From positions 1 through 64,000 of the forward strand of contig CANMTO010000004.1 of the NCBI GenBank assembly GCA_947500755.1: a stretch of 64,000 nucleotides of DNA. The letters run 5' to 3'. The stretch comes from Flavobacteriales bacterium (GTDB taxonomy: Bacteria; Bacteroidota; Bacteroidia; Flavobacteriales_D; Crocinitomicaceae). The position numbers were made by a program, and so were the translations under genes. The notes beneath the pieces were generated by a model. That model was given only the letters and a program-made list of their open reading frames with translations. It made no database searches and was not told where the DNA came from. Shown here piece by piece: positions 1 through 64,000 of this stretch (the first letter of the stretch is position 1; every line of letters starts with the position of its first letter).

Positions 1-2462
1 AAAACATGATAAACGTTCTGTTCTCTTTCTGTAGCATTCGGTTGCCATTGTTTCCGTGAATCTCGTTGGATTGGAACTTGTTTGCTTAAGGTTTTCTTAT
101 CGATCTTTCCATTTTGATTTATAGGCCAAGAGGTATTAAATTGAATAAGGTCTGGCTGCTGGTATGGGGGGATATGTTTGGATAAATATGCCCTTATCTC
201 TTGTTCGCTTAAGTTAAGTTCGTGAAGTAAAACACTCACGCCGTCAATTTCAATTACGCAGCATTGTGTTAATATTTCAAGTGAAGCGATTAGTTGTTCT
301 ATTCGTCTACTCGGAATTCTTTTCCCATTTACTTTTATGAAGTCATCTTGTAACCTTCCAGAGATTATGAGTCCATGAATAGGGTGGATGAACGCTCGGT
401 CTCCCGTTTTATAGGTAAGCGTTCCATTTTTATGCACAATGTATCGATCGGATTTCGATAAAGGAATGCCAACGCAAGTGCCTGAAATGTGTAATTCTCC
501 CCAAATACCCATCGGAACGATATCTCCGTTTGATCCATGAACCGTAAATTGCTGATCCCCGAGTGGAGCCCCAAGTGGAAATTGATGATTCATGTCAAGA
601 AGCGGGTAAAGCGCGGAGTCAATGCTTACTTCGGTTAACCCATAGCTGTTATAAATATTAATTCCATTCAACTGCTTAAAGGCAGTATAGAGGGAATGCG
701 TCATGGCTTCTGAACCACAAATTAAATGACTTAATCCCTCCAGGTTCGGCTTGTTTTTAAGGATGAGTTGAATAAACGACGGAGTGGACTCAAGATAGCT
801 CACTTGGTACTTCGTAATGAGTTGACTAATTAGAAGAGGTGATAAGCGTTCGTTTTCTGTTGCAAGAACTAAGGTGCTACCAAGAAAAAGGCTTCGGAAT
901 AAATCTCCGAAAAAGACATCGAATCGCATGTCTGCAAGACAGAGATGTACTGCGTTTTCTTTGATGTTCAAGCGATTTTTCCAATCCGCTAATAAGGTTA
1001 CAATACCCGCTTGCTGTATCAATATTTGTTTCGGCTCTCCCGTACTTCCGGACGTTTCAGCTAAATACAGAAATTGGCCTGGGGGCATGTTAATTTCTTT
1101 CGGTGCTGTAAAAGAAACCACCCCGCCGTTTTTCCATTGCTTAAGGATCATTACAATGGTTTCGATGCTTCTATTTGGTGATAAAAATAAAATCGGGGCT
1201 TCAGTTGGTTCTGTGCTTATTCGTTTTTTTAGTTCCCCATATGTTATTTTTTGATCAGCACATATAATTGCTGTTTGATCATCAGTTGCTTTATCAAATA
1301 GACTCCAAAATTCAATGTTATTTTTAAGATCCTTGGTTAATTTGGCCTTTGGTAAATTTATTGCTGGTTCTTTGCCGTCACTGATTGCTCGTACGCCATG
1401 CAAATAAGCGTTCACGAAATTTCTCCAAAAGGATAAATCGGCAAGGTCTGTGCGCACGTCGAATGAAAGACGCAGTGATTCTTCGCCAAATTCCAGTAAA
1501 TGCATTGAAATAATATTCTCATCTACAGAAGTCGGGAGAAATGTAAATCTTGCTTGCAGTTCGTCGGTATTTTTCTCGTACGCTTCCTTCTGATATGAAA
1601 ATAGTGCGTTGAACGCCGTGCTTTTTCGCTCTTGGGATAACCACGTTAATAATGGGTATTCTTGATTTCGAAAACAATTTTTTATTATGGGTTCCAACTC
1701 CCTTATGTTGGAAATTGGCACGTGGCTGACGGGAAGAAAATTTACCCGTGTCAAAAAATCTTGCTTCGCAATTTTACCACTCCTGTTACGAAGCGCCATT
1801 CCGGTTTGGATTGGAATGCCAAGATGGGATTCAATTCCATCCAGGTAATGCTGAAAGCAACCTAATAAAAGGGTAGAAAGATTCAGTTGCTGTTCCTTAC
1901 AACGTTGAGCTATTTCTTTTTTTCTGCTGGGTGAAACATTAAGTGTTATTCGCTCTATTGGACCTAACCCTTGTGGTTCAATGGATTTTAATATACCTAG
2001 ATCAACCCTCTGTGATGGGATTTCAATACCTCCCTTATTTTCTAATGTTCTTGCAGGTTCTTTTCCTTCATAAACACCCTTGAGGTCTTCCCAGAATAGT
2101 TGAAAACTATGTGCATCAGCCAACACATGATGCAAACAAAGTTTGAGCGTTATTTGATTATTAATTTGGTAAAGATTGACGGCCCATAAGCAACTAAGTG
2201 ATAATTCAGGTGCTTCAGTGTTGTCGAGCATGAAGACTCCCGTTTGGTTCTTATCAACAACCCATGACATCAAGTCCTCACTTAGTTTTAAATAAGGCCA
2301 ATTACGATTCTTTAATAGTACTTCAATAGATTGAGCTAACTGATCAAATGAAGCATGGTTTATTTCAGCAATTCCAATTAAGTGATTGCTCATGGAGCTT
2401 CCAAGAGCTTGTTCTTGGCGAAGAAATAATTCTTGATAGGGAAGCACCTTCATGGGGAGCAT
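1..2462 (-). CDS. Non-ribosomal peptide synthetase, condensation + adenylation (3' end outside window)
   Basis: The reading frame is open from the start codon to the left window edge (820 codons), so the gene is partial. Residues 1 to about 340 form a condensation domain; its active-site motif reads HHVLADAHS at residues 111-119, a variant of HHxxxDG with Ala for Gly. Residues from about 345 form an adenylation domain: A1 ITYGEL, A3 AETSGSTGEPK, A5 NSYGLTEVS, A7 YKTGDRA, A8 GRLQDDFIKVNGKRIPSRR and A10 NQNGKIDKK. A1 to A3 spans only about 65 residues, shorter than the usual 100 or so, so the adenylation N-subdomain is compact. The last visible residues (NATEREQNVYHVF) look like the start of a carrier-protein domain. 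ATG at 2462 and at 2453 are both possible starts. It lies 19 nt behind the CotH-like gene, so may be co-transcribed. Substrate and product cannot be read from the sequence. Confidence 0.85.
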   Translation of the reverse strand, partial: MLPMKVLPYQELFLRQEQALGSSMSNHLIGIAEINHASFDQLAQSIEVLLKNRNWPYLKLSEDLMSWVVDKNQTGVFMLDNTEAPELSLSCLWAVNLYQINNQITLKLCLHHVLADAHSFQLFWEDLKGVYEGKEPARTLENKGGIEIPSQRVDLGILKSIEPQGLGPIERITLNVSPSRKKEIAQRCKEQQLNLSTLLLGCFQHYLDGIESHLGIPIQTGMALRNRSGKIAKQDFLTRVNFLPVSHVPISNIRELEPIIKNCFRNQEYPLLTWLSQERKSTAFNALFSYQKEAYEKNTDELQARFTFLPTSVDENIISMHLLEFGEESLRLSFDVRTDLADLSFWRNFVNAYLHGVRAISDGKEPAINLPKAKLTKDLKNNIEFWSLFDKATDDQTAIICADQKITYGELKKRISTEPTEAPILFLSPNRSIETIVMILKQWKNGGVVSFTAPKEINMPPGQFLYLAETSGSTGEPKQILIQQAGIVTLLADWKNRLNIKENAVHLCLADMRFDVFFGDLFRSLFLGSTLVLATENERLSPLLISQLITKYQVSYLESTPSFIQLILKNKPNLEGLSHLICGSEAMTHSLYTAFKQLNGINIYNSYGLTEVSIDSALYPLLDMNHQFPLGAPLGDQQFTVHGSNGDIVPMGIWGELHISGTCVGIPLSKSDRYIVHKNGTLTYKTGDRAFIHPIHGLIISGRLQDDFIKVNGKRIPSRRIEQLIASLEILTQCCVIEIDGVSVLLHELNLSEQEIRAYLSKHIPPYQQPDLIQFNTSWPINQNGKIDKKTLSKQVPIQRDSRKQWQPNATEREQNVYHV

Positions 2463-2481
2463 CGTTATTTATTACAATAAA

Positions 2482-5112
2482 TTAATCTAGGTGTACCAAC
2501 CCTTTACTTATTTTTTGACCCTTATAACTGCACTGTAACCAATAGGTTCCGTTTGCAATTCCAGAAGTTTCTATGGTAAATGGAGAGGCAGGATTCGAGA
2601 ATTCTTTAAGCTTCCTACCCGAAGCATCGTATAGGGAAAAGCTAAAGGTTTCGTTCTGTGGAATATTGTGCGTAATGATTGGATCGTTCACCGATGGGTT
2701 CGGCTGAATACTTACCTGTATTTCTCCATCTGTAATTTGAATTTGTTTGGTGGATTCGCCCATACATCCCAAGGTGTCGCTTACGGTCATGTGCACCTCA
2801 TAAATACCCGGTGTTGCATAGATATGGCTCACCGTCTGCCCACTGGCCAAAGAGGTTTGATCGCCAAAATCCCAAAGGTATTGGCTGTTCGTACCATTAT
2901 TGCCAGCGAAAATATAATGTACATCACCTGCCACGTGCAATACTTGAGTGAAGGTGGAATCCGGTGCAGAGATGCTCACCGTCATTGGAAGTGTGCGTTG
3001 ACAACCAAAGCCATCCTCTACTCTTAACGTATAGGTACCCGGGGTGCTTAACGTGATGGCTGGAGTTTCAGGTCCCGGGATCCAATTGTAGGTGTAACTC
3101 GGATTGTAGGGAGCGGTGTAGGTTATTCCTTTACAAACTGCAGTGTCTGAAGGAATTATAAGGTCTGGAAGCACGGCCCCAAAAGGCGCCAATTCATTAT
3201 CAATCCATGCTAATCGCTTGTATATAAATACTTTCATGTTCTGTACTTGTGCCAAATATGTGCTCGCACCTAAGGTTTGCCAAACCGCAAAATTCCGATC
3301 GGCAGGCCCTTGAAACAAGGGAGCAGAAACGGTATCAATAAAGGCCATAAACCGAGGAGTTTTCAATACATCCTCCCGTAAACTAAACCAACGGCAAGCT
3401 AATTCATGACGATACACCGAGTCCGTATATAATTTTGACCACCAAAAAGGAAAAGGCCAATAGGGGTGTGTGTTTTCCCAAACCCATCCCGAAGTTGGAT
3501 CATTTGCCATGGCACGGTCGTAATCCCAAGGCGGACCAATACACAGTTTGTTGCCGTCTGTATCTTTTTCTTTGTACATGTAGGTGCTGCGACCATAACT
3601 GTCATAATTCATGCTGAATTCGTTTACAATCAAGAAGTCGATGAAGGTTCCTACATCAATCCATTGACGGTAACCTAAGGTATCGTTTGTATAGTTTATG
3701 CCATTCAGTGCATTTTCAAACGAATCCACATAGGTTTTGATATAATTGGCTTGTACCGGAAGGATGGAATCTTCCTTGGGATATACATACTTGAATTCTA
3801 CGGCATGAGGCGAGGTTGCGCTATTGATTGGTGGATATACCGAATTCCATGCAGCCGGGTCGCCGTTAATATTCATTTCTATAATGTATCCCCCCGTTAA
3901 GTCACTTCCTGAGGTATCGGCTGAAGTCAGTTTTGCGATATCTAAGCGGTTATTGTCGCGTTTCACTTTTTCCGTCAAGGTATACACGCCAATGTACGTT
4001 CCGTCAAGAAAGATTTCACAGAGCCTTGTGCGGGGTGCATATCGCCCCATCCGACGTGCAAATTCGTAGGTCACCGAATTGATTAACAAGGAATTATCTA
4101 GGTATTCCGCTTTGAAAATCCAATCATTCTCAGCAGGCATGCCCAACAAGGAGGTATCTATCTTGTTTCCAATCGCATCTACCAAATCAAAGTCGTAGTT
4201 TTTCTTGGGATATCCAGGTCCTGAGAACCCTTGCCATTCGGTCATGATCGTCCCTTCATAACTGTATAGCGTATCGGCTGTTGAGTTAAGGAAACCTGGT
4301 CCATTATCAATGATTTCCATGACCACAGGAACTTTAACATCGTTGTTGATTGCATTATTCACCGTAGTTAATTTTACGATAGGTAGTACCGAGGTCATGG
4401 CACCCTCATACGTGATTGAAAAAGGAATGCTCGCAGCACAAGCAGTATTCGCTTTTAAGCCAATTTTGAAGATGTAGGGAATTCCTGCGGTGAGTAAGGG
4501 GTGAAGATCTGCTTGCAGCCCGCACAGCACATTGTCATCGTTGTAATAAAGTGCACCGGTAGCTGAACCGCTGAAGTCTACGTTCGCACAATTATTATAT
4601 ACCCAGATTCGTGTGTCACAGGCGCTTAGGTTGCACGTGGATAAGGCGAAAATTCCGGTTGTATCCGGTGTGAACGAATAGTATATGTTTTCTTGAGGAG
4701 AAACCGTTACTCCAGTATCTATTGGAATTGGGTTTTCGCAAATGGTTCCTGGTCCACAATTAAATGAATGTGAAGCGGTTAACGCAAATTGTCCGCCACT
4801 CGCTACTTGCGTTCCATTTAAGGTGATAATATACGACCCAAGGCCATAACCACAACAAATCCCATCGCCATAGCTATCGTGAATATCAAAACGAATGCAA
4901 TCTGCCGAATCGACACAAACGACGGATCCATTTACATTTCCGTTGGCAACTTCATTGCCGTTGCTGTATAAATTCCAAGTCGTTTCTCCTGGGTAAGCAT
5001 CAGGAACAATGGTGATTTCAACGGGCCATTGTCCGGCCGGGCATTGCGCCATTAAATGAGGTGCACCCAGTAGGATAATTAATGCAACTACAAGTCGATA
5101 ATATATAATCAT
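2482..5112 (-). CDS. Secreted CotH-kinase-family protein with PKD domain and T9SS type A sorting domain
   Basis: Signal peptide MIIYYRLVVALIILLGA ends near an AQ cleavage site. The first ~250 residues are a Cys-rich secreted beta region. The middle carries the CotH kinase-like fold: YTLTEKVKRDNNRLDIAKL, the GGYIIEMN strand, and GPPWDYDRAMAND, matching the WDfDra metal/catalytic motif of the family. A PKD domain follows (YLWDFGDQTS, then SHIYATPGIYEVHMTVSD). The C-terminus (IQPNPSVNDPIITHNI, then GLVHLD) is a T9SS type A sorting domain, so the protein is probably exported to the cell surface. CotH proteins are atypical protein kinases first known from spore coats; the substrate here is unknown. 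An in-frame TTG at 5133 gives a longer form, but it lies inside the likely -7 element, so ATG 5112 is preferred. Confidence 0.85.
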   Translation of the reverse strand: MIIYYRLVVALIILLGAPHLMAQCPAGQWPVEITIVPDAYPGETTWNLYSNGNEVANGNVNGSVVCVDSADCIRFDIHDSYGDGICCGYGLGSYIITLNGTQVASGGQFALTASHSFNCGPGTICENPIPIDTGVTVSPQENIYYSFTPDTTGIFALSTCNLSACDTRIWVYNNCANVDFSGSATGALYYNDDNVLCGLQADLHPLLTAGIPYIFKIGLKANTACAASIPFSITYEGAMTSVLPIVKLTTVNNAINNDVKVPVVMEIIDNGPGFLNSTADTLYSYEGTIMTEWQGFSGPGYPKKNYDFDLVDAIGNKIDTSLLGMPAENDWIFKAEYLDNSLLINSVTYEFARRMGRYAPRTRLCEIFLDGTYIGVYTLTEKVKRDNNRLDIAKLTSADTSGSDLTGGYIIEMNINGDPAAWNSVYPPINSATSPHAVEFKYVYPKEDSILPVQANYIKTYVDSFENALNGINYTNDTLGYRQWIDVGTFIDFLIVNEFSMNYDSYGRSTYMYKEKDTDGNKLCIGPPWDYDRAMANDPTSGWVWENTHPYWPFPFWWSKLYTDSVYRHELACRWFSLREDVLKTPRFMAFIDTVSAPLFQGPADRNFAVWQTLGASTYLAQVQNMKVFIYKRLAWIDNELAPFGAVLPDLIIPSDTAVCKGITYTAPYNPSYTYNWIPGPETPAITLSTPGTYTLRVEDGFGCQRTLPMTVSISAPDSTFTQVLHVAGDVHYIFAGNNGTNSQYLWDFGDQTSLASGQTVSHIYATPGIYEVHMTVSDTLGCMGESTKQIQITDGEIQVSIQPNPSVNDPIITHNIPQNETFSFSLYDASGRKLKEFSNPASPFTIETSGIANGTYWLQCSYKGQKISKGLVHLD

Positions 5113-5130
5113 AAGCAATTCAGTTCTTAA

Positions 5131-5138
5131 CAAAGATA
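5131..5138 (-). promoter_or_regulatory. -7 promoter element of the CotH-like gene
   Basis: TATCTTTG on the minus strand matches the Bacteroidota TAnnTTTG element and ends 18 nt before ATG 5112. No clear TTG -33 element is visible. Confidence 0.5.
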
Positions 5139-5192
5139 TAGATAATTAAACTATTGTTAACTTAGGGCGCCCAAACCTTAATTCTGTATCAC

Positions 5193-8100
5193 ATGCGCTC
5201 GGTTATAGTCGCTTTTTTTACCTTCATATCATTAAGTGTTTCCGTTTATGCGCAAGGGTGGAAAAGAGCATTCGAACGCCCAAAATGTTTCATTGAAAAT
5301 CTTGGGCAATTCGATGAATACGAAAATGAACACACTGGGCAAATTCGTTATGCTGCCGATTTCGGAAAGGCAAAGGTTTTCTTTGGAATCACAGGAATCA
5401 GCTACGTTTTTTTAGATGCGGAAAAGGGACTAAAATCACAAGAACTTGAAGCCCCAGTTAACTCATTGGAAGGTCATAAACAATGGGAACGACGGATTGG
5501 AAAATACACCTACACCCACGATGAACTAAATGTCCATTTCCCGAGTGCAACGAATTCTGTGCTAGTGGCTAGTAACCCACGGTCGAACTATTTTAGTTAT
5601 TCTTACCAATCTTCTGCCGGGGCAATAGTCAATAAAACCAATATCAAAGGATTTGATGAGCTGGTTTATAAAAACATAGCGCCAGGAATAGATTTAACAT
5701 ACCGTATTCATCCGGAATCAGGACTCAAATATGCGTTAGTTGTTCATCCAACTGCTTCTGTGCAAGATTTTCGAATGATTTTTGATCGGGACCTTAACTT
5801 GATAAACGATGAAATCCACATAAAAACGATGTTTGGTGATTTAGTTGATCACGCACCAATTTCCTTTTACGAGTTTGCAGATGATGCCACCATTCCTTCT
5901 TCGTTTAACCTCTTAGATCAACGGACTGTTGGCTTTAACTTGGGTAAGTATGACAAAGCACAAACCGTAATCATAGATCCATGGACTCAACTTCCAAGTT
6001 TTGCTAGCAATTGGGATTGCGTATGGGAATGCGATAAGGATGCCGCTGGAAATATATATGCCATAGGTGGCGTGATGCCAATGCAAGTACTTAAGTATAA
6101 TGCGGCTGGAGCCTTACAATGGACGTACAATACACCGTATGATACCTCCAATGTGTGGCTCGGAACCTTTGCCGTAGATAATTTAGGTAATTCTTATGTC
6201 ACTGCTGGTTCTACTGCAGCGATACAGAAAATAAGTCCGGCTGGCGCACTGGTTTGGAATAATGCGAATCCCAGTGGATTATTCAGTAACGATGAGTTTT
6301 GGAGTATTGCGTTTAATTGTGATCAGAGTATGTTGGTTGTGGGAGGAACTGGTGGTGCTGGATTTAGTCTGACGGCTTCTATTTACAATATTGATTTTAA
6401 CACAGGAAATATCATTTCTAGTGCAGATGTGGCTCAGGGCAGTACTTTTGCATTTCCTCCTTCGGTGCAAGAAGTACGTGCAATTTGTGCCTCTCCCAAT
6501 GGGAAATATTATTTCATGACCCAAGATACGGTTGGAGCCTTTAATCAAAATTTTAATGCCTGTAATGGTGCGCCTTTATTCTATAAAATAGATAACAGCT
6601 ATGATCTCGGATATAAATGCGAGAATTATCGCTACGATAATGCCGGGATTTGTGCCATTAAAGCGAATAATAATTTTTATTATACGCAAAATGGATTGAA
6701 TGTGGTCAAACGAAACCTTCAGACCGGAGCGATTCTTACTACATCAATTATTCCGGGTGGAGCAAATACAACCGCACTTGGGGATTTCTCGGTCAGCAAT
6801 AGCGGAATTGATATCGATAATTGTGGTAACGTATACGTTGGTTCATCCACAGCGGTAATTAAGTTTGATGCCAATTTGGTCCAATTAGCTACGTATCCAA
6901 CTTCTTTTAAAGTGTATGATGTGCACGTCACAATGGCAGGAGATGTTGTGGCTGTGGGAAGTACAGGGAATTCTTCGAGCAATACACGAACTGGATATAT
7001 CCAAACCTTTGCTGCCGCTGCATGTGCGCCAATGACCTCTTCTTGCTGCGATGCATCGATTTGTTCTCCTCAAAATGTATGTATTTCGGATGCTCCCATG
7101 CAATTAACCGCGGCGACCCCCGGAGGAACATGGAGTGGACCTGGGGTAAGTGCCTCCGGACTCTTTACCCCAGCGAATGCCGGGGTGGGCAATCAATCTA
7201 TAACATACACCTTACCTTGTGGTGCAGAATCAACAACCATTACTGTTAGTCCATGCCAGGGCTTAACGGCATGTATTGAAGCGAATGGTTCCTTAACGGT
7301 AAGTGGAGGAGTAGCGCCGTATGCTTGGGCGTATTATCAAGCCGCTCAAAATACACCCATTACGAATCAAGGAGAATGTCAAAGTTGCGGTTATACGTGG
7401 TTTTTTGGACAATGCTTAAACGGCGTGGTGCCGGTGAATTCCTGCAATTCTCCTGCTCAATGGGTTAATTTTGCAAATGGAACGAATGCAACACCACCCC
7501 TTGGGGTAGTTCAAGTTCAAGTAACGGATGCCGCTGGAACAGTGCAAGTATTAACCATTGCAAATTTGCTGCCTTGTAATCCGAATCCTTGTCCTTCCAT
7601 TACAGTGAATTTGTCTGGTATTTCCAACGTTACCTGTTATGGATTAAGTGACGGGGAAGCAACAGCTTCCGCTACTGGAGGAACGGCACCGTACACCTAC
7701 TCGTGGATGCCGGGTAATCTTTCGGGAGCTTCTCAAACCAATTTAGTGGCAGGAACCTATACCATTACCGCTACGGATGCGATGAACTGTACCGGGGATA
7801 CCACCCTAACAATTACACAACCGGATCAAATCCTTGTGAATGCGCAAAACATTACTGGAACCCAATGTGGTGGTGCTACCGGTGCAATCGAAGTAAGCGT
7901 TTCTGGGGGTTCTGGGAATTATACCTATGCATGGAACCCAAATGCTGGGGTAGGGACATATATCCAAAATTTAGCTGGAGGATCATATTCCGTGGTGGTT
8001 ACCGACCAAGCAACCGGATGTAGCGCCAACGCTACCTATATCGTTCCTAGTTTGGGTGGGCCTGTTCTTAATAATCCGAATGTAACGAACGTGCTTTGTG

Positions 8101-8804
8101 CTGGAGAAACAACGGGTTCTATTTCAGCCAGTGCAGGAGGTTCTACCCCTCCGTATCAGTATCAATTAAATAATGGGGCATTTCAAAATTCAGGCGTATT
8201 TGCCTTCTTGGCCTCCGGACAATATACCATTACTGTAATGGATGCCACGGGGTGTGAAAATTCTTTAACGGTTACGATTACAGAGCCCGCCTCGTTGCAG
8301 GTGTCCTTGCCTTCAACCGTATCCTTATGCCTTGAAGATTCTGTTGAATTGGTTTCTACCGTAACCGGAGGCGTGCCTGCCTATACGTATGCTTGGAGTA
8401 CAGGAGAAAGCAATCCATCAATTTGGGTTCAGGGGGTGCAAAACGAAACAATATTACTCTCGATTACAGATGCCAATGGGTGTGATAATGATGGCTCCGT
8501 GGGAATTGAAATTATTCCTTGTGGCAGTATCGAGTATTTTATTCCAAATGTTTTTTCTCCGAATGGAGATGGAACGAATGAACAATATGGGATTTTCTCT
8601 CAAAATGTAATTAGTCAAGAAGCACTTATTGTAAATCGATGGGGAGAATTAATGATTCAATTAAATCAAGTCAATCAGTTTTGGGATGGGACCTTGCCAA
8701 ATGGACAATTAGCCAAGGACGGCACCTATTTTATGAAATTCAGGCTCCTTGGAATTGGTGGAGAGGAAAAAGAAGGGCATGTATTTTTTCATTTGGTAAG
8801 ATAA
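5193..8804 (+). CDS. Large secreted protein with SprB repeats and T9SS type B (gliding-associated) C-terminal domain
   Basis: Signal peptide MRSVIVAFFTFISLSVSVYAQ. Residues ~25-270 form an N-terminal domain common in Bacteroidota surface proteins (FIENLGQF, later APGIDLTYRI). Residues ~270-610 read like a beta-propeller of NHL/SBBP type (repeated DAAGNIYAIGG, DNLGNSYVTAG). After Cys-rich Ig-like segments there are about four SprB-type repeats (residues ~800-1110; for example ISNVTCYGLSDGEATASATG and GGTAPYTYSW). The last ~90 residues (IPNVFSPNGDGTNEQYGIF, then NRWGELM, then DGTYFMKF) are a CHU_C / T9SS type B domain. SprB repeats occur in flavobacterial gliding adhesins, so a surface adhesin is likely, but no motility gene is adjacent. 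It diverges from the CotH-like gene and heads the ankyrin/DOMON row. Confidence 0.88.
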   Translation: MRSVIVAFFTFISLSVSVYAQGWKRAFERPKCFIENLGQFDEYENEHTGQIRYAADFGKAKVFFGITGISYVFLDAEKGLKSQELEAPVNSLEGHKQWERRIGKYTYTHDELNVHFPSATNSVLVASNPRSNYFSYSYQSSAGAIVNKTNIKGFDELVYKNIAPGIDLTYRIHPESGLKYALVVHPTASVQDFRMIFDRDLNLINDEIHIKTMFGDLVDHAPISFYEFADDATIPSSFNLLDQRTVGFNLGKYDKAQTVIIDPWTQLPSFASNWDCVWECDKDAAGNIYAIGGVMPMQVLKYNAAGALQWTYNTPYDTSNVWLGTFAVDNLGNSYVTAGSTAAIQKISPAGALVWNNANPSGLFSNDEFWSIAFNCDQSMLVVGGTGGAGFSLTASIYNIDFNTGNIISSADVAQGSTFAFPPSVQEVRAICASPNGKYYFMTQDTVGAFNQNFNACNGAPLFYKIDNSYDLGYKCENYRYDNAGICAIKANNNFYYTQNGLNVVKRNLQTGAILTTSIIPGGANTTALGDFSVSNSGIDIDNCGNVYVGSSTAVIKFDANLVQLATYPTSFKVYDVHVTMAGDVVAVGSTGNSSSNTRTGYIQTFAAAACAPMTSSCCDASICSPQNVCISDAPMQLTAATPGGTWSGPGVSASGLFTPANAGVGNQSITYTLPCGAESTTITVSPCQGLTACIEANGSLTVSGGVAPYAWAYYQAAQNTPITNQGECQSCGYTWFFGQCLNGVVPVNSCNSPAQWVNFANGTNATPPLGVVQVQVTDAAGTVQVLTIANLLPCNPNPCPSITVNLSGISNVTCYGLSDGEATASATGGTAPYTYSWMPGNLSGASQTNLVAGTYTITATDAMNCTGDTTLTITQPDQILVNAQNITGTQCGGATGAIEVSVSGGSGNYTYAWNPNAGVGTYIQNLAGGSYSVVVTDQATGCSANATYIVPSLGGPVLNNPNVTNVLCAGETTGSISASAGGSTPPYQYQLNNGAFQNSGVFAFLASGQYTITVMDATGCENSLTVTITEPASLQVSLPSTVSLCLEDSVELVSTVTGGVPAYTYAWSTGESNPSIWVQGVQNETILLSITDANGCDNDGSVGIEIIPCGSIEYFIPNVFSPNGDGTNEQYGIFSQNVISQEALIVNRWGELMIQLNQVNQFWDGTLPNGQLAKDGTYFMKFRLLGIGGEEKEGHVFFHLVR

Positions 8805-8842
8805 CGTGAACAATGAATGGGGTTAACGGGTTAAATAAAAAT

Positions 8843-9379
8843 ATGCGTTATAAAATTTTAATTTTTATAGTTTTCATTTATGGTGGAAGGATTTTTCTGG
8901 CGCAAGAGGTGCATGAACTTGCTCGAACTGGAACAGTTGAATCCATGACGGCTCTTTTAGATAAAGACCCATCATCTGTTAACCGCCTGTCGGAGCGTGG
9001 TATTACGCCCTTTGTGTTGGCATGCTACCGTGGAAATAATGCCGTCGCAAAATTGCTTGCACAGCGTGGAGCAGATATTAGGTATTGTGCGGCAGAAGGC
9101 TCGGCGCTCTACGGAATCATTTTTAAAAACAATCTAGAAATGCTTTCATTTATCCTGGACCAAGGGGTATCACCCGACGATACTTGTCAGTTTTCACAAT
9201 TCGGTTCCCCCTTGCACATGGCCATGAGCATGAAACGCTATGAAATAGTAGACCTCCTGCTTTCTAAAAATCCTAACCTGAAGATTCTTGATCAGAAAGG
9301 TCGTAGTATACAAGAATTATTATTGTTTTATCAAGACGAACGTCTAACCGCTATCTTTACATCGCATGAAAAAAATTAG
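8843..9379 (+). CDS. Exported ankyrin-repeat protein
   Basis: About 178 residues. ATG 8843 gives a clean signal peptide, MRYKILIFIVFIYGGRIF, ending at LAQ; the upstream ATG at 8813 would add ten residues in front of it and is less likely. Ankyrin units follow: LARTGTVESMTALLDKDPSS, GITPFVLACYRGNNAVAKLL, a middle unit (LYGIIFKNNLEMLSFILDQG) and GSPLHMAMSMKRYEIVDLLL. It is a periplasmic protein-protein interaction module rather than an enzyme. Its 3' end overlaps the next gene by 14 bp, so the two are probably co-translated. Periplasmic ankyrin proteins beside heme enzymes are known (AnkB next to catalase in Pseudomonas), which fits the DOMON neighbours. Confidence 0.8.
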   Translation: MRYKILIFIVFIYGGRIFLAQEVHELARTGTVESMTALLDKDPSSVNRLSERGITPFVLACYRGNNAVAKLLAQRGADIRYCAAEGSALYGIIFKNNLEMLSFILDQGVSPDDTCQFSQFGSPLHMAMSMKRYEIVDLLLSKNPNLKILDQKGRSIQELLLFYQDERLTAIFTSHEKN

Positions 9380-11183
9380 TTTATTTCTTTTGTTGGTTGT
9401 TTCCCTAACAGCCTTTGCTCAAACCTACACCACGGGTACCGTTACATTATCTAGCACGGCTGGATTGGCAATGTCTGTTAAGTTAGATGTTGGAGCAAAT
9501 GTTACCATGACTTTAATAGGTCCTTCCGCCCGTTGGTTTGCGGTGGGTTTTGATGCAGGCTCCATGGCTGCTGGTACCGATGTTGCGGCCGTTCACAGTG
9601 CTGCTGCACTAACAAGTTTTGATGGGAATTTAACAGGTTATTCTGCTCCAGCTACCGATTTGCAGCAGGATTGGACCATTAGTTCAAACGTAGTCGCCGG
9701 AGGGGTTAGAACGGTAATTGCCACGCGCGCATTGAATACTGGGGATTTGGATGACTATGTATTTACCGCCGCTCCGGGTTCTATTTCCTTGATATGGGCC
9801 AGAGCGAGTTCAAATACCTTTACCTATGCGTATCATGGAAATACAAACCGGGGGATTTCTTCGGCGACATTTACCTTAGTTCCGGTTACCGCACCACCTA
9901 CAGGTAATTCACCACAAACAGTGTGTGCAGGTGCAACGCTCAATCAGCTCCAAGTAACAGGCTCTAGCATTCAGTGGTACGCCAACGCTTCTGGGGGTAT
10001 TCCCTTATCCAATGCAACAACGCTTGTGAACGGGACAACCTATTTTGCTTCGCAAACTGTTACTGGACAAGAATCACAAACGCGCTTGGCAGTTAGCGTA
10101 AACGTAATTAGTGCACCAATAAACGCGCCGCAAACTGCAAATTTCCCTCAGAATATTTGCAGCAATCAAAACACGATAGCACTCAACTCAAGCAATGTAC
10201 AAGGTGCCACAGGCTACCAATGGACTATTAACGGGGTGAATTCAACTACACAACAACCTTCGTTAACGATTACCCCTCAAGCTGGAGTTTCATTGATCAA
10301 CATTCAGGTTACGGCAACGAATGCCTGCGGAAATGGACCAACGTCTTCCGTACAGGTTCAGGTGCTTCCTGCGTATACCGTGAACCAAACCTTGAGCGCT
10401 TGTGATTCTTTGAGTTGGAATGGCCAGATTTTAACACAATCCGGAAATTATACATTTCAGGGTCAAACCCTTTCGGGATGCGATTCAGTAGTAAGCTTGC
10501 AATTGACCATTTTATCGAATACACAAACCAATTTGCAGTTTTCTCAATGCGTTCCCTTAACCTTAAATGGACTAACGTATAACCAGAGCGGGACGTATCA
10601 ACAGATTTTACCTAGCAATCTCGGATGTGATTCCACACTGAATATTCAATTCACCTTAACGCAAGGAGATACGGTGTTGGTACCGCTAAGTAGCTGTGAT
10701 TCGGTGATTATTGGGGGGCAAAGCTATAATAATTCAGGTATTATTTCCGAATTACTAACCAATGTAAATGGCTGTGATTCGTTGGTCTTGTGGGATGTTG
10801 TTATTAACCAATCGGCTCCGTTAACGGTATTTGACACCACTGTTACCAGTACGTTTTCATGGAATGGTCAGGCGTACTCAAGTACAGGTTCATATACACA
10901 ACAATTGAATACTACACAAGGGTGTGATAGTTTAGTCACTGTGAATTTGACGGTTTCAACGGGTGGTCTCACGGAGGATGAATTTAAATCCCCATTTCCG
11001 ACGGTGTTGCATCGGGGAGAAGCACTTATGTTACCCTCTGGGAATTGGGTCTTGGTAGATATGAATGGACGCGCATTATGGAAAGGTACCTTAGCCGATA
11101 ACCGGTTGAGAATGGATGTGGTCCCCGGGATTTATTTCATTCGAAATGAACGGAAAGCAGTACAAATCATAGTAATTGAATAA
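9366..11183 (+). CDS. Secreted DOMON-domain protein with Ig-like segments and four GCDS repeats
   Basis: Signal peptide MKKISLFLLLVVSLTAFAQ. Residues 20-172 form a DOMON domain (SARWFAVGFDAGSMAAGTDV, later TRALNTGDLDDYVF, then IWARAS and YHGNTNRG). Met67 and His157 sit where the heme b ligands of cytochrome-type DOMON domains lie; other DOMON proteins bind sugars. Residues ~175-330 are Ig-like modules (SPQTVCAGATLNQLQVTGSS). Residues ~335-530 hold four repeats of about 48 residues, each with a CDS-type start, a Y..SG.Y strand and a GCDS signature. The C-terminus (VDMNGRALWKG, then PGIYFIRNERK) looks like a short T9SS type A sorting domain. It shares its N-terminal domain with the next gene. 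Confidence 0.75.
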   Translation: MKKISLFLLLVVSLTAFAQTYTTGTVTLSSTAGLAMSVKLDVGANVTMTLIGPSARWFAVGFDAGSMAAGTDVAAVHSAAALTSFDGNLTGYSAPATDLQQDWTISSNVVAGGVRTVIATRALNTGDLDDYVFTAAPGSISLIWARASSNTFTYAYHGNTNRGISSATFTLVPVTAPPTGNSPQTVCAGATLNQLQVTGSSIQWYANASGGIPLSNATTLVNGTTYFASQTVTGQESQTRLAVSVNVISAPINAPQTANFPQNICSNQNTIALNSSNVQGATGYQWTINGVNSTTQQPSLTITPQAGVSLINIQVTATNACGNGPTSSVQVQVLPAYTVNQTLSACDSLSWNGQILTQSGNYTFQGQTLSGCDSVVSLQLTILSNTQTNLQFSQCVPLTLNGLTYNQSGTYQQILPSNLGCDSTLNIQFTLTQGDTVLVPLSSCDSVIIGGQSYNNSGIISELLTNVNGCDSLVLWDVVINQSAPLTVFDTTVTSTFSWNGQAYSSTGSYTQQLNTTQGCDSLVTVNLTVSTGGLTEDEFKSPFPTVLHRGEALMLPSGNWVLVDMNGRALWKGTLADNRLRMDVVPGIYFIRNERKAVQIIVIE

Positions 11184-11187
11184 GTGT

Positions 11188-11715
11188 ATGAAACGCGTAA
11201 TATGTAGTGGATTTTTGTTTTTATTGCTAACAGGGACTTACGCGCAACGAACGGTCCAAGCCAAATTTGGAGATACCTTAACCACGCATTGGATAGGAGT
11301 AAAAATCACTTTATCGGATAGTGTGTTTGTCCAAATTGACGGTCCTTCAAAAAGTTGGTTTGCCTTGGGTTTAAACACGAAGCGTATGCAAGCAGGGGTG
11401 GATGTTCTTATGGTTCCAGCTTGGAAAGAGGTCTTTGTAAATACTAATCCCTACGATGCTGTTCTTACCGGATATGCACCGCCTAAACGGGACAAACTGG
11501 AACATTGGGTTATCAAATCGGAAGAGATGAAGAATGGTCGGCGGATATTTTCAATGGCTCGGGCACTTGCCACAGGAGATGCTGAGGATTTTGATTTTAC
11601 GCAACTCGCTACAACGGGAGGGGTGTTAGATGTGATTTGGGCGATGGGATCAGAAAAAGAGAATAATCCAGAATATCATGAAAACAAACGGGGGAAGAGA
11701 CAACTTTCCTTTTAA
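11188..11715 (+). CDS. Exported single-domain DOMON protein
   Basis: 175 residues: a signal peptide (MKRVICSGFLFLLLTGTYAQ) and one DOMON domain similar to the N-terminal domain of the preceding protein (KSWFALGLNTKRMQAGVDV, ARALATGDAEDFDF, then VIWAMGS and YHENKRGKR). Met67 has the same index as in the neighbour and His164 aligns with its His157, so both may coordinate heme. There is no T9SS tail, so it probably stays in the periplasm. ATG 11188 lies 4 nt after the preceding stop; the in-frame TTG at 11176 overlaps that gene and is not needed. No clear terminator follows in the 154 bp before the convergent gene. Confidence 0.72.
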   Translation: MKRVICSGFLFLLLTGTYAQRTVQAKFGDTLTTHWIGVKITLSDSVFVQIDGPSKSWFALGLNTKRMQAGVDVLMVPAWKEVFVNTNPYDAVLTGYAPPKRDKLEHWVIKSEEMKNGRRIFSMARALATGDAEDFDFTQLATTGGVLDVIWAMGSEKENNPEYHENKRGKRQLSF

Positions 11716-11869
11716 CCTACAGTTTAATCAATTTAATGATTGAAATTTGGGGCACAAGCCGAAGTGCTTGATCCTAAAATAGGGCGATAAAAACGCCTAT
11801 AAATGCTACCAAAATCCTACATTGAGAAATCCTCTGAAAAGGAAAAATAAATCCCGTAAATAAATCTTT

Positions 11870-14800
11870 TTACTGCCGAATAAATGGCACGCGTTGCAAC
11901 CCTTCGCTTGTTTGGAATTCAAAACTATAAAGGCCAGGTGCTAAGGATTCAATTGCTATAGAAGCACGTTGATTTTCATCCAATACCATTTGCCCGTCCA
12001 TTTTACAACGTCCTTGCAGGTCAATTACTCGATAGGAACAAGGAGCGTGTTCCGCGAAGTAGAAAAGTACTTCCACTGTCGCACCCGAGTTGGGATTCGG
12101 TATCAATCGTATTTCGTGACCTAACCAGCGTGATGAAGCCATGGACTCCACTAATGTTATCGCTCCGTTAAAGTTCCAACCTTTCAGTTTTAATATTTGA
12201 AAGTCCGCCTCGTAACGTACGCTGTCGCCCCATAACGTGCTTGGAAGTAAGCGCCAAGTTCCTGCTTGTTCAATCAGCAAGGAAGGATCAGCAATTGGTT
12301 TAATACGGTCAACGATCCAAGATACATCTAACGAACCTTCGTGCGTATTGAAGTATAGCGTTTGGCTCCAAGGGTTTACAGGGATTATGGGATTGGCTTG
12401 GTGCTGACCAATTTCGATGTTGCCAACCGTCAATCCATGGATACTTAATCCGTTCCATAGGAAGTGCGCATGATCAGGATGGGTCACAATACTTGTGTCG
12501 CGAAGTTCTTCGGCACGCACCTTGGGATCATAAATAATTATAGTATCCTTCTCAATCAGGTATCGTTCAAGTACATATCCCGGTGCTACCAACGTAAGCG
12601 TGTAACTTCCTTCCGGTAAGGCCAGGTGCTGGTGTGAATGCAATTCGGAATAAAGGTCGCCATCTAGGTATAAACTTGCATTAATCGATTCTCGATTGAT
12701 GATTTGTATTTTGCGAAGGCTTTGAGAATAATCCGTGTAAAGCCATCTATCTGTTATGAATACCGTATCGTTTCCGTTGAAAACCATGAATTCAAAGTAG
12801 TTCATTCCATGGGAAAGGTTAACCGGGATTTTTTGTGTGGTGGCAGGGTAGTTCTTGAAGTTCATCCCTCCGTCTGTGCTGAACCAAAACCCTTGCACCT
12901 TATCCGTCTCAACGTTCAAATAGGGAGACATGTTATCAGAACCATGGCTTACACGGAAAACGATTGGTGGTCTTTGGTCAATCATCGGGATTCCCATTTT
13001 ATCTGAAAAGCTGACCTGATTCAGGGAGAATTTTGTAGGAAAATAGCCAGAACGGATTATCAGCATCGAATCGCTAGCACATGGCGTAAATTCTTGAAGA
13101 ATATCTACCGCGCCGTTGCCGTGTGTCTGATCAAGATAAATCCAATCCTCGGTATTTTTATTAAAAATGGATGCACCATTTACCGGAGAGGCCACGGCTT
13201 GAAGGAACAAAGCCGCTTGATTTCCTCCGTTGGCCACTACAGGACCTAAAATTCCACCCGTTGCACTGGCACTTACCTTAAAGTAGTAGTTATCACTGAT
13301 CACAGACTTTTCAGCATTACTTGAAATGGTGGTGCTTTGCTGGAAGCTGATTGACGCAATGTTAAAATAACGGTTTTCGACAGTCCATTTGTAGGTCGCC
13401 CCAGGAGTTAGGGCTGGAAAACCTTGACCGTTTATTTGATTTCCACTGATTTCAATGGTATTTCCAACTTGTTGGTAGCAATTTCCATTAAGTTTGTAGA
13501 GCCTCACCCTATATCCTTTAATGTTGTTGTGCTTTATCCAGGTAAAGGTAGGAGTGGTGGTGCTGATTGTAGGGATACCGTTAGTGATGCCTGGACTCAC
13601 GATTTCAGGAATAGCTCGTACCCAACCGCGTGTCGTAGGGTACGCGCTTGTAGCCTTCCACTTTCCGGCCGTTAGCTTTAGGGAAATGGGGTAATTCAAG
13701 TGCTGCGAAACGTTTGATCCCCAATTTTGTTGAAACATATTCAAGGTGTAGTTGCTCACATTTTGACTGTAACCTGGAGTGAAATTTCGAATCATGGCAA
13801 CATGTCCAGCTGAATTGGGATCTGCACGCATGAAGGTAATCATATCGTTCATTTTCGGCGCCGAAGTCGAAAGACCGTTGGTCATTTGACGAAGTCCTTT
13901 TCGGTTACCTGTTACATCGAAATAGTCCTTTCCATCTCCTCCCTGAATATTGATGCGATATCGTGTAAAATAAAAACGAGCAGGTAATTCCACACATTGC
14001 CATCCATAACTCCAACCGCTTTGGCTTTGAATCGTTGTACTGGCTTTATTGTAAATTCCGTTTTCGCAACCTCCGTTTTTGTAAATCGGTACATTGTTCA
14101 CCGCACCAAGCCGTGTCCCGAAGGGATCTACACCCCCTGGCACATACAAGCAATTTAGGGGGAGCATAGAGGGTTTGGGTATCGTCGTAAATTGCCTTTT
14201 AAAGCAGGCGATAGGAAGATTATTGGCATCGAAAGCAGTAACTTTCCAACTGTAAAGGGTTTTGTAGAGTAAGGCGGTGGAACACACCAATTTCGCATAA
14301 CTCGCACTTACTGGTGCTGTTACTGTATTTACCAGGTTACCGTTTATGACGATTGCAACTTCGGTATTGTTTGCGTTGCTGACTTTGAACAATTCAACGT
14401 TATAATATGCTGCAGCGATTCCTTCTTCATGTTGCCATTCAAATACAGGTAAATTATCGACCCATTCTGCTTTGTGCATAGGGTTGGAATTCACCCCAAG
14501 ACGATTGCAGCCAGTACAATTTGTAAGCAATGGCGCCATTCCGGTACCTACCAAATGAAAAATGAACGGATTCTCATCTAAATCGTTGGTGCTGAAAAAA
14601 ATGGTACCGTTGGTTATCCCCAAAACGCTCGGCGTTAAGGTAATGGTGCGGGGTATGGAGGCACCTGGAGCTAATGTACCGGAGAGTGCTGGCGTTAATG
14701 AAAACTGGGGATTCGTACTCTGCAGGTTGGATAAATTCAAATTCGCTGCACCAATGTTCTTGATGATTATTGGAACAGCAAGGGAACTTCCCATCGTGCA

Positions 14801-16195
14801 TGCGCCCAAATTGATGACCGATCCTGTGGCGAAATTGCTTGAATTGTAGATAACTTGAATCTCTGGTGTGGCAGCAAAAGGATTAATCCCATAACCATTA
14901 AGCACCCAATTTTGAGGACTATTTGGATCGTTTGACTGAACTTGTAGATTTCCGTTGGAGAACCCTCCCACCACAGGGGTGAACGAGAAATGTAGGTATT
15001 GTCCAGTACCCGGGGCTAAATTCAGTGGGAGTGCTGCAGGAATCCAAGAAAACGTAGATCCTGTGACTACAACGTTACTAATACTTAATGGAGCTTGGCC
15101 GTTGTTTACTATATATACCGAATCAACCAAGAAGCTACCAAGAAGGGTAGAATCCACGGTAACAGTATCTAAAACAGGTATTATTTGTGCATGGTGTTGG
15201 AGCTGCAGTTGAGAGGCCACTCCGATACCGCTTAAATTGAACCCGTAACTCGCTTCATCCCAGTCGTTCGAAGTTATGGTGATGTTATCACTTAAATTCC
15301 CGGAAAATTGAGGGGTTAAACTCACGTTCACAAAGACGGTGTCCAGCGGCGCGACGGTTGAAGGAGGATTATTCGTTATCTGCCATTGAGTTCCTTGGGT
15401 AAGGGCAATGGAGGAAATGGATAGGTTACCGGTACCCTGATTGGATATTTCGAAGGTTTTTGTTACGGTGTTTCCAATCCCAACTGTTCCGTAGTTTGAG
15501 GTGGAGTTTATGGCTTGATTCACATTTTGTTGCGTTACTTTGATATCTGGAATTTCTGGACAATACGAAATTCGTTTCACAAGAATTCCGTTAGGACCAG
15601 AAACACTCAAGGCGGTGATTTCACGTTGGGTGAAGCGGATTTTTTTGAAGGGGGTAGTCGCAGAAATAATCAATCGTCCGTCGTCTGCGTTTCCTGAATA
15701 GGCTTTAATAGTTTTCGTACTATTCACGAAGTAAGTACCACCAGCCGTTCCCGTTGGAACCCCAGGTTGATACGTGTAGGTAACTCCGTTAGTGAGAAGT
15801 TGTCCGTTGGATAATTTCGGATAAATGCGTTGAATTTGTTCCTCCCCATCGGTATTGTTGTTGATCGCCCCGAAATCCAACATTACTCCGTATACCAGTC
15901 CTGTAAAAGTGATTTCTACCACAACCGAGTCTAAATTTACGTTGTTATCCTTTCCTACCCATAGAGAATTTGTCCCGTAAGGATAAAAGTTGGGTCCGTT
16001 TCCGGCTGTTTTTTGTATAAATACATTAAAGGCCATGTTAAACGTTGCAGAGGAGTAGGTATAACTGCTTACGTTAGAACCTACTGTACCCAAGTTCGAA
16101 TTGTTCAATGTGAAATTTGAGGTACCGCAAGGCAGCTGTGCCTTGACGCTTTGCAGTGTAACGATTACGAGTGTGAAAAAAAGAAAATTACGCAT
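11870..16195 (-). CDS. Giant secreted CHAP-domain protein with choice-of-anchor D repeats and T9SS tail
   Basis: About 1,440 residues. Signal peptide MRNFLFFTLVIVTLQSVKAQ. After an N-terminal beta domain (~30-230) come three ASH / choice-of-anchor D type modules (~230-570; for example GNTVTKTFEISNQGTGNLSI). A CHAP amidase/peptidase domain lies near residues 690-860: Cys in YGWQCVELPARFYF, His in SAGHVAMIRNF and a downstream QQNW. CHAP domains usually cleave peptidoglycan amide bonds, so a surface or secreted lysin-like role is possible. Fibronectin-like segments and a T9SS type A tail (RLIPNPNSGATVEVLF, then APGLYSFEF) follow. The start is 4 nt after the PhoD stop; an in-frame TTG at 16216 would overlap PhoD. 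Likely co-transcribed with PhoD. Confidence 0.75.
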   Translation of the reverse strand: MRNFLFFTLVIVTLQSVKAQLPCGTSNFTLNNSNLGTVGSNVSSYTYSSATFNMAFNVFIQKTAGNGPNFYPYGTNSLWVGKDNNVNLDSVVVEITFTGLVYGVMLDFGAINNNTDGEEQIQRIYPKLSNGQLLTNGVTYTYQPGVPTGTAGGTYFVNSTKTIKAYSGNADDGRLIISATTPFKKIRFTQREITALSVSGPNGILVKRISYCPEIPDIKVTQQNVNQAINSTSNYGTVGIGNTVTKTFEISNQGTGNLSISSIALTQGTQWQITNNPPSTVAPLDTVFVNVSLTPQFSGNLSDNITITSNDWDEASYGFNLSGIGVASQLQLQHHAQIIPVLDTVTVDSTLLGSFLVDSVYIVNNGQAPLSISNVVVTGSTFSWIPAALPLNLAPGTGQYLHFSFTPVVGGFSNGNLQVQSNDPNSPQNWVLNGYGINPFAATPEIQVIYNSSNFATGSVINLGACTMGSSLAVPIIIKNIGAANLNLSNLQSTNPQFSLTPALSGTLAPGASIPRTITLTPSVLGITNGTIFFSTNDLDENPFIFHLVGTGMAPLLTNCTGCNRLGVNSNPMHKAEWVDNLPVFEWQHEEGIAAAYYNVELFKVSNANNTEVAIVINGNLVNTVTAPVSASYAKLVCSTALLYKTLYSWKVTAFDANNLPIACFKRQFTTIPKPSMLPLNCLYVPGGVDPFGTRLGAVNNVPIYKNGGCENGIYNKASTTIQSQSGWSYGWQCVELPARFYFTRYRINIQGGDGKDYFDVTGNRKGLRQMTNGLSTSAPKMNDMITFMRADPNSAGHVAMIRNFTPGYSQNVSNYTLNMFQQNWGSNVSQHLNYPISLKLTAGKWKATSAYPTTRGWVRAIPEIVSPGITNGIPTISTTTPTFTWIKHNNIKGYRVRLYKLNGNCYQQVGNTIEISGNQINGQGFPALTPGATYKWTVENRYFNIASISFQQSTTISSNAEKSVISDNYYFKVSASATGGILGPVVANGGNQAALFLQAVASPVNGASIFNKNTEDWIYLDQTHGNGAVDILQEFTPCASDSMLIIRSGYFPTKFSLNQVSFSDKMGIPMIDQRPPIVFRVSHGSDNMSPYLNVETDKVQGFWFSTDGGMNFKNYPATTQKIPVNLSHGMNYFEFMVFNGNDTVFITDRWLYTDYSQSLRKIQIINRESINASLYLDGDLYSELHSHQHLALPEGSYTLTLVAPGYVLERYLIEKDTIIIYDPKVRAEELRDTSIVTHPDHAHFLWNGLSIHGLTVGNIEIGQHQANPIIPVNPWSQTLYFNTHEGSLDVSWIVDRIKPIADPSLLIEQAGTWRLLPSTLWGDSVRYEADFQILKLKGWNFNGAITLVESMASSRWLGHEIRLIPNPNSGATVEVLFYFAEHAPCSYRVIDLQGRCKMDGQMVLDENQRASIAIESLAPGLYSFEFQTSEGLQRVPFIRQ

Positions 16196-16199
16196 TCCT

Positions 16200-18011
16200 T
16201 TAATTTGTTTTTTCAAAGCGAAAGGATTGCATTTTTCCTTTCTCTATGGTTATAGTATATGATCCCGGCATCAATTTTTGCACATCTAATGAAACGATGG
16301 TTAAGCCATTTTCCCAATCTGATACCTCGATCGATACTTGCTGTTGTTTGCCATCCGCAGAATAAATGTGAATATCTTTAGGGGATAAATTTATGGTTTG
16401 CAATTTGATAAAATCATTACTTGGATTTGGATACACGCCAATAACTTTAGGTGTTGTTGTTTCTGCCAATGCCACATAAAATCTACTGCAGGGTCCAAGT
16501 AATTCCTGATTGAATGCACCATGTCCTGTTGCTGCGGTATTCGCTAGTATTAGTTCATTGGATCCATTGTTGGTAACGTAGGATTTTACGCATGTGGAAC
16601 CAGGGTTCATTTGATCTATTGTATTCACATTATACCAGTCTCCTTGAACTCGTTGCTCAGTAATATCAACCAACATAAAACCGCGTTTTGTTAATTCCAC
16701 ATACTTAATATCTGGATTTTGCAGTGTGATTAAACCAGATAAGTTGATAGGTACTCCAGAAGAGGTTACGCTTGGGGTTACCATTTCAACGCCAACAGGA
16801 GTATTTCCATTTTTAAGGTTGACCGCCCAACTTGTATGAATATCTCCGGTTAATACCACCATGTTATCGATGTTATTTGAAGTTAAGTGATTAAATAATT
16901 TTTGGCGCTCCGCAGGATATCCATCCCAAGAATCCGTATTGATGGGTGTGCCAAATATTTCTATTGCACCAATCATCACCTGGTTGCCAATTATCTTCCA
17001 AGGTTGAGCGGTGCTGCTAAGTTCATTCTTAAACCAATTGAATTGCGCTGGACCAAGTATGGTGCGCGTTGTATCATTGAATCCGGGATCGTTTGCACCG
17101 ACTTGCTGGTCTCTACCTTCTAGGCGGGTATCGAGCATGATGATTTTCGCTAAATCACCGAGCTCAAACGTTCTGAAAATTTCTTGATTACCCGGCGCCT
17201 TTGGACGAATTGGGATCCATTCAAAATAAGCTTTTTTTCCCGCCGACATTCGTTGTGCCCAAGGGCCTTCATTCGCTTGATGGTTATCCGCACCACCCGG
17301 ATAGGAATCATTGGCGGTTTCATGGTCATCCCAAATACATATCCACGGAAAATTTTGATGCAGTTTACGAAGGGCATAATCTAGGCGGTATGAATTATAA
17401 CGCAGGCGATAGTCGTTCAACTCAGTGATTTCTTCAGCAGGTTGCCACGTTCGATCTACATTATTATTTGGGGAAAATCCCTGACTTTCATATTCATATA
17501 TGTAATCTCCAAGCATAAGAACTGCATCTACATCGTTTCGGTTAGCAATGGCTTCGTACGAGTTGAAATACCCAGACTCTAAACTTGCGCAGGACACCAC
17601 CGCTAAACGCATGTTATCTACTGCCCCAAGGGGAAGTGTTTTTGTTCTACCCACTAAACTGTAGGCTCCATTATGCTCAAATTCATAGTAGTAAAATGTA
17701 TTGGGATTAAGGCCCGTAACATCAATTTTTACGGTAAAATCTTTGGTGGAATCAGTTGAATAAGTCCCACTTGCCACTATATTATTAAATTGATTGTCGG
17801 TAGCCACGTGATAGCTTCCATTCAGGGTAAGGCCAAAATCTACGGGGGTTATTCTTGTCCAAATAATTACACGATCACTTAATGGATCACCTGAAGCCAC
17901 ACCGTGATAGAATGGGGCGATGCACTCCGGAGCACTTATGCTACTTTGTGCAAAAGCAGAAGTTAACAAGGCGCTAATGACCAACAAATAAAGGTAAAAG
18001 AAAGACTTCAT
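16200..18011 (-). CDS. phoD: Secreted PhoD-family alkaline phosphatase with T9SS tail
   Basis: 603 residues with signal peptide MKSFFYLYLLVISALLTSAFAQ. The PhoD N-terminal domain is clear (FYHGVASGDPLSDRVIIWTR), followed by metal-site motifs of the metallophosphatase core: VMLGDYIYEYE, CIWDDHETANDSYPGG and VVLTGDIHTSWAVNL. PhoD enzymes are Ca/Fe phosphomonoesterases or phosphodiesterases that release phosphate from organic compounds including nucleotides. The C-terminus (VYPNPSNDFIKL, then PGSYTITIEKG) is a T9SS type A sorting domain. The gene follows the two 5'-nucleotidase genes after 133 bp containing its own likely promoter, and leads directly into the CHAP gene. Confidence 0.9.
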   Translation of the reverse strand: MKSFFYLYLLVISALLTSAFAQSSISAPECIAPFYHGVASGDPLSDRVIIWTRITPVDFGLTLNGSYHVATDNQFNNIVASGTYSTDSTKDFTVKIDVTGLNPNTFYYYEFEHNGAYSLVGRTKTLPLGAVDNMRLAVVSCASLESGYFNSYEAIANRNDVDAVLMLGDYIYEYESQGFSPNNNVDRTWQPAEEITELNDYRLRYNSYRLDYALRKLHQNFPWICIWDDHETANDSYPGGADNHQANEGPWAQRMSAGKKAYFEWIPIRPKAPGNQEIFRTFELGDLAKIIMLDTRLEGRDQQVGANDPGFNDTTRTILGPAQFNWFKNELSSTAQPWKIIGNQVMIGAIEIFGTPINTDSWDGYPAERQKLFNHLTSNNIDNMVVLTGDIHTSWAVNLKNGNTPVGVEMVTPSVTSSGVPINLSGLITLQNPDIKYVELTKRGFMLVDITEQRVQGDWYNVNTIDQMNPGSTCVKSYVTNNGSNELILANTAATGHGAFNQELLGPCSRFYVALAETTTPKVIGVYPNPSNDFIKLQTINLSPKDIHIYSADGKQQQVSIEVSDWENGLTIVSLDVQKLMPGSYTITIEKGKMQSFRFEKTN

Positions 18012-18029
18012 AAGCGTTGAATTTTAATA

Positions 18030-18037
18030 CAATAGTA
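18030..18037 (-). promoter_or_regulatory. Possible -7 promoter element of phoD
   Basis: TACTATTG on the minus strand differs from TAnnTTTG at one base and ends 18 nt before the phoD start, the spacing seen at other promoters here. It suggests phoD and the CHAP gene can be transcribed apart from the upstream nucleotidase genes. Confidence 0.35.
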
Positions 18038-18144
18038 AGCGATTTTCGTTAGCATTATATGAACTCTATATCAATGAATTGCTAAAAATATTAATCAACG
18101 ATGGTCTTAAATGGATGTATGTTGATTTGGGTGCAAGAATAAGC

Positions 18145-19044
18145 TTATTGCACCAAAAGTGCTTGATGCTTGAACATCCCGCGTTGGAAATCAATGTCGA
18201 TGCGTCCTAGAAATAGTCCTGCCCAGCCCGTTTGATTAATCAAGACGGGTTTTTTATTGGCATTTTCCATGACTAATGGGTTTTCCATAAAGGTATGAGT
18301 GTGCCCTCCAAGAATCAAATGAATATTCGCGGTCTGCGCAGCCAATACCTTGTCAGAAATTTGTGTACTTGAATAGTCAAATCCCAAATGTGAAAGACAA
18401 ACCACCAAATCACACCCTAAATCACTCAGCAATTGGGCCATTGAATTGGCGCGCTCTATGGGGTCTATGTAGTTCATTCCGGCATATAAAGAAGCAGGGG
18501 AGAGGCCGTCTAAATTCACCCCAATACCGAAAAAACCAATCTTTATTCCATCTCGTCTCAGGATGTGATACGGTAAGGTTTGATTCGCTAAGGTGGTATT
18601 CTTTAAATCATAATTGCTGCAGACAAAGGGGAAATTCGCATGGCGTTGTGCATTCTTGAATCCTTCCATTCCAATGTCAAAATCATGATTCCCCATCGTA
18701 GCCACATCGTATTGCATGGCCGACATCAGTTTCATCTCTAATACGCCATGGTATCGATTAAAGTACGGTGTCCCTTGAAAAATATCTCCCGAATCCACTA
18801 AAAGAACGTTTTCTTCATCCCTTCGTATTTGCTCAATTAAGGCCGCTCGTTTTGCCACGCCACCCATACCAGGGTATTTAGCATGATTAAGCGGGAAGGG
18901 GTCAATGTTCGAATGGGTATCGTTCGTGTGCAGTATGGTAAGCTTTTTACCCTTGCGCTGCGCCGAGGTGCGAAGCTCGAAGGAGCTTGTTAGTGCTCCT
19001 AAACTCGTTAATCCAGCTAATCCTACAAAAGCTCTTCGATTCAT
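18145..19044 (-). CDS. 5'-nucleotidase, separate catalytic metallophosphatase subunit
   Basis: 299 residues corresponding to the N-terminal half of UshA-type 5'-nucleotidases. Metal-binding motifs are intact: TILHTNDTHSNIDPF, LLVDSGDIFQG, TMGNHDFDIG and ILGGHTHTF. The start MNRRAFVGLAGLTSLGAL resembles a Tat-type (RR) signal peptide. The family hydrolyses nucleoside 5'-phosphates or UDP-sugars, but complete enzymes also need a C-terminal substrate-binding domain. That domain is encoded by the gene just upstream, which overlaps this one by 4 bp, so the two probably act as a complex. The order (binding half first, catalytic half second) is reversed relative to the fused protein. Confidence 0.88.
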   Translation of the reverse strand: MNRRAFVGLAGLTSLGALTSSFELRTSAQRKGKKLTILHTNDTHSNIDPFPLNHAKYPGMGGVAKRAALIEQIRRDEENVLLVDSGDIFQGTPYFNRYHGVLEMKLMSAMQYDVATMGNHDFDIGMEGFKNAQRHANFPFVCSNYDLKNTTLANQTLPYHILRRDGIKIGFFGIGVNLDGLSPASLYAGMNYIDPIERANSMAQLLSDLGCDLVVCLSHLGFDYSSTQISDKVLAAQTANIHLILGGHTHTFMENPLVMENANKKPVLINQTGWAGLFLGRIDIDFQRGMFKHQALLVQ

Positions 19045-19748
19045 GGAATAAAGCGTTTTTCTGAATTACTAACTAGGGTTCCCTGCCGTTTAACTTCATC
19101 GATAAATACATCGCGCAGATTCTTCGGCTTTAGTTGGAATGATTCTGGCGTTAAGAAAAAAGTCATTTTATCGCCACCTTGTGCTAAATAATCCGAGGTA
19201 ATCACCCAAAAATGGGTGTGCGTTTCATTTAAGCCTTGAATCATGAGCTTGCCTTTTTCAAATCGAGCGTTCGCAAGCGGAACTCCTTTGGGTTGATTTT
19301 TCATGAAGGTCTCAATTGCCTCGATACGTGAAATCGGCAAACGAACCCATGCTACCGAATTGTCGAAGGGCATAAGTTTGAATAAATCACCAACCGTGAT
19401 GGGACCCTTGTTTAGGCTCGCACGTAAACCGCCGGCATTTAATATACAAATAACAGGTTCAGATAAGCGAACGGTTTCTGTTTCTTGCAGTAATAAGGCA
19501 TCAGTAGCCCAATTCATGAGGTTTGAACTGGGAAATACCACCTCGAAACTGGTGTCAGCCGTGCCTAGGATTTCTCCCATTTGAAGGGCTAATGAATCGC
19601 GGTACGGGACAATGAATTGCTCGATTTGTTGCACTGCTTGTACACTCGTATCAACACGAATATTCTTTGAAGCCGACGAAACATTTACTTGGTAGGAACA
19701 ACTCAGGGCTCCTGCAACAAGAAGTATACAGAGAACCAGCTTAAACAT
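19041..19748 (-). CDS. 5'-nucleotidase C-terminal (substrate-binding) domain lipoprotein
   Basis: 235 residues matching the 5'-nucleotidase C-terminal domain, with NLMNWATDALLLQ, NAGGLRASLNKGPITVGDLF, LMPFDNSVAWVRLPI and DYLAQGGDKMTFF. The start MFKLVLCILLVAGALSC carries a lipobox (GALSC), so this half is predicted to be membrane-anchored while the catalytic half has its own signal. No metallophosphatase motifs occur here. Its ATG overlaps the endonuclease stop by one base (TAATG) and its end overlaps the catalytic-half gene by 4 bp, so translation of all three is probably coupled. Confidence 0.85.
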   Translation of the reverse strand: MFKLVLCILLVAGALSCSYQVNVSSASKNIRVDTSVQAVQQIEQFIVPYRDSLALQMGEILGTADTSFEVVFPSSNLMNWATDALLLQETETVRLSEPVICILNAGGLRASLNKGPITVGDLFKLMPFDNSVAWVRLPISRIEAIETFMKNQPKGVPLANARFEKGKLMIQGLNETHTHFWVITSDYLAQGGDKMTFFLTPESFQLKPKNLRDVFIDEVKRQGTLVSNSEKRFIP

Positions 19749-22015
19749 TACTCTTTTATAAAGCTTCCGCGGGCTGCTCCAAGGTTGGTACGCACCTCAA
19801 TCAGGTATTTACCAGATTTTAAATCGTTTCCGTTCACAATAAGTACGTCCTCATTAATGCCTTGAGAAGCCTTAACAATACGACCACTTAAATCGGTAAT
19901 GGTAAATCCAGTAATGGCAAGACCATTTACTTGGGCATATACGTTGCCGTTAGTGGGGACCGGGAATACCGATAAATTAGCGGCTAATTGATCTTCAATC
20001 CCAACGTTGCATGATGTTTCTAAGTAAGACATGTTGTTAAAGTTTACGTGGCATGCAAAATTCACAGAATCGATGTATGGATTCCGGTTGCCTTGAACGC
20101 TGAAGATATATTCCTGACGAGCAATTTCATAAGAATCCGGGAGGTCAGCAAAATGCCATGTTTTTAAGGTGGCTTGATCTTGGTTTGCTGCAATTCCCCA
20201 ATTCAAGTTGTTTTGCATGTTGTAACATGTTGCTTGATAAAAAATCGAACGAGCAGCATTTCCTTTTTGTGCATCTCTGGGTTCATAACACATTTGATTG
20301 CCATTATATCCAACGCTTCCTTCTAAAAACGTATAAAGCACATTCCCTGTAATTTCCATCAATGGGAGATTACTTCTATAAGAATTCGCATTCGCTAAGT
20401 TAGTAGGGTAGAGGTTGTGTTGGTCTGTATATTCTGGTTGCTCTGGATTATCGCATGGGAAGGTAGGCATCCAAGAATGGCAAAACGTGTGCTCGCGAGA
20501 ATAACCAGTTGCGGTCCAATCAAATGGATCGTTAAACACCTTGTTCTCACCGGTATAAACACAGGTTACAAAGGATTGTCCGTTGGTTGTATCACACACC
20601 TCAAATTGGTTCATTACCGTTTGCTTGTAATTGAAATATGAAATGAAGGTATGTGGATTGATTAATGCTGAAAGATCACTCACCAAGGTAGGAGCGGTAG
20701 AATTAATACTTGAATAGTAGTTCCCTATGTTTAATCCAGTCGTTGTTACGTTCCCTGTGGCGGGAGTTGTTGTTTTGTAATTCTCAAATCCAGCAGGACC
20801 ATTAAAGGCATATACTGAAAAATAATACGCTTGATTGGCGCGAACACCGCGTGGCACAAACGAAACAGAACTTCCAGTGTAAGCTACTTTAGCATTGCCA
20901 ATAATATCTCCGCGTTGGTAACTCGTTCCATCCATAGGAGTTCCCGAAACCGGTGCATTTTTCGACCACAATACGAGGTATTTCTCGGCCCCAGCACCTG
21001 CGGTATATGCCCCAGCTAAGGTATACGCCTCAATATTAGCAAAGGTTAAGTTTGTTGGGTTTGAGGTAGGTTCAGTAGCCAAGTTATCAAGACCAACAGC
21101 TAACAAGGTAATCACGTACGGATTTTCATCATTATCATTGTTAGCAATGCTTAGCGTCGCAGTTCTTGAACCATTTCCTAAAGGTGCAAAATTCAAGGTG
21201 TAATTCTGTGAACCTAATCCAGCAACAGTGGAAGCATTTAAACTGGTAGTGAATTCTGCTGCATTCGCACCAGAAAGCGTTGCCCCTGAAATCGTTAGGT
21301 TTTGTACACCACTATTTTCTATGGTAATGGTATTGTTTGCCGTATTTCCAATCACGTAACTGGTGTTGTTTAATGCAGTGGTACCATTGATCTTAACGTT
21401 GATTTCAGTTTGTGGAGCAACATAAGGGATAATGTCTGAGGTACTTCTTGGAACAAGTTGATAATTCGCATTAAATTGTCCCATTAAACCGGTGATGGTA
21501 ACTGGTCCTGCTAGAATGGCGCTTCCGTCAATATTCGTAGTTCCGTTGATTCGAACATCCAAGGTGTTGGCTCCATTGGTGATTTGTACCGTACTGTTTC
21601 CGGCAGCAAAGTTTCCACTTTGAACAAAAGTTACATTTTCAATCCGAACAAGCTGCGCTTCCAAGGCTTCTCCTGCGCTTGTAATCGGAATTACTTGGGG
21701 TACATTTGGAGTAACAGGTCCATGATCCGTAAAGCTGTTCGTTGGCGATAATTCTAACAAGCCACTGAAGTCAAATAAAACACCGGTAGCGGTTACAGAA
21801 TCCCCCGTAGTTAAACTTGAAAGCGTGTTCCCATAAATAGCGATACCTGCAGTACCGTCTTGTAAGTAACGAATTGAACCAAGCTCTGTCCCATTAGAGA
21901 CCACTCCTTTTACGGTTACCGTGGCACCAATAGACATGTTTCGAACTTGCTGAATGGTTTGTGCGCCAAGGGTTAAGGTGCATAATGCCGCAACGAGGGT
22001 AAAGATTTTCTTCAT
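19748..22015 (-). CDS. Secreted endonuclease I family nuclease with T9SS tail
   Basis: 755 residues; signal peptide MKKIFTLVAALCTLTLGAQ. Residues ~20-200 form an OB-fold-like nucleic-acid-binding region (VTVKGVVSNGTELGSIRYL, GDSVTATGVLF). Residues ~205-320 form a choice-of-anchor D module, and a fibronectin-like region follows. The nuclease core shows endonuclease I signatures: GYSREHTFCHSWMP and YTDQHNLYPTNLANANSYRS (the DxHNL..P...N..R pattern). The C-terminus (LSVFPVPTNGNVYAQVNG, then SGKYLIEV) is a T9SS type A domain. The likely role is cutting extracellular DNA or RNA at the cell surface. It starts 2 nt after the TonB-dependent receptor stop, so the two belong to one transcript. Confidence 0.88.
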   Translation of the reverse strand: MKKIFTLVAALCTLTLGAQTIQQVRNMSIGATVTVKGVVSNGTELGSIRYLQDGTAGIAIYGNTLSSLTTGDSVTATGVLFDFSGLLELSPTNSFTDHGPVTPNVPQVIPITSAGEALEAQLVRIENVTFVQSGNFAAGNSTVQITNGANTLDVRINGTTNIDGSAILAGPVTITGLMGQFNANYQLVPRSTSDIIPYVAPQTEINVKINGTTALNNTSYVIGNTANNTITIENSGVQNLTISGATLSGANAAEFTTSLNASTVAGLGSQNYTLNFAPLGNGSRTATLSIANNDNDENPYVITLLAVGLDNLATEPTSNPTNLTFANIEAYTLAGAYTAGAGAEKYLVLWSKNAPVSGTPMDGTSYQRGDIIGNAKVAYTGSSVSFVPRGVRANQAYYFSVYAFNGPAGFENYKTTTPATGNVTTTGLNIGNYYSSINSTAPTLVSDLSALINPHTFISYFNYKQTVMNQFEVCDTTNGQSFVTCVYTGENKVFNDPFDWTATGYSREHTFCHSWMPTFPCDNPEQPEYTDQHNLYPTNLANANSYRSNLPLMEITGNVLYTFLEGSVGYNGNQMCYEPRDAQKGNAARSIFYQATCYNMQNNLNWGIAANQDQATLKTWHFADLPDSYEIARQEYIFSVQGNRNPYIDSVNFACHVNFNNMSYLETSCNVGIEDQLAANLSVFPVPTNGNVYAQVNGLAITGFTITDLSGRIVKASQGINEDVLIVNGNDLKSGKYLIEVRTNLGAARGSFIKE

Positions 22016-22017
22016 AA

Positions 22018-24774
22018 TTAGAATTGATAAGACAAAGATACATTAAATCGCAACCCTTGACCAAACATCACCGCGGATGAGGTTGCATCGAAATTCTGAT
22101 TGCTTCCGTTCATGTTGTTGGAAGCATCCGAGATAAAGGCTTTATTGAGTAGGTTGATAATGTTTCCTGACAAGATGAGTGCATCTTCTTTGAGTTTGAA
22201 TCGATACCCGGCATATAAATTAATCAAGGTGTATGAAGGCATTTTCCAAGACTCTCTTCCTCCGTTTGCCCCTTGTAAGGAGAAGGGATTGAAATCTGAA
22301 AAATAGCGGTCGAAATATTGGATTTGACCTTTGAAGTATAAATTCCTGATGGGCTCGTATCTGACAGTTGCCGACAAGGCAGTTTGTGCGGCATCTCCCA
22401 CATGAACACCCTTAGCATCAAAGGTATATTCCAATGAATCATATTGCGGAATGACAATGGTTTTACTGGAATTCCAGAACCAATCACCCATCGAGAACAT
22501 GAATTCGGAAGATATTTTCTTGGAGATTTCCCAAGCCACATCAATCTCACCGCCCACGTGCACCGCGTCCATGCCGTTAATATTCACACGTATGGTTTCT
22601 GTTGGATCATTGGGATCGGGAACTGCCACTCCATATGGGAAGGGTTTGTTCTTCCAATTGGTTGCATAGGCATTGATATTGACACCAAAAGTGCGGGTTG
22701 CATATGAAAATCCTTGTTCAAGTGCTAGGATTTTCTCATTGTTAATCACCCCAAAAAACTTGTTGTAATTATTGTCAATTACATTGGAAAACATCGGAGT
22801 TCGGTTAAGGTAACCAATGTTTATGAACACACTTGCAAATTCACTTAACTTGACGCTTGCACCCGTTTTAAAGGTAAATCCGGGTATGAATTTCCATGGT
22901 GTCTTCACGTAATCTACCCCCTCAGAATAGCTGTGGTAGGTTTGACCGTTGTATGTTAATGTATCCCCGTATCCAAACTGTAAAATGGTGTCCCCAAGAT
23001 TCAGTTCGCGTTTTTGAAAGTAATCAATCCCTCGGTACCCATTACCAATCCCCGTAAGGTTAACAAATGCGCTCACCGTTTTGGTCTCATAGGAAACTTG
23101 AGAAAATCCTCCAAGCCACGATACTAGGCCATCGCGGTTCGCGTTGAACAGATTCTTTGCGATTTTATCTCCGACACGTTTCATGGGACTAGCCGCATTC
23201 TTGTCGGATAAATCCACGTAATAATCGCCTCCGAGCAAATCTGTTACTTCTTGATAGTGCGAGCCTTGATAGTATCGAGCGTCTAATCCTCCTGATATTT
23301 CAAATCCTTTGTTGATTTCATAATTGGCTTGACCCAAATAACCTACCCAAAAGTGATTATTTACGCTGGATAAAATGATTTGTGAACTCTTAATTTCTGT
23401 GGGAGAATATTGCGCATCGATGTTCGGTGAACCAAACAGTGGATTCACCTGATTGGTCTCCACCATTTGGTCCCAATCAATGTTCATGTTGGAATCTCTA
23501 ATGATGGCAGATGAATTGTAAATCGCAGTGCCCCCACCACGACCAATAGACAGGTATGCGAGATTTGAGATGGAAAGTTTTTTATTGACCTTCCAAAAAT
23601 CTTTAAGGGTGATTTGAGGTTTGTTATAGTAATTCAAACGTTCATTTAATATTTCTTTTTTACCGTCTACCGTGCGATACCCCCAATGTTGATTATATTG
23701 TAATCCTAGGTCTGTTAAAAAGGAATTTGTATCTACTTCTACTCCGAGTTCTTTTGCTTGATCTTCACTCCAATATTGAATGGGCTGACGAAACGACCGC
23801 TGACCGTGTTGCTGCGGCGCAGAGAACCCTGAGAGGGTTAGTAAATGTTTGTTGAATTGCTTCGAAATTTTTAAGTAGCCAAAAAATCCTTGACTCGGAG
23901 TACCATCCACCCATCCTGTGGCTTGCTTGTAACTGGCAGCAGCAGTAAGTCCCCAACCTCCTTTTAGAATTCCTGTATTATAGGCAATGGAGGTGCGCAT
24001 TAAGTTTCCCGTACCATACTCTTGCTTTAAACTTCCGCCCTTTTTATTTCCAATTCCTTGAGTTATAATGTTAATGGTTCCACCAATCGATGGCATAGCG
24101 ATTTTAGTGGCACCCAATCCACGCTGTACTTGCATCGTCGCAGTAATCGCATCTAATCCAAACCAATTGGACCAATAAACCCAGCCATTTTCCATGTCGT
24201 TCACCGGAACACCGTCGATCATTACCCCAACGTTACGTTGGTCAAACCCACGCACATTAATCCGTGCATCACCATCTCCACCACCAGACTGGGTGGCATA
24301 AACCCCCGCAGTTCCGTTGAGCAACATTGGTAAATCCCGCGAGCCCAACTCCTCTTGAATTTTTTGCGCACTAATCCGAGTGACTGCAATCGGAACTGGA
24401 CCATCTTTGATGATGTTTCCAATCACACGTACCTCATCAAATTCAAGACTACCCGACATGCTCAGATTGACGATATGATCAGGTTTGGAGATTTTTACAT
24501 CCTTTACAATGGTATCAAATGAAATCAAGGTTACTGTAAATCGGTAATTTCCGAAGGGGATATCCCGAAATTCAAACGCCCCGTTGGATTCCGACAGTGC
24601 ACGACCGGCTACAGCACCTGTGTTTAGGGATTTGAGTTCTATTTTTGCTCCACTAACCGTTTGGCTTGAGGAACCTTCAGTGACTTTCCCAGTTATTCGG
24701 GCTTTCGCAGTTTGTCCATAGGATATGGAACAAATTATTCCTAAAAATAAGCCAAGGAGGAATGAACGTTTCAT
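22018..24774 (-). CDS. TonB-dependent receptor of the nuclease/nucleotidase locus
   Basis: 918 residues: signal peptide MKRSFLLGLFLGIICSISYGQ, carboxypeptidase-like regulatory domain (~22-110; ARITGKVTEGSSSQTVSGAK), plug (~120-240; ARINVRGFDQRNVGVMIDGV, later GGTINIITQG) and a long beta-barrel ending in an aromatic residue (FNVSLSYQF). Such receptors import substrates across the outer membrane using TonB energy. There is no SusD partner, so it is not a classic SusCD glycan importer. Gene context (nuclease, 5'-nucleotidase, phosphatase) suggests a nucleic-acid-derived substrate, which is an inference. A terminator hairpin abuts its start codon. Confidence 0.9.
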   Translation of the reverse strand: MKRSFLLGLFLGIICSISYGQTAKARITGKVTEGSSSQTVSGAKIELKSLNTGAVAGRALSESNGAFEFRDIPFGNYRFTVTLISFDTIVKDVKISKPDHIVNLSMSGSLEFDEVRVIGNIIKDGPVPIAVTRISAQKIQEELGSRDLPMLLNGTAGVYATQSGGGDGDARINVRGFDQRNVGVMIDGVPVNDMENGWVYWSNWFGLDAITATMQVQRGLGATKIAMPSIGGTINIITQGIGNKKGGSLKQEYGTGNLMRTSIAYNTGILKGGWGLTAAASYKQATGWVDGTPSQGFFGYLKISKQFNKHLLTLSGFSAPQQHGQRSFRQPIQYWSEDQAKELGVEVDTNSFLTDLGLQYNQHWGYRTVDGKKEILNERLNYYNKPQITLKDFWKVNKKLSISNLAYLSIGRGGGTAIYNSSAIIRDSNMNIDWDQMVETNQVNPLFGSPNIDAQYSPTEIKSSQIILSSVNNHFWVGYLGQANYEINKGFEISGGLDARYYQGSHYQEVTDLLGGDYYVDLSDKNAASPMKRVGDKIAKNLFNANRDGLVSWLGGFSQVSYETKTVSAFVNLTGIGNGYRGIDYFQKRELNLGDTILQFGYGDTLTYNGQTYHSYSEGVDYVKTPWKFIPGFTFKTGASVKLSEFASVFINIGYLNRTPMFSNVIDNNYNKFFGVINNEKILALEQGFSYATRTFGVNINAYATNWKNKPFPYGVAVPDPNDPTETIRVNINGMDAVHVGGEIDVAWEISKKISSEFMFSMGDWFWNSSKTIVIPQYDSLEYTFDAKGVHVGDAAQTALSATVRYEPIRNLYFKGQIQYFDRYFSDFNPFSLQGANGGRESWKMPSYTLINLYAGYRFKLKEDALILSGNIINLLNKAFISDASNNMNGSNQNFDATSSAVMFGQGLRFNVSLSYQF

Positions 24775-24776
24775 AG

Positions 24777-24800
24777 AAAAAAAATCCCGCCGAAGCGGGA
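24777..24800 (-). terminator. Hairpin-T8 terminator ending 2 nt before the TonB-receptor start codon
   Basis: On the minus strand the stem is TCCCGC/GCGGGA with a TTCG loop (the very stable cUUCGg tetraloop), followed by eight T, then CT and the ATG at 24774. It begins 5 nt after the stop of the lamin-tail gene. No TAnnTTTG element lies between the hairpin and the start, so receptor expression seems to need read-through, which suggests an attenuator. Confidence 0.85.
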
Positions 24801-24805
24801 ATACA

Positions 24806-25864
24806 TTATCGAATGATTACTTTTCGAATCTCTGACTTACCGTCTTTGGTGGTAATGTTTACGAAATACACACCACGAGACGCATCAATTTGAAAAACCA
24901 CCAACTCTTGGTTGCTTATTTCCTTAGTTGAAAGTACTTGTCCGAAGGCATTCAGCACTTGAAAACGCTTAATGTTAGCAGCATTCTTAATATATAACGT
25001 ACCTGAAGATGGGTTAGGGTAGATGGAGTACGCCAACTCATCCATGTCGTTTATGGTAGCCGGATTGCATTGGCAATCGTGCGATCCGAGTGAATTCCAA
25101 TTCCCGTCAAGGATTGGGTTGCCGCTTTGACTTAAAACAGTATCACCATTAATGTCCAATCTAACAATGACAGCAGGGATGGTGTCCCACTCTAATAAGG
25201 GATCAAAAAATGCAACTTGATTTATTACTCCTTTCTGAATGCTTGCCTTTCGGATCATGGAATGATCTTTTGTAGCATATTCTCCTTGACCATTATTGAA
25301 CGGAAAAACCGTGGTCCATGCACCATCATTACCAGCAGAAGAACCCGTTTGATTCGCAGGATTCTCTCCGATTTTAGCAAAAATATCAACCAACGCAAAT
25401 CCAGGTACATTTGCTGGACTGATTACCGTAGCAGCATTCGCAGGAAGTGTTCCTTTCGCCAAAACAACGGCATCGTTACCGTTCCAATAAAACGCATTCG
25501 ATGTGTTGTATACAGGACTGTAAAATCCGTCTGCACGTGCTTGTAAGGAATCCCAAATTGGAGCTTCTTGTCCGGTTCCGGCAGTATCTAATTTCTCTAA
25601 CACAGCAACATAAACATCATGTGCTTGTACCGTTCCCGTTAATTGAACTGCATTCGCAACCGTTGCGGTACTAGAACCGTTGGAATAACGAACTACGAAA
25701 TACCCATTTAGATTAATCGCCTGATTCGTTGGGTTATAGATTTCAAGAGCCTTATTATTCGACCATCCTTCTACATATTCTGAAATAAATAGGTCGCTAC
25801 AGTTCGTTTGGCTGAACGATAGCATGGTGATTGAAAGGGTGAAAAGTGTAAAAAGTTGTTTCAT
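24806..25864 (-). CDS. Secreted lamin-tail-domain protein with T9SS tail
   Basis: 352 residues from ATG 25864 with signal peptide MKQLFTLFTLSITMLSFSQ. Residues ~20-170 form a lamin-tail (LTD) domain: DLFISEYVEGWSNNKALEIY, NLNGYFVVRYSNG and AFYWNGNDAVVLAKG. In bacteria LTD domains are often attached to secreted nucleases or phosphatases; here the domain stands alone just upstream of a receptor and nuclease. The C-terminus (YSIYPNPSSGTLYIKN, then RGVYFVNITTKDG) is a T9SS type A sorting domain. An in-frame TTG at 25885 overlaps the -7 element, so the ATG is preferred. It probably serves as a surface binding protein; its ligand is unknown. Confidence 0.82.
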   Translation of the reverse strand: MKQLFTLFTLSITMLSFSQTNCSDLFISEYVEGWSNNKALEIYNPTNQAINLNGYFVVRYSNGSSTATVANAVQLTGTVQAHDVYVAVLEKLDTAGTGQEAPIWDSLQARADGFYSPVYNTSNAFYWNGNDAVVLAKGTLPANAATVISPANVPGFALVDIFAKIGENPANQTGSSAGNDGAWTTVFPFNNGQGEYATKDHSMIRKASIQKGVINQVAFFDPLLEWDTIPAVIVRLDINGDTVLSQSGNPILDGNWNSLGSHDCQCNPATINDMDELAYSIYPNPSSGTLYIKNAANIKRFQVLNAFGQVLSTKEISNQELVVFQIDASRGVYFVNITTKDGKSEIRKVIIR

Positions 25865-25882
25865 AACATGATATTTATTGGA

Positions 25883-25890
25883 CAAAAATA
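25883..25890 (-). promoter_or_regulatory. -7 promoter element of the lamin-tail gene
   Basis: TATTTTTG on the minus strand is a full match to TAnnTTTG and ends 18 nt before ATG 25864. It is the best promoter candidate for the whole receptor-nuclease-nucleotidase row. Confidence 0.55.
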
Positions 25891-25987
25891 ATGGGTTTTT
25901 TCGAATTTAGCGCAGGAATGGAAGGTTACCATTTTGTTAATTTCAACAATGAGCGGAAATATATTAAATTAGCGTCAAATAAAGTTC

Positions 25988-28153
25988 ATGAAATACATAC
26001 ATACAACCCTAGTTTTATTGGTGTTTAACGCCTTTTTTGCTCAGGAAATCAACGTTGAAAAAATTTGGAAAAAATATGAATACCGCACGCAAGGAGTGGA
26101 TGGTTTCAATTCATTGAAAGACGGTGATCGCTACACGCAAATGGATGAGCAAGGCAACGTGGTGCTTGCCTTTATTTCTAAACCAAATGAAGCCCCAAGT
26201 ATACTCATAGACGCAAAAGACTTATCATATCGTGGAAAACAGGTCATCATTGAAGATTACAGTTTTGATCAATCAGAGCGCAAGGTCCTCATCATGACTT
26301 CGATTACGCCGATCTACCGACGAAGCTACCATGCCGTATATTATCTGTATGATTTGGATACCAAGGTACTCAAGGCCCTGGCAGAGGAATACAGTCCACA
26401 AACCTTGGCCGAATATTCTCCCGATGGAACAAAGGTTTCTTTTATTCACAAAAATGATTTGTATGTAAAAGATTTACTCACCGAGAAAATAAGCCCCATT
26501 ACCACCGACGGTAAACGCAATAAAATCATTAACGGCACCACCGATTGGGTATACGAGGAAGAGTTTTCTATTACTCAGGCTTACAGTTGGTCTCCAGACT
26601 CAAAGTATATAGCGTTTTTAAAGTTTGTCGAGAAGAAAGTAAAAGAATTTGGTATTGATATGTATGGTGAATTATATCCGGATCGATTCGAATACAAATA
26701 TCCGAAAGCAGGCGAAGATAATTCCAACGTTACTGCGCATTGGGTGGCGGTTTCTAAGCCCCAAAAAATAAACCCTATATCGCTTGGGAGCTATGAATAC
26801 ATTCCCAGAATCCAATGGTCGAATGTCTCCAATCGCCTCTTATTACAGACGATGAATCGCCACCAAGACAGCTTGCGCTATCACATGGTGGATTTTAGTG
26901 TCGGGAAAAAACCGGTTCAACAGATTTTGTATACAGACCACAGCAATACGTATGTGGATGTGAATGAGTCCTTGCATTTTATGCCCAATGGCAATGGGTT
27001 TTTCTTTACTTCGGAAAAATCAGGGTATAATCAACTCTATGCCTTAGATTACTCGGGCAAGCTAAGTTCAATTTCTGACGGTGAATTGGACTTAATTGAT
27101 GCCTACGGCGTGAGTCAAGATGGTACGCATTTTTACTTCACACGTTCCGAGCAGCTTGGGGTTTCTAAAGTGCTTTGTCAAATTAATGTTCAAACGAAAG
27201 AGGTAAAAATACTCTCGCCTTTTGAAGGGTGGATGGACGCCTCCTTCACGCAAGGGATGAAATATTTTGTGGGAACTTATTCTGATGCCAATACACCACC
27301 AGTTTATGGGCTATATAACGGCAATGGAACCTTAATCAAAGTGTTAGCGGATAATGCTGATTTAAAAGTCAAGTTAAGCGCGTTAAACTTGAGTAAAAAA
27401 GAATTTCAACGGATTGAGGTCAATGGTGTTAATTTAAATGCCTCGGTCATTTTGCCTCCTGATTTTGATCAAAGCAACAAATATCCGGTGTATATGAACG
27501 TATATGGTGGTCCTGGCCATAATGAAGTAACAAACCAATGGGATGGTAACGATTTCATGTTTCATCAGTTATTGGCATCCAATGGGTATATTGTGGTCTC
27601 TGTAGATCCCAGAGGTACACAATACCGCGGGGCAGCATTCAAGAAAGCAACCTATTTGCAGTTAGGAAAATTAGAAGTTGAAGATTTTATCGGTACTGCA
27701 AAATACTTCCAAAGTCTACCGTATGTTGATGCGAATCGGATTGGGATTATGGGCTGGAGTTATGGTGGATTTATGTCGTCTTTGGCCGTTACGAAAGGCG
27801 CGGATGTATTTCGCATGGGAATTGCTGTAGCTCCGGTTACCAATTGGAGATATTATGATAACATTTATACCGAGCGTTTCATGCGCACTCCGCAAGAAAA
27901 TCCGGCGGGTTATGATACCAATTCTCCGATTAATCACGTGGATAAATTAAAAGGCAAATTCTTGTTAGTGCATGGAATGGCCGACGACAATGTTCATTTT
28001 CAAAACAGTATCGACATGATTAGTGCCTTAGTTAAGGCAAATAAGCAATTTGATTTCTTTGCATATCCAAATAAGAATCACGGGATATACGGTGGAAATA
28101 CGCGAAATCACTTGTTTTCAATGATGTACGACTATATTTTAAAGAATCTGTAA
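25988..28153 (+). CDS. Dipeptidyl peptidase IV (S9B family)
   Basis: 721 residues with signal peptide MKYIHTTLVLLVFNAFFAQ. The N-terminal beta-propeller contains the DWVYEEEF motif whose two Glu bind the substrate N-terminus in DPP IV. The C-terminal alpha/beta-hydrolase domain has the catalytic Ser in GWSYGGFMS (~residue 590), Asp in ADDNVHFQ (~663) and His in KNHGIYGG (~697). It releases Xaa-Pro dipeptides from peptides in the periplasm or at the surface. The length is normal for bacterial DPP IV. The gene diverges from the lamin-tail gene; a one-mismatch -7 element (TAAATTAG) lies about 20 nt before the start. Confidence 0.93.
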   Translation: MKYIHTTLVLLVFNAFFAQEINVEKIWKKYEYRTQGVDGFNSLKDGDRYTQMDEQGNVVLAFISKPNEAPSILIDAKDLSYRGKQVIIEDYSFDQSERKVLIMTSITPIYRRSYHAVYYLYDLDTKVLKALAEEYSPQTLAEYSPDGTKVSFIHKNDLYVKDLLTEKISPITTDGKRNKIINGTTDWVYEEEFSITQAYSWSPDSKYIAFLKFVEKKVKEFGIDMYGELYPDRFEYKYPKAGEDNSNVTAHWVAVSKPQKINPISLGSYEYIPRIQWSNVSNRLLLQTMNRHQDSLRYHMVDFSVGKKPVQQILYTDHSNTYVDVNESLHFMPNGNGFFFTSEKSGYNQLYALDYSGKLSSISDGELDLIDAYGVSQDGTHFYFTRSEQLGVSKVLCQINVQTKEVKILSPFEGWMDASFTQGMKYFVGTYSDANTPPVYGLYNGNGTLIKVLADNADLKVKLSALNLSKKEFQRIEVNGVNLNASVILPPDFDQSNKYPVYMNVYGGPGHNEVTNQWDGNDFMFHQLLASNGYIVVSVDPRGTQYRGAAFKKATYLQLGKLEVEDFIGTAKYFQSLPYVDANRIGIMGWSYGGFMSSLAVTKGADVFRMGIAVAPVTNWRYYDNIYTERFMRTPQENPAGYDTNSPINHVDKLKGKFLLVHGMADDNVHFQNSIDMISALVKANKQFDFFAYPNKNHGIYGGNTRNHLFSMMYDYILKNL

Positions 28154-28269
28154 CGGCCTTGGCTCAAGCGCCTCGAAAAATTGTTTAAGATTTTAAAATA
28201 ATCTAATCTAAAACTCGATTTTGTTTAGTATTTTAGGCGGAAAATTTACTAGAAACACTTAAACACACC

Positions 28270-29556
28270 ATGAGCGAAATTGCGAAAATTGAATTAAACG
28301 GAAAGGTATACGAATTGCCGGTAATTGTTGGCACTGAGAATGAAAAAGCAATAGACATTTCAAAATTGAGAGACCTTACCGGATATGTTACCTTAGACAG
28401 TGGGTACAAAAATACAGGAGCAACTAAAAGCGCCATCACCTTTTTAGAGGGAGAAGAAGGAATCTTGCATTATCGCGGTTACCCGATTGAACAATTGGCT
28501 GAACGTGCCACGTTCTTGGAGGTATCTTTTCTACTTATTTATGGCGAATTACCCTCTACAGCAGAGTTAGAGGCCTTTGAAAACAGTATAAAAAAGCACA
28601 CGCTCGTTCATGAGGATATGAAGCGTTTTTTTGAGGCATATCCAGCCAAAGCCCATCCAATGGGTGTATTGTCTTCCATGATTTGCTCGCTATCTACGTT
28701 TTACCCGGAATCGTTAGACCCGAATAGAAGTGCTGAAGCGAAAAACCTTACGGTGCAGCGATTAATTGCAAAATTACCTACATTGGCCGCATGGTCATAC
28801 AAAAATTCGATTCGTCATCCATTCATGTATCCAAAGAATCATTATGACTACGTTAGTAATTTTATGTACATGATGTTTGCTATGCCTACGGAAAATTATG
28901 AGGTAGATCCGGTGGTCGTTTCTGCGTTAAATACCCTGTTGATCCTTCATGCAGACCATGAGCAAAATTGCTCCACATCTACCGTACGACTGGTTGGTTC
29001 AGCGAATGCCAATTTGTACTCTGCTGTTTCGGCTGGAATTTCTGCCCTATGGGGTCCGCTACACGGAGGTGCTAACCAAGAAGTTATAGAGATGCTAGAA
29101 CAGATTTCGAATGACGGAGGAAATGTAGATAAGTGGGTTGCTAAAGCCAAAGATAAAGAAGACCCCTTCCGTTTGATGGGCTTCGGTCACCGAGTGTACA
29201 AGAATTTTGATCCAAGAGCTACCATTATTAAAAAGGCCTGCGATGAGGTGCTTAAAAAATTGGGAGTGAATGACCCCTTGCTTGATATTGCTAAGAAATT
29301 AGAGCAAGTGGCATTGGAGGATGAATACTTCAAAGCAAGAAACTTATATCCAAATGTAGATTTCTATTCAGGGATTATATACAAGGCGCTCGGAATTCCA
29401 ACAGAAATGTTTACGGTAATGTTTGCCCTTGGACGACTTCCGGGATGGATTGCTCAGTGGAAAGAAATGACGGAGAATAAAGAACCAATTGGACGTCCTC
29501 GCCAGATTTACACGGGAGCAACAAAACGGGACTATGTTCCACTTAATCAGCGCTAA
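28270..29556 (+). CDS. gltA: Citrate synthase
   Basis: 428 residues, the normal length for the bacterial type II enzyme. It condenses acetyl-CoA with oxaloacetate in the TCA cycle. Catalytic residues are visible in LHADHEQNCSTSTVR (His), GFGHRVYKNFDPRA (His and Asp) and the surrounding GPLHGGANQE loop. The N-terminal beta region (IELNGKVYELPVIVGTENE) is typical of the Gram-negative type. It is a single-gene unit: a divergent -7 element (TATTTTAG) lies upstream and a strong hairpin terminator follows. Confidence 0.97.
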   Translation: MSEIAKIELNGKVYELPVIVGTENEKAIDISKLRDLTGYVTLDSGYKNTGATKSAITFLEGEEGILHYRGYPIEQLAERATFLEVSFLLIYGELPSTAELEAFENSIKKHTLVHEDMKRFFEAYPAKAHPMGVLSSMICSLSTFYPESLDPNRSAEAKNLTVQRLIAKLPTLAAWSYKNSIRHPFMYPKNHYDYVSNFMYMMFAMPTENYEVDPVVVSALNTLLILHADHEQNCSTSTVRLVGSANANLYSAVSAGISALWGPLHGGANQEVIEMLEQISNDGGNVDKWVAKAKDKEDPFRLMGFGHRVYKNFDPRATIIKKACDEVLKKLGVNDPLLDIAKKLEQVALEDEYFKARNLYPNVDFYSGIIYKALGIPTEMFTVMFALGRLPGWIAQWKEMTENKEPIGRPRQIYTGATKRDYVPLNQR

Positions 29557-29585
29557 TAGCTTGCTATAATATTCAAGATAATTTG

Positions 29586-29614
29586 AAAAAGCGTAAGATA
29601 TTCTTACGCTTTTT
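29586..29614. terminator. Bidirectional terminator between gltA and the convergent methyltransferase gene
   Basis: A perfect 13-bp inverted repeat (AAAAAGCGTAAGA, 3-nt loop, complement) is flanked by A and T runs on its two sides, so it can end transcription from both directions. The methyltransferase stop codon (29604-29606) lies inside the stem. Confidence 0.85.
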
Positions 29615-30794
29615 TTGTGTCGTTTTCTTGTGCAGCAGCCTTACTTCCCGCAAAGGTGTCATACCGTCGAAAACTGCAACGCAAGTCGCCATTGAAAACG
29701 TCGTATTTTTTACTGGGTTTTAATCCAATGGATTTCCATCCTTCTTCGTTGCTGCTAATAATCCACGCAGGAACCCCTTGCATTTTATGCTTCAACCAAG
29801 AGCCAAGTTCCTGATACATTGCCTCTTCTTCTATCGTAATTCGCTCATCATATGGCGGGTTACAGAGCAAGAATTCAATCTCAGCATTGGGTTCGATCGA
29901 TTTAAAATCAAGGGATTGTACCGTCACAAAACGGCCAAATGAAAAACCACGTAGGTTGCGTCGAGTTTTTAAAACCATCTCATCAGAAATGTCAGACCCT
30001 CCGATCTTACACGGTAACTCTTTAACGATCCGTGGTGCCTCATCCATGATTTCTTGCCAAACGCTTGCATCGAAGGTATTGAGGTTTTTAAATGCGTAGT
30101 GCGTGCGTTCGATGTTTGAAGGAATACCCGTGGCCAATAATGCCGCCTCAATTAAAAAAGTTCCTGCACCGCAAAATGGATCGTAAAAGGCTTGTTTTCG
30201 GTCCCAACCAGAAAGTCGGATGAGTGAGGCTGCCACTACCTCATTAATCGGTGCGATTCCTGTAGCAATTCGATAGCCGCGTTGAAACAAGGGTAATCCA
30301 CTGGTGTTTAGGGATATTACTCCTTCAAAATCGGTTAAATATAAATCTAAGCCAACCTTTGGATGTTTTGTGTCGATTGATGGTCGCTCTTTGTTTAACT
30401 CTTTAAAATGATCTACCACGGCGTCCTTAACCAAGAGGAAAGGGTAGTGGGTGTTTCGGATTTTCTTGGTTTGTATGGCGCCACGCACGGCAAAGGTATT
30501 CCGTTCATGGAATAACGTAGACCAATTAATGCTGAGGGCGGCGTCATAGATGTCTTTTTCATTTCTGAAAGGAAACCTCGTGATTTCAACTAAGACATTA
30601 ATCGCACAGCGACTGTACAGGTTTAAATAGTAGACATCCCGCCATGAACCTACTGTGGAAACCGCACGATTTCCCTTGCTCAAATCGGTGTATCCTAATT
30701 CTTGGAGTTCTTCCATGAGCACCTCCTCGAATCCGTAAAAACACTTTAATGTTATTGTTAATTTTTTGTCACTTTCTAGGGTCTGTTTTGTCAT
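29604..30794 (-). CDS. THUMP-domain class I rRNA methyltransferase (RlmL N-terminal / YpsC type)
   Basis: About 396 residues from ATG 30794. The N-terminal ferredoxin-like and THUMP region (TITLKCFYGFEEVLMEELQE, VGSWRDVYYLNLYSR) binds RNA; the C-terminal Rossmann domain shows the SAM and catalytic motifs YDPFCGAGTFLIEAALLA, GSDISDEM and LLCNPPYDERI (NPPY base-flipping motif). RlmL makes m2G2445 in 23S rRNA; many Bacteroidota carry this single-domain version. An in-frame TTG at 30893 would add 33 residues unlike the family, so ATG 30794 is chosen. Its 5' end overlaps the promoter of the divergent patatin gene. Confidence 0.88.
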   Translation of the reverse strand: MTKQTLESDKKLTITLKCFYGFEEVLMEELQELGYTDLSKGNRAVSTVGSWRDVYYLNLYSRCAINVLVEITRFPFRNEKDIYDAALSINWSTLFHERNTFAVRGAIQTKKIRNTHYPFLLVKDAVVDHFKELNKERPSIDTKHPKVGLDLYLTDFEGVISLNTSGLPLFQRGYRIATGIAPINEVVAASLIRLSGWDRKQAFYDPFCGAGTFLIEAALLATGIPSNIERTHYAFKNLNTFDASVWQEIMDEAPRIVKELPCKIGGSDISDEMVLKTRRNLRGFSFGRFVTVQSLDFKSIEPNAEIEFLLCNPPYDERITIEEEAMYQELGSWLKHKMQGVPAWIISSNEEGWKSIGLKPSKKYDVFNGDLRCSFRRYDTFAGSKAAAQENDTKKA

Positions 30795-30819
30795 TGACAC
30801 TTTATTGCGTGTATTTTTG
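30787..30819 (+). promoter_or_regulatory. Promoter of the patatin gene
   Basis: TATTTTTG (30812-30819) fits TAnnTTTG, and TTTG (30787-30790) lies 21 nt upstream as a -33 element. It places the patatin start at TTG 30836, 16 nt downstream, rather than at ATG 30749, which would lie upstream of the promoter. Confidence 0.55.
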
Positions 30820-30835
30820 TACAAATGAACAAACT

Positions 30836-33127
30836 TTGACGGGGATACGCACCATTTTATTTTTCTTTTTTTTAAGTGGAGTATTCCTTCCATTCTACGC
30901 CCAGCAAAAAATCGGAGTGGTCTTAAGTGGCGGTGGTGCTACAGGCCTAGCGCATATTGGGGTGCTTAAAGCGTTGGAAGAAAATCATATCCCCATTGAC
31001 TATATCTGCGGAACTTCTGCCGGGGCCTTAGTGGGTTCAATGTATGCCTGCGGGATGTCACCAATGGAAATGGAAGCCTTTGTGACCTCACGTGCCTTTA
31101 AGTTAATGACGAGTGGTGAAATCCCATCGGGAAGTAGATTCTTGTACCGCGAAAAAGACCCAAATGCGAGCATGTTATCGCTTCCATTTAGTCCAGATTC
31201 CTTGCTGCAGACCTCGATCCCCATGAATATCATTCGTCCGATTTATTTGGATTTTGAAATGTTAAAGCTCATGGGGCAAATTGGGGCCTCCTCCCACCGT
31301 AATTTCGATAGCTTACTCGTTCCGTTTCGCTGCGTTGCAAGTGATGTCATTAATAAAAAAAGCGTGGTGTTTAGCGCTGGGGATCTAAATGCGGCCGTGC
31401 GTGCATCAATGACCTATCCGCTTTATGTTAATCCAATAAAAATTGACCAGGTCATTTACTTCGATGGTGGGCTATACAATAACTTTCCAGTGAATGTGAT
31501 GTATCAGGAATTCAGTCCAGATATTATCATCGGAAGTAATGTGTCCGACAATACGCCCATTCCAGATGAACAGAATTTTATTGGGTTATTGGATCACATG
31601 ACACGAACGCCTACGAATTATGCGATGCCCTGTGCTCAGGGAATTATCATTTCCCCAAACATCACGGTAGGGACCTTTGATTTTGGAGATGCTAAACAGG
31701 CTATTCAAGAGGGGTATGAACAAGCCTTGCTTTATATAGATTCGATTAAACGGCTGATTCCAAACGAATCGGATACGGTGGCCCTAAAAGCAAAACGAGC
31801 GCTGTTGAATGCGAAGAGCCAGCATCGAAAAATAAGTTCAATGTCTACGGAGTTTCATGGAAAACGTGCAATTTCCTATGCCTCTCAGGCATTGATTCGA
31901 TCTAAAAAAAAGGAACAAATGACTTGGGAAAAATTTGAGAACCGGTATTTTCGGCTATATGCCGCAGAACAAGTTGATTATTTATTCCCCACCTTACATG
32001 AAAAAAAGGACTCTACATACCATTTGAACTTGTACGTCCGCAGATCAAAACCTTTTTTACTTAGTGTAGGGGGGCATCTGTCTTCTAGGCCTGTAAATAC
32101 AGGATACATCGGCCTTACCTATCGCCATATTGGCCGAACTGCTACCTCGATTCACGCGGAAAGTTACTTTGGGAAATTTTATGGTTCGGCTAAGGGTGAG
32201 TTTTCACTCGATATACCTGGCGTTTTTCCTGTATCCGCATCCGCCTATTTTGTCATGAATCGATGGGATTATTTCAGGAGTTTCGCTACGTTTTTTGAAG
32301 ACGTCAAACCCTCTTTTTTGGTCCAAAATGAAATGTACTACGGTGTAAAATTAAAACATCCAATCATGAATAATTCCAAGGCTGTATTTGATGTGCGCTG
32401 GTTTAATTTGGAGGATGACTATTACCAGACACAGAATTTTTTAAGCACCGATACTGCAGATATGACCTTGTTGAATGGAAGTTTGCTCTCCTACGAGATA
32501 ACTGATAATTCCCTAAATCGTAAGCAATTTGCAAATGAAGGACATTTCCTGACCTTTAAAATTAAGTATTTAACAGGCTTGGAACGCACGGTTCCAGGAA
32601 CAACTGCTCAATTCGATAGTACAGTAACGAAACAACATGATTGGTTGAATATTAACATGGAAGGCCAATATTATTTTTTAACGACCCCACATTTTCATTT
32701 AGGAATCCATGGCAAGGCCATGTTGAATTCTCAATCCTTGTTCGCCAATTACACCGCAAGCCTACTTTCCATGCCAACGCTAAACGTGATTCCCGATTTG
32801 GAAACTTACTTTTTTAAGGAATATCGTTCACCACAGTTCTTTTCTGTGGGGGCTAATGTGGTGGTTCCCATTACAAAAGGCTTGGAATATCGCTTAGATT
32901 TTTATTATTATCAACCCTTTTTGATCTTGCAAAAATTAGACGATGGTTCTATACAATATTCCAAACCGTTTAAAGGAGAAACATGGTTGGCTTCTACCAG
33001 CCTCTTGTATCATACGCCATTGGGACCAATCCGTGCAACGCTCAATTATTTTCCGCAACAAGCTATTCCTTTGAATTTTCAGATGAGTTTCGGATATGTC
33101 TTGTTTAACGAGCGCGCTGTCCGTTAG
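30836..33127 (+). CDS. Patatin-like phospholipase fused to an outer-membrane beta-barrel (PlpD-like)
   Basis: About 763 residues. TTG 30836 gives the signal peptide MTGIRTILFFFFLSGVF ending near FYAQ. The patatin domain (~25-330) has the oxyanion loop SGGGATGLAHIG, nucleophile Ser in ICGTSAGALVG, and Asp in YFDGGLYNNFP. A POTRA-like stretch (~375-420; STYHLNLYVRRSKPFLLSVG) leads to a C-terminal region rich in amphipathic strands, ending LNFQMSFGYVLFNERAVR, as in BamA/Omp85 barrels. The architecture matches type Vd autotransporters, in which the barrel exports or displays the lipase. The substrate is probably membrane phospholipid, by family. ATG 30749 gives a longer form with no sensible signal peptide. 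Confidence 0.82.
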   Translation: MTGIRTILFFFFLSGVFLPFYAQQKIGVVLSGGGATGLAHIGVLKALEENHIPIDYICGTSAGALVGSMYACGMSPMEMEAFVTSRAFKLMTSGEIPSGSRFLYREKDPNASMLSLPFSPDSLLQTSIPMNIIRPIYLDFEMLKLMGQIGASSHRNFDSLLVPFRCVASDVINKKSVVFSAGDLNAAVRASMTYPLYVNPIKIDQVIYFDGGLYNNFPVNVMYQEFSPDIIIGSNVSDNTPIPDEQNFIGLLDHMTRTPTNYAMPCAQGIIISPNITVGTFDFGDAKQAIQEGYEQALLYIDSIKRLIPNESDTVALKAKRALLNAKSQHRKISSMSTEFHGKRAISYASQALIRSKKKEQMTWEKFENRYFRLYAAEQVDYLFPTLHEKKDSTYHLNLYVRRSKPFLLSVGGHLSSRPVNTGYIGLTYRHIGRTATSIHAESYFGKFYGSAKGEFSLDIPGVFPVSASAYFVMNRWDYFRSFATFFEDVKPSFLVQNEMYYGVKLKHPIMNNSKAVFDVRWFNLEDDYYQTQNFLSTDTADMTLLNGSLLSYEITDNSLNRKQFANEGHFLTFKIKYLTGLERTVPGTTAQFDSTVTKQHDWLNINMEGQYYFLTTPHFHLGIHGKAMLNSQSLFANYTASLLSMPTLNVIPDLETYFFKEYRSPQFFSVGANVVVPITKGLEYRLDFYYYQPFLILQKLDDGSIQYSKPFKGETWLASTSLLYHTPLGPIRATLNYFPQQAIPLNFQMSFGYVLFNERAVR

Positions 33128-33133
33128 AAACAT

Positions 33134-33141
33134 TAAATTTG
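33134..33141 (+). promoter_or_regulatory. -7 promoter element of the VOC gene
   Basis: TAAATTTG, a full TAnnTTTG match, 11 nt before ATG 33153, inside the 25-bp gap behind the patatin gene. Confidence 0.45.
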
Positions 33142-33152
33142 CATAAATTGTT

Positions 33153-34214
33153 ATGATGAAACCGATAATTTGTGGTATTCAACAAATGGGAATCGGAGTA
33201 CCAAATGTCCAAGAAATATGGGCGTGGTATCGAACCATGTTTGGAGTAGATGTTCGAATTTTTGAAGAGGCTGCGGAAGCGCCCCTAATGACTAAGTATA
33301 CCGGTGGAGTAGTACATGCACGCACCGCAACCTTGGCGCTAAGTATGGATAGCGGAGGTGGATTCGAGATTTGGCAATACACTAGCAGAAATACAGAAAA
33401 ACCAACATTCGAGGTGAAGTTGGGTGACCTAGGCTTATTCTCCTGTAAAATTAAATCGAGAAATGTGCGTGAATCCTACAGGCACATGAAATCAAACGGC
33501 GCTAAGGTACTCAATGAACCTACGGCTACCCCAGACGGTACCTTGGCCTTCTTTGTGGAAGACCCGAATAGTAATATTTTTCAAGTGGTTCAAGGATTGG
33601 GATGGTTCAATAATACAGGCCATCTTTCGCATTGCGGCGGTGTAGCAGGAAGTATCATTGGTGTTTCCAATATGGAAGCATCGCTTAAGTTATATCAAGA
33701 CGTCCTCGGATATGAATCCATCGTGTATGATGAAACACGTCAATTTGATGATTTTGGGGTATTATCCAATGGCACTTTTCGAAGAGTGCGATTAATTCAC
33801 CGGGAAGATAGAAAAGGTCCTTTTGCAAAATTGCTTGGACCAAGCTCTATTGAATTGGTGCAATCTATGGATCGTAGCGACGTCAAGCGTATCTTTGAAA
33901 ATCGCTTTTGGGGAGATTGGGGTTTTATTCATTTGTGCTTCGATATTCAAGGAATGGATGAACTTAAAGCACGTTGCGAAAAGGCAGGCTTTCCATTTAC
34001 CGTAGACAGCTCAGATACCTTTGATATGGGTGAAGCAGGCGGTAGATTCTCTTACATCGAAGATCCCGACGGTGCATGGATTGAATTTGTTGAAACCCAC
34101 AAGGTTCCCGTAATCAAAAAGCTTGGTTGGTACATTAACTTGAAAAATCGCCCAGTGGGCAAGTTCCTGCCTACATGGATGTTAAAAGCCATGGCCTTTA
34201 ACCGAGTGAAATAG
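33153..34214 (+). CDS. Two-domain VOC (glyoxalase/dioxygenase) family protein
   Basis: 353 residues with two vicinal-oxygen-chelate domains: residues ~5-145 (IQQMGIGVPNVQEIWAWYRT, later FFVEDPNSNIFQVV) and ~165-320 (SIIGVSNMEASLKLYQDVLG, later SYIEDPDGAWIEFVETHK). The C-terminal VOC motif DPDGAWIEFVE ends in the Glu that usually binds metal. The family covers extradiol dioxygenases, glyoxalase I and epimerases; the particular substrate cannot be read. There is no signal peptide, so it is cytoplasmic. It has its own -7 element and converges on the serine-hydrolase gene without an obvious terminator. ATG 33156 is an equally possible start. Confidence 0.8.
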   Translation: MMKPIICGIQQMGIGVPNVQEIWAWYRTMFGVDVRIFEEAAEAPLMTKYTGGVVHARTATLALSMDSGGGFEIWQYTSRNTEKPTFEVKLGDLGLFSCKIKSRNVRESYRHMKSNGAKVLNEPTATPDGTLAFFVEDPNSNIFQVVQGLGWFNNTGHLSHCGGVAGSIIGVSNMEASLKLYQDVLGYESIVYDETRQFDDFGVLSNGTFRRVRLIHREDRKGPFAKLLGPSSIELVQSMDRSDVKRIFENRFWGDWGFIHLCFDIQGMDELKARCEKAGFPFTVDSSDTFDMGEAGGRFSYIEDPDGAWIEFVETHKVPVIKKLGWYINLKNRPVGKFLPTWMLKAMAFNRVK

Positions 34215-34275
34215 GGAAGGGGTACGTTAAGACGTTGAGAGAATTTAACTTCCATAAGTCCTAATATCCGCTTAA

Positions 34276-36150
34276 CTACTTCCCGTAGCGTGCATTTACA
34301 ATTTCATACACTACATGCTGAATGTTTGTCCGAATGCCCATATCGCGAAGTTTCCAATTGTCCTGGCTCGGATGAACCCGATTCGATAAAAACACAAAGA
34401 CTACCTCGTGTTTAGGGTCCGCCCAAGCTAATGTTCCTGTAAACCCGGAATGACCAAAACTCTGCTGAGAAGCCAGTTCGTCGCAGGTGCCACCACCGGC
34501 CGCTGAAGGCCTGTCAAAACCGATTCCGCGCTTATTCCCCGTAAATTGAGCTTTTGTAAAATATGTTACGGTTGATTTATCGAAGAATTGTTGGCCTGCA
34601 TAGCTTCCGTTATTCAAAAATAATTGCATGATACTCGCCAAATCCGTGGCATTTGAAAATAAGCCAGCATGCCCACCAACTCCGCCCAACATCGCAGCAC
34701 CTGGGTCATGCACATGACCTTGTAATAACTGCTTGCGAAAATATTGGTCGTTCTCAGTTGGGACAATTTGGTTCTTGTTGTAATATGAAAGCGGTTTATA
34801 ATTGATGTAACGAAGTCCCATGAGGGAATAGATGTGGTTTCGGACGTATTGATCTTGTTTCTCACCGGTTATTTTTTCAAAAATAGGTTGCATGAAATAA
34901 TAGCATAAATCAGAATAGACATATTTCTTTTCCTTTAATGGATTGCGTAATATCCGAGCGTACATGCTGTCCTTATATGCCGTTTTTAGAAACAGTTCAT
35001 TTGCCACTTCTAAGCCGTGATCTTCATCCGTTGTTTTGCTATACCAAGGGGCTAATGGTTTCTCCTCGGTTAAGGTACGCTTGTAAAATGGAATGAATGG
35101 TTCAAGTCCAGCTTGGTGGGTCATCATCTCACGTATAATGATACTTCGGTATGGAGTTTCTCCCGTTACTTCTGGAATATATGCTCCAAGTGTCTCATTT
35201 AAGTCCAATTTCTTTTCATAATGTAACTTCATGGCAATGAATGTGGACGAAGCAATTTTTGTTATCGAAGCAATGTCATACAGGTCCTCATTCTCTACGT
35301 GCTTTGACGTGGATTCATAGGTGAAATTCCCGAACGATTTACGATAAATTATCGATCCCTTTACTGCTACTATAAGTTGACATCCCGGATAAGCCCCCGA
35401 AGTTATTCCGTTTTTTGCCAATTGATCGATGCGGTTAAAATCTGAGCTTCGCATCTTTAATTCTTCCGGAGTACTAAAGCGTAATCGACCATTCACGGGT
35501 ACTTTTATTCCTGTCCCACGCTTAAACACCCCAAGACCTTGCCTTAATTTCCCTTCTACGGGAATGGCACCCATTACCTGCTGAGAAATCCGATCTTGCA
35601 TGTGCGTGTGATTTTCTGGTGCCATCAAAATCCCATCGAACGGACTTAACAGCGCAGTCATCTGTGAGGGAATCTTGCCAAAGGTCAAGACGATTCGTTC
35701 CCTTGCGGAAGGAATGCGCCCCAAAGCTTCCCATATCCAAGCATCAATGGTAAGCGAATCCGGATGAACCGGATGTAAACTTAGGATAATGCGTTCTGCC
35801 TGTAGGGTGTCTAATTGAGACAGATCATCCTCGGCAAATACTTGTATGAACCGACCATCCGAAAACCGTTTAATTCCTTGATGAAACGCATCGGAATTAC
35901 CACCCAAGCTAAGGTAAACGGTCGGAATTGTAAGGTCGTTTATCGGCAAACACTGGGTGTTTTTTAGGCAAACCACATGGGTGTCAATGGCCCGCATGAG
36001 TTCGTCATAGGCTGTTATACCCTGAAATGGCTCACTTAACCATTGATTTTGCGCTTGCGGTTTAATCGGAGCGTCAAGGCCCCCCCATGCAAATACACCA
36101 AGTAATGCAATACATGCAACAACGATAGTTAACAGCGTTCGCTTTTTCAT
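34276..36150 (-). CDS. Beta-lactamase-family serine hydrolase with an orphan GH3 C-terminal domain
   Basis: About 624 residues from ATG 36150 (signal anchor MKKRTLLTIVVACIALLGVF). Residues ~45-220 resemble the GH3 C-terminal alpha/beta sandwich (RAIDTHVVCLKNTQCLPIND, TVYLSLGGNSDAFHQG). Residues ~250-624 form a class C beta-lactamase/PBP4-like domain: SxxK in ASITKIAS, YSD in VYSDLCYYF and HSG in FGHSGFTGT. Bacteroidota often fuse a complete NagZ-like GH3 (barrel plus sandwich) to this hydrolase in proteins of about 1,000 residues. Here the catalytic barrel is absent and the sandwich follows the signal directly. The hydrolase half probably acts on peptidoglycan or D-amino-acid peptides. A near -7 (TAAATTCG) precedes the start. 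Confidence 0.82.
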   Translation of the reverse strand: MKKRTLLTIVVACIALLGVFAWGGLDAPIKPQAQNQWLSEPFQGITAYDELMRAIDTHVVCLKNTQCLPINDLTIPTVYLSLGGNSDAFHQGIKRFSDGRFIQVFAEDDLSQLDTLQAERIILSLHPVHPDSLTIDAWIWEALGRIPSARERIVLTFGKIPSQMTALLSPFDGILMAPENHTHMQDRISQQVMGAIPVEGKLRQGLGVFKRGTGIKVPVNGRLRFSTPEELKMRSSDFNRIDQLAKNGITSGAYPGCQLIVAVKGSIIYRKSFGNFTYESTSKHVENEDLYDIASITKIASSTFIAMKLHYEKKLDLNETLGAYIPEVTGETPYRSIIIREMMTHQAGLEPFIPFYKRTLTEEKPLAPWYSKTTDEDHGLEVANELFLKTAYKDSMYARILRNPLKEKKYVYSDLCYYFMQPIFEKITGEKQDQYVRNHIYSLMGLRYINYKPLSYYNKNQIVPTENDQYFRKQLLQGHVHDPGAAMLGGVGGHAGLFSNATDLASIMQLFLNNGSYAGQQFFDKSTVTYFTKAQFTGNKRGIGFDRPSAAGGGTCDELASQQSFGHSGFTGTLAWADPKHEVVFVFLSNRVHPSQDNWKLRDMGIRTNIQHVVYEIVNARYGK

Positions 36151-36324
36151 GACTACGAATTTAATCATTCTATTCGATTGAATAAGGCGTTGAAAGTGTA
36201 TTTCTGACACTATCCATAACTTACAAAAAAAATAGACATCTCACAATTTATTTTTCCACAGAAATATAGAGGCTGTGTTCGTAAATACCGCACCTTTTAG
36301 GCTTTTTTCTCCATGCAATTCTCG

Positions 36325-36332
36325 TAACTTTG
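36325..36332 (+). promoter_or_regulatory. -7 promoter element of pckA
   Basis: TAACTTTG, a full TAnnTTTG match, 25 nt before the pckA ATG. Confidence 0.55.
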
Positions 36333-36357
36333 TTAACTAATTTCAATAAAAACGCCT

Positions 36358-37968
36358 ATGTCGAAATTTGGTACGCTCGGAACACATTCCGATATAACAA
36401 AATCCCTGGGATTTGAAAACGCCTCGGCAGAATATTGGAATTTAGCACCGGACGAATTGGTTCGTGCCACGCTTGAACGCGGACAAGGTAAATTAGCTAC
36501 AAATGGTTCACTGGCCATTGATACAGGAGCATTTACTGGAAGATCTCCGAAAGATCGCTTTATCGTTAAAGATGCGCAAACAGAGGAAGCAGTATGGTGG
36601 GGTAATGTTAATATTCCCTTTGCCATTGATGCCTTTGATCGCTTGTATAACAAAATGTGCGCGTATGCAGAAGGTAAGGAGCTGTTTATCCGTGACGGCT
36701 TTGCCTGCGCCTCTCCAGCCTATCAATTAAATCTTCGTGTGGTAGCAGAATATCCATGGTCGAATTTATTCGCATACAACATGTTTTTGCGCCCCTCCGC
36801 AGAGGAATTGAGCACCTTTGATCCTGAATGGCATGTCATCTGTCTTCCCGGGTTTTTAGCAGACCCCGCAGTGGACGGTACACGTCAGTCTAATTTTGCG
36901 ATTCTGAATTTTACCCGTAAAATGATTTTAATTGGCGGGACAGGATATACTGGAGAGATTAAAAAAGGAATTTTTTCCGCCTTAAATTTTATTCTTCCGC
37001 ACCAAAAGAATGTGCTCTCTATGCATTGCTCTGCTAACATTGGTAAAGACAACGATACTGCAATTTTCTTTGGTTTGTCAGGAACCGGAAAAACCACACT
37101 TTCTTCCGACCCGAATCGCCGCTTAATTGGTGATGATGAGCATGGTTGGGCGAACGATGAGGTGTTTAATTTTGAGGGTGGTTGTTACGCTAAAACCATT
37201 GATCTAAGTCGTGAAAAAGAACCACAAATTTTTGATGCAATTAAACCTGGGGCACTCTTAGAAAATATTGGTTTCAATGAAGGCACCAACGAACCGAATT
37301 ATGCCGATGGGTCCATTACAGAAAACACCCGTGTTTCGTATCCGATTTTTCATATCGATAACATCGCGCGTCCATCCATTGGAAGTGCACCCAAAAATAT
37401 TTTCTTTCTAACCGCGGATGCCTTTGGTGTCTTGCCTCCAATCTCCCGCCTAACAAAAGAGCAGGCGATGTATCACTTTATGTCGGGGTACACCGCGAAA
37501 GTAGCGGGCACGGAGGTTGGAATTACCGAACCTACCACTACTTTTTCAGCAGGCTTTGGAGCTGCATTCCTTCCTCTTCATCCCGCAAAATATGCAAAAC
37601 TTTTAGGCGATAAATTAGCAGGCACGGATATTCGAGTGTGGTTAATCAATACCGGTTGGACCGGTGGTAGCTATGGGGTAGGGAGTAGAATGAAACTTTC
37701 ATATACCCGAGCCATGATTACCGCAGCTTTAGAGGGTAAACTTGATGGGGTTGATTTTGAAACCCTTCCAATGTTTGAATTAGCCATTCCTGCGTCATGC
37801 GAAGGGGTGCCTTCTGAGCTACTTAATCCAAGAAATACATGGGAAAACAAGGAGGAATACGATGCAACTGCGGAACGACTTGCAGAAAAGTTCATAACTA
37901 ACTTCAAGAAATTTGAGGCAGAAACAGCGCCTGAAATTCTTGCTGCTGCACCTAAGGTGTTAAATTAG
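36358..37968 (+). CDS. pckA: Phosphoenolpyruvate carboxykinase (ATP)
   Basis: 536 residues, the normal length. It converts oxaloacetate and ATP to PEP, CO2 and ADP, the first step of gluconeogenesis. The kinase P-loop is FFGLSGTGKTTLSSDPNRR; metal and substrate motifs include TGRSPKDRFIV, LIGDDEHGW, NEGTNEPNYADGSITENTR and NTGWTGGSYGVGSRM. The ATP-type loop separates it from GTP enzymes. It stands as a single-gene unit with its own promoter and a hairpin terminator whose T-run overlaps the next promoter. Confidence 0.97.
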   Translation: MSKFGTLGTHSDITKSLGFENASAEYWNLAPDELVRATLERGQGKLATNGSLAIDTGAFTGRSPKDRFIVKDAQTEEAVWWGNVNIPFAIDAFDRLYNKMCAYAEGKELFIRDGFACASPAYQLNLRVVAEYPWSNLFAYNMFLRPSAEELSTFDPEWHVICLPGFLADPAVDGTRQSNFAILNFTRKMILIGGTGYTGEIKKGIFSALNFILPHQKNVLSMHCSANIGKDNDTAIFFGLSGTGKTTLSSDPNRRLIGDDEHGWANDEVFNFEGGCYAKTIDLSREKEPQIFDAIKPGALLENIGFNEGTNEPNYADGSITENTRVSYPIFHIDNIARPSIGSAPKNIFFLTADAFGVLPPISRLTKEQAMYHFMSGYTAKVAGTEVGITEPTTTFSAGFGAAFLPLHPAKYAKLLGDKLAGTDIRVWLINTGWTGGSYGVGSRMKLSYTRAMITAALEGKLDGVDFETLPMFELAIPASCEGVPSELLNPRNTWENKEEYDATAERLAEKFITNFKKFEAETAPEILAAAPKVLN

Positions 37969-37989
37969 TCTAGCAACAAACCAACATAG

Positions 37990-38014
37990 AGCCCTGCGCA
38001 AGCGGGGCTTTTTT
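37990..38014 (+). terminator. pckA terminator
   Basis: Stem AGCCCTGC/GCGGGGCT (one G-U pair) closed by a GCAA tetraloop, then a T-run. The T-run merges into the -7 element of cysD. Confidence 0.85.
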
Positions 38015-38022
38015 TATTTTTG
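38015..38022 (+). promoter_or_regulatory. -7 promoter element of cysDN
   Basis: TATTTTTG, a full TAnnTTTG match, begins at the end of the pckA terminator T-run and lies 12 nt before the TTG start of cysD. Confidence 0.45.
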
Positions 38023-38034
38023 TAAAAAAACCAA

Positions 38035-38931
38035 TTGGACCATCTTCATTATCTCGAAACAGAAGCCATAGAAATTTTACGCGAAACTGCGTTTCAATTT
38101 CAACGCCCTTTTTTGCTTTTTAGTGGCGGTAAGGACAGCATTTGCATGGTTCATTTAGCGCGCTTGGCCTTTGCCCCGAATCCCATTCCATTTACCTTAT
38201 TGCACATTGATACCGGTCATAATTTCACCGAAACCTTAACCTTTCGGGATGAACTGGTTCTTAGCATGGGACTATCAATTAATGTTCGATCTGTAGTTGA
38301 AGCGATGCGCAAACGTGAGATCCCAGAACCAAAGATGAAATTCCCTTCACGGAATGCTATGCAGAGTTTTGCCCTCTTGGATGCCATTCAAGAACTGAAT
38401 ATCGATGCCTGCATTGGAGGAGGTAGACGGGATGAAGATAAGGCGCGTGCCAAAGAACGGATATTTTCCGTTCGCAATCATGAAGGAACTTGGAATCCCT
38501 TGAGCCAACGTCCGGAGCCTTGGAATATGTTAAACGGTAGAATAAATCCCGGGGAAAATGTGCGCGTTTTTCCACTCTCTAATTGGACCGAACTGGATGT
38601 GTGGAACTATATACAGCGAGAACAAATCGCCTTACCAAGCCTATATTTTGCGCATGAACGCTTATGCCTTGAACTGCCTGATGGCGCCTTGATGGGGTAT
38701 AATCCCTATGTGCTTTTAGAATCAACGGATGTATTGGTAGAGCGTAGCGTAAGATTTCGTACCATCGGCGATATGACCTGTACTGCGGCAATTCCGAGTA
38801 TGGCAGGTTCGGTGGAAGAAGTCATAGCGGAATTGAATCAAACTCAACTTTCTGAGCGTGGAGCAACCCGCTTGGATGACCGCATCAGCGAAGCTGGAAT
38901 GGAAGATCGAAAACGACAAGGATATTTTTAA
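38035..38931 (+). CDS. cysD: Sulfate adenylyltransferase subunit 2 (CysD)
   Basis: 298 residues (302 in E. coli). It catalyses ATP-dependent adenylation of sulfate to APS, driven by GTP hydrolysis in CysN. The PP-loop is LLFSGGKDSICMVHLARL; other hallmarks are GGRRDEDKARAKERIFS, RNHEGTWNPLSQRPEPWN and FPLSNWTELDVWNYI. The start is TTG: translation MDHLHYLETEAIEILRETAF aligns with the known CysD N-terminus and the next ATG (38149) would remove the PP-loop. It is followed 12 nt later by cysN. No CysH, CysC or sulfite reductase gene is in the window. Confidence 0.94.
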   Translation: MDHLHYLETEAIEILRETAFQFQRPFLLFSGGKDSICMVHLARLAFAPNPIPFTLLHIDTGHNFTETLTFRDELVLSMGLSINVRSVVEAMRKREIPEPKMKFPSRNAMQSFALLDAIQELNIDACIGGGRRDEDKARAKERIFSVRNHEGTWNPLSQRPEPWNMLNGRINPGENVRVFPLSNWTELDVWNYIQREQIALPSLYFAHERLCLELPDGALMGYNPYVLLESTDVLVERSVRFRTIGDMTCTAAIPSMAGSVEEVIAELNQTQLSERGATRLDDRISEAGMEDRKRQGYF

Positions 38932-38943
38932 GGCAGAACGAAT

Positions 38944-40098
38944 ATGCGAATACTGAAGGTTTTTACATGCGGGAATGTGGATGATGGGAAAAGCACCTTA
39001 CTGGGACGCTTGCTCTTAGACAGTGATTCCATTTCTGTAGATATCTTACATCAGCTTACGGAGCAGGGGGGAGGTGTGCCAAATCTTGCCTTGCTAACGG
39101 ATGGCTTGCGCGCAGAACGAAGCATGGGAATCACCATTGATGTCGCCTATAAATTTTTCACCACGAAACACACGAAGTATATTTTAGTAGATACGCCGGG
39201 GCATCAGGAATATACCAGAAACATGTACGCGGGGGCTTCGGAATGTGAGGTAGCCGTTGTGCTCATTGATGCGTTGAAACCAATCGAAGCACAAACCAGA
39301 AAACACCTCGAAATCATGGAGACGCTTGGGATAAAGCACTTAATTGTTGCGGTGAATAAAATGGATGCCGTTGGCTTTGAACAGGCAGTCTTTATGGAGC
39401 GGCAATCCGAAGTGAATGCGGTCCTTAACCCGTTAGAAAACCAACACCTACATTGGATTCCGATTAGTGCCTTAGCCGGTGAGAATGTGGTTGTAAGTTC
39501 CCAGGCTATGCCGTGGTATACCGGTCCAACCATTCTTGAGTGCCTTGAATCCATCCCACCGCTTATCGATACACACAGTGCGCTTCCATTGCTTGAAATA
39601 CAAGGAATATATGAGGGGGCAGCCTATGGAAAAGTGTTACAAGGAACGATGGATGTTAAAAACACGTGGCATCGCGGAACTCAATCCTTAGAAATTAAGG
39701 AATGCTATGTTAATGGAATCCCAAAGGCTGTTGCAACACCAGGAGATCAAGTCACCCTGCTGGGATCCGACATGCCTATGCTGGAGCGTGGTCAGCAATG
39801 GGGCGTAGAAGCACCATTACAATGTGCTGAATGTACCGTGGAACTGTGTTGGATGGGGGTAGCAATGGAACCTGGTACCATTGAGTTAATACTTCGTAGA
39901 GGTACGGCGGAACGCATGGCACGAGTAGACTTTCCAAAACAAATCAACTCGAATGATATCCAACACCTTCACATGAATTTGTCGGCTCCCATCGATGTGC
40001 TCATGGAACGAATAACTGCTAAAAAAGAGCGTATTATTCTCATTGATACACAAACGAATGCCACCGTGGCTGCAGGAATTATTAAATCTATCGCATGA
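38944..40098 (+). CDS. cysN: Sulfate adenylyltransferase subunit 1, GTPase (CysN), short form
   Basis: 384 residues, about 90 fewer than E. coli CysN. GTPase motifs are complete: G1 GNVDDGKSTL, the AERSMGITIDVAYKFF switch region, G3 DTPGHQEYTRNM and G4 VNKMD. The ending IDTQTNATVAAGI matches normal CysN C-termini, so the shortening is internal, mostly in the last beta domain. It powers APS formation by CysD. No CysC kinase domain is fused. Its last 4 bases overlap the start of the following YdeI-like gene (ATGA), pointing to one transcript. Confidence 0.92.
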   Translation: MRILKVFTCGNVDDGKSTLLGRLLLDSDSISVDILHQLTEQGGGVPNLALLTDGLRAERSMGITIDVAYKFFTTKHTKYILVDTPGHQEYTRNMYAGASECEVAVVLIDALKPIEAQTRKHLEIMETLGIKHLIVAVNKMDAVGFEQAVFMERQSEVNAVLNPLENQHLHWIPISALAGENVVVSSQAMPWYTGPTILECLESIPPLIDTHSALPLLEIQGIYEGAAYGKVLQGTMDVKNTWHRGTQSLEIKECYVNGIPKAVATPGDQVTLLGSDMPMLERGQQWGVEAPLQCAECTVELCWMGVAMEPGTIELILRRGTAERMARVDFPKQINSNDIQHLHMNLSAPIDVLMERITAKKERIILIDTQTNATVAAGIIKSIA

Positions 40099-40739
40099 TT
40101 AAAGCAACCAGCGTAGATCAATATTTATTAGACGGCTGTGGACGCTGCAGCAAAGGGGGTACGCCCTCTTGTACCGTTCATGCTTGGCACCCAATCTTAG
40201 TGGCCATGCGGGAATTAGCCACGGAATGTATGCTCACCGAAGAAGTGAAGTGGTCGGTTCCGTGTTATACCCTGAAAGGAAAGAATGTACTCATGATTCA
40301 TGCATTTATGGAATATTGTAGTATCATGTTTATGAAAGGTTCCTTGTTAACGGATCCGGAAAATATACTGCATCGGCAAACAGATAATGTAACGGCGGGA
40401 CGTCAATTGCGCTATACGAGCTTAGCAGACTTTTTAGCACAACGTGAGCAAGCTAAAGCATTCATTATGGCGGCTATTACATTAGAAGAAGCGGGAAAAA
40501 AAGTTGAAAAGCGCACAGAAGAAGAGCCAGTGGTAGAGGAATTGAAAGAAGCCTTTTCACAAGATAGTACATTTAAAACGGCGTTTTATCAACTCACCCC
40601 AGGACGGCAACGTGCGTATTTATTGCATTTTGCACAACCTAAGCAAGCCGCTACGCGGGCTTCACGCATTGAAAACTGTATGGACATGATATTGCGGGGC
40701 GAAGGCTTGCACGATGCCTATCAGAACCGGAAAAAGTAA
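40095..40739 (+). CDS. YdeI/OmdA-family protein with DUF1801-like N-terminal domain
   Basis: 214 residues without signal peptide. Residues ~25-125 are a DUF1801/YdhG-like alpha/beta domain (TEEVKWSVPCYTLKGKNVLM). Residues ~145-205 are the YdeI/OmpD-associated C-terminal module (FYQLTPGRQRAYLLHFAQPK, followed by ATRASRIENCMDMILRGEGL). The N-terminus holds a Cys cluster (DGCGRCSKGGTPSCTVHAW) that could bind metal. Members have been linked to bacteriocin or antimicrobial-peptide resistance, but the biochemical role is not settled. Translationally coupled to cysN by a 4-bp overlap; a functional link to sulfate activation is not obvious. Confidence 0.82.
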   Translation: MIKATSVDQYLLDGCGRCSKGGTPSCTVHAWHPILVAMRELATECMLTEEVKWSVPCYTLKGKNVLMIHAFMEYCSIMFMKGSLLTDPENILHRQTDNVTAGRQLRYTSLADFLAQREQAKAFIMAAITLEEAGKKVEKRTEEEPVVEELKEAFSQDSTFKTAFYQLTPGRQRAYLLHFAQPKQAATRASRIENCMDMILRGEGLHDAYQNRKK

Positions 40740-40744
40740 ATATT

Positions 40745-41524
40745 ATGAAAATCATACTCCTTACATTTTGTTTACTTGCAATCATTGGTTTCGCATTGTC
40801 CGTTTTTCTTGTAACATGGTCGTTTGCAAAGAAAATCTCATGGATTAAAGCGGCACTATTTATTTTCTCTTATGGGGTGCTTTGTATGGGGATACTACTT
40901 TTTATGATTGATAGACGAAAGCCCAATTTAATGAAACGAATTCCTATCGTACGAAGCATTAAAAAAAGCGAATCTAAGCGAAATTGCGACTGTACATGGT
41001 CTTCGCTTACGTTGGAAAAGGAAGATTATACAGCACATAAAACTTCCGCAAAACGAATTACGAATGGAATGTATATAACAAATGAGGCATCTAGGATGAA
41101 ATGGATTGGAAGACGAAAGTTAGTTCCCGTAGATGAAGCGGATGGCTTTGGGATCTCTAATCTTGACTATAGTTCTGCCCATTTAACACCCTTGGCGAAA
41201 AAGCGACTGTATGAACTCGGTCAACGTTTTAGAGCCAGTATTCAAAATCCGGATGAAAAAAAGAGCTATTTTATGGTGAGTTCCATCACTCGAAGTCAAG
41301 TGCAACAAACTCAAATCTGTGAACGATATCCAAATGCGTGCACTAGAGACCATTCCCCGCATTCTTATGGGGTAGCATTTGATATCTATAAAGTAACGAG
41401 TTCCGGTAGAAACTGTACCATCGGAATGAGTGCCTTGCAGGAAGTGCTCACTCAAATGCAACGCGAAGGTAAAATTTTACTTTGTCCTGAATCGAAGTGT
41501 ATTCATGTGACGGTGTGTGGCTAA
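40745..41524 (+). CDS. Membrane-anchored M15-like peptidase (DUF5715-type)
   Basis: 259 residues. Two transmembrane helices at ~3-25 and ~34-56 (FALSVFLVTWSFA, AALFIFSYGVLCMGILLFMI) precede a soluble domain. The C-terminal ~90 residues carry the LAS/M15 zinc pattern: SSITRSQVQQTQ, then SPHSYGVAFDIY (SxHxxGxAxD, first His and Asp ligands) and CIHVTVCG (last His). This resembles D-Ala-D-Ala carboxypeptidases of the VanY/DUF5715 kind, so a role in peptidoglycan trimming is plausible. It lies 5 nt behind the YdeI-like gene. Function is by motif only. Confidence 0.65.
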   Translation: MKIILLTFCLLAIIGFALSVFLVTWSFAKKISWIKAALFIFSYGVLCMGILLFMIDRRKPNLMKRIPIVRSIKKSESKRNCDCTWSSLTLEKEDYTAHKTSAKRITNGMYITNEASRMKWIGRRKLVPVDEADGFGISNLDYSSAHLTPLAKKRLYELGQRFRASIQNPDEKKSYFMVSSITRSQVQQTQICERYPNACTRDHSPHSYGVAFDIYKVTSSGRNCTIGMSALQEVLTQMQREGKILLCPESKCIHVTVCG

Positions 41525-42109
41525 CCCATCACCTGTGGTGGTCAAATGGCTTATTTGAGCAGGCTGTCAATAATTTACGGTATTAAATCACCTAATGGTC
41601 TTCTGAAATCAGTGCAAGAATTTGATGATCAATGGTTCAATGGCAGTCCGGAAGAATTTATATTTTCGCATTATACGGAATCGCAGGATGATCTCCAATT
41701 AGAAAAGCCAATTAGCTTAACATCTTTTTTCAACTTACCTGAAGTGAATATAGGTGCCTTTAACATACGCTTACTTGATGCTAAAGAAACCTTGGATGCT
41801 TGTTTGACCAAGCAAGAAAATTCATTCCCGGAAATTTTTCCTGTCGATACGTATGTTAAAATAATTAATGCCCCGAAATCTGGAATACTCAAACTCGGCG
41901 AAAGCTACTACTTTGAACTGTATATTCCTAGAGCCAGTAATGTGTATTCCTATAATGGCAATGCTATGACTAAGCAGTTCAAGGAATCTACCGATGACTC
42001 TGTTTTTATGTGTAATGTAACACCTTCAATTAAGGGGGAGTTTAGAGTTTCGGTAGAATATTATAATTCTAAAGGTATTTTAGTGTTATTAAAGTATGAA
42101 GTGAAATAA
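41525..42109 (+). pseudogene. Probable 5'-truncated KY-type transglutaminase remnant
   Basis: The frame is open from just after the preceding stop; the first ATG is at 41546 (187 residues). There is no signal peptide or promoter. The stretch WFNGSPEEFIFSHY plus LEKPISLTSFFNLPEV matches what follows the catalytic domain in KY (kyphoscoliosis-type) transglutaminases, and the rest (FPVDTYVKIINAPKSG, LGESYYFELYIPRASNVYSY) matches their C-terminal beta domain. The catalytic Cys-His-Asp domain that should precede it is missing. The fragment therefore looks like the surviving 3' half of a larger gene, although a free-standing small protein cannot be excluded. The family match is from recognition of the pattern only. 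Confidence 0.5.
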
Positions 42110-42265
42110 ATTGAAATGGATCAAGTTTCTAAATCCCTTCACTCTACGGAAGTGTAAAATTGTTCTTTTCTCGAATACTACTACAAAAATTCCCCAAAGC
42201 AAAGGTTAATCCTAAACATTTCTCCCGCCTAATTGTTATAATCTCTTAAATATCAATAATTTAAT

Positions 42266-43108
42266 ATGTTTTTTACCGAAAAGTTTAAATCGCGCTTTGA
42301 ATTGCTCACGCTTTATTTCGGTATCAGTACGTTTATTATTCACGCGGCCATCATTTTTTTTCTGAAATGGGGTTGGTTGGATTCAACGTATTTCCCAAAA
42401 AATCTTTTCGGAAATCCATTCTCTGCGTTATTTTCTCCTTTCAGTTCCTTGTTGTTTTATGAAGTGTATTTATTGATCTATTACTTGCGTAAAAGTTACA
42501 CCAAAAGTATTTCTAAGCAGCTAGAAATTATGGCGCTAATTCTATTGAGAAACTGTTTTAAGGATGCCGGTAGCCTAACCGATGGTACGAATTTACTTTT
42601 TCAAAGCGAGTTGATTAAAGACCTTACCGGTTTTGTACTGCTCATGTTTCTCGTTTGGGCTTTTCATTACCTCGATGCAAAACGGGTCGATTTTAAAGTT
42701 CAACTCTCGGAGCGATTTATTTTATTGAAAGATCGCATGGCAATTGTATTGATCGTAGTGTTTTTTGTCCTGTCCATATATTCATTCAGCGATTGGTTAG
42801 TTGGACTTTTTCGCTATTCTTCTTCTACCGCTGTGCTGGAAGATCCATCCCATATTTTTTATAAAGAGTTTTTTACCTTGCTCACCTTTGCCGATGTGCT
42901 TTTGCTCCTGAGTAGTGCTAAAAACCTCAAAAATACCGTGTTGATTATTCGGAATTCCGGGTATGTGTTGGCGACATTTTTATTACGAATTTCCTTCTCC
43001 CTTCATGGGTGGGAACGTATTTTTATCCTTGTGCTGGGTGCCGGAATGGCGGTTTTTATGCTCTGGATCAGTCGAAGACAAGCCTTCCTGGAATTAAAAG
43101 AGGAATAG
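42266..43108 (+). CDS. Unrecognised multi-pass membrane protein
   Basis: 280 residues with about seven hydrophobic segments (for example FGISTFIIHAAIIFFL, DLTGFVLLMFLVWAFHYL, MAIVLIVVFFVLSIYSF and IFILVLGAGMAVFMLWI). There is no signal peptide and no catalytic motif that I recognise. A cytoplasmic-like stretch between helices reads ALILLRNCFKDAGSLTDGTN. It is preceded by 156 bp of AT-rich sequence and followed by a 256-bp gap, so it is probably monocistronic. I cannot assign a function. Confidence 0.6.
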   Translation: MFFTEKFKSRFELLTLYFGISTFIIHAAIIFFLKWGWLDSTYFPKNLFGNPFSALFSPFSSLLFYEVYLLIYYLRKSYTKSISKQLEIMALILLRNCFKDAGSLTDGTNLLFQSELIKDLTGFVLLMFLVWAFHYLDAKRVDFKVQLSERFILLKDRMAIVLIVVFFVLSIYSFSDWLVGLFRYSSSTAVLEDPSHIFYKEFFTLLTFADVLLLLSSAKNLKNTVLIIRNSGYVLATFLLRISFSLHGWERIFILVLGAGMAVFMLWISRRQAFLELKEE

Positions 43109-43331
43109 GGGTCCATCTGACATTTTTTTTTGTGTTTGCCCAGACGCTAAAGGTATTATATCTGGTTGCTGCGTGCTTACTGCAACTCCCTCCTAATCTT
43201 AGGCATTACTTTCCAAACCACCGAACCATTCTTGGGTTATATTCCAAATCCATACCATATACAATTTGATAAGCTCAACACAATGTTAAATTAAAATTAA
43301 ATTAATATAAACAAATCTCGTGTCGTAATTT

Positions 43332-43359
43332 TTGAAAACCCTTATTTTCACTACCTTTG
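43332..43359 (+). promoter_or_regulatory. Promoter of the PHP-hydrolase gene
   Basis: TTG (43332-43334) and TACCTTTG (43352-43359) are 17 nt apart, a good -33/-7 pair. The start codon follows only 5 nt later, implying a leaderless or nearly leaderless mRNA. Confidence 0.55.
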
Positions 43360-43364
43360 CGCTA

Positions 43365-45011
43365 ATGATGAAATCCATACTTCTTCTTTTTTTTGTTTGT
43401 TTAAGCTCCTCATTTTTCGGTCAAGTGTACAATTTCTATTTTGGAAATATTCATGCACACTCAGGGTATTCGGATGGGAACAAAGACAGCCTAACGTCGG
43501 GAATGTATACACCATACCAAGATTTTCAATACGCAAAGGAATCTGAACACATCGATTTTTATGGGATTTCTGAGCATAATCACAGCAATGCAGGGATGAG
43601 CAGTAAACAAAATTATTACAACGGAGTAGCCGATGCAGAGTTAGCCACCATAGAAGACTCTTTTATTGCGCTTTATGGCATGGAGTGGGGGATCATTTCG
43701 CAAGGAGGTCATGTGTTAATCTACGGGTACGATAGCTTAATCGGTTGGGAAAATAATTTGTACGATGAATATGTGCAACCTACCGATTTTCAAGGGCTTT
43801 GGAATGTGATAAACAGCAAGCCAAACTGTTTTGGCTATTTAGCGCACCCACAAGCGGCAGATTACGATTCGCTTTTACTCAAGCCTTGGGATTTTAATGC
43901 AGACCAAGCCATGGTAGGAATGCCATTCCGTAGCGGTCCTGCCTTCTCACAAAACTTTACCTACAGCAATCCATCCACAGGGTCCTATTGGTCACGGTAT
44001 ACACAGTTACTTAAGCAAGGATACCATGTAGGGATTGGTCTAGATCACGACACCCATTACAGTGTGTTTGGACGTTCACAGCAGGGGAGAATGGGCTTGT
44101 TAGCACCAAACCTTACTAAGAATGACATCATGTACGCCTTGCGTAAAATGCATTTTTACTCCACCGACGATTGGAATTTTAGACCAGATTTCCGCATCAA
44201 CGAGCAACCAATGGGGAGCATCATTGAACAAGCCGGTAATCCGACTATTTTTATTGATTGCATCGATTTGGATATTTCTGAAGCCGTCAATTATATTTCC
44301 ATTTATTATGGTGTTCCGGGAAGTGGGCAACAGGCTACCTTACTCACTCAAATTGGGGCGCAAAATACGGCATCTTACAATCACAGCATTCAGAATGGAG
44401 AAACGTATTACTACTATGCTCGAATCGTACAAATGGACGGAGACGAGATCTTTACCTCTCCCATTTGGTATACACGCAACGATGGTCAAATCGAAGTAGT
44501 ACCCGCCGTACATTTTTCGGTGCTTTCTAATCCGGTGTGTGTAGGCAATCCGATAGAATTAACTTACGACGGCACCGCAGGAACGAACGCATATTTTTGG
44601 TCTTTTTCTGCTGGTGTAACTCCTGAATATTCTACCCAGGCGAATCCGCAAGTTACCTTTACCCAAGCGGGTACTTACCACGCAACCTTGTACGTGGAGA
44701 ATAGCGCGGGAACTGGATTTTACAGCATGCCAATCACGGTAGAAGGATGTGCCGGGGTACTTGATCATGGCTTAGGATATAAAATTTATCCGAATCCAGC
44801 GACAACCCAACTTACCATTGAAGTGGATGCCGAAGTAGCCATTGATGAAATCGCCTTAGTTGATGCCATGGGAAGAATGGTATTGCACCAAGCGCTTGAA
44901 AATCAAGGAAAAAACACTATAGATATCAGTGCATTTCCTTCTGGAATGTATGTGATTCAATTGTTGGGATCAACACAACGCATTACTGAATCGCTCTGGA
45001 TTCAGAAGTAA
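43365..45011 (+). CDS. Secreted PHP-type (CehA/McbA-like) metallohydrolase with PKD domain and T9SS tail
   Basis: About 548 residues; ATG 43365 or 43368 starts the signal peptide MKSILLLFFVCLSSSFFGQ. Residues ~20-270 show PHP metal motifs: FGNIHAHSGYSDG (HxHSxxSDG), DFYGISEHNHSN, YGMEWGII, YLAHPQAAD and GIGLDHDTHY. PHP enzymes are mostly phosphoesterases, but CehA/McbA relatives hydrolyse carbamate or amide bonds, so the reaction stays open. A PKD-like module (AYFWSFSAGVTPEYST) and a T9SS type A tail (KIYPNPATTQLTIEVD, then PSGMYVIQLLGS) follow. TTG 43332 is in frame but is the -33 element. Confidence 0.82.
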   Translation: MMKSILLLFFVCLSSSFFGQVYNFYFGNIHAHSGYSDGNKDSLTSGMYTPYQDFQYAKESEHIDFYGISEHNHSNAGMSSKQNYYNGVADAELATIEDSFIALYGMEWGIISQGGHVLIYGYDSLIGWENNLYDEYVQPTDFQGLWNVINSKPNCFGYLAHPQAADYDSLLLKPWDFNADQAMVGMPFRSGPAFSQNFTYSNPSTGSYWSRYTQLLKQGYHVGIGLDHDTHYSVFGRSQQGRMGLLAPNLTKNDIMYALRKMHFYSTDDWNFRPDFRINEQPMGSIIEQAGNPTIFIDCIDLDISEAVNYISIYYGVPGSGQQATLLTQIGAQNTASYNHSIQNGETYYYYARIVQMDGDEIFTSPIWYTRNDGQIEVVPAVHFSVLSNPVCVGNPIELTYDGTAGTNAYFWSFSAGVTPEYSTQANPQVTFTQAGTYHATLYVENSAGTGFYSMPITVEGCAGVLDHGLGYKIYPNPATTQLTIEVDAEVAIDEIALVDAMGRMVLHQALENQGKNTIDISAFPSGMYVIQLLGSTQRITESLWIQK

Positions 45012-45038
45012 GGAGTTAAGTACAAAAGATAAATTTAT

Positions 45039-45074
45039 ATCACTGGGTGCGGATTTAAATCCGCACCCAGTGAT
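45039..45074. repeat. 36-bp palindrome, copy 1
   Basis: A perfect inverted repeat with core TGCGGATTTAAATCCGCA, extended by CACTGGG/CCCAGTG arms. It lies between the PHP gene and the SOUL gene and can form a long hairpin. Copy 2 at 45743-45772 shares the inner 24 bp and differs at one paired position. There is no T-run, so it is not a standard terminator. Confidence 0.9.
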
Positions 45075-45145
45075 TAATTGCAATTATTACTATCTATTAC
45101 CAACTTTTTCCGTCTTTCAGTTGTTCTCTTTACAAACCCTCCCCT

Positions 45146-45721
45146 ATGAAGCGTTTCTTTACTTGGTTTACTGTTGGAGCATTCCTGTTGATTGGGCTTA
45201 ATTCATTTTACATGTCACGAATAGAAAAACCAGCATATACTGTTGAGCGCGTCCTAGAAAATAAAGTAGAAATCAGGGCCTATTCGGCTATGGTTGTAGC
45301 GAAAACGTCACTGGGTGGAGCATCCTTTGATCAATATGGATCTCAAGGGTTCCGCAGCATTGCCTCTTACATTTTTGGAAATAATCAAAACAAGCAGAAA
45401 ATCGCTATGACCTCCCCTGTAATTATGGAACAAGGAACCGAGGCAAGCATGTATTTTGTCATGCCTAAACAATATGCGAAGGATGAGTTACCAAACCCGA
45501 ACTCCGCGAACGTGAACATTACAGAAGTAGGAGCAAAGCGCTTGGCTGTTATTCGCTTTGGCGGATGGGCGAACGATAAACGCATCGAAAAGCATCAGCT
45601 TAAATTGAAACAAATCTTGGATGATGCTAAGATATCCTACAAAGAACCATTTTTATTCATGGCCTACAATGCGCCGTGGGATGTCATCGCCAGACGCAAC
45701 GAAGTAGCTGTGGAGTTGTGA
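45146..45721 (+). CDS. SOUL-family heme-binding protein
   Basis: 191 residues. An N-terminal membrane anchor (FFTWFTVGAFLLIGLNSFYM) precedes the SOUL domain: VERVLENKVEIRAYSAMVVA, QKIAMTSPVIMEQG (the hallmark KIAMTsPV), MYFVMPKQYAKDELPNP, LAVIRFGGWAND and MAYNAPWDVIARRNEVAVEL. SOUL proteins bind heme or related tetrapyrroles in eukaryotes; the bacterial role is not well settled. The gene sits alone between two copies of a palindrome and converges on the SGNH-hydrolase gene. Confidence 0.9.
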   Translation: MKRFFTWFTVGAFLLIGLNSFYMSRIEKPAYTVERVLENKVEIRAYSAMVVAKTSLGGASFDQYGSQGFRSIASYIFGNNQNKQKIAMTSPVIMEQGTEASMYFVMPKQYAKDELPNPNSANVNITEVGAKRLAVIRFGGWANDKRIEKHQLKLKQILDDAKISYKEPFLFMAYNAPWDVIARRNEVAVEL

Positions 45722-45742
45722 TTAAATAGTTGCTGATTTAAT

Positions 45743-45772
45743 ACCGGGTGCGGATTTAAATCCGCACCCGGT
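45743..45772. repeat. 30-bp palindrome, copy 2
   Basis: A perfect inverted repeat with the same core as copy 1 (TGCGGATTTAAATCCGCA) and ACCGGG/CCCGGT arms. Compared with copy 1, a T-A pair is replaced by C-G on both arms, so pairing is kept. It lies in the 57-bp gap between two convergent genes. Confidence 0.9.
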
Positions 45773-45778
45773 TATTAA

Positions 45779-47011
45779 TTACTCCCCAACTGGCAAGCGA
45801 TAATATTGTCCGTTCAAGCAGACGAATGCAAATGAAGTTTGAAGTGAGAAGCTTATGGCGTCCTTCGATGCATTTTGTAGTGTTAGTTCAAGTGCTTTTC
45901 CTGAATAATCCAAGGCTTTGATGTCGCTTTGATTTATATTATTGCCTTCAATGACCCATTGATGTTGATCAAGTGCTTTGATTGAAATGTGTGATTCAAG
46001 GGCTGAAATACCATTTGCTCCAACGCTTATTTGTATCGAATCAATGGCCTGACCGCATGGTCCAGTGACCATACATGTTACCCAATAGGTCCCGTTTGCA
46101 AAGGTATGTGCTACTTGTTCTCCGGTCCCAATTTGATTGTCTCCGAAATCCCACGTGATTTGATCGCAATGGCTGCAGTTCGCTTCAAAAAGATAGCTAC
46201 CGGGAATACCACCCGCTTGTGCGCTAATCGCTACCTCAGTTAAAGAATCCGGATGAGTTAACATCCACGTATCCATACTATCTAGTACCACTAAGTTTGC
46301 AGCATCCACTATGCGTTGAGCCGTTACCGCATCCAGACCTGCCGTGTAGGCTAAATTTGGTGTAATTGCTTTGTGGAATAAGGAAACATAAAAAACAGAG
46401 GCAGCTAAATACGTACCAGCCACCGATGGGTGCGAGCCATCTCCAACATACAACTGAATACTGGGTTGTGTTTCTCGAATATAACGCCATGCTGCACCCA
46501 CTGGACTTACCGAAGCCATGCTTGAATCAGCAATCCGAAGGTAGGCGTCCCGCAAGCGGGCATTCATTTTATGAAAGGTATTGATGCTATCCCATTGAGG
46601 GTCACCAACTTCTCTTCCCCAAGTCATGAAGTAATTCACCTGTGCACAGGAATGATTGGCGTATACAGAATCCGCCAGTTGCATCGCGTATGGAAGAGAC
46701 TGGGTATTCACTTGCTGGTAAGGGAAAGACGGCTCTTGACTTTGTCCTTGAATCACCACATAATCCCATACTTGCGCATTAATTTTTTGATAGGTAACCG
46801 GATCTTGAGCTTGCATCTGAAACGTGAACCCACCGTTAGTTTTTGAATCTACATTCACTTGATCACCCATCGCAGCAGCGAGTTGAACGAATGTGCCAGG
46901 CAGATCATTGGCATAGGTGTAGCTGTTCCCTATAAATAACACATTTAACTGCTGTTGAGCGATTCCAAGCGATGTGATACAAAGGATGACGATTAATAAA
47001 GGCTTTTTCAT
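45779..47011 (-). CDS. Secreted SGNH/GDSL-like hydrolase with PKD domain and T9SS-like tail
   Basis: 410 residues with signal peptide MKKPLLIVILCITSLGIAQ. The SGNH-type domain (~20-250) has the nucleophile block VLFIGNSYTYANDLPG, the VVIQGQSQEP strand and the Asp-His block YVGDGSHPSVAGTYLA, as in the DUF4886-like branch of SGNH esterases. A PKD domain (ITWDFGDNQIGTGE, later FANGTYWVTCMVTG) follows. The last ~70 residues (IKALDYSGKALELTLQN) look like a diverged T9SS type A tail. It is probably a surface carbohydrate esterase, but its substrate is unknown. The start shares a palindromic AT element with the divergent VCBS gene. Confidence 0.78.
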   Translation of the reverse strand: MKKPLLIVILCITSLGIAQQQLNVLFIGNSYTYANDLPGTFVQLAAAMGDQVNVDSKTNGGFTFQMQAQDPVTYQKINAQVWDYVVIQGQSQEPSFPYQQVNTQSLPYAMQLADSVYANHSCAQVNYFMTWGREVGDPQWDSINTFHKMNARLRDAYLRIADSSMASVSPVGAAWRYIRETQPSIQLYVGDGSHPSVAGTYLAASVFYVSLFHKAITPNLAYTAGLDAVTAQRIVDAANLVVLDSMDTWMLTHPDSLTEVAISAQAGGIPGSYLFEANCSHCDQITWDFGDNQIGTGEQVAHTFANGTYWVTCMVTGPCGQAIDSIQISVGANGISALESHISIKALDQHQWVIEGNNINQSDIKALDYSGKALELTLQNASKDAISFSLQTSFAFVCLNGQYYRLPVGE

Positions 47012-47029
47012 ATGCTATTTTTTTCTTCC

Positions 47030-47039
47030 GTAAATTTAC
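47030..47039. promoter_or_regulatory. Palindromic -7-like element between divergent genes
   Basis: GTAAATTTAC reads TAAATTTA on both strands, one base from TAnnTTTG. It lies 18 nt from the minus-strand start (47011) and 3-4 nt from the plus-strand start (47043). It may serve as a shared promoter or an operator. Confidence 0.3.
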
Positions 47040-47042
47040 AAC

Positions 47043-49262
47043 ATGAATCCTTTTGTTTACATCCGATTCTTAGTTTTATCCAGCGTGCTGTTTGCATTGA
47101 ATTCGTATGTGGCTCAATTTCAATTCAATTACAACGATTCTATTTCCGTCATTAAATTAGGGAATACCCTCAAGTTTCCATGGGCAGGAGGCATTAACTA
47201 CGCGCAATTTTCTGAGCTGGATTATGATTACGACGGCGATATGGATTTGATTTTATTAGACCGAAGCAACGACCAAATTCGTGTGTTTGAACATCGGATT
47301 CAAGGAGCCACACATTCCTATAAATTCAATCCCTATGGCGATGTCTTGTTTCCCTCAGATGTGCGTTATCGGATGTTTCTGGCAGATTATAACTTGGATG
47401 GGAAAAATGATTTGTTTACCTATGGAATCGGAGGCGTAAAAGTGTATCGAAATTCCGGCAACAGTGGGGTAGGGTTGCAATGGGTGCTTGAAAAGAACTT
47501 ACTCTATTCGGATTATAACGGCATGTTTATGGGACTCTATGTGAGTTCTGCCGACATTCCTGCCATTGTTGATGTGGACGGAGATTCAGATTTGGATATT
47601 TTAACCTTTTCTATTGCTGGAGATCATGTGGAGTATCACAAGAACATGTCGAAGGAACTCTATGGACATTGCGACAGCTTGATTTATGTGCTTAAAAACA
47701 AATGCTGGGGAGGATTCAGGGAGGAAGTTACTTCGAATGCAATTACCCTGTTCGATCCGGGAAGTTTATGCACTTCGGGAAATGTACCCAATCCGCAATT
47801 ACCGGTAATCACTAAACCCGAAGAAGTAGAAAAAGCACATGCCGGGTCCACCTTGTTGGCGCTTGATTTAGACAACAGTGGCGTGCTTGATTTATTGATT
47901 GGAGATGTTGCCTATGGAAATTTAAACAAGTTGATGAATGGTGGAACTAATCCGAATACGAATTCGCAGATGGTCTCAGTAGACCCCAATTTCCCTTCAA
48001 ACTCGGTGTCCTTAGACCTGAAATTGTTTCCTGGTGCTTTTTATTTGGACGTGGATTTTGATGGCAAAAAGGATTTGCTCTGTAGTCCAAATGCTAAGGG
48101 CACCTCAGAAAATGAAAAAAGCGTATGGAAATATAAAAATCAAGGTTCGGTATCTGTTCCGAATTTTATTTTCGAAACCGATGCGTTCATGCAGCGCGAT
48201 ATGATTGAACATGGCATTGGTTCCGTTCCGGTGTTTGCAGATGTAACCAATGATGGCCTGCCTGATTTGTTTGTTGCTAATTATTTTGCATACAAACAGA
48301 CGCTATTAACCGAATCACGCATCGCGTATTATAAAAATACGGGTTCCCTCGCAAATCCGGTGTTCACCTTTGTAGACGATGATTTTTTAAACTTAAGCCA
48401 AGCGAATCTTGGGTTTCGAATCATGCCAACCTTTGGAGATTTAACAGGGGATGGAAGGCCTGAATTAATCGTAGGATTGGAGGATGGTACCTTGCGGTAT
48501 TATCCAAATCAAAGTACAGGCGCTTCTCCGGTTTTTGGGGCAGCTCAAACCCAATATCAAGGCATAGATGTCGGACAGCTCGCAGCACCACAATTATTCG
48601 ATTTAAACAAGGACGCGTTGTTGGATTTAGTCATCGGTGAAAAAACAGGGACTCTGCAGTATTTCCAAAATACGGGTACTTCAGCGGTTCCAACGCTTAC
48701 CCTAGTGGATCCAACCCTCGGGGGTATTGACATCGTGACCGCTACTCCGGATGGATTTCCCCAACCGCATTTTTTTAGATGGCAGGATACTACATATTTA
48801 ATGATTGGGGGATACGACGGAAAAATCCGGTTTTATGACAGCATCGATAATCACCTAAACGATACCTTTAACTTGCGTGCCTTTCCTTTTCTTGGACTAG
48901 AAGCTGGTTCCTTTTCCGCAGTTGCATTGGATGATATCGATCACGACGGTCGCTTAGATCTATACGTTGGACAAGATTTAGGAGGGATTTTTCGATTAGA
49001 ACACGAAGCAGGAAGTAATTTAAGTCAAACCGAGTTACCTGATCCTACCATTACCTTGTACCCGAATCCTACTCGGAATGATATTACGGTTAAAGCATCG
49101 GTGAATTTGGGTAGAATTACCTTGCTTGATCTTTCAGGAAAATGCATACTGGATTACACCTGTAATTCTATGGACTGCACTTTACCCTTAACGGATGTTA
49201 AACAGGGTATTTACCTGTTATATCATGAAGGAAAACCGATGGGAAGAATCGTGAAGCTTTAG
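47043..49262 (+). CDS. Secreted VCBS/FG-GAP repeat protein with T9SS tail
   Basis: 739 residues; the N-terminal hydrophobic segment FLVLSSVLFALNSYVAQ acts as signal peptide. Repeated acidic calcium-binding loops mark an FG-GAP/VCBS beta-propeller: DYDYDGDMDLIL, DYNLDGKNDLFTYG, DVDGDSDLDILTF, DVDFDGKKDLLC, DLTGDGRPELIVG and DIDHDGRLDLYVG. The C-terminus (ITLYPNPTRNDITVKAS, then KQGIYLLYHEGK) is a T9SS type A sorting domain. Such proteins are surface or matrix binding proteins; no enzyme domain is visible. Confidence 0.88.
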   Translation: MNPFVYIRFLVLSSVLFALNSYVAQFQFNYNDSISVIKLGNTLKFPWAGGINYAQFSELDYDYDGDMDLILLDRSNDQIRVFEHRIQGATHSYKFNPYGDVLFPSDVRYRMFLADYNLDGKNDLFTYGIGGVKVYRNSGNSGVGLQWVLEKNLLYSDYNGMFMGLYVSSADIPAIVDVDGDSDLDILTFSIAGDHVEYHKNMSKELYGHCDSLIYVLKNKCWGGFREEVTSNAITLFDPGSLCTSGNVPNPQLPVITKPEEVEKAHAGSTLLALDLDNSGVLDLLIGDVAYGNLNKLMNGGTNPNTNSQMVSVDPNFPSNSVSLDLKLFPGAFYLDVDFDGKKDLLCSPNAKGTSENEKSVWKYKNQGSVSVPNFIFETDAFMQRDMIEHGIGSVPVFADVTNDGLPDLFVANYFAYKQTLLTESRIAYYKNTGSLANPVFTFVDDDFLNLSQANLGFRIMPTFGDLTGDGRPELIVGLEDGTLRYYPNQSTGASPVFGAAQTQYQGIDVGQLAAPQLFDLNKDALLDLVIGEKTGTLQYFQNTGTSAVPTLTLVDPTLGGIDIVTATPDGFPQPHFFRWQDTTYLMIGGYDGKIRFYDSIDNHLNDTFNLRAFPFLGLEAGSFSAVALDDIDHDGRLDLYVGQDLGGIFRLEHEAGSNLSQTELPDPTITLYPNPTRNDITVKASVNLGRITLLDLSGKCILDYTCNSMDCTLPLTDVKQGIYLLYHEGKPMGRIVKL

Positions 49263-49278
49263 TGGATTTTATGTGAAA

Positions 49279-49887
49279 TTACTTCACCGAAATCCGATAC
49301 ATTTCTTGTCCATTCAAGGTGCCTACTAATTCATCGCCTATGGCAATCGGACCAACACCTGCAGGGGTTCCAGTAAAGATTAAATCTCCGGTTTTTAGCG
49401 TGATGAATTTTGAGATGTACGCAATGATTTGGTCGATGTTAAATAACATCATGGTTGGATTCGCATGCTGTTTGAGTAGACCATTTTGATGAAACTCAAA
49501 CGATAAGGTGTCAAATGCTTCAGGGGTGATTGGAATCCATTGGGATGAAACCACCGCGCTTTGGTCAAAGGCTTTAGCAATTTCCCATGGCAGCCCTTTG
49601 GCCTTGCATTCAGCTTGCAGATCTCGGGCGGTAAAATCAATTCCTAGGCCAACACTGCTATAGTATTTGTGCGCGAAAGCCTGGTCGATGTGTTTGCCTA
49701 CACGATCGATCTTCACCACTAATTCACATTCATAATGGATTTCATTGGTAAATCCAGGAAAATAAAAGACATCATCTTTTAAGACTGCGGTATCTGGTTT
49801 CATGAAGAATACTGGGGCACTGGGAACTTCCGCGTTCATCTCGGCCGCATGATCCGCATAGTTTCGTCCAATACAAATGATTTTCAT
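49279..49887 (-). CDS. Fumarylacetoacetate hydrolase (FAH) family protein
   Basis: 202 residues, the compact YcgM/FAHD1 type. Metal ligands are visible in IHYECELVVKI (E-x-E) and in GLGIDFTARDLQAECK (Asp). MKIICIGRNYADHAAEM is the usual N-terminus and FTGTPAGVGPI the conserved C-terminal loop. Members act as acylpyruvase or oxaloacetate decarboxylase; the exact reaction is unknown. The start overlaps the stop of the exonuclease gene by 4 bp, so it is the last gene of a three-gene overlapping set. Confidence 0.9.
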   Translation of the reverse strand: MKIICIGRNYADHAAEMNAEVPSAPVFFMKPDTAVLKDDVFYFPGFTNEIHYECELVVKIDRVGKHIDQAFAHKYYSSVGLGIDFTARDLQAECKAKGLPWEIAKAFDQSAVVSSQWIPITPEAFDTLSFEFHQNGLLKQHANPTMMLFNIDQIIAYISKFITLKTGDLIFTGTPAGVGPIAIGDELVGTLNGQEMYRISVK

Positions 49888-50726
49888 TTTTTATTGAATT
49901 TCGAGGAAAGTTGGTTGAGTTTATCTTGAAACCCAGCCTCCTTGGTGTTTTCTTTAAGCGCTTTCAAGCGGTTCACTTCTGCACGCAAGCAATCTTTGGT
50001 TTGAAATGGGAAATCCGCATCTAACATCCAACCGTAATATCCGGGTTCTAATTTCATGACCGCTTCAATCGTTTTCCCCTTGTGCTTACCAAAGTTATAC
50101 ATGATTTCACCTGCTTGATTCTTGGCCAACCTTCCTGCAAAATCTACAGCGCCCAGGGGGCTGTTGCTTGAAAATGCGGCGAGGGCGGGTACTTCGGGGG
50201 AAAGCTGTTCGTAACGGGATAGTTGCGCAAGAAATACATCCAAGGTTACTTCTGTGTCGTACAAGGCGTCGTGTGCATTCTCCATGGGTTTACCGCAGTA
50301 AAACTGATAGGCGGCGGATAGGGTACGCTGTTCCATTTTATGGAATATATTCTGTACATCCACAAAATTTCTACCCTCCATTGGAAAGGGATGACCAACG
50401 CGATAAAATTCCTCTACCATGAATGGAATATCGAATTTGTTTGAATTATAGCCTGCTAAATCGGCATCACCCATGAAGGCAATGATTTCAGCCGCAACCT
50501 CGGCTAATTTAGGGGCATCTTGCACCATCTCATTACTAATTCCATGAATGGCAGTAATCTCTTCAGGAATATGAATTTCAGGGTTGACGATATAATTACG
50601 GGATTCGCGACTTCCATCAGGAAATAAGGTCACGGCAGCTAGCTGCACAATTCGGTCCTTAGTAAGTTGTGTACCTGTCGTTTCTAGGTCGAAAAAACAC
50701 AAGGGCTTAGAGAGCGATAAGCGCAT
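49884..50726 (-). CDS. DnaQ-like 3'-5' exonuclease (DEDDh)
   Basis: 280 residues. The DEDDh core shows motif I CFFDLETTG, motif II LAGYNSNKFDIPFM and motif III ENAHDALYDTEVT. The C-terminal ~75 residues (MYNFGKHKGKTIEAVMKLEP, GYYGWMLDADFP) match the short domain found behind exonuclease X / epsilon-like proteins in Bacteroidota. It may be a proofreading subunit or a stand-alone repair nuclease. Its ATG shares one base with the preceding stop (TAATG) and its end overlaps the FAH gene by 4 bp, so all three are co-translated. Confidence 0.88.
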   Translation of the reverse strand: MRLSLSKPLCFFDLETTGTQLTKDRIVQLAAVTLFPDGSRESRNYIVNPEIHIPEEITAIHGISNEMVQDAPKLAEVAAEIIAFMGDADLAGYNSNKFDIPFMVEEFYRVGHPFPMEGRNFVDVQNIFHKMEQRTLSAAYQFYCGKPMENAHDALYDTEVTLDVFLAQLSRYEQLSPEVPALAAFSSNSPLGAVDFAGRLAKNQAGEIMYNFGKHKGKTIEAVMKLEPGYYGWMLDADFPFQTKDCLRAEVNRLKALKENTKEAGFQDKLNQLSSKFNKK

Positions 50727-53014
50727 TATTTCATGATAATGAACTCTGTACGACGGTTAGCCAAATGATCGGCATCTGAACAACTAACTCCGTCTCCACA
50801 TGGTTTTAGTAATTCGCTTTCACCAAATCCTTTCGCCGAAATACGCTCAGGGTTAACAACAAAAGATTTAATATAATTCATGGCCGTTTTAGCGCGCATG
50901 TCTGAAAGCCACTGATTGTAAATAGCTGGTCCGCGGCTGTCTGTATGCGAACGGATTTCAATATTCAAACTTGGGTTATCATTCATAACCTTGATAACCT
51001 CTTTCAATTTGTTTTTCGAGAAATCAGTGAGGTAATAGCGGTCAAATTGATAATTAACCATGTACGGACCTATGAATCCTTTTTGAGTAGCCTCTAATTT
51101 GAAGTTCACGGTAACCACGGAGTCTTCCAATAAATCGGTATTCACGTTGGAAGATGCATTTAAGTAGCCTTCAGCACCCGCCTTTAATTCTCCCGCAATG
51201 TGCGACTCATATTCGTAGGAGGCGATCAGTTCGCTTCGGTACATACCATTCGCCCCACTTATTGCCGTGGCCGTTTTCCCGTCAATGGATAAATTAACTG
51301 AGGCATTTGCAATTGGAGCCCCACTTTGTATGTCCACCACAACCCCTTTAATTTCATAGGTAGGGAAAGGAATAATTTTAGAATCCTCATCAATGATCAG
51401 AACTTTTTTATTAATGATTTCAAACGATGCATCACATGTGGTACTGAATCGGTTGGTGTAAGGCTTGTTGGTCAACGGCCCATAGTAATATGCGAGTTCA
51501 TATTCCTTACATTTTTCTAACGAAGCAACAAATACCCCATCGCGCATTCTTGGAGAAAGCAAGGTTTCTGTGGAATTTGCACAATTGGTGCATTTCAGGG
51601 TAATATATGATTGTTCAGGAATTGGATTTCTTTTCGTATTGATGATTCTTCCGTCAAGCATCGCAATGGAAGAAGGGGTTTCGTTTGGACTCACTTGGTA
51701 GATATCATACATACCCATAGCGCTCACACGATTGGAACTTACGTATCCAGTAATTCCATCGCCAGTAACACTAAAATACACCTCATCTGAGAATGAATTC
51801 ACTGCGGTACCTAGATTTGTGGGTTTTGACCACATGCCATTTTCATCTTTGGAAGATTTGAATATGTCATAACCGCCAATACTTTGCGCATTGTTCGAAG
51901 CAAAATAAAGTGTTTTTCCATCAAAAGAAATAAATGGAGCCATTTCATCCGCTTCTGAATTAATCATGGCCATGTTTTTTACTTCAGACCACGTTTCGCC
52001 ATTTTTCTCGCAAACAAAAAGATCCCAGCCACCTTTTCCGCTCATGGCATTGGAAACGAAATAGGCATATTTACCATCTTGGCTTACGCTAAGCTGCATG
52101 TTGAACGGAGCAGATTTTTCTTTACCGTTATCCACGCTCAGTTTCACCGGTTTTGAGGGAGAAAAAATACCGTTCGTTAATTCAGTAACGAACACATTCG
52201 GATTATTCCAACTGGAGTAGTAGAGTACGCGTTCATTTGAACTGATTCCACTGATGAGTTCGTCAATTTTTACTTCATTGACCGGAAACCCAGAGACCTC
52301 AGACCAATTCCCTTGTCGATCCATGCTGGTTTGATAAACATTTGCAGGTAATACATTAAACATAGGTTCTACATAGGCAGCAGAGCCGTTATCGCTCAAG
52401 GGTTTCGCAGAGGAAAACAGTAAGGATTTTCCATCCGGAGTAATGAAGGCTCCCGATTCATTGTATGGCGTATTGACAGAAGTCAACGCGATGCCTGCTT
52501 CTGGGGAATTGCTTAATTTTTTGGCGGTATTGATTTGACTTACTCGAATCTCAGCCATTGGGATTAATGTGGACCCTTTCTGTGTTTCTGACAAAAACTG
52601 ATTGTAAAAGCCTAAAGCTTTATCTAAATTCCCTATGCGGTGATGGCATATTCCCAAGTAGAAAAACACATCTTTCGGAGCGCTAGTTTCTTTTGGGGAG
52701 TAAATGTCATAATTTATTTCTGTTTTGGCTGAAGCTAATTCAAGGTGCTTAAGCGCTAATTCAGGCGATTTATTCATTCCTAGAAGAATAAATCCTTTGC
52801 GGTAATTGTAATTGCCATTTTTTGGCTGAAAAGTCAATAGCTTATCCGTTACTAAATCGGCATAATGATAAAAATTTTCTTGAAGAAATCGCGAACACTC
52901 TGTAACAAGCTGAGGTTCTTCGGTAGATTTTATCATGGTTTTAACTTCAACCTCGTTCATCTGTGCGAATACTTGAAGGCTAAGAATGGAAAAAATAATA
53001 CTTAATTTTTTCAT
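50726..53014 (-). CDS. TPR / beta-propeller / OmpA-family outer-membrane protein (PorE-like layout)
   Basis: 762 residues with signal peptide MKKLSIIFSILSLQVFAQ and no lipobox. N-terminal TPR-like helices (~25-170; LGICHHRIGNLDKALGFYNQ) precede a PD40 propeller (~185-430; TPDGKSLLFSSAKPL, FDGKTLYFASNNA, FSDEVYFSVTGDG), a carboxypeptidase-like regulatory domain (~550-635; VDIQSGAPIANASVNLSIDG) and an OmpA peptidoglycan-binding domain (~650-762; IEIRSHTDSRG, RISAKGFGESE, LANRRTEFI). The layout equals PorE, which anchors the T9SS to peptidoglycan in Porphyromonas, but PorE is a lipoprotein and Bacteroidota have many paralogues, so that role is only possible. Confidence 0.82.
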   Translation of the reverse strand: MKKLSIIFSILSLQVFAQMNEVEVKTMIKSTEEPQLVTECSRFLQENFYHYADLVTDKLLTFQPKNGNYNYRKGFILLGMNKSPELALKHLELASAKTEINYDIYSPKETSAPKDVFFYLGICHHRIGNLDKALGFYNQFLSETQKGSTLIPMAEIRVSQINTAKKLSNSPEAGIALTSVNTPYNESGAFITPDGKSLLFSSAKPLSDNGSAAYVEPMFNVLPANVYQTSMDRQGNWSEVSGFPVNEVKIDELISGISSNERVLYYSSWNNPNVFVTELTNGIFSPSKPVKLSVDNGKEKSAPFNMQLSVSQDGKYAYFVSNAMSGKGGWDLFVCEKNGETWSEVKNMAMINSEADEMAPFISFDGKTLYFASNNAQSIGGYDIFKSSKDENGMWSKPTNLGTAVNSFSDEVYFSVTGDGITGYVSSNRVSAMGMYDIYQVSPNETPSSIAMLDGRIINTKRNPIPEQSYITLKCTNCANSTETLLSPRMRDGVFVASLEKCKEYELAYYYGPLTNKPYTNRFSTTCDASFEIINKKVLIIDEDSKIIPFPTYEIKGVVVDIQSGAPIANASVNLSIDGKTATAISGANGMYRSELIASYEYESHIAGELKAGAEGYLNASSNVNTDLLEDSVVTVNFKLEATQKGFIGPYMVNYQFDRYYLTDFSKNKLKEVIKVMNDNPSLNIEIRSHTDSRGPAIYNQWLSDMRAKTAMNYIKSFVVNPERISAKGFGESELLKPCGDGVSCSDADHLANRRTEFIIMK

Positions 53015-53044
53015 AAAGCGGTAGTTTTGAGAGGATTAATTTAA

Positions 53045-54352
53045 TTAAAATTTGCGATCAATATCAAATTGTTCGAGGTAATCTGCAACACGTCGCACGA
53101 ATTGACCGCCCAAGGCACCATCAACTACGCGGTGATCGTAGGAGTGGGAAAGATACATTTTCTGACGGATACCAATAAAATCACCTTCAGGGGTTTCAAT
53201 AACGGCCGGAACTTTACGAATAGCCCCCAAGGCTAAAATAGCCACTTGCGGTTGGTTAATAATTGGGGTCCCCATTATATTTCCGAAGGTACCAACATTT
53301 GTAATGGTGTAGGTGCCGCCTTGTATATCTTCAGGCTTTAATTTATTATTTCGCGCATTATTGGCCAATTCATTGACTGCTTTCGTGAGTCCAACCAGAT
53401 TCAAACGATCGGCATTTTTAATCACGGGGACGATTAAATTTCCTGAAGGCAGTGCGGTAGCCATACCGATATTGATGTCTTTTTTCTTGATGATGGTGGT
53501 TCCGTTAACAGATACATTTATCATGGGGAAATCCTGAATTGCTCGAACAACCGCTTCAATGAAAATAGGAGTGAAGGTAATATTCTCTCCTTCACGAGCA
53601 GAAAATTCTTTCTTCACCTTATTTCTCCAATGTACAAGGTTGGTTACATCCGCCTCCACAAAAGAAGTGACATGCGGGGAAACATTCTTTGACATCACCA
53701 TGTGATCTGCAATCAGCTTTCGCATGCGATCCATTTCGATGATTTCATCCGTTCCAGATGCTAGAACAGGAACAGGTGCTGGTTTTTGTTCAATCGGCTT
53801 AGGTGCTGCAACACCAGGCGTTTCAACTACAGCTGCTTGATTACTTCGTCCTGAAATATGTGCTAAAATATCTTTTTTTGTTACTCTTCCCTCGGAACCC
53901 GTACCCAAAATGCTATCTAATTCTGCTTGACTTAGGCTTTCCTGTGATGCGATGCTCTTAACGAGTGGTGAGTAAAATCGATTGGAAGAACTTACCACTG
54001 TGGTAGGTACAGCACTTGCAACCGGAGTATTTACAGTCGCTGTTTCCTTGGCATGAACAGGTTCTTTTTCAATGGTTTGCGTGTTATCTTTCGGTGCAGC
54101 GCTATCTGATCCGTCGGTAGAAAGAATGGCGATTACATCCCCAACTTGAGCAACTTCATCCTTTTGAAACAATTGTTTGATCAAGATTCCTGCAGCTTCA
54201 GAAGGGAGTTCATTATCTACTTTGTCGGTTGCAACTTCCACAAGCGCTTCATCCATGGCTACGGAATCTCCAACATTTTTTAACCAATTTGTAATCGTTG
54301 CTTCTGTAACACTTTCCCCCATTTTGGGTAAACGAATCTCTATTTCTGCCAT
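53045..54352 (-). CDS. Lipoyl-dependent 2-oxo acid dehydrogenase E2 acyltransferase
   Basis: 435 residues. An N-terminal lipoyl domain (LPKMGESVTEATITNWLK) has the lipoylated Lys in EVATDKVDNELPS. A linker rich in Ala/Pro/Thr is followed by an E3-binding domain (FYSPLVKSIASQESLSQAEL) and the acyltransferase core, whose active site is YLSHSYDHRVVDGALGG. It transfers an acyl group to CoA in a branched-chain, pyruvate or oxoglutarate dehydrogenase complex. The partner E1 and E3 genes are not in the window, so substrate choice stays open. Confidence 0.92.
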   Translation of the reverse strand: MAEIEIRLPKMGESVTEATITNWLKNVGDSVAMDEALVEVATDKVDNELPSEAAGILIKQLFQKDEVAQVGDVIAILSTDGSDSAAPKDNTQTIEKEPVHAKETATVNTPVASAVPTTVVSSSNRFYSPLVKSIASQESLSQAELDSILGTGSEGRVTKKDILAHISGRSNQAAVVETPGVAAPKPIEQKPAPVPVLASGTDEIIEMDRMRKLIADHMVMSKNVSPHVTSFVEADVTNLVHWRNKVKKEFSAREGENITFTPIFIEAVVRAIQDFPMINVSVNGTTIIKKKDINIGMATALPSGNLIVPVIKNADRLNLVGLTKAVNELANNARNNKLKPEDIQGGTYTITNVGTFGNIMGTPIINQPQVAILALGAIRKVPAVIETPEGDFIGIRQKMYLSHSYDHRVVDGALGGQFVRRVADYLEQFDIDRKF

Positions 54353-54372
54353 ATTTGTCTGCTAAGATGGTG

Positions 54373-54380
54373 CAAAGGTA
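54373..54380 (-). promoter_or_regulatory. -7 promoter element of the E2 gene
   Basis: TACCTTTG on the minus strand, a full match to TAnnTTTG, ends 20 nt before the ATG at 54352. Confidence 0.55.
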
Positions 54381-54410
54381 TGAAAAAGGGTTTAAAATTC
54401 GTGGGTATTT

Positions 54411-56372
54411 TTAGCTTTGTTGGTCAAGTTTTCTCAAGGAACCAAGGATAATTCGTATATCGGTTACAATACTGTAGTCTCTCGCATACAACAGGTTCAA
54501 TTTGTCGTGTATTACTCGTTCTTCATACACTAAGTTAGGATTCGGAGTTAATACGCCCCGTGTTAACGATGGGAGCTGTGGGTCTTTGTAGGTAGTATTT
54601 GTTGGAATAAAGCCAACCCATGTTTTACTCCCCGCAATCACCTTAAAAATGTTCTCAAAGATTCCTCTTTTATCACGATAAATCCATACCATTAGCGGGG
54701 AAGAAAGCAGCAGTGTGAGCGCAATGGTAATGTCTAAAAACCGCTTTGAACGCAAGTTCTCCGGCCTGCTCAGTTTGTTGATGTTCAACTTGTAGGTTTC
54801 TCCTGAAGTTTCGATGGAGTTACTGCCGATGATGAAATCTGCATCCGGTTGCGCAATTTTGAAATCTATGTGCGCTGATTTAATCGAGGTCATCCAATGA
54901 ATTATTTGATGTGCACTTAAATCTTTCGCACTAAAAATTATTTCGTCGTATAAATTTAAATTCGTCCGGTGTTCGAATTCATTAAGTGTATATCTAGCCT
55001 CCGGATACGGCTGCTGAATCCACGTCCCGTGGATATATTCTACCTCATTCATGTGTTGAAGTAGCAGGCGTTTAATGCGCTTAAATTCAGATTCTTCACC
55101 AACAATAAGAAATCGTTTCTTTCGAGAAGGGTTCCACCCGCTGGATTGTTTGAAGAGCACATAGCGAATCAAGCGATCAAGAAAATTCCACCCTAAAAAC
55201 CACAGGGAGCCAATGAGTATAAATAACCTTGAAAACTGTAATTCCTTTGGAAGTAGCGCATAGGCCATTAAGATCAGCAGCGTACCAACCAAGGTTGATT
55301 TTAATAATTTTGAGGGTTTAAACGGAGGGTCGAATGTTCCCGATAACAAGTTGGTTAGCGACCAAATAACCCAATATGAGGGAATCATGGCGTAATAAAC
55401 AATCGATGGAAAGGAAATGTCGTGTGTTTTCCAGAATTCTGCTAGACCATACAATCCAAGGATTCCGATTCCGCCATTCCAAACCAGAGGCATGGTTTTA
55501 CTAGCGACTCGTTTTCCAATAGACATCGATGCCCGCACATAGATACCAATATGGATGAATACCGAGAAAAGGAAGGCGTAGTTTTGGGAAAAATGTTTCC
55601 GAGCAAAAATAATCATCGCGCGATAAAACACAAACACATAATTTACCGAGCTTTTTTTGGTGCTTTCTCCCTTGTAGTGAATGATGGTGGTTTCTGCTAG
55701 ATACAAGTTTTTATATCCTCCTTGTTGTATGCGATAGGATAAGTCAATGTCCTCGCCATACATGAAAAACGCCTCATCGAGTAATCCAATCTGATCTAAA
55801 ACACTGCGCCTCAACCCCATATACGCACCGCTTAATACATCTACTTCATGGTTCTCTTTTTCACTGAGATAACTGAGGTGGTAGCGACCAAAGTGCCTAG
55901 ATTTTGGAAACATTCGGGCCAAGCCAAAGACCTTATAAAAAGCAACCATAGGAGTGGGTAAACCCCGCTTCGACTCCGGGAGAAAAATTCCTTTTCCGTC
56001 TACCATTCGCACGCCAATGCCCCCAATTTCAGGATTTTTCCGAAAGGCATTTATCGTCTTTTCAAAAGTTTCTTCTTCCACCACGGTATCCGGATTCAAT
56101 AACACCACAAATTCCCCCCGCGCTCGCACAATTCCTTGGTTGTTCGCTTTGGAGAACCCCACATTTTCCTCATTGACCAATAAGTGTACACTGGGAAATT
56201 TTTCACGGACCATCGCAACTGAACTGTCACTGCTTCTGTTGTCAATGACCATGACCTCCGCCTTTTCAATCCCTTTGGCATTGTAGACAGAAAGAAGACA
56301 CTGTTCCAAAAAATAAGCAACGTTGTAATTAACGATAATTACTGTTAATGTTATTTCTTGGTTAGTATTCAC
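54411..56372 (-). CDS. Family 2 glycosyltransferase fused to a degenerate polyprenyl-phosphate sugar transferase
   Basis: About 653 residues. Residues 1-260 are a GT2 (rhamnosyltransferase-like) domain: LTVIIVNYNVAYFLEQCLLS, VMVIDNRSSDSSVA, VVLLNPDTVVEEE and FFMYGEDIDLSYRI. About five transmembrane helices (~265-420) and a Rossmann-like region (RFLIVGEESEFKR) resemble the N-terminal part of WbaP-type transferases. The C-terminus starts like their catalytic domain (SKRFLDITIALTLLLSSPLM) and ends like it (YSIVTDIRIILGSL), but the KFRTM block and the DELPQ block with the catalytic Asp-Glu are missing. The GT half is probably active, in O-antigen or exopolysaccharide synthesis. Start GTG 56372 overlaps the ridA stop (GTGA); TTG 56390 is an alternative. 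Confidence 0.82.
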   Translation of the reverse strand: MNTNQEITLTVIIVNYNVAYFLEQCLLSVYNAKGIEKAEVMVIDNRSSDSSVAMVREKFPSVHLLVNEENVGFSKANNQGIVRARGEFVVLLNPDTVVEEETFEKTINAFRKNPEIGGIGVRMVDGKGIFLPESKRGLPTPMVAFYKVFGLARMFPKSRHFGRYHLSYLSEKENHEVDVLSGAYMGLRRSVLDQIGLLDEAFFMYGEDIDLSYRIQQGGYKNLYLAETTIIHYKGESTKKSSVNYVFVFYRAMIIFARKHFSQNYAFLFSVFIHIGIYVRASMSIGKRVASKTMPLVWNGGIGILGLYGLAEFWKTHDISFPSIVYYAMIPSYWVIWSLTNLLSGTFDPPFKPSKLLKSTLVGTLLILMAYALLPKELQFSRLFILIGSLWFLGWNFLDRLIRYVLFKQSSGWNPSRKKRFLIVGEESEFKRIKRLLLQHMNEVEYIHGTWIQQPYPEARYTLNEFEHRTNLNLYDEIIFSAKDLSAHQIIHWMTSIKSAHIDFKIAQPDADFIIGSNSIETSGETYKLNINKLSRPENLRSKRFLDITIALTLLLSSPLMVWIYRDKRGIFENIFKVIAGSKTWVGFIPTNTTYKDPQLPSLTRGVLTPNPNLVYEERVIHDKLNLLYARDYSIVTDIRIILGSLRKLDQQS

Positions 56373-56749
56373 GCTTTTATCGCGATGCAAGAAATTTCTA
56401 TGATAGCATCCATAGGTAGTCGATTGATTTCCACGGTTTCTCGTGCAGGAGGAGTTTCCTTAAAATAGCGGGAATAAATTTCATTTACCGCTGTAAAATT
56501 TGTCAGATCTTTAAGGAATATACTGCATTTTACAATGTCCGTCATTTGGAATCCTGCGGCTTCCACGAGGTGTTTAAGATTTTCCATTACCTGGGTCGTT
56601 GCCTCCTCGATGGTTCCGTTCTTAAAGGTTCCTTCATGCGGATTCAAGGGGATTTGCCCGCTTACAAACAATTGATTTCCCGCAATGATTGCAGGAGAAT
56701 ACGGGCCGATTGGCGCCGGAGCATTAGGTATATTTACAGATTGTTTCAT
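56369..56749 (-). CDS. ridA: RidA family enamine/imine deaminase
   Basis: 126 residues, the normal RidA length, from ATG 56749. It hydrolyses reactive enamines and imines such as 2-aminoacrylate released by PLP enzymes. Family motifs: NAPAPIGPYSPAIIAGNQLF, FVSGQIPLNP, VKCSIFLKDLTNFTAVNEIY and the substrate Arg block PPARETVEINRLPMDA, ending EISCIAIKA. A longer frame reaching 56899 runs through the divergent gene's promoter and is rejected. Its stop overlaps the glycosyltransferase start, so the two are translationally coupled although functionally unrelated. Confidence 0.93.
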   Translation of the reverse strand: MKQSVNIPNAPAPIGPYSPAIIAGNQLFVSGQIPLNPHEGTFKNGTIEEATTQVMENLKHLVEAAGFQMTDIVKCSIFLKDLTNFTAVNEIYSRYFKETPPARETVEINRLPMDAIIEISCIAIKA

Positions 56750-56778
56750 AAAATTGCGCGTTTGATGCCCTATGAAGC

Positions 56779-56786
56779 TAACTTTG
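56779..56786 (+). promoter_or_regulatory. -7 promoter element of the pabA/trpG-like gene
   Basis: TAACTTTG, a full TAnnTTTG match, 23 nt before ATG 56810; TTG at 56754-56756 lies 22 nt upstream as a possible -33. Confidence 0.55.
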
Positions 56787-56809
56787 TAAAAGTAAAACAA
56801 TTGAATAAA

Positions 56810-57379
56810 ATGCGTGTACTTGTAGTAGATTTTTACGATTCCTTTGTTTTTAATTTGGTGCATTATTTTGAAGCACTCGGCTGCGATGTATTCGTGCAAT
56901 CCGATTCCGAGATTGATGTCAGTGCCCTGGGGTTTTTGAAGGAATTCAATGGTATTGTTCTATCTCCGGGTCCTGGCTTACCGCAAGAAACGCGTTCGAT
57001 GCAAGCCATTATCACTTATTGCAGAGGACAGATTCCAGTTTTCGGGGTATGTTTGGGTATGCAAGGTCTTGGAATGGATTTGGGGGGAACCTTATACAAT
57101 TTAAGTTCAATTCGGCATGGCATGTCAACAATGATTCACATTCAAGACCATGAAGGGTTATTTCATGCGCTCCCGAAACAAGCGGAGGTGGGGCTGTATC
57201 ACAGTTGGGCAATGACAGATCTCGACCCATCCGTCATTTCCGCGATGGATGAAGAGGGTGTAATCATGGCCATTGAAAATCACGAGACCAAACAGTACGG
57301 GGTGCAATTTCACCCGGAATCCATCATGACTCCCTTTGGCATGGAAATGGTCCGTAACGTGATATCTAAAATATTTTAG
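56810..57379 (+). CDS. Class I glutamine amidotransferase, aminodeoxychorismate/anthranilate synthase component II
   Basis: 189 residues, the size of PabA/TrpG. The triad is visible: Cys in FGVCLGMQGLG, His and Glu in VQFHPESIMTP; the oxyanion region is VLSPGPGLPQE. The start MRVLVVDFYDSFVFNLVHYF is typical. It releases ammonia from glutamine for a chorismate-using synthase (PabB or TrpE), which is not in the window, so the pathway (folate or tryptophan) is undecided. An upstream frame to 56546 is open but antisense to ridA; ATG 56810 downstream of the -7 element is chosen. Confidence 0.9.
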   Translation: MRVLVVDFYDSFVFNLVHYFEALGCDVFVQSDSEIDVSALGFLKEFNGIVLSPGPGLPQETRSMQAIITYCRGQIPVFGVCLGMQGLGMDLGGTLYNLSSIRHGMSTMIHIQDHEGLFHALPKQAEVGLYHSWAMTDLDPSVISAMDEEGVIMAIENHETKQYGVQFHPESIMTPFGMEMVRNVISKIF

Positions 57380-57403
57380 TAGTTTCGAAAAAAAATAAAT
57401 CAC

Positions 57404-57973
57404 ATGAAAAAAATTATTTTACTTATGACCGTTCTTAGCGTAGTTTCAATAGGCTGGTCACAAACCAAAAAAACTAAAGAATTTCACGGAGTAACTTTTT
57501 ACACCGAAACAACCATCAATGAGGAAGAGGTTGTGATTAATGGTGCTGGGGTTCGGGAAAAGTACTTTATGGACATGTACGTAGCGGCCTTGTATTTGAA
57601 AAAGAAGTCAACCGATGCCTCCAAAATTATTACTGCAGACGAAGAGATGGGGATTCACATCAAAATCGTTTCGTCTATGGTGACTCGAGATAAATTCAAA
57701 ACGGCAGTAACCGAAGGATTTAAGAATGCAAGTTCTGGAAAAGCGACCCAAGAAGAACAGAAAAAATTCATGACTTGTCTTAGCGAGGAGTTTAAGGAAG
57801 GGGACAAAATCTATTTTGACTATGTTCCGTCGAAGGGCGTTAAAATTTATAAAAACGGCGATCTTAAAGGAACCATTCCGGGATTAGAATTTAAAAAAGC
57901 TCTTTTTGCGATTTGGTTGGGTACATCTCCTGCCCAAGAGAGTTTGAAAAATGAAATGCTCGGGAAGGAATAA
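57404..57973 (+). CDS. Exported chalcone-isomerase-like protein
   Basis: 189 residues with signal peptide MKKIILLMTVLSVVSIGWSQ. The chalcone-isomerase-like fold is recognised by VINGAGVREKYFMDMYVAAL, then KIVSSMVTRDKFKTAVTEGF, KIYFDYVPSKGVKIYKNG and ALFAIWLGTSPAQESLKNEM. Bacterial members are periplasmic and mostly lack isomerase activity; some may bind fatty acids. It is followed by a hairpin that overlaps the start of the next gene. Confidence 0.88.
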   Translation: MKKIILLMTVLSVVSIGWSQTKKTKEFHGVTFYTETTINEEEVVINGAGVREKYFMDMYVAALYLKKKSTDASKIITADEEMGIHIKIVSSMVTRDKFKTAVTEGFKNASSGKATQEEQKKFMTCLSEEFKEGDKIYFDYVPSKGVKIYKNGDLKGTIPGLEFKKALFAIWLGTSPAQESLKNEMLGKE

Positions 57974-57994
57974 CACCGAATAGCGAACTTTTAC

Positions 57995-58038
57995 AGGCCT
58001 CGTATGTTTTAAAGGAAAATCAACTGCATGCGAGGCCT
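57995..58038 (+). promoter_or_regulatory. Long hairpin overlapping a TonB-receptor start codon (terminator or switch)
   Basis: AGGCCTCGTATG (57995-58006) pairs with CATGCGAGGCCT (58027-58038), 12 bp with one G-U, around a 20-nt loop. The 3' arm contains the ATG (58028-58030) of the receptor gene, and a T-rich run follows. The loop holds the SD-like AAAGGA. It may end the upstream transcript, block receptor translation, or both. Confidence 0.65.
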
Positions 58039-60469
58039 TTTTATTTTATTATTTCTTTCCCCTTTAGTAACCCTTGCTCAGAATGGCATCGTTCGAGGTA
58101 AGACTGTAAATCTAACGAATAATCAAGCCCTTGATGGGGTGAAAATTTTAATGGTAGAATTATCTACAGGAACCGTTTCAGATGCCGAAGGGATGTTTGA
58201 ATTCACTAAATTGCCTCCAGGGATTTATACGTTTAGAGCTACAGCTACCGGGTACAAACCCTCATTTCAAAATGAAATTTCAGTAACAAATGCTCGCTCC
58301 ATTACGCTTGATTTTGCAATGGAAGAAATCGTTTCGGGCAAAGAATCTGATGAGGTTGTGGTAAAAGGACCAAAATTTCAACGAAATACAGAATCCCCTG
58401 TTTCACTAAAAACCTTGAATGCGACAGAAATAGAACGTCTACCCGGCGCAAACAGGGATGTGAGTAAAGTAATCGCTGCGCTTCCTGGTGTAGCTTCTCG
58501 GGCTACGTTTAGAAATGACATTATTATTCGTGGGGGTTCTCCCGGTGAAAACAAATTTTACCTTGATGGCATTGAAGTACCCAACATAAATCACTTCGCT
58601 ACGCAAGGATCCAGTGGAGGTCCTGTGGGTTTACTCAATGTGAACTTCATCAATGAAGTTGATTTTTACTCTGGAGCTTTTCCTGCCAATCGCGCTAACG
58701 GGTTGAGTAGTGTGTTAGCCTTTAAACAAAAGGATGGGAATGAGGATGGATTAATTACCAATTTCGCACTGGGTTCCAGCGATGCCGCCCTAACCTTAGA
58801 TGGTCCGCTCGGAAAAAAGGCAAATTTCATCTTTTCTGCTCGTCGTTCTTACCTGCAATTCTTGTTCGCGGCATTAAAATTACCCATCTTACCGACGTAT
58901 AACGATTTTCAATATAAAGTCAACGTAGACCTGAATGCGAAGAATCGAATTTCGTTTATTGGCTTAGGGGCCATCGATCAATTTGCGTTAAATGCCGATG
59001 TCAATAATGGACTGACAGACACAGCACAAATTGCATACAATAAGTTTCTTCTTGGTAATATCCCGATGCAGAGTCAATGGAATTATACCGTTGGAATAAA
59101 CTATCAGCATTTCTCGGAACAGTCAATTCAGAATATCGTAGTTTCTAGAAATATGCTCAGCAATAAAGCATACCGATATAAGGACCTCATAGAAACACCC
59201 GCTAATTTATTGCAAAACTATGCCTCATTCGAAGCAGAGAATAAACTTAGAATGGAACATACCTACCGTAAAAATGGTTTTCGTTGGAATGTAGGGCTTG
59301 GGTATGAATATGCCCGTTACCGAAATGAAACGTACGCGAACATTACCATTCAAGGCTTTCCAGTAGTTATAGACTACACTTCAGATTTATTTTTGAGTAA
59401 ATATGCCTTCTTTACACAGCTTAGTCAGTCGTTTTTTAAAGAACGCTTAAATGCATCGTTTGGATTACGCATGGATGGTTCAAACTATTCAAAAACAATG
59501 GCAAATCCCTTAAATCAATTATCGCCATCGCTTTCCTTAAATTTTCGAATTAACGAGTCTTTGGCTTTGAATGCTAATGTTTCTAGGTTTCATCAGATTC
59601 CTGCGTACACGATCCTAGGCTATAGAAATTCATTAGGGGACTTGGTTAATAAACAAAACGACATTCAATACATTCGTGCGGATCATTTTGTGGTTGGCGC
59701 AGAGTACCGAACCAAAGCAAGTTCAAGGCTAACATTGGAAGGATTCTACAAAAATTATGACCGATATCCGTTCAGTTTAAAAGATTCCATTTGTCTTGCG
59801 AACCAAGGGTCAGATTTCGGTGTGGTTGGAAATGAGGCGGTAAAAAGTATGTCTCAAGGAAGAACTTACGGCGGTGAATTCCTCTTCCAACAAAAATTAT
59901 ATAAAGGGTTTTATGCAGTGGTGGCCTATACCTACGTGATTTCTGAGTTTAAAAATAAAAATGATGAGTATGTTCCAACCGCATGGGATAGCCGTCACAT
60001 CGTTTCTTTAACGGGAGGAAAACGCTTTAAGAAAGGTTGGGAGCTCGGTATGCGTTGGTTGTTTTCTGGGGGTTCTCCATATACACCATATGATATAGAA
60101 ACTTCAAGTTTAATTTCAAACTGGAATATTAATGGGGTGGGTTTACTGGATTACAGCCGCTTGAATACAGAGCGCGAAGCGAGTTTCCACCAATTGAATG
60201 TACGCCTAGACAAGAAATTATTTTTGGATAAATTCAACATGAATTTCTATCTAGATATTCAGAATTTATACGGATACAAAACCAAAGTGGCTCCGATTTT
60301 ATTGGTAGAAACAGATGCCTCTGGCGCACCAGTGGTTGATCCGCTTGACCCAACACGCTACAAAACCAAATTGATTGAAAATACCTCAGGGATTGTGCAG
60401 CCTACGATTGGTATTATTGTAGAATTTGCCACTAGAAAAAAGGCCTTGCCTAAAACGCTTACTCTTTAA
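58028..60469 (+). CDS. TonB-dependent receptor with carboxypeptidase-like regulatory domain
   Basis: 813 residues: signal peptide MRGLFILLFLSPLVTLAQ, regulatory domain (~20-100; GIVRGKTVNLTNNQALDGVK), plug (~115-225; ESPVSLKTLNATEIERLPGA, RNDIIIRGGSPGENKFYLDG) and a beta-barrel to the C-terminus. No SusD gene or substrate-processing enzyme is adjacent, so the ligand is unknown. The first codons form the 3' arm of a stem-loop. Its 3' end overlaps the convergent lipoprotein gene by 11 bp. Confidence 0.9.
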   Translation: MRGLFILLFLSPLVTLAQNGIVRGKTVNLTNNQALDGVKILMVELSTGTVSDAEGMFEFTKLPPGIYTFRATATGYKPSFQNEISVTNARSITLDFAMEEIVSGKESDEVVVKGPKFQRNTESPVSLKTLNATEIERLPGANRDVSKVIAALPGVASRATFRNDIIIRGGSPGENKFYLDGIEVPNINHFATQGSSGGPVGLLNVNFINEVDFYSGAFPANRANGLSSVLAFKQKDGNEDGLITNFALGSSDAALTLDGPLGKKANFIFSARRSYLQFLFAALKLPILPTYNDFQYKVNVDLNAKNRISFIGLGAIDQFALNADVNNGLTDTAQIAYNKFLLGNIPMQSQWNYTVGINYQHFSEQSIQNIVVSRNMLSNKAYRYKDLIETPANLLQNYASFEAENKLRMEHTYRKNGFRWNVGLGYEYARYRNETYANITIQGFPVVIDYTSDLFLSKYAFFTQLSQSFFKERLNASFGLRMDGSNYSKTMANPLNQLSPSLSLNFRINESLALNANVSRFHQIPAYTILGYRNSLGDLVNKQNDIQYIRADHFVVGAEYRTKASSRLTLEGFYKNYDRYPFSLKDSICLANQGSDFGVVGNEAVKSMSQGRTYGGEFLFQQKLYKGFYAVVAYTYVISEFKNKNDEYVPTAWDSRHIVSLTGGKRFKKGWELGMRWLFSGGSPYTPYDIETSSLISNWNINGVGLLDYSRLNTEREASFHQLNVRLDKKLFLDKFNMNFYLDIQNLYGYKTKVAPILLVETDASGAPVVDPLDPTRYKTKLIENTSGIVQPTIGIIVEFATRKKALPKTLTL

Positions 60470-61031
60470 TAATACGCGAAGGGTAGGTTCGGACAAATGC
60501 TGCTAATTCCGTTGACTTTTCAAAGCGTATTTTTGCATATTCGGCAAATTCAGGCGTGAGCATAAATGCATCTTCCATTTTTTTTCCATAGACGAAAACA
60601 ATCATGCTGCGTTCCATTCGCAATGCAGTGTTTTGCTCAAGATTGTTTACCAAGCCTTGTAGGTAGTGAGTAAGGCTTTCTTGATACAATGCCACCCATT
60701 TGGGATCACTACCAAAATACGCATCCCAAGTGTTAAAATTAGGATTGACATAGGGAGTGTTTACTGGCGAACGGTTGATTTCAGGAGTAACGCGTGTTGC
60801 AGGCGAGCGACGCTCATCCGCTTCATCAACGGTTCTAGGTGATTTTTTAAGAGGTTTCACATTGGGAGTAGGTAGCACTTTTTTATCTATGCTTGAATCA
60901 ATTCTTGCATGAGATTTTGGGGTGTTTTGCACCTTAGGTTCTACGTGGTTCTTGCTGCTTGAATCATTTTTATGGTTGCCCGTGCAAGCCGTAACTAATA
61001 AAAGTGCCAAGCCGAAAATATACCGTATCAT
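60459..61031 (-). CDS. Unrecognised lipoprotein
   Basis: 190 residues. The N-terminus MIRYIFGLALLLVTAC has a lipobox (LVTAC), so the mature protein starts at Cys16 and is lipid-anchored. Residues ~17-95 are low-complexity and charged (Ser/Lys/Pro-rich linker, for example SSSKNHVEPKVQNTPKSHAR). The C-terminal ~90 residues (NFNTWDAYFGSDPKWVALYQ, SMIVFVYGKKMEDAFMLTPE) look folded and helical, but I do not recognise the family. It converges on the TonB-receptor gene and diverges from ndk. Confidence 0.65.
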   Translation of the reverse strand: MIRYIFGLALLLVTACTGNHKNDSSSKNHVEPKVQNTPKSHARIDSSIDKKVLPTPNVKPLKKSPRTVDEADERRSPATRVTPEINRSPVNTPYVNPNFNTWDAYFGSDPKWVALYQESLTHYLQGLVNNLEQNTALRMERSMIVFVYGKKMEDAFMLTPEFAEYAKIRFEKSTELAAFVRTYPSRIIKE

Positions 61032-61081
61032 ACCATCGATTTAAATAGTTTTTTAGATTTTCCTTACTGAAAAGTAATGCC

Positions 61082-61089
61082 TATCTTTG
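61082..61089 (+). promoter_or_regulatory. -7 promoter element of ndk
   Basis: TATCTTTG, a full TAnnTTTG match, 19 nt before the ndk ATG at 61109. Confidence 0.6.
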
Positions 61090-61108
61090 CATCCAAATTA
61101 CAAATAAA

Positions 61109-61528
61109 ATGGCAACGAATAGAACTTTTACAATGCTCAAACCTGATGCAATCGAAAATGGTCTGATGGGCAAAATTATCGACATGATTATTCAAGATGG
61201 TTTTACGATTAAAGCGATGAAATATACGCGTTTAACTACGGAGCAAGCCAGTAAATTTTATGAGGTACACAACGAGCGTCCATTCTATGGCGAACTGGTA
61301 GAATATATGACTTCTGGACCAATCATCGCTGCAATTCTTGAAAAGGAAGATGCGGTTGCTTCGTTCCGTAAACTAATTGGTGCTACAGATCCAGCGGAGG
61401 CAGCAGAAGGCACCATCCGTAAAGCATATGCGGAAAGTAAAGGTAGAAATGCTGTTCATGGTTCAGATTCAGATGAAAATGCTGCAATTGAAGGAGCGTT
61501 TCATTTTGCTGCGAATGAGATTTACTAA
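61109..61528 (+). CDS. ndk: Nucleoside diphosphate kinase
   Basis: 139 residues, the normal length. It transfers the gamma-phosphate of ATP to nucleoside diphosphates through a phospho-His intermediate; that His lies in [14 protein letters not shown]. Other signatures: [20 protein letters not shown] and the [20 protein letters not shown] block. It has its own promoter and a terminator, so it is monocistronic. Confidence 0.97.
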
Positions 61529-61548
61529 TTCGAATTAAATAACTCTTT

Positions 61549-61575
61549 AAAGACCACCTTGTGTGGTCTTTTTCA
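61549..61575 (+). terminator. ndk terminator
   Basis: Stem AAAGACCAC/GTGGTCTTT with a 5-nt loop, then a short T-run. It ends just before the prfC ATG at 61581. Confidence 0.8.
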
Positions 61576-61580
61576 TTTCC

Positions 61581-63179
61581 ATGAAAAATCTAGAAGCTAC
61601 CGAAAAACGCAGAACTTTTGGGATCATTTCGCATCCCGATGCTGGTAAGACAACGCTGACTGAAAAGTTGTTACTTTTTGGTGGAGCGATTCAAACTGCT
61701 GGAGCTGTAAAAAACAATAAAATCAAAAAATCGGCTACCTCGGATTTTATGGAAATTGAAAAGCAGCGTGGAATTTCTGTGGCGACCTCAGTGATGGCGT
61801 TTCAATACCACGGAAAGCAAATTAATATTCTTGATACTCCCGGACATAAAGATTTTGCGGAGGATACCTTTAGAACCTTAACTGCAGTGGATTCGGTGAT
61901 TCTGGTGATCGATTGCGCAAACGGGGTAGAGGAGCAGACAAAACGTTTAATGGAAGTGTGTCGCATGCGAAAGACCCCCGTCATTATTTTTATTAATAAA
62001 CTTGACCGCGACGGGAAGGAAGCCTTTGATTTGCTCGATGAATTAGAAAAAACCCTAGATATTCGGGTGTGTCCGCTAACGTGGCCTATTGGTATGGGAG
62101 ATCGATTTCAAGGGGTGTACAACATCTATCAAAAGGGCTTGAATCTTTTTGCTGCGAATAAAACTAAGATATCCGAAGAAGTGGTTTCTTTTGAGGACAT
62201 TAACAATGCGGCGTTAGACGAAATTATTGGTGAACAACCTGCCGCAGAATTGCGCGAGGAGTTGGCTATGGTGGAGGGTGTGTATGATGGATTTGATAGG
62301 AATTCATACTTAGCGGGGGATGTGGCTCCTGTATTTTTTGGCTCCGCAGTAAATAACTTTGGTGTAAAAGAATTGTTGGATACCTTCTGCGAGATTTCTC
62401 CCTCACCGCGTGGAAGAGAAACGGATACGCGTTTTATAGAACCGTCAGAAGAAAAGTTCAGTGGGTTTGTTTTTAAGATTCACGCAAACCTTGACCCAAA
62501 ACACCGCGACCGTATCGCGTTTTTGCGGATAGTATCCGGTAGATTTGAACGCAATCAGTTTTATTATCATGTGCGTTCTGATAAAAAAATGAAGTTTCCA
62601 AACCCAACTTCCTTTATGGCTCAAGATAAAAGTGTGATTGATGAGGCGTTTCCTGGGGATGTAGTGGGCCTTTACGATTCCGGGAATTTTAAAATAGGAG
62701 ATACCCTATCCGAAGGTGAAAAAATGATGTACCAAGGAATCCCAAGTTTTTCACCAGAAATCTTTCAAGAATTGGAGAATTTGGACCCTTTAAAATCTAA
62801 GCAATTGGATAAAGGGGTTCGACAACTCATTGATGAAGGGGTTGCACAGTTGTTTATCCAGCAACCCGGGAATCGTAAAATTGTAGGTACAGTTGGTCAG
62901 CTGCAGTTTGAGGTAATTAATTACCGACTGATTCATGAATACGGTGCAAATTGTCGCTTTGTACCTAGGAATTATTTTAAAGCATGTTGGTTAACCGCTG
63001 ATGATGATGCCGAAATCGAGCGCTTTAAGCGAGCAAAATCTAACCACATGGCGATTGATAAAGATGAAAACTGGGTTTTCTTAGCTGAAACTCCCTTCTT
63101 GTTATCGATGGCAGAACAAGATTATCCAAAGATTATCTTTCATAAATCTTCGGAATTCAAATTACAACGTACCGACTAG
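61581..63179 (+). CDS. prfC: Peptide chain release factor 3
   Basis: 532 residues (529 in E. coli). RF3 is the GTPase that removes RF1/RF2 from the ribosome after termination. G motifs: [20 protein letters not shown], the [14 protein letters not shown] switch, [19 protein letters not shown] and [12 protein letters not shown]; the C-terminal region ([31 protein letters not shown]) is typical. An in-frame GTG at 61563 lies within the ndk terminator and is rejected in favour of ATG 61581. The stop is TAG; the same frame reopens behind it for 38 codons. Confidence 0.96.
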
Positions 63180-63215
63180 ATTTCTTTCAGAATAATTCGA
63201 TTTCGTCGAATTTGT

Positions 63216-63296
63216 ATGACTCCTCTTCCAAAATATACCCGATGGTATCGTGGAGCAGTTGTTTTTTATCTACTAGCGGTTGCATTGGCTTTATAA
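63216..63296 (+). CDS. Possible 26-residue membrane peptide behind prfC
   Basis: The frame encodes a basic N-terminus (PKYTRWYRG) followed by one short hydrophobic helix (AVVFYLLAVALAL), as in known small membrane proteins. It lies 36 nt behind prfC and in the same frame after its TAG. It overlaps the 3' end of the convergent DUF983 gene by 31 nt. There is no promoter element or RBS, so it may be chance. Confidence 0.2.
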   Translation: MTPLPKYTRWYRGAVVFYLLAVALAL

Positions 63297-63649
63297 CTAA
63301 AGAAAATATTTGCCCAAATTACTTTAGAAAGTGCATATAAATATGGGCCTAATCCAATGAGCGCAATAAAAATCAAGCTGATTTGCGTCCAAACGCCAAC
63401 GTTATTAAAAAACCAATTACAGGATGCCCAAATGCTTACAAAAATAGCCACACTAAGGCCATATGACACATACATGGCACCATAGTAAAATCCGGGTTCT
63501 GGCTTAAGGTCTAATCCACAGACTTCACATTTGTTTTTCACTTCTCCCATCGTGGAAAATCGGTAAGGATTTCCAACCATCATAGGAGATTCCTGACATT
63601 GCGGACAGGTCATAGTAATAATGCTGTAGAGTTTGGATCCTTTTTTCAT
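63266..63649 (-). CDS. DUF983 membrane protein with zinc-ribbon
   Basis: 127 residues from ATG 63649. The N-terminus has two Cys pairs (MTCPQCQESPMM, then NKCEVCGLDLKPEPGFYYGA), a likely zinc ribbon, followed by two transmembrane helices (VSYGLSVAIFVSIWASCNWF, ISLIFIALIGLGPYLYALSK). This is the DUF983 pattern, common in Bacteroidota and Alphaproteobacteria, with unknown function. TTG 63655 is in frame but not needed. A near -7 (TACCTTCG) lies about 15 nt upstream. Confidence 0.85.
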   Translation of the reverse strand: MKKGSKLYSIITMTCPQCQESPMMVGNPYRFSTMGEVKNKCEVCGLDLKPEPGFYYGAMYVSYGLSVAIFVSIWASCNWFFNNVGVWTQISLIFIALIGLGPYLYALSKVIWANIFFSYKANATASR

Positions 63650-63704
63650 GATCAATAATTTCTGCGAAGGTACACATTCGAAATACTACTTTCCGTAACC
63701 TATG

Positions 63705-64000
63705 TTACCTTATAGGAGTTTTTGAATGAAATTCTTTGGTTAATTCAAGATAGGAGTCGCTATACGTTCCGTCTTGATTTCTTAGCGAAAAATTCGCTTC
63801 AGTTCTTGGGCTTGCATGCTTCGTATAAGCGCTAATTATCCGAACGGCCTGTTGATGTTGATTCAATAGCACATGTTTCATTGATTCATGGAAATTATTC
63901 GCACGTGTAAGCCCTTCAATTACGTGTTCCTGATTACTCGGGTAAATCATCCAATAGGTCCCATGAGTTGATAGAAGCGAATAGCAGGCGCGAATCCATG
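63705..64000 (-). CDS. trmN6: tRNA1(Val) (adenine(37)-N6)-methyltransferase TrmN6, C-terminal part (start outside window)
   Basis: The frame is open to the right window edge, so the gene is partial; about 97 residues are visible. They match the C-terminus of YfiC/TrmN6: a strand near GTYWMIYPSNQE, an R-x2-AN helix region, and the closing GTYSDSYLELTKEFHS, which corresponds to the YSEAYTALTQAFY end of the E. coli protein. The enzyme methylates A37 of tRNA1(Val). The catalytic SAM and NPPY motifs would lie outside the window, so the call rests on the tail alone. Confidence 0.7.
   Translation of the reverse strand, partial: WIRACYSLLSTHGTYWMIYPSNQEHVIEGLTRANNFHESMKHVLLNQHQQAVRIISAYTKHASPRTEANFSLRNQDGTYSDSYLELTKEFHSKTPIR

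Follow-up and report, generated by a model that had tools for sequence, protein, structure and literature searches.

The window, a stretch of 64,000 nucleotides, belongs to a genome that, among named relatives, is closest to Crocinitomicaceae/Cryomorphaceae MAGs within the Flavobacteriales. On its minus strand lies a row of genes headed by one for a secreted lamin-tail-domain (LTD) protein with a type IX secretion (T9SS) sorting tail (gene 1, 24806..25864; Pfam LTD 2.4e-13, Por_Secre_tail 4.3e-10). Gene 2 (22018..24774) codes for a TonB-dependent receptor (Plug 7.5e-14, CarbopepD_reg_2 3.3e-11), gene 3 (19748..22015) for a secreted nuclease of the endonuclease I family with DUF5689 and a T9SS tail (Endonuclease_1 4.9e-21), gene 4 (19041..19748) for a protein with a 5'-nucleotidase C-terminal domain (5_nucleotid_C 8.4e-16), and gene 5 (18145..19044) for a metallophosphoesterase of the 5'-nucleotidase type (Metallophos 2e-19, UshA/NadN-like NCBIfam matches). 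Gene 6 (16200..18011), a PhoD-like phosphatase with a T9SS tail (PhoD 4.6e-103), is found on the same strand 133 nt past gene 5 and likely belongs to the operon. Judged by its gene families, the operon probably serves DNA/organic-phosphate scavenging. The 5'-nucleotidase is split between two minus-strand genes (18145-19748), with the C-terminal half first and a 4-nt overlap, and a very large secreted protein (~1440 aa; 11870-16216, minus) is encoded by a gene that overlaps the PhoD gene at its end and is possibly part of the same operon.

The LTD open reading frame was listed from a TTG at 25885; we took the ATG at 25864 as the start instead, since the signal peptide begins there and this start is conserved. 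In our reading the protein carries a signal peptide. Its AlphaFold model (pLDDT 91) resembles solved T9SS CTDs at the C-terminus, and the model also has weak matches to lamin Ig folds. The signal peptide, the LTD fold, and the type IX secretion tail make it a plausible candidate for a surface binding protein; no SusD domain was found in it by Pfam. The arrangement resembles SusCD/PusCD and the TonB systems induced by low phosphate (PMC8115612), where a TonB receptor stands beside a surface partner and phosphatases or nucleases, and differs from SusCD/PusCD in that the partner is an LTD protein encoded 5' of the receptor, not a SusD lipoprotein. In F. johnsoniae, low phosphate induces TonB receptors and also extracellular nucleases that combine LTD and endonuclease I domains (PMC8115612); these may belong to a locus other than the LTD-TonB operon.

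Between the LTD and TonB genes the minus strand contains a stem-loop, TCCCGC-TTCG-GCGGGA (24785..24800), of 6 bp with five G-C pairs and a cUUCGg loop (-9.7 kcal/mol; hairpin probability in context 0.95). It is followed by eight T (24777..24784), the putative U-tract, then by CT and the TonB ATG at 24774, so that the T-run ends 2 nt before the start codon. The LTD stop codon TAA (24808-24806) is separated from the stem by only 5 nt. The first-pass annotation had described this stem, loop, and T-run between the LTD and receptor genes, and had placed the end of the run 2 nt before the ATG; its coordinates and description are exact. The hairpin has the sequence features of an intrinsic terminator, a G+C-rich stem-loop directly before a U-tract and 3' of a stop codon. 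The whole gap folds at -10.5 kcal/mol on the minus strand, and the plus strand also folds at -10.5 kcal/mol (z-score -2.4).

A scan of 18 kb for terminator-like elements ranked this hairpin first, as the sole match with five G-C pairs, in a total of 20 matches that was near the shuffled value of 16.7. Background rates were taken from 464 kb of the same genome, sampled as stretches: a stricter scan gave 2 matches in 600 shuffled post-stop regions, and a terminator was uncommon between same-strand genes 20-59 nt apart (4 of the 46 pairs). The genome, a 2.56-Mb draft, has two exact copies of the 21-mer TCCCGCTTCGGCGGGATTTTT (reversed control 0); the second follows rpoC, in the gap to a convergent neighbour that we take to be recG. 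The hairpin GCTTCGGC followed by T6 has seven sites in the genome (reversed control 0), all from a few to ~30 nt past a stop codon. By d-score, the window terminator (41.3) outranks the rpoC copy (32.7) and ~80% of the convergent-gene terminators in the same genome, whose median is 29.7. The LTD-TonB terminator is not due to chance, and by sequence the hairpin is a strong canonical terminator, ordinary in its build and notable for its position.

The same junction was analyzed in relatives. All 41 TonB orthologue loci of the family had the order LTD-TonB-nuclease, and 32 of them had a terminator at the LTD-TonB junction. The rate was 0/40 between TonB and the next gene, 1/95 at later junctions of the operon, and 4/25 where other same-strand genes lay 21-130 nt apart. 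These family terminators were slightly weaker than convergent ones (median d-score 22 vs 34, p = 0.004). A wider set, made of the family, named genome contigs, and order-level genomes and reaching Saprospiraceae and Bacteroidales, held 115 non-identical loci, of which 69 had the terminator. Its presence went with gap length (51/54 at gaps of 40-69 nt and 4/29 at gaps of <30 nt), and at the junction after TonB it was found in 3 of 127 cases. The LTD gene was promoter-proximal, with a divergent neighbour, in 91 of 98 loci, and the nuclease followed TonB in 97 of 99. A general habit of TonB genes was ruled out as the explanation: only one of the 18 TonB plug genes of the genome has such a terminator, which is specific to the LTD junction.

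Among the nearest relatives (TonB 91%-97% identical) the stem, the loop, and the T8 are identical and a few nucleotides before the hairpin vary, and every locus of the window's own clade except L095 has the terminator. Between lineages the stems are wholly different (e.g., GGTCG...CGACC vs TCCCGC...GCGGGA), while the position and the U-tract are kept, with quartiles of 14 and 22 nt from the start of the T-tract to the ATG; because detection in relatives required a T-rich tract, its presence there is not independent evidence. In a FastTree phylogeny of TonB proteins, the junction switches between presence and absence of the terminator at least 22 times (three loci whose hairpins are bulged or have a long loop were scored as present by hand); the element has therefore been lost and kept or rebuilt repeatedly. 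It is also dispensable, because ~40% of the wider loci and many species of the same genus are without it. In four genomes of the first set and in L101, L102, and L146 the LTD-TonB gap is 0 or 1 nt, which implies co-transcription of LTD and TonB in those relatives. Gap lengths depend on simple ORF calling with some uncertain start codons (e.g., L062), and in L147, L149, and L156 the called start falls upstream of the hairpin. In one lineage, represented by the loci L039-L042, L101, and L102, where LTD stop and TonB start are 0-1 nt apart, the terminator has gone together with the entire spacer.

The promoter search used an expectation-maximisation model built from 80 divergent starts in this genome. 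With TAnnTTTG as its seed, the model converged on that motif, which is known as the -7 box of Bacteroidota (PMC7366714; PMC9723704). A -7 box of this consensus, TATTTTTG (25883..25890, minus), begins 26 nt 5' of the LTD ATG with a score of 9.5 and is conserved, or nearly so, across most of the clade. By contrast, no sigma-A -7 box was found in the 100 nt 5' of TonB, where the best score of 1.4 is lower than those of 99% of divergent starts and of 90% of operon-internal starts. The first-pass annotation had noted the lack of a promoter motif from the hairpin to the start codon, which is true but nearly automatic for a stretch of 10 nt; the absence over 100 nt is the stronger observation. Across 65 terminator loci, no -7 box was found between hairpin and ATG with the sigma-A model trained on this genome. 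The sensitivity of that model is limited outside the genus, because it was trained on a single genome and only about a third of the LTD genes of the wider set score >=7.5.

Since no promoter is detectable before TonB, the downstream genes would be reached by read-through. The first-pass annotation had left two choices for the receptor mRNA, reading through the hairpin or being leaderless. The lack of a sigma-A box before TonB favours the former. A leaderless TonB mRNA is unlikely, because no -7 box fits it and leaderless transcripts are rare in Flavobacterium psychrophilum (5.5% of the mRNAs with mapped starts; PMC9723704).

The hairpin could instead separate two transcription units, being a full terminator for LTD, with TonB and the genes after it expressed from their own promoter, of an alternative sigma type, that would lie in the last part of the LTD gene or be joined to the T-tract. 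The strength of the terminator agrees with this, and the same genome does have junctions where a terminator is followed by a promoter and then a gene, with the box TATCTTTG in L234 and TAATTTTG in L086. Synonymous variation is slightly lower in the last LTD codons (0.34-0.35 vs 0.47, from few codons), in line with two units, and an alternative-sigma promoter inside the LTD gene is possible, as the promoter tests covered sigma-A boxes only. Against two units stand the lack of a -7 box, both here and between hairpin and ATG elsewhere, and the relatives with gaps of 0 or 1 nt, which have no room for a promoter. A promoter fused to the T-tract (TTTTTTTG) was rejected, because no box exceeded the threshold and TTTG after the T-tract was no commoner than at convergent terminators (13/32 vs 6/20). 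We regard two separate units as unlikely.

Our preferred reading, which we hold to be probable, is that the hairpin acts as a leaky intra-operonic Rho-independent terminator that fixes an excess of LTD over the importer and the enzymes. Transcription would begin at the promoter ahead of the LTD gene, and the majority of RNA polymerases would halt at the U-tract, giving an abundant monocistronic LTD mRNA. A minority would pass the hairpin and produce the mRNA for the TonB receptor, the nuclease, and the nucleotidase. The outcome would be a constant surplus of the secreted LTD protein relative to the importer and the downstream enzymes. Because the terminator recurs at this junction in most of the related Bacteroidota, there is probably more LTD protein than importer and enzymes, and in the window the terminator very probably keeps the latter below the first gene product. 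The anatomy of the junction, the promoter box of gene 1 and its lack before gene 2, and the conserved placement of the terminator are direct observations; from them we infer partial termination, selection on the LTD:importer ratio, and a need for the LTD protein in excess of its partner. Read-through could be very low, because the terminator looks strong and clostridial internal terminators of the poly-U type (type I) stopped >90% of transcription (PMC9045158).

Translation signals also point to more LTD than TonB. At LTD starts, positions -10 to -13 are A-rich, an A stands at -3 in 62% of cases, and folding is weak; TonB starts are preceded by a T-rich stretch. Initiation in F. johnsoniae is favoured by an A at -3 and by low structure (PMC6847099).

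Read-through might, however, be conditional. The first-pass annotation had proposed an attenuator that holds the importer low, and the part of this proposal that places a terminator to be read through before the receptor is supported; the position of this terminator is conserved across Bacteroidota. The conditional part of the proposal would require switching, for example by phosphate, by a trans-acting antiterminator, or by ribosomes masking the hairpin. The operon codes for phosphate- and DNA-scavenging functions, low phosphate induces extracellular nucleases and TonB receptors in F. johnsoniae (PMC8115612), and a ribosome terminating 5 nt before the stem would, by the size of its footprint, mask the 5' arm. 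The distance from stop codon to stem ranges from 5 to 22 nt across relatives, which argues against ribosome masking as a conserved design. The lack of sequence conservation in the stems speaks against a sensor that recognises a specific sequence. No consistent antiterminator pairing was conserved across relatives: while the 3' arm is still to be transcribed, the 5' arm pairs with upstream sequence at a median probability of 0.46 in an inconsistent pattern, and once the terminator hairpin is complete it dominates (median 0.95). An Rfam search gave no element above the gathering score, and a single NusG-domain gene was found, with no paralogue. The conditional part of the proposal is thus not supported: these searches gave no positive evidence for a conditional attenuator, which we consider improbable. 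The same low expectation applies to a Bacteroidota-wide regulated switch in which phosphate, or translation of the LTD stop region, would control LTD-TonB read-through; were it true, the LTD protein would be displayed first, and the importer and nuclease built only on a signal.

Upstream of the LTD gene, ~35 nt 5' of its -7 box, there is a direct repeat TTAACAAAATGGTAAC(C) with 11-bp spacing (25925-25940, minus) that is partly conserved in the clade and resembles an OmpR/PhoB-type site. A Pho box at this place (11-bp repeat TTAACA-N5-GTAACC) was rejected, the pattern occurring 20 times genome-wide and 36 times in the reversed control; among the plus-strand intergenic copies, no phosphate genes were recognised nearby by eye.

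Internal terminators of this kind have been described in ABC-importer operons of Ruminiclostridium cellulolyticum (Wu et al. 2022, PMC9045158), where the hairpin follows the first gene, which encodes an extracellular protein, and precedes those for its transporter. Excess first-gene mRNA was shown there, with efficiencies of 21%-96% that track poly-U length (PMC9045158). The window has the same placement, with the terminator after a promoter-proximal gene whose product is extracellular and before transporter genes. It differs in belonging to Bacteroidota and in joining a type IX-secreted LTD protein to a TonB receptor instead of an ABC importer. The terminators of Wu et al. typically, although not by strict definition, have lower U content and longer stems, a trait that the window hairpin, with its full U8 and 6-bp stem, does not share. 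In the clostridial cip-cel operon (PMC10311766, PMC4423207), an intercistronic hairpin is also reported to set stoichiometry, as is predicted here, and to do so through stem-loop-directed processing and stabilisation. By this precedent, the hairpin could shield the 3' end of the LTD mRNA after downstream cleavage or decay, and termination would be unnecessary. A pure processing hairpin would need no U-tract, and the full U8 of the window, like that of the rpoC terminator, points to termination; we give a processing or stability element very little credence.

The conserved internal terminator is a known kind of element in a place that, by the literature searched, is apparently new, a TonB/T9SS operon of Bacteroidota. 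How the ratio of surface protein to TonB receptor is set inside one Bacteroidota operon is a little-studied question, on which we found no reports in the literature searched. Comparative genomics alone reveals an internal terminator kept or rebuilt at one spot despite sequence turnover, and the lineages that drop it and join the genes offer natural pairs, with and without it, for the stoichiometry hypothesis. Within the conserved LTD-TonB-nuclease operon, the partner made in high abundance is likely to be the LTD protein. Elsewhere in the window, at ~37990-38030 on the plus strand, a terminator has a T-tract that continues directly as a -7 box (TTTTTTTATTTTTG) and may represent a terminator-promoter fusion.
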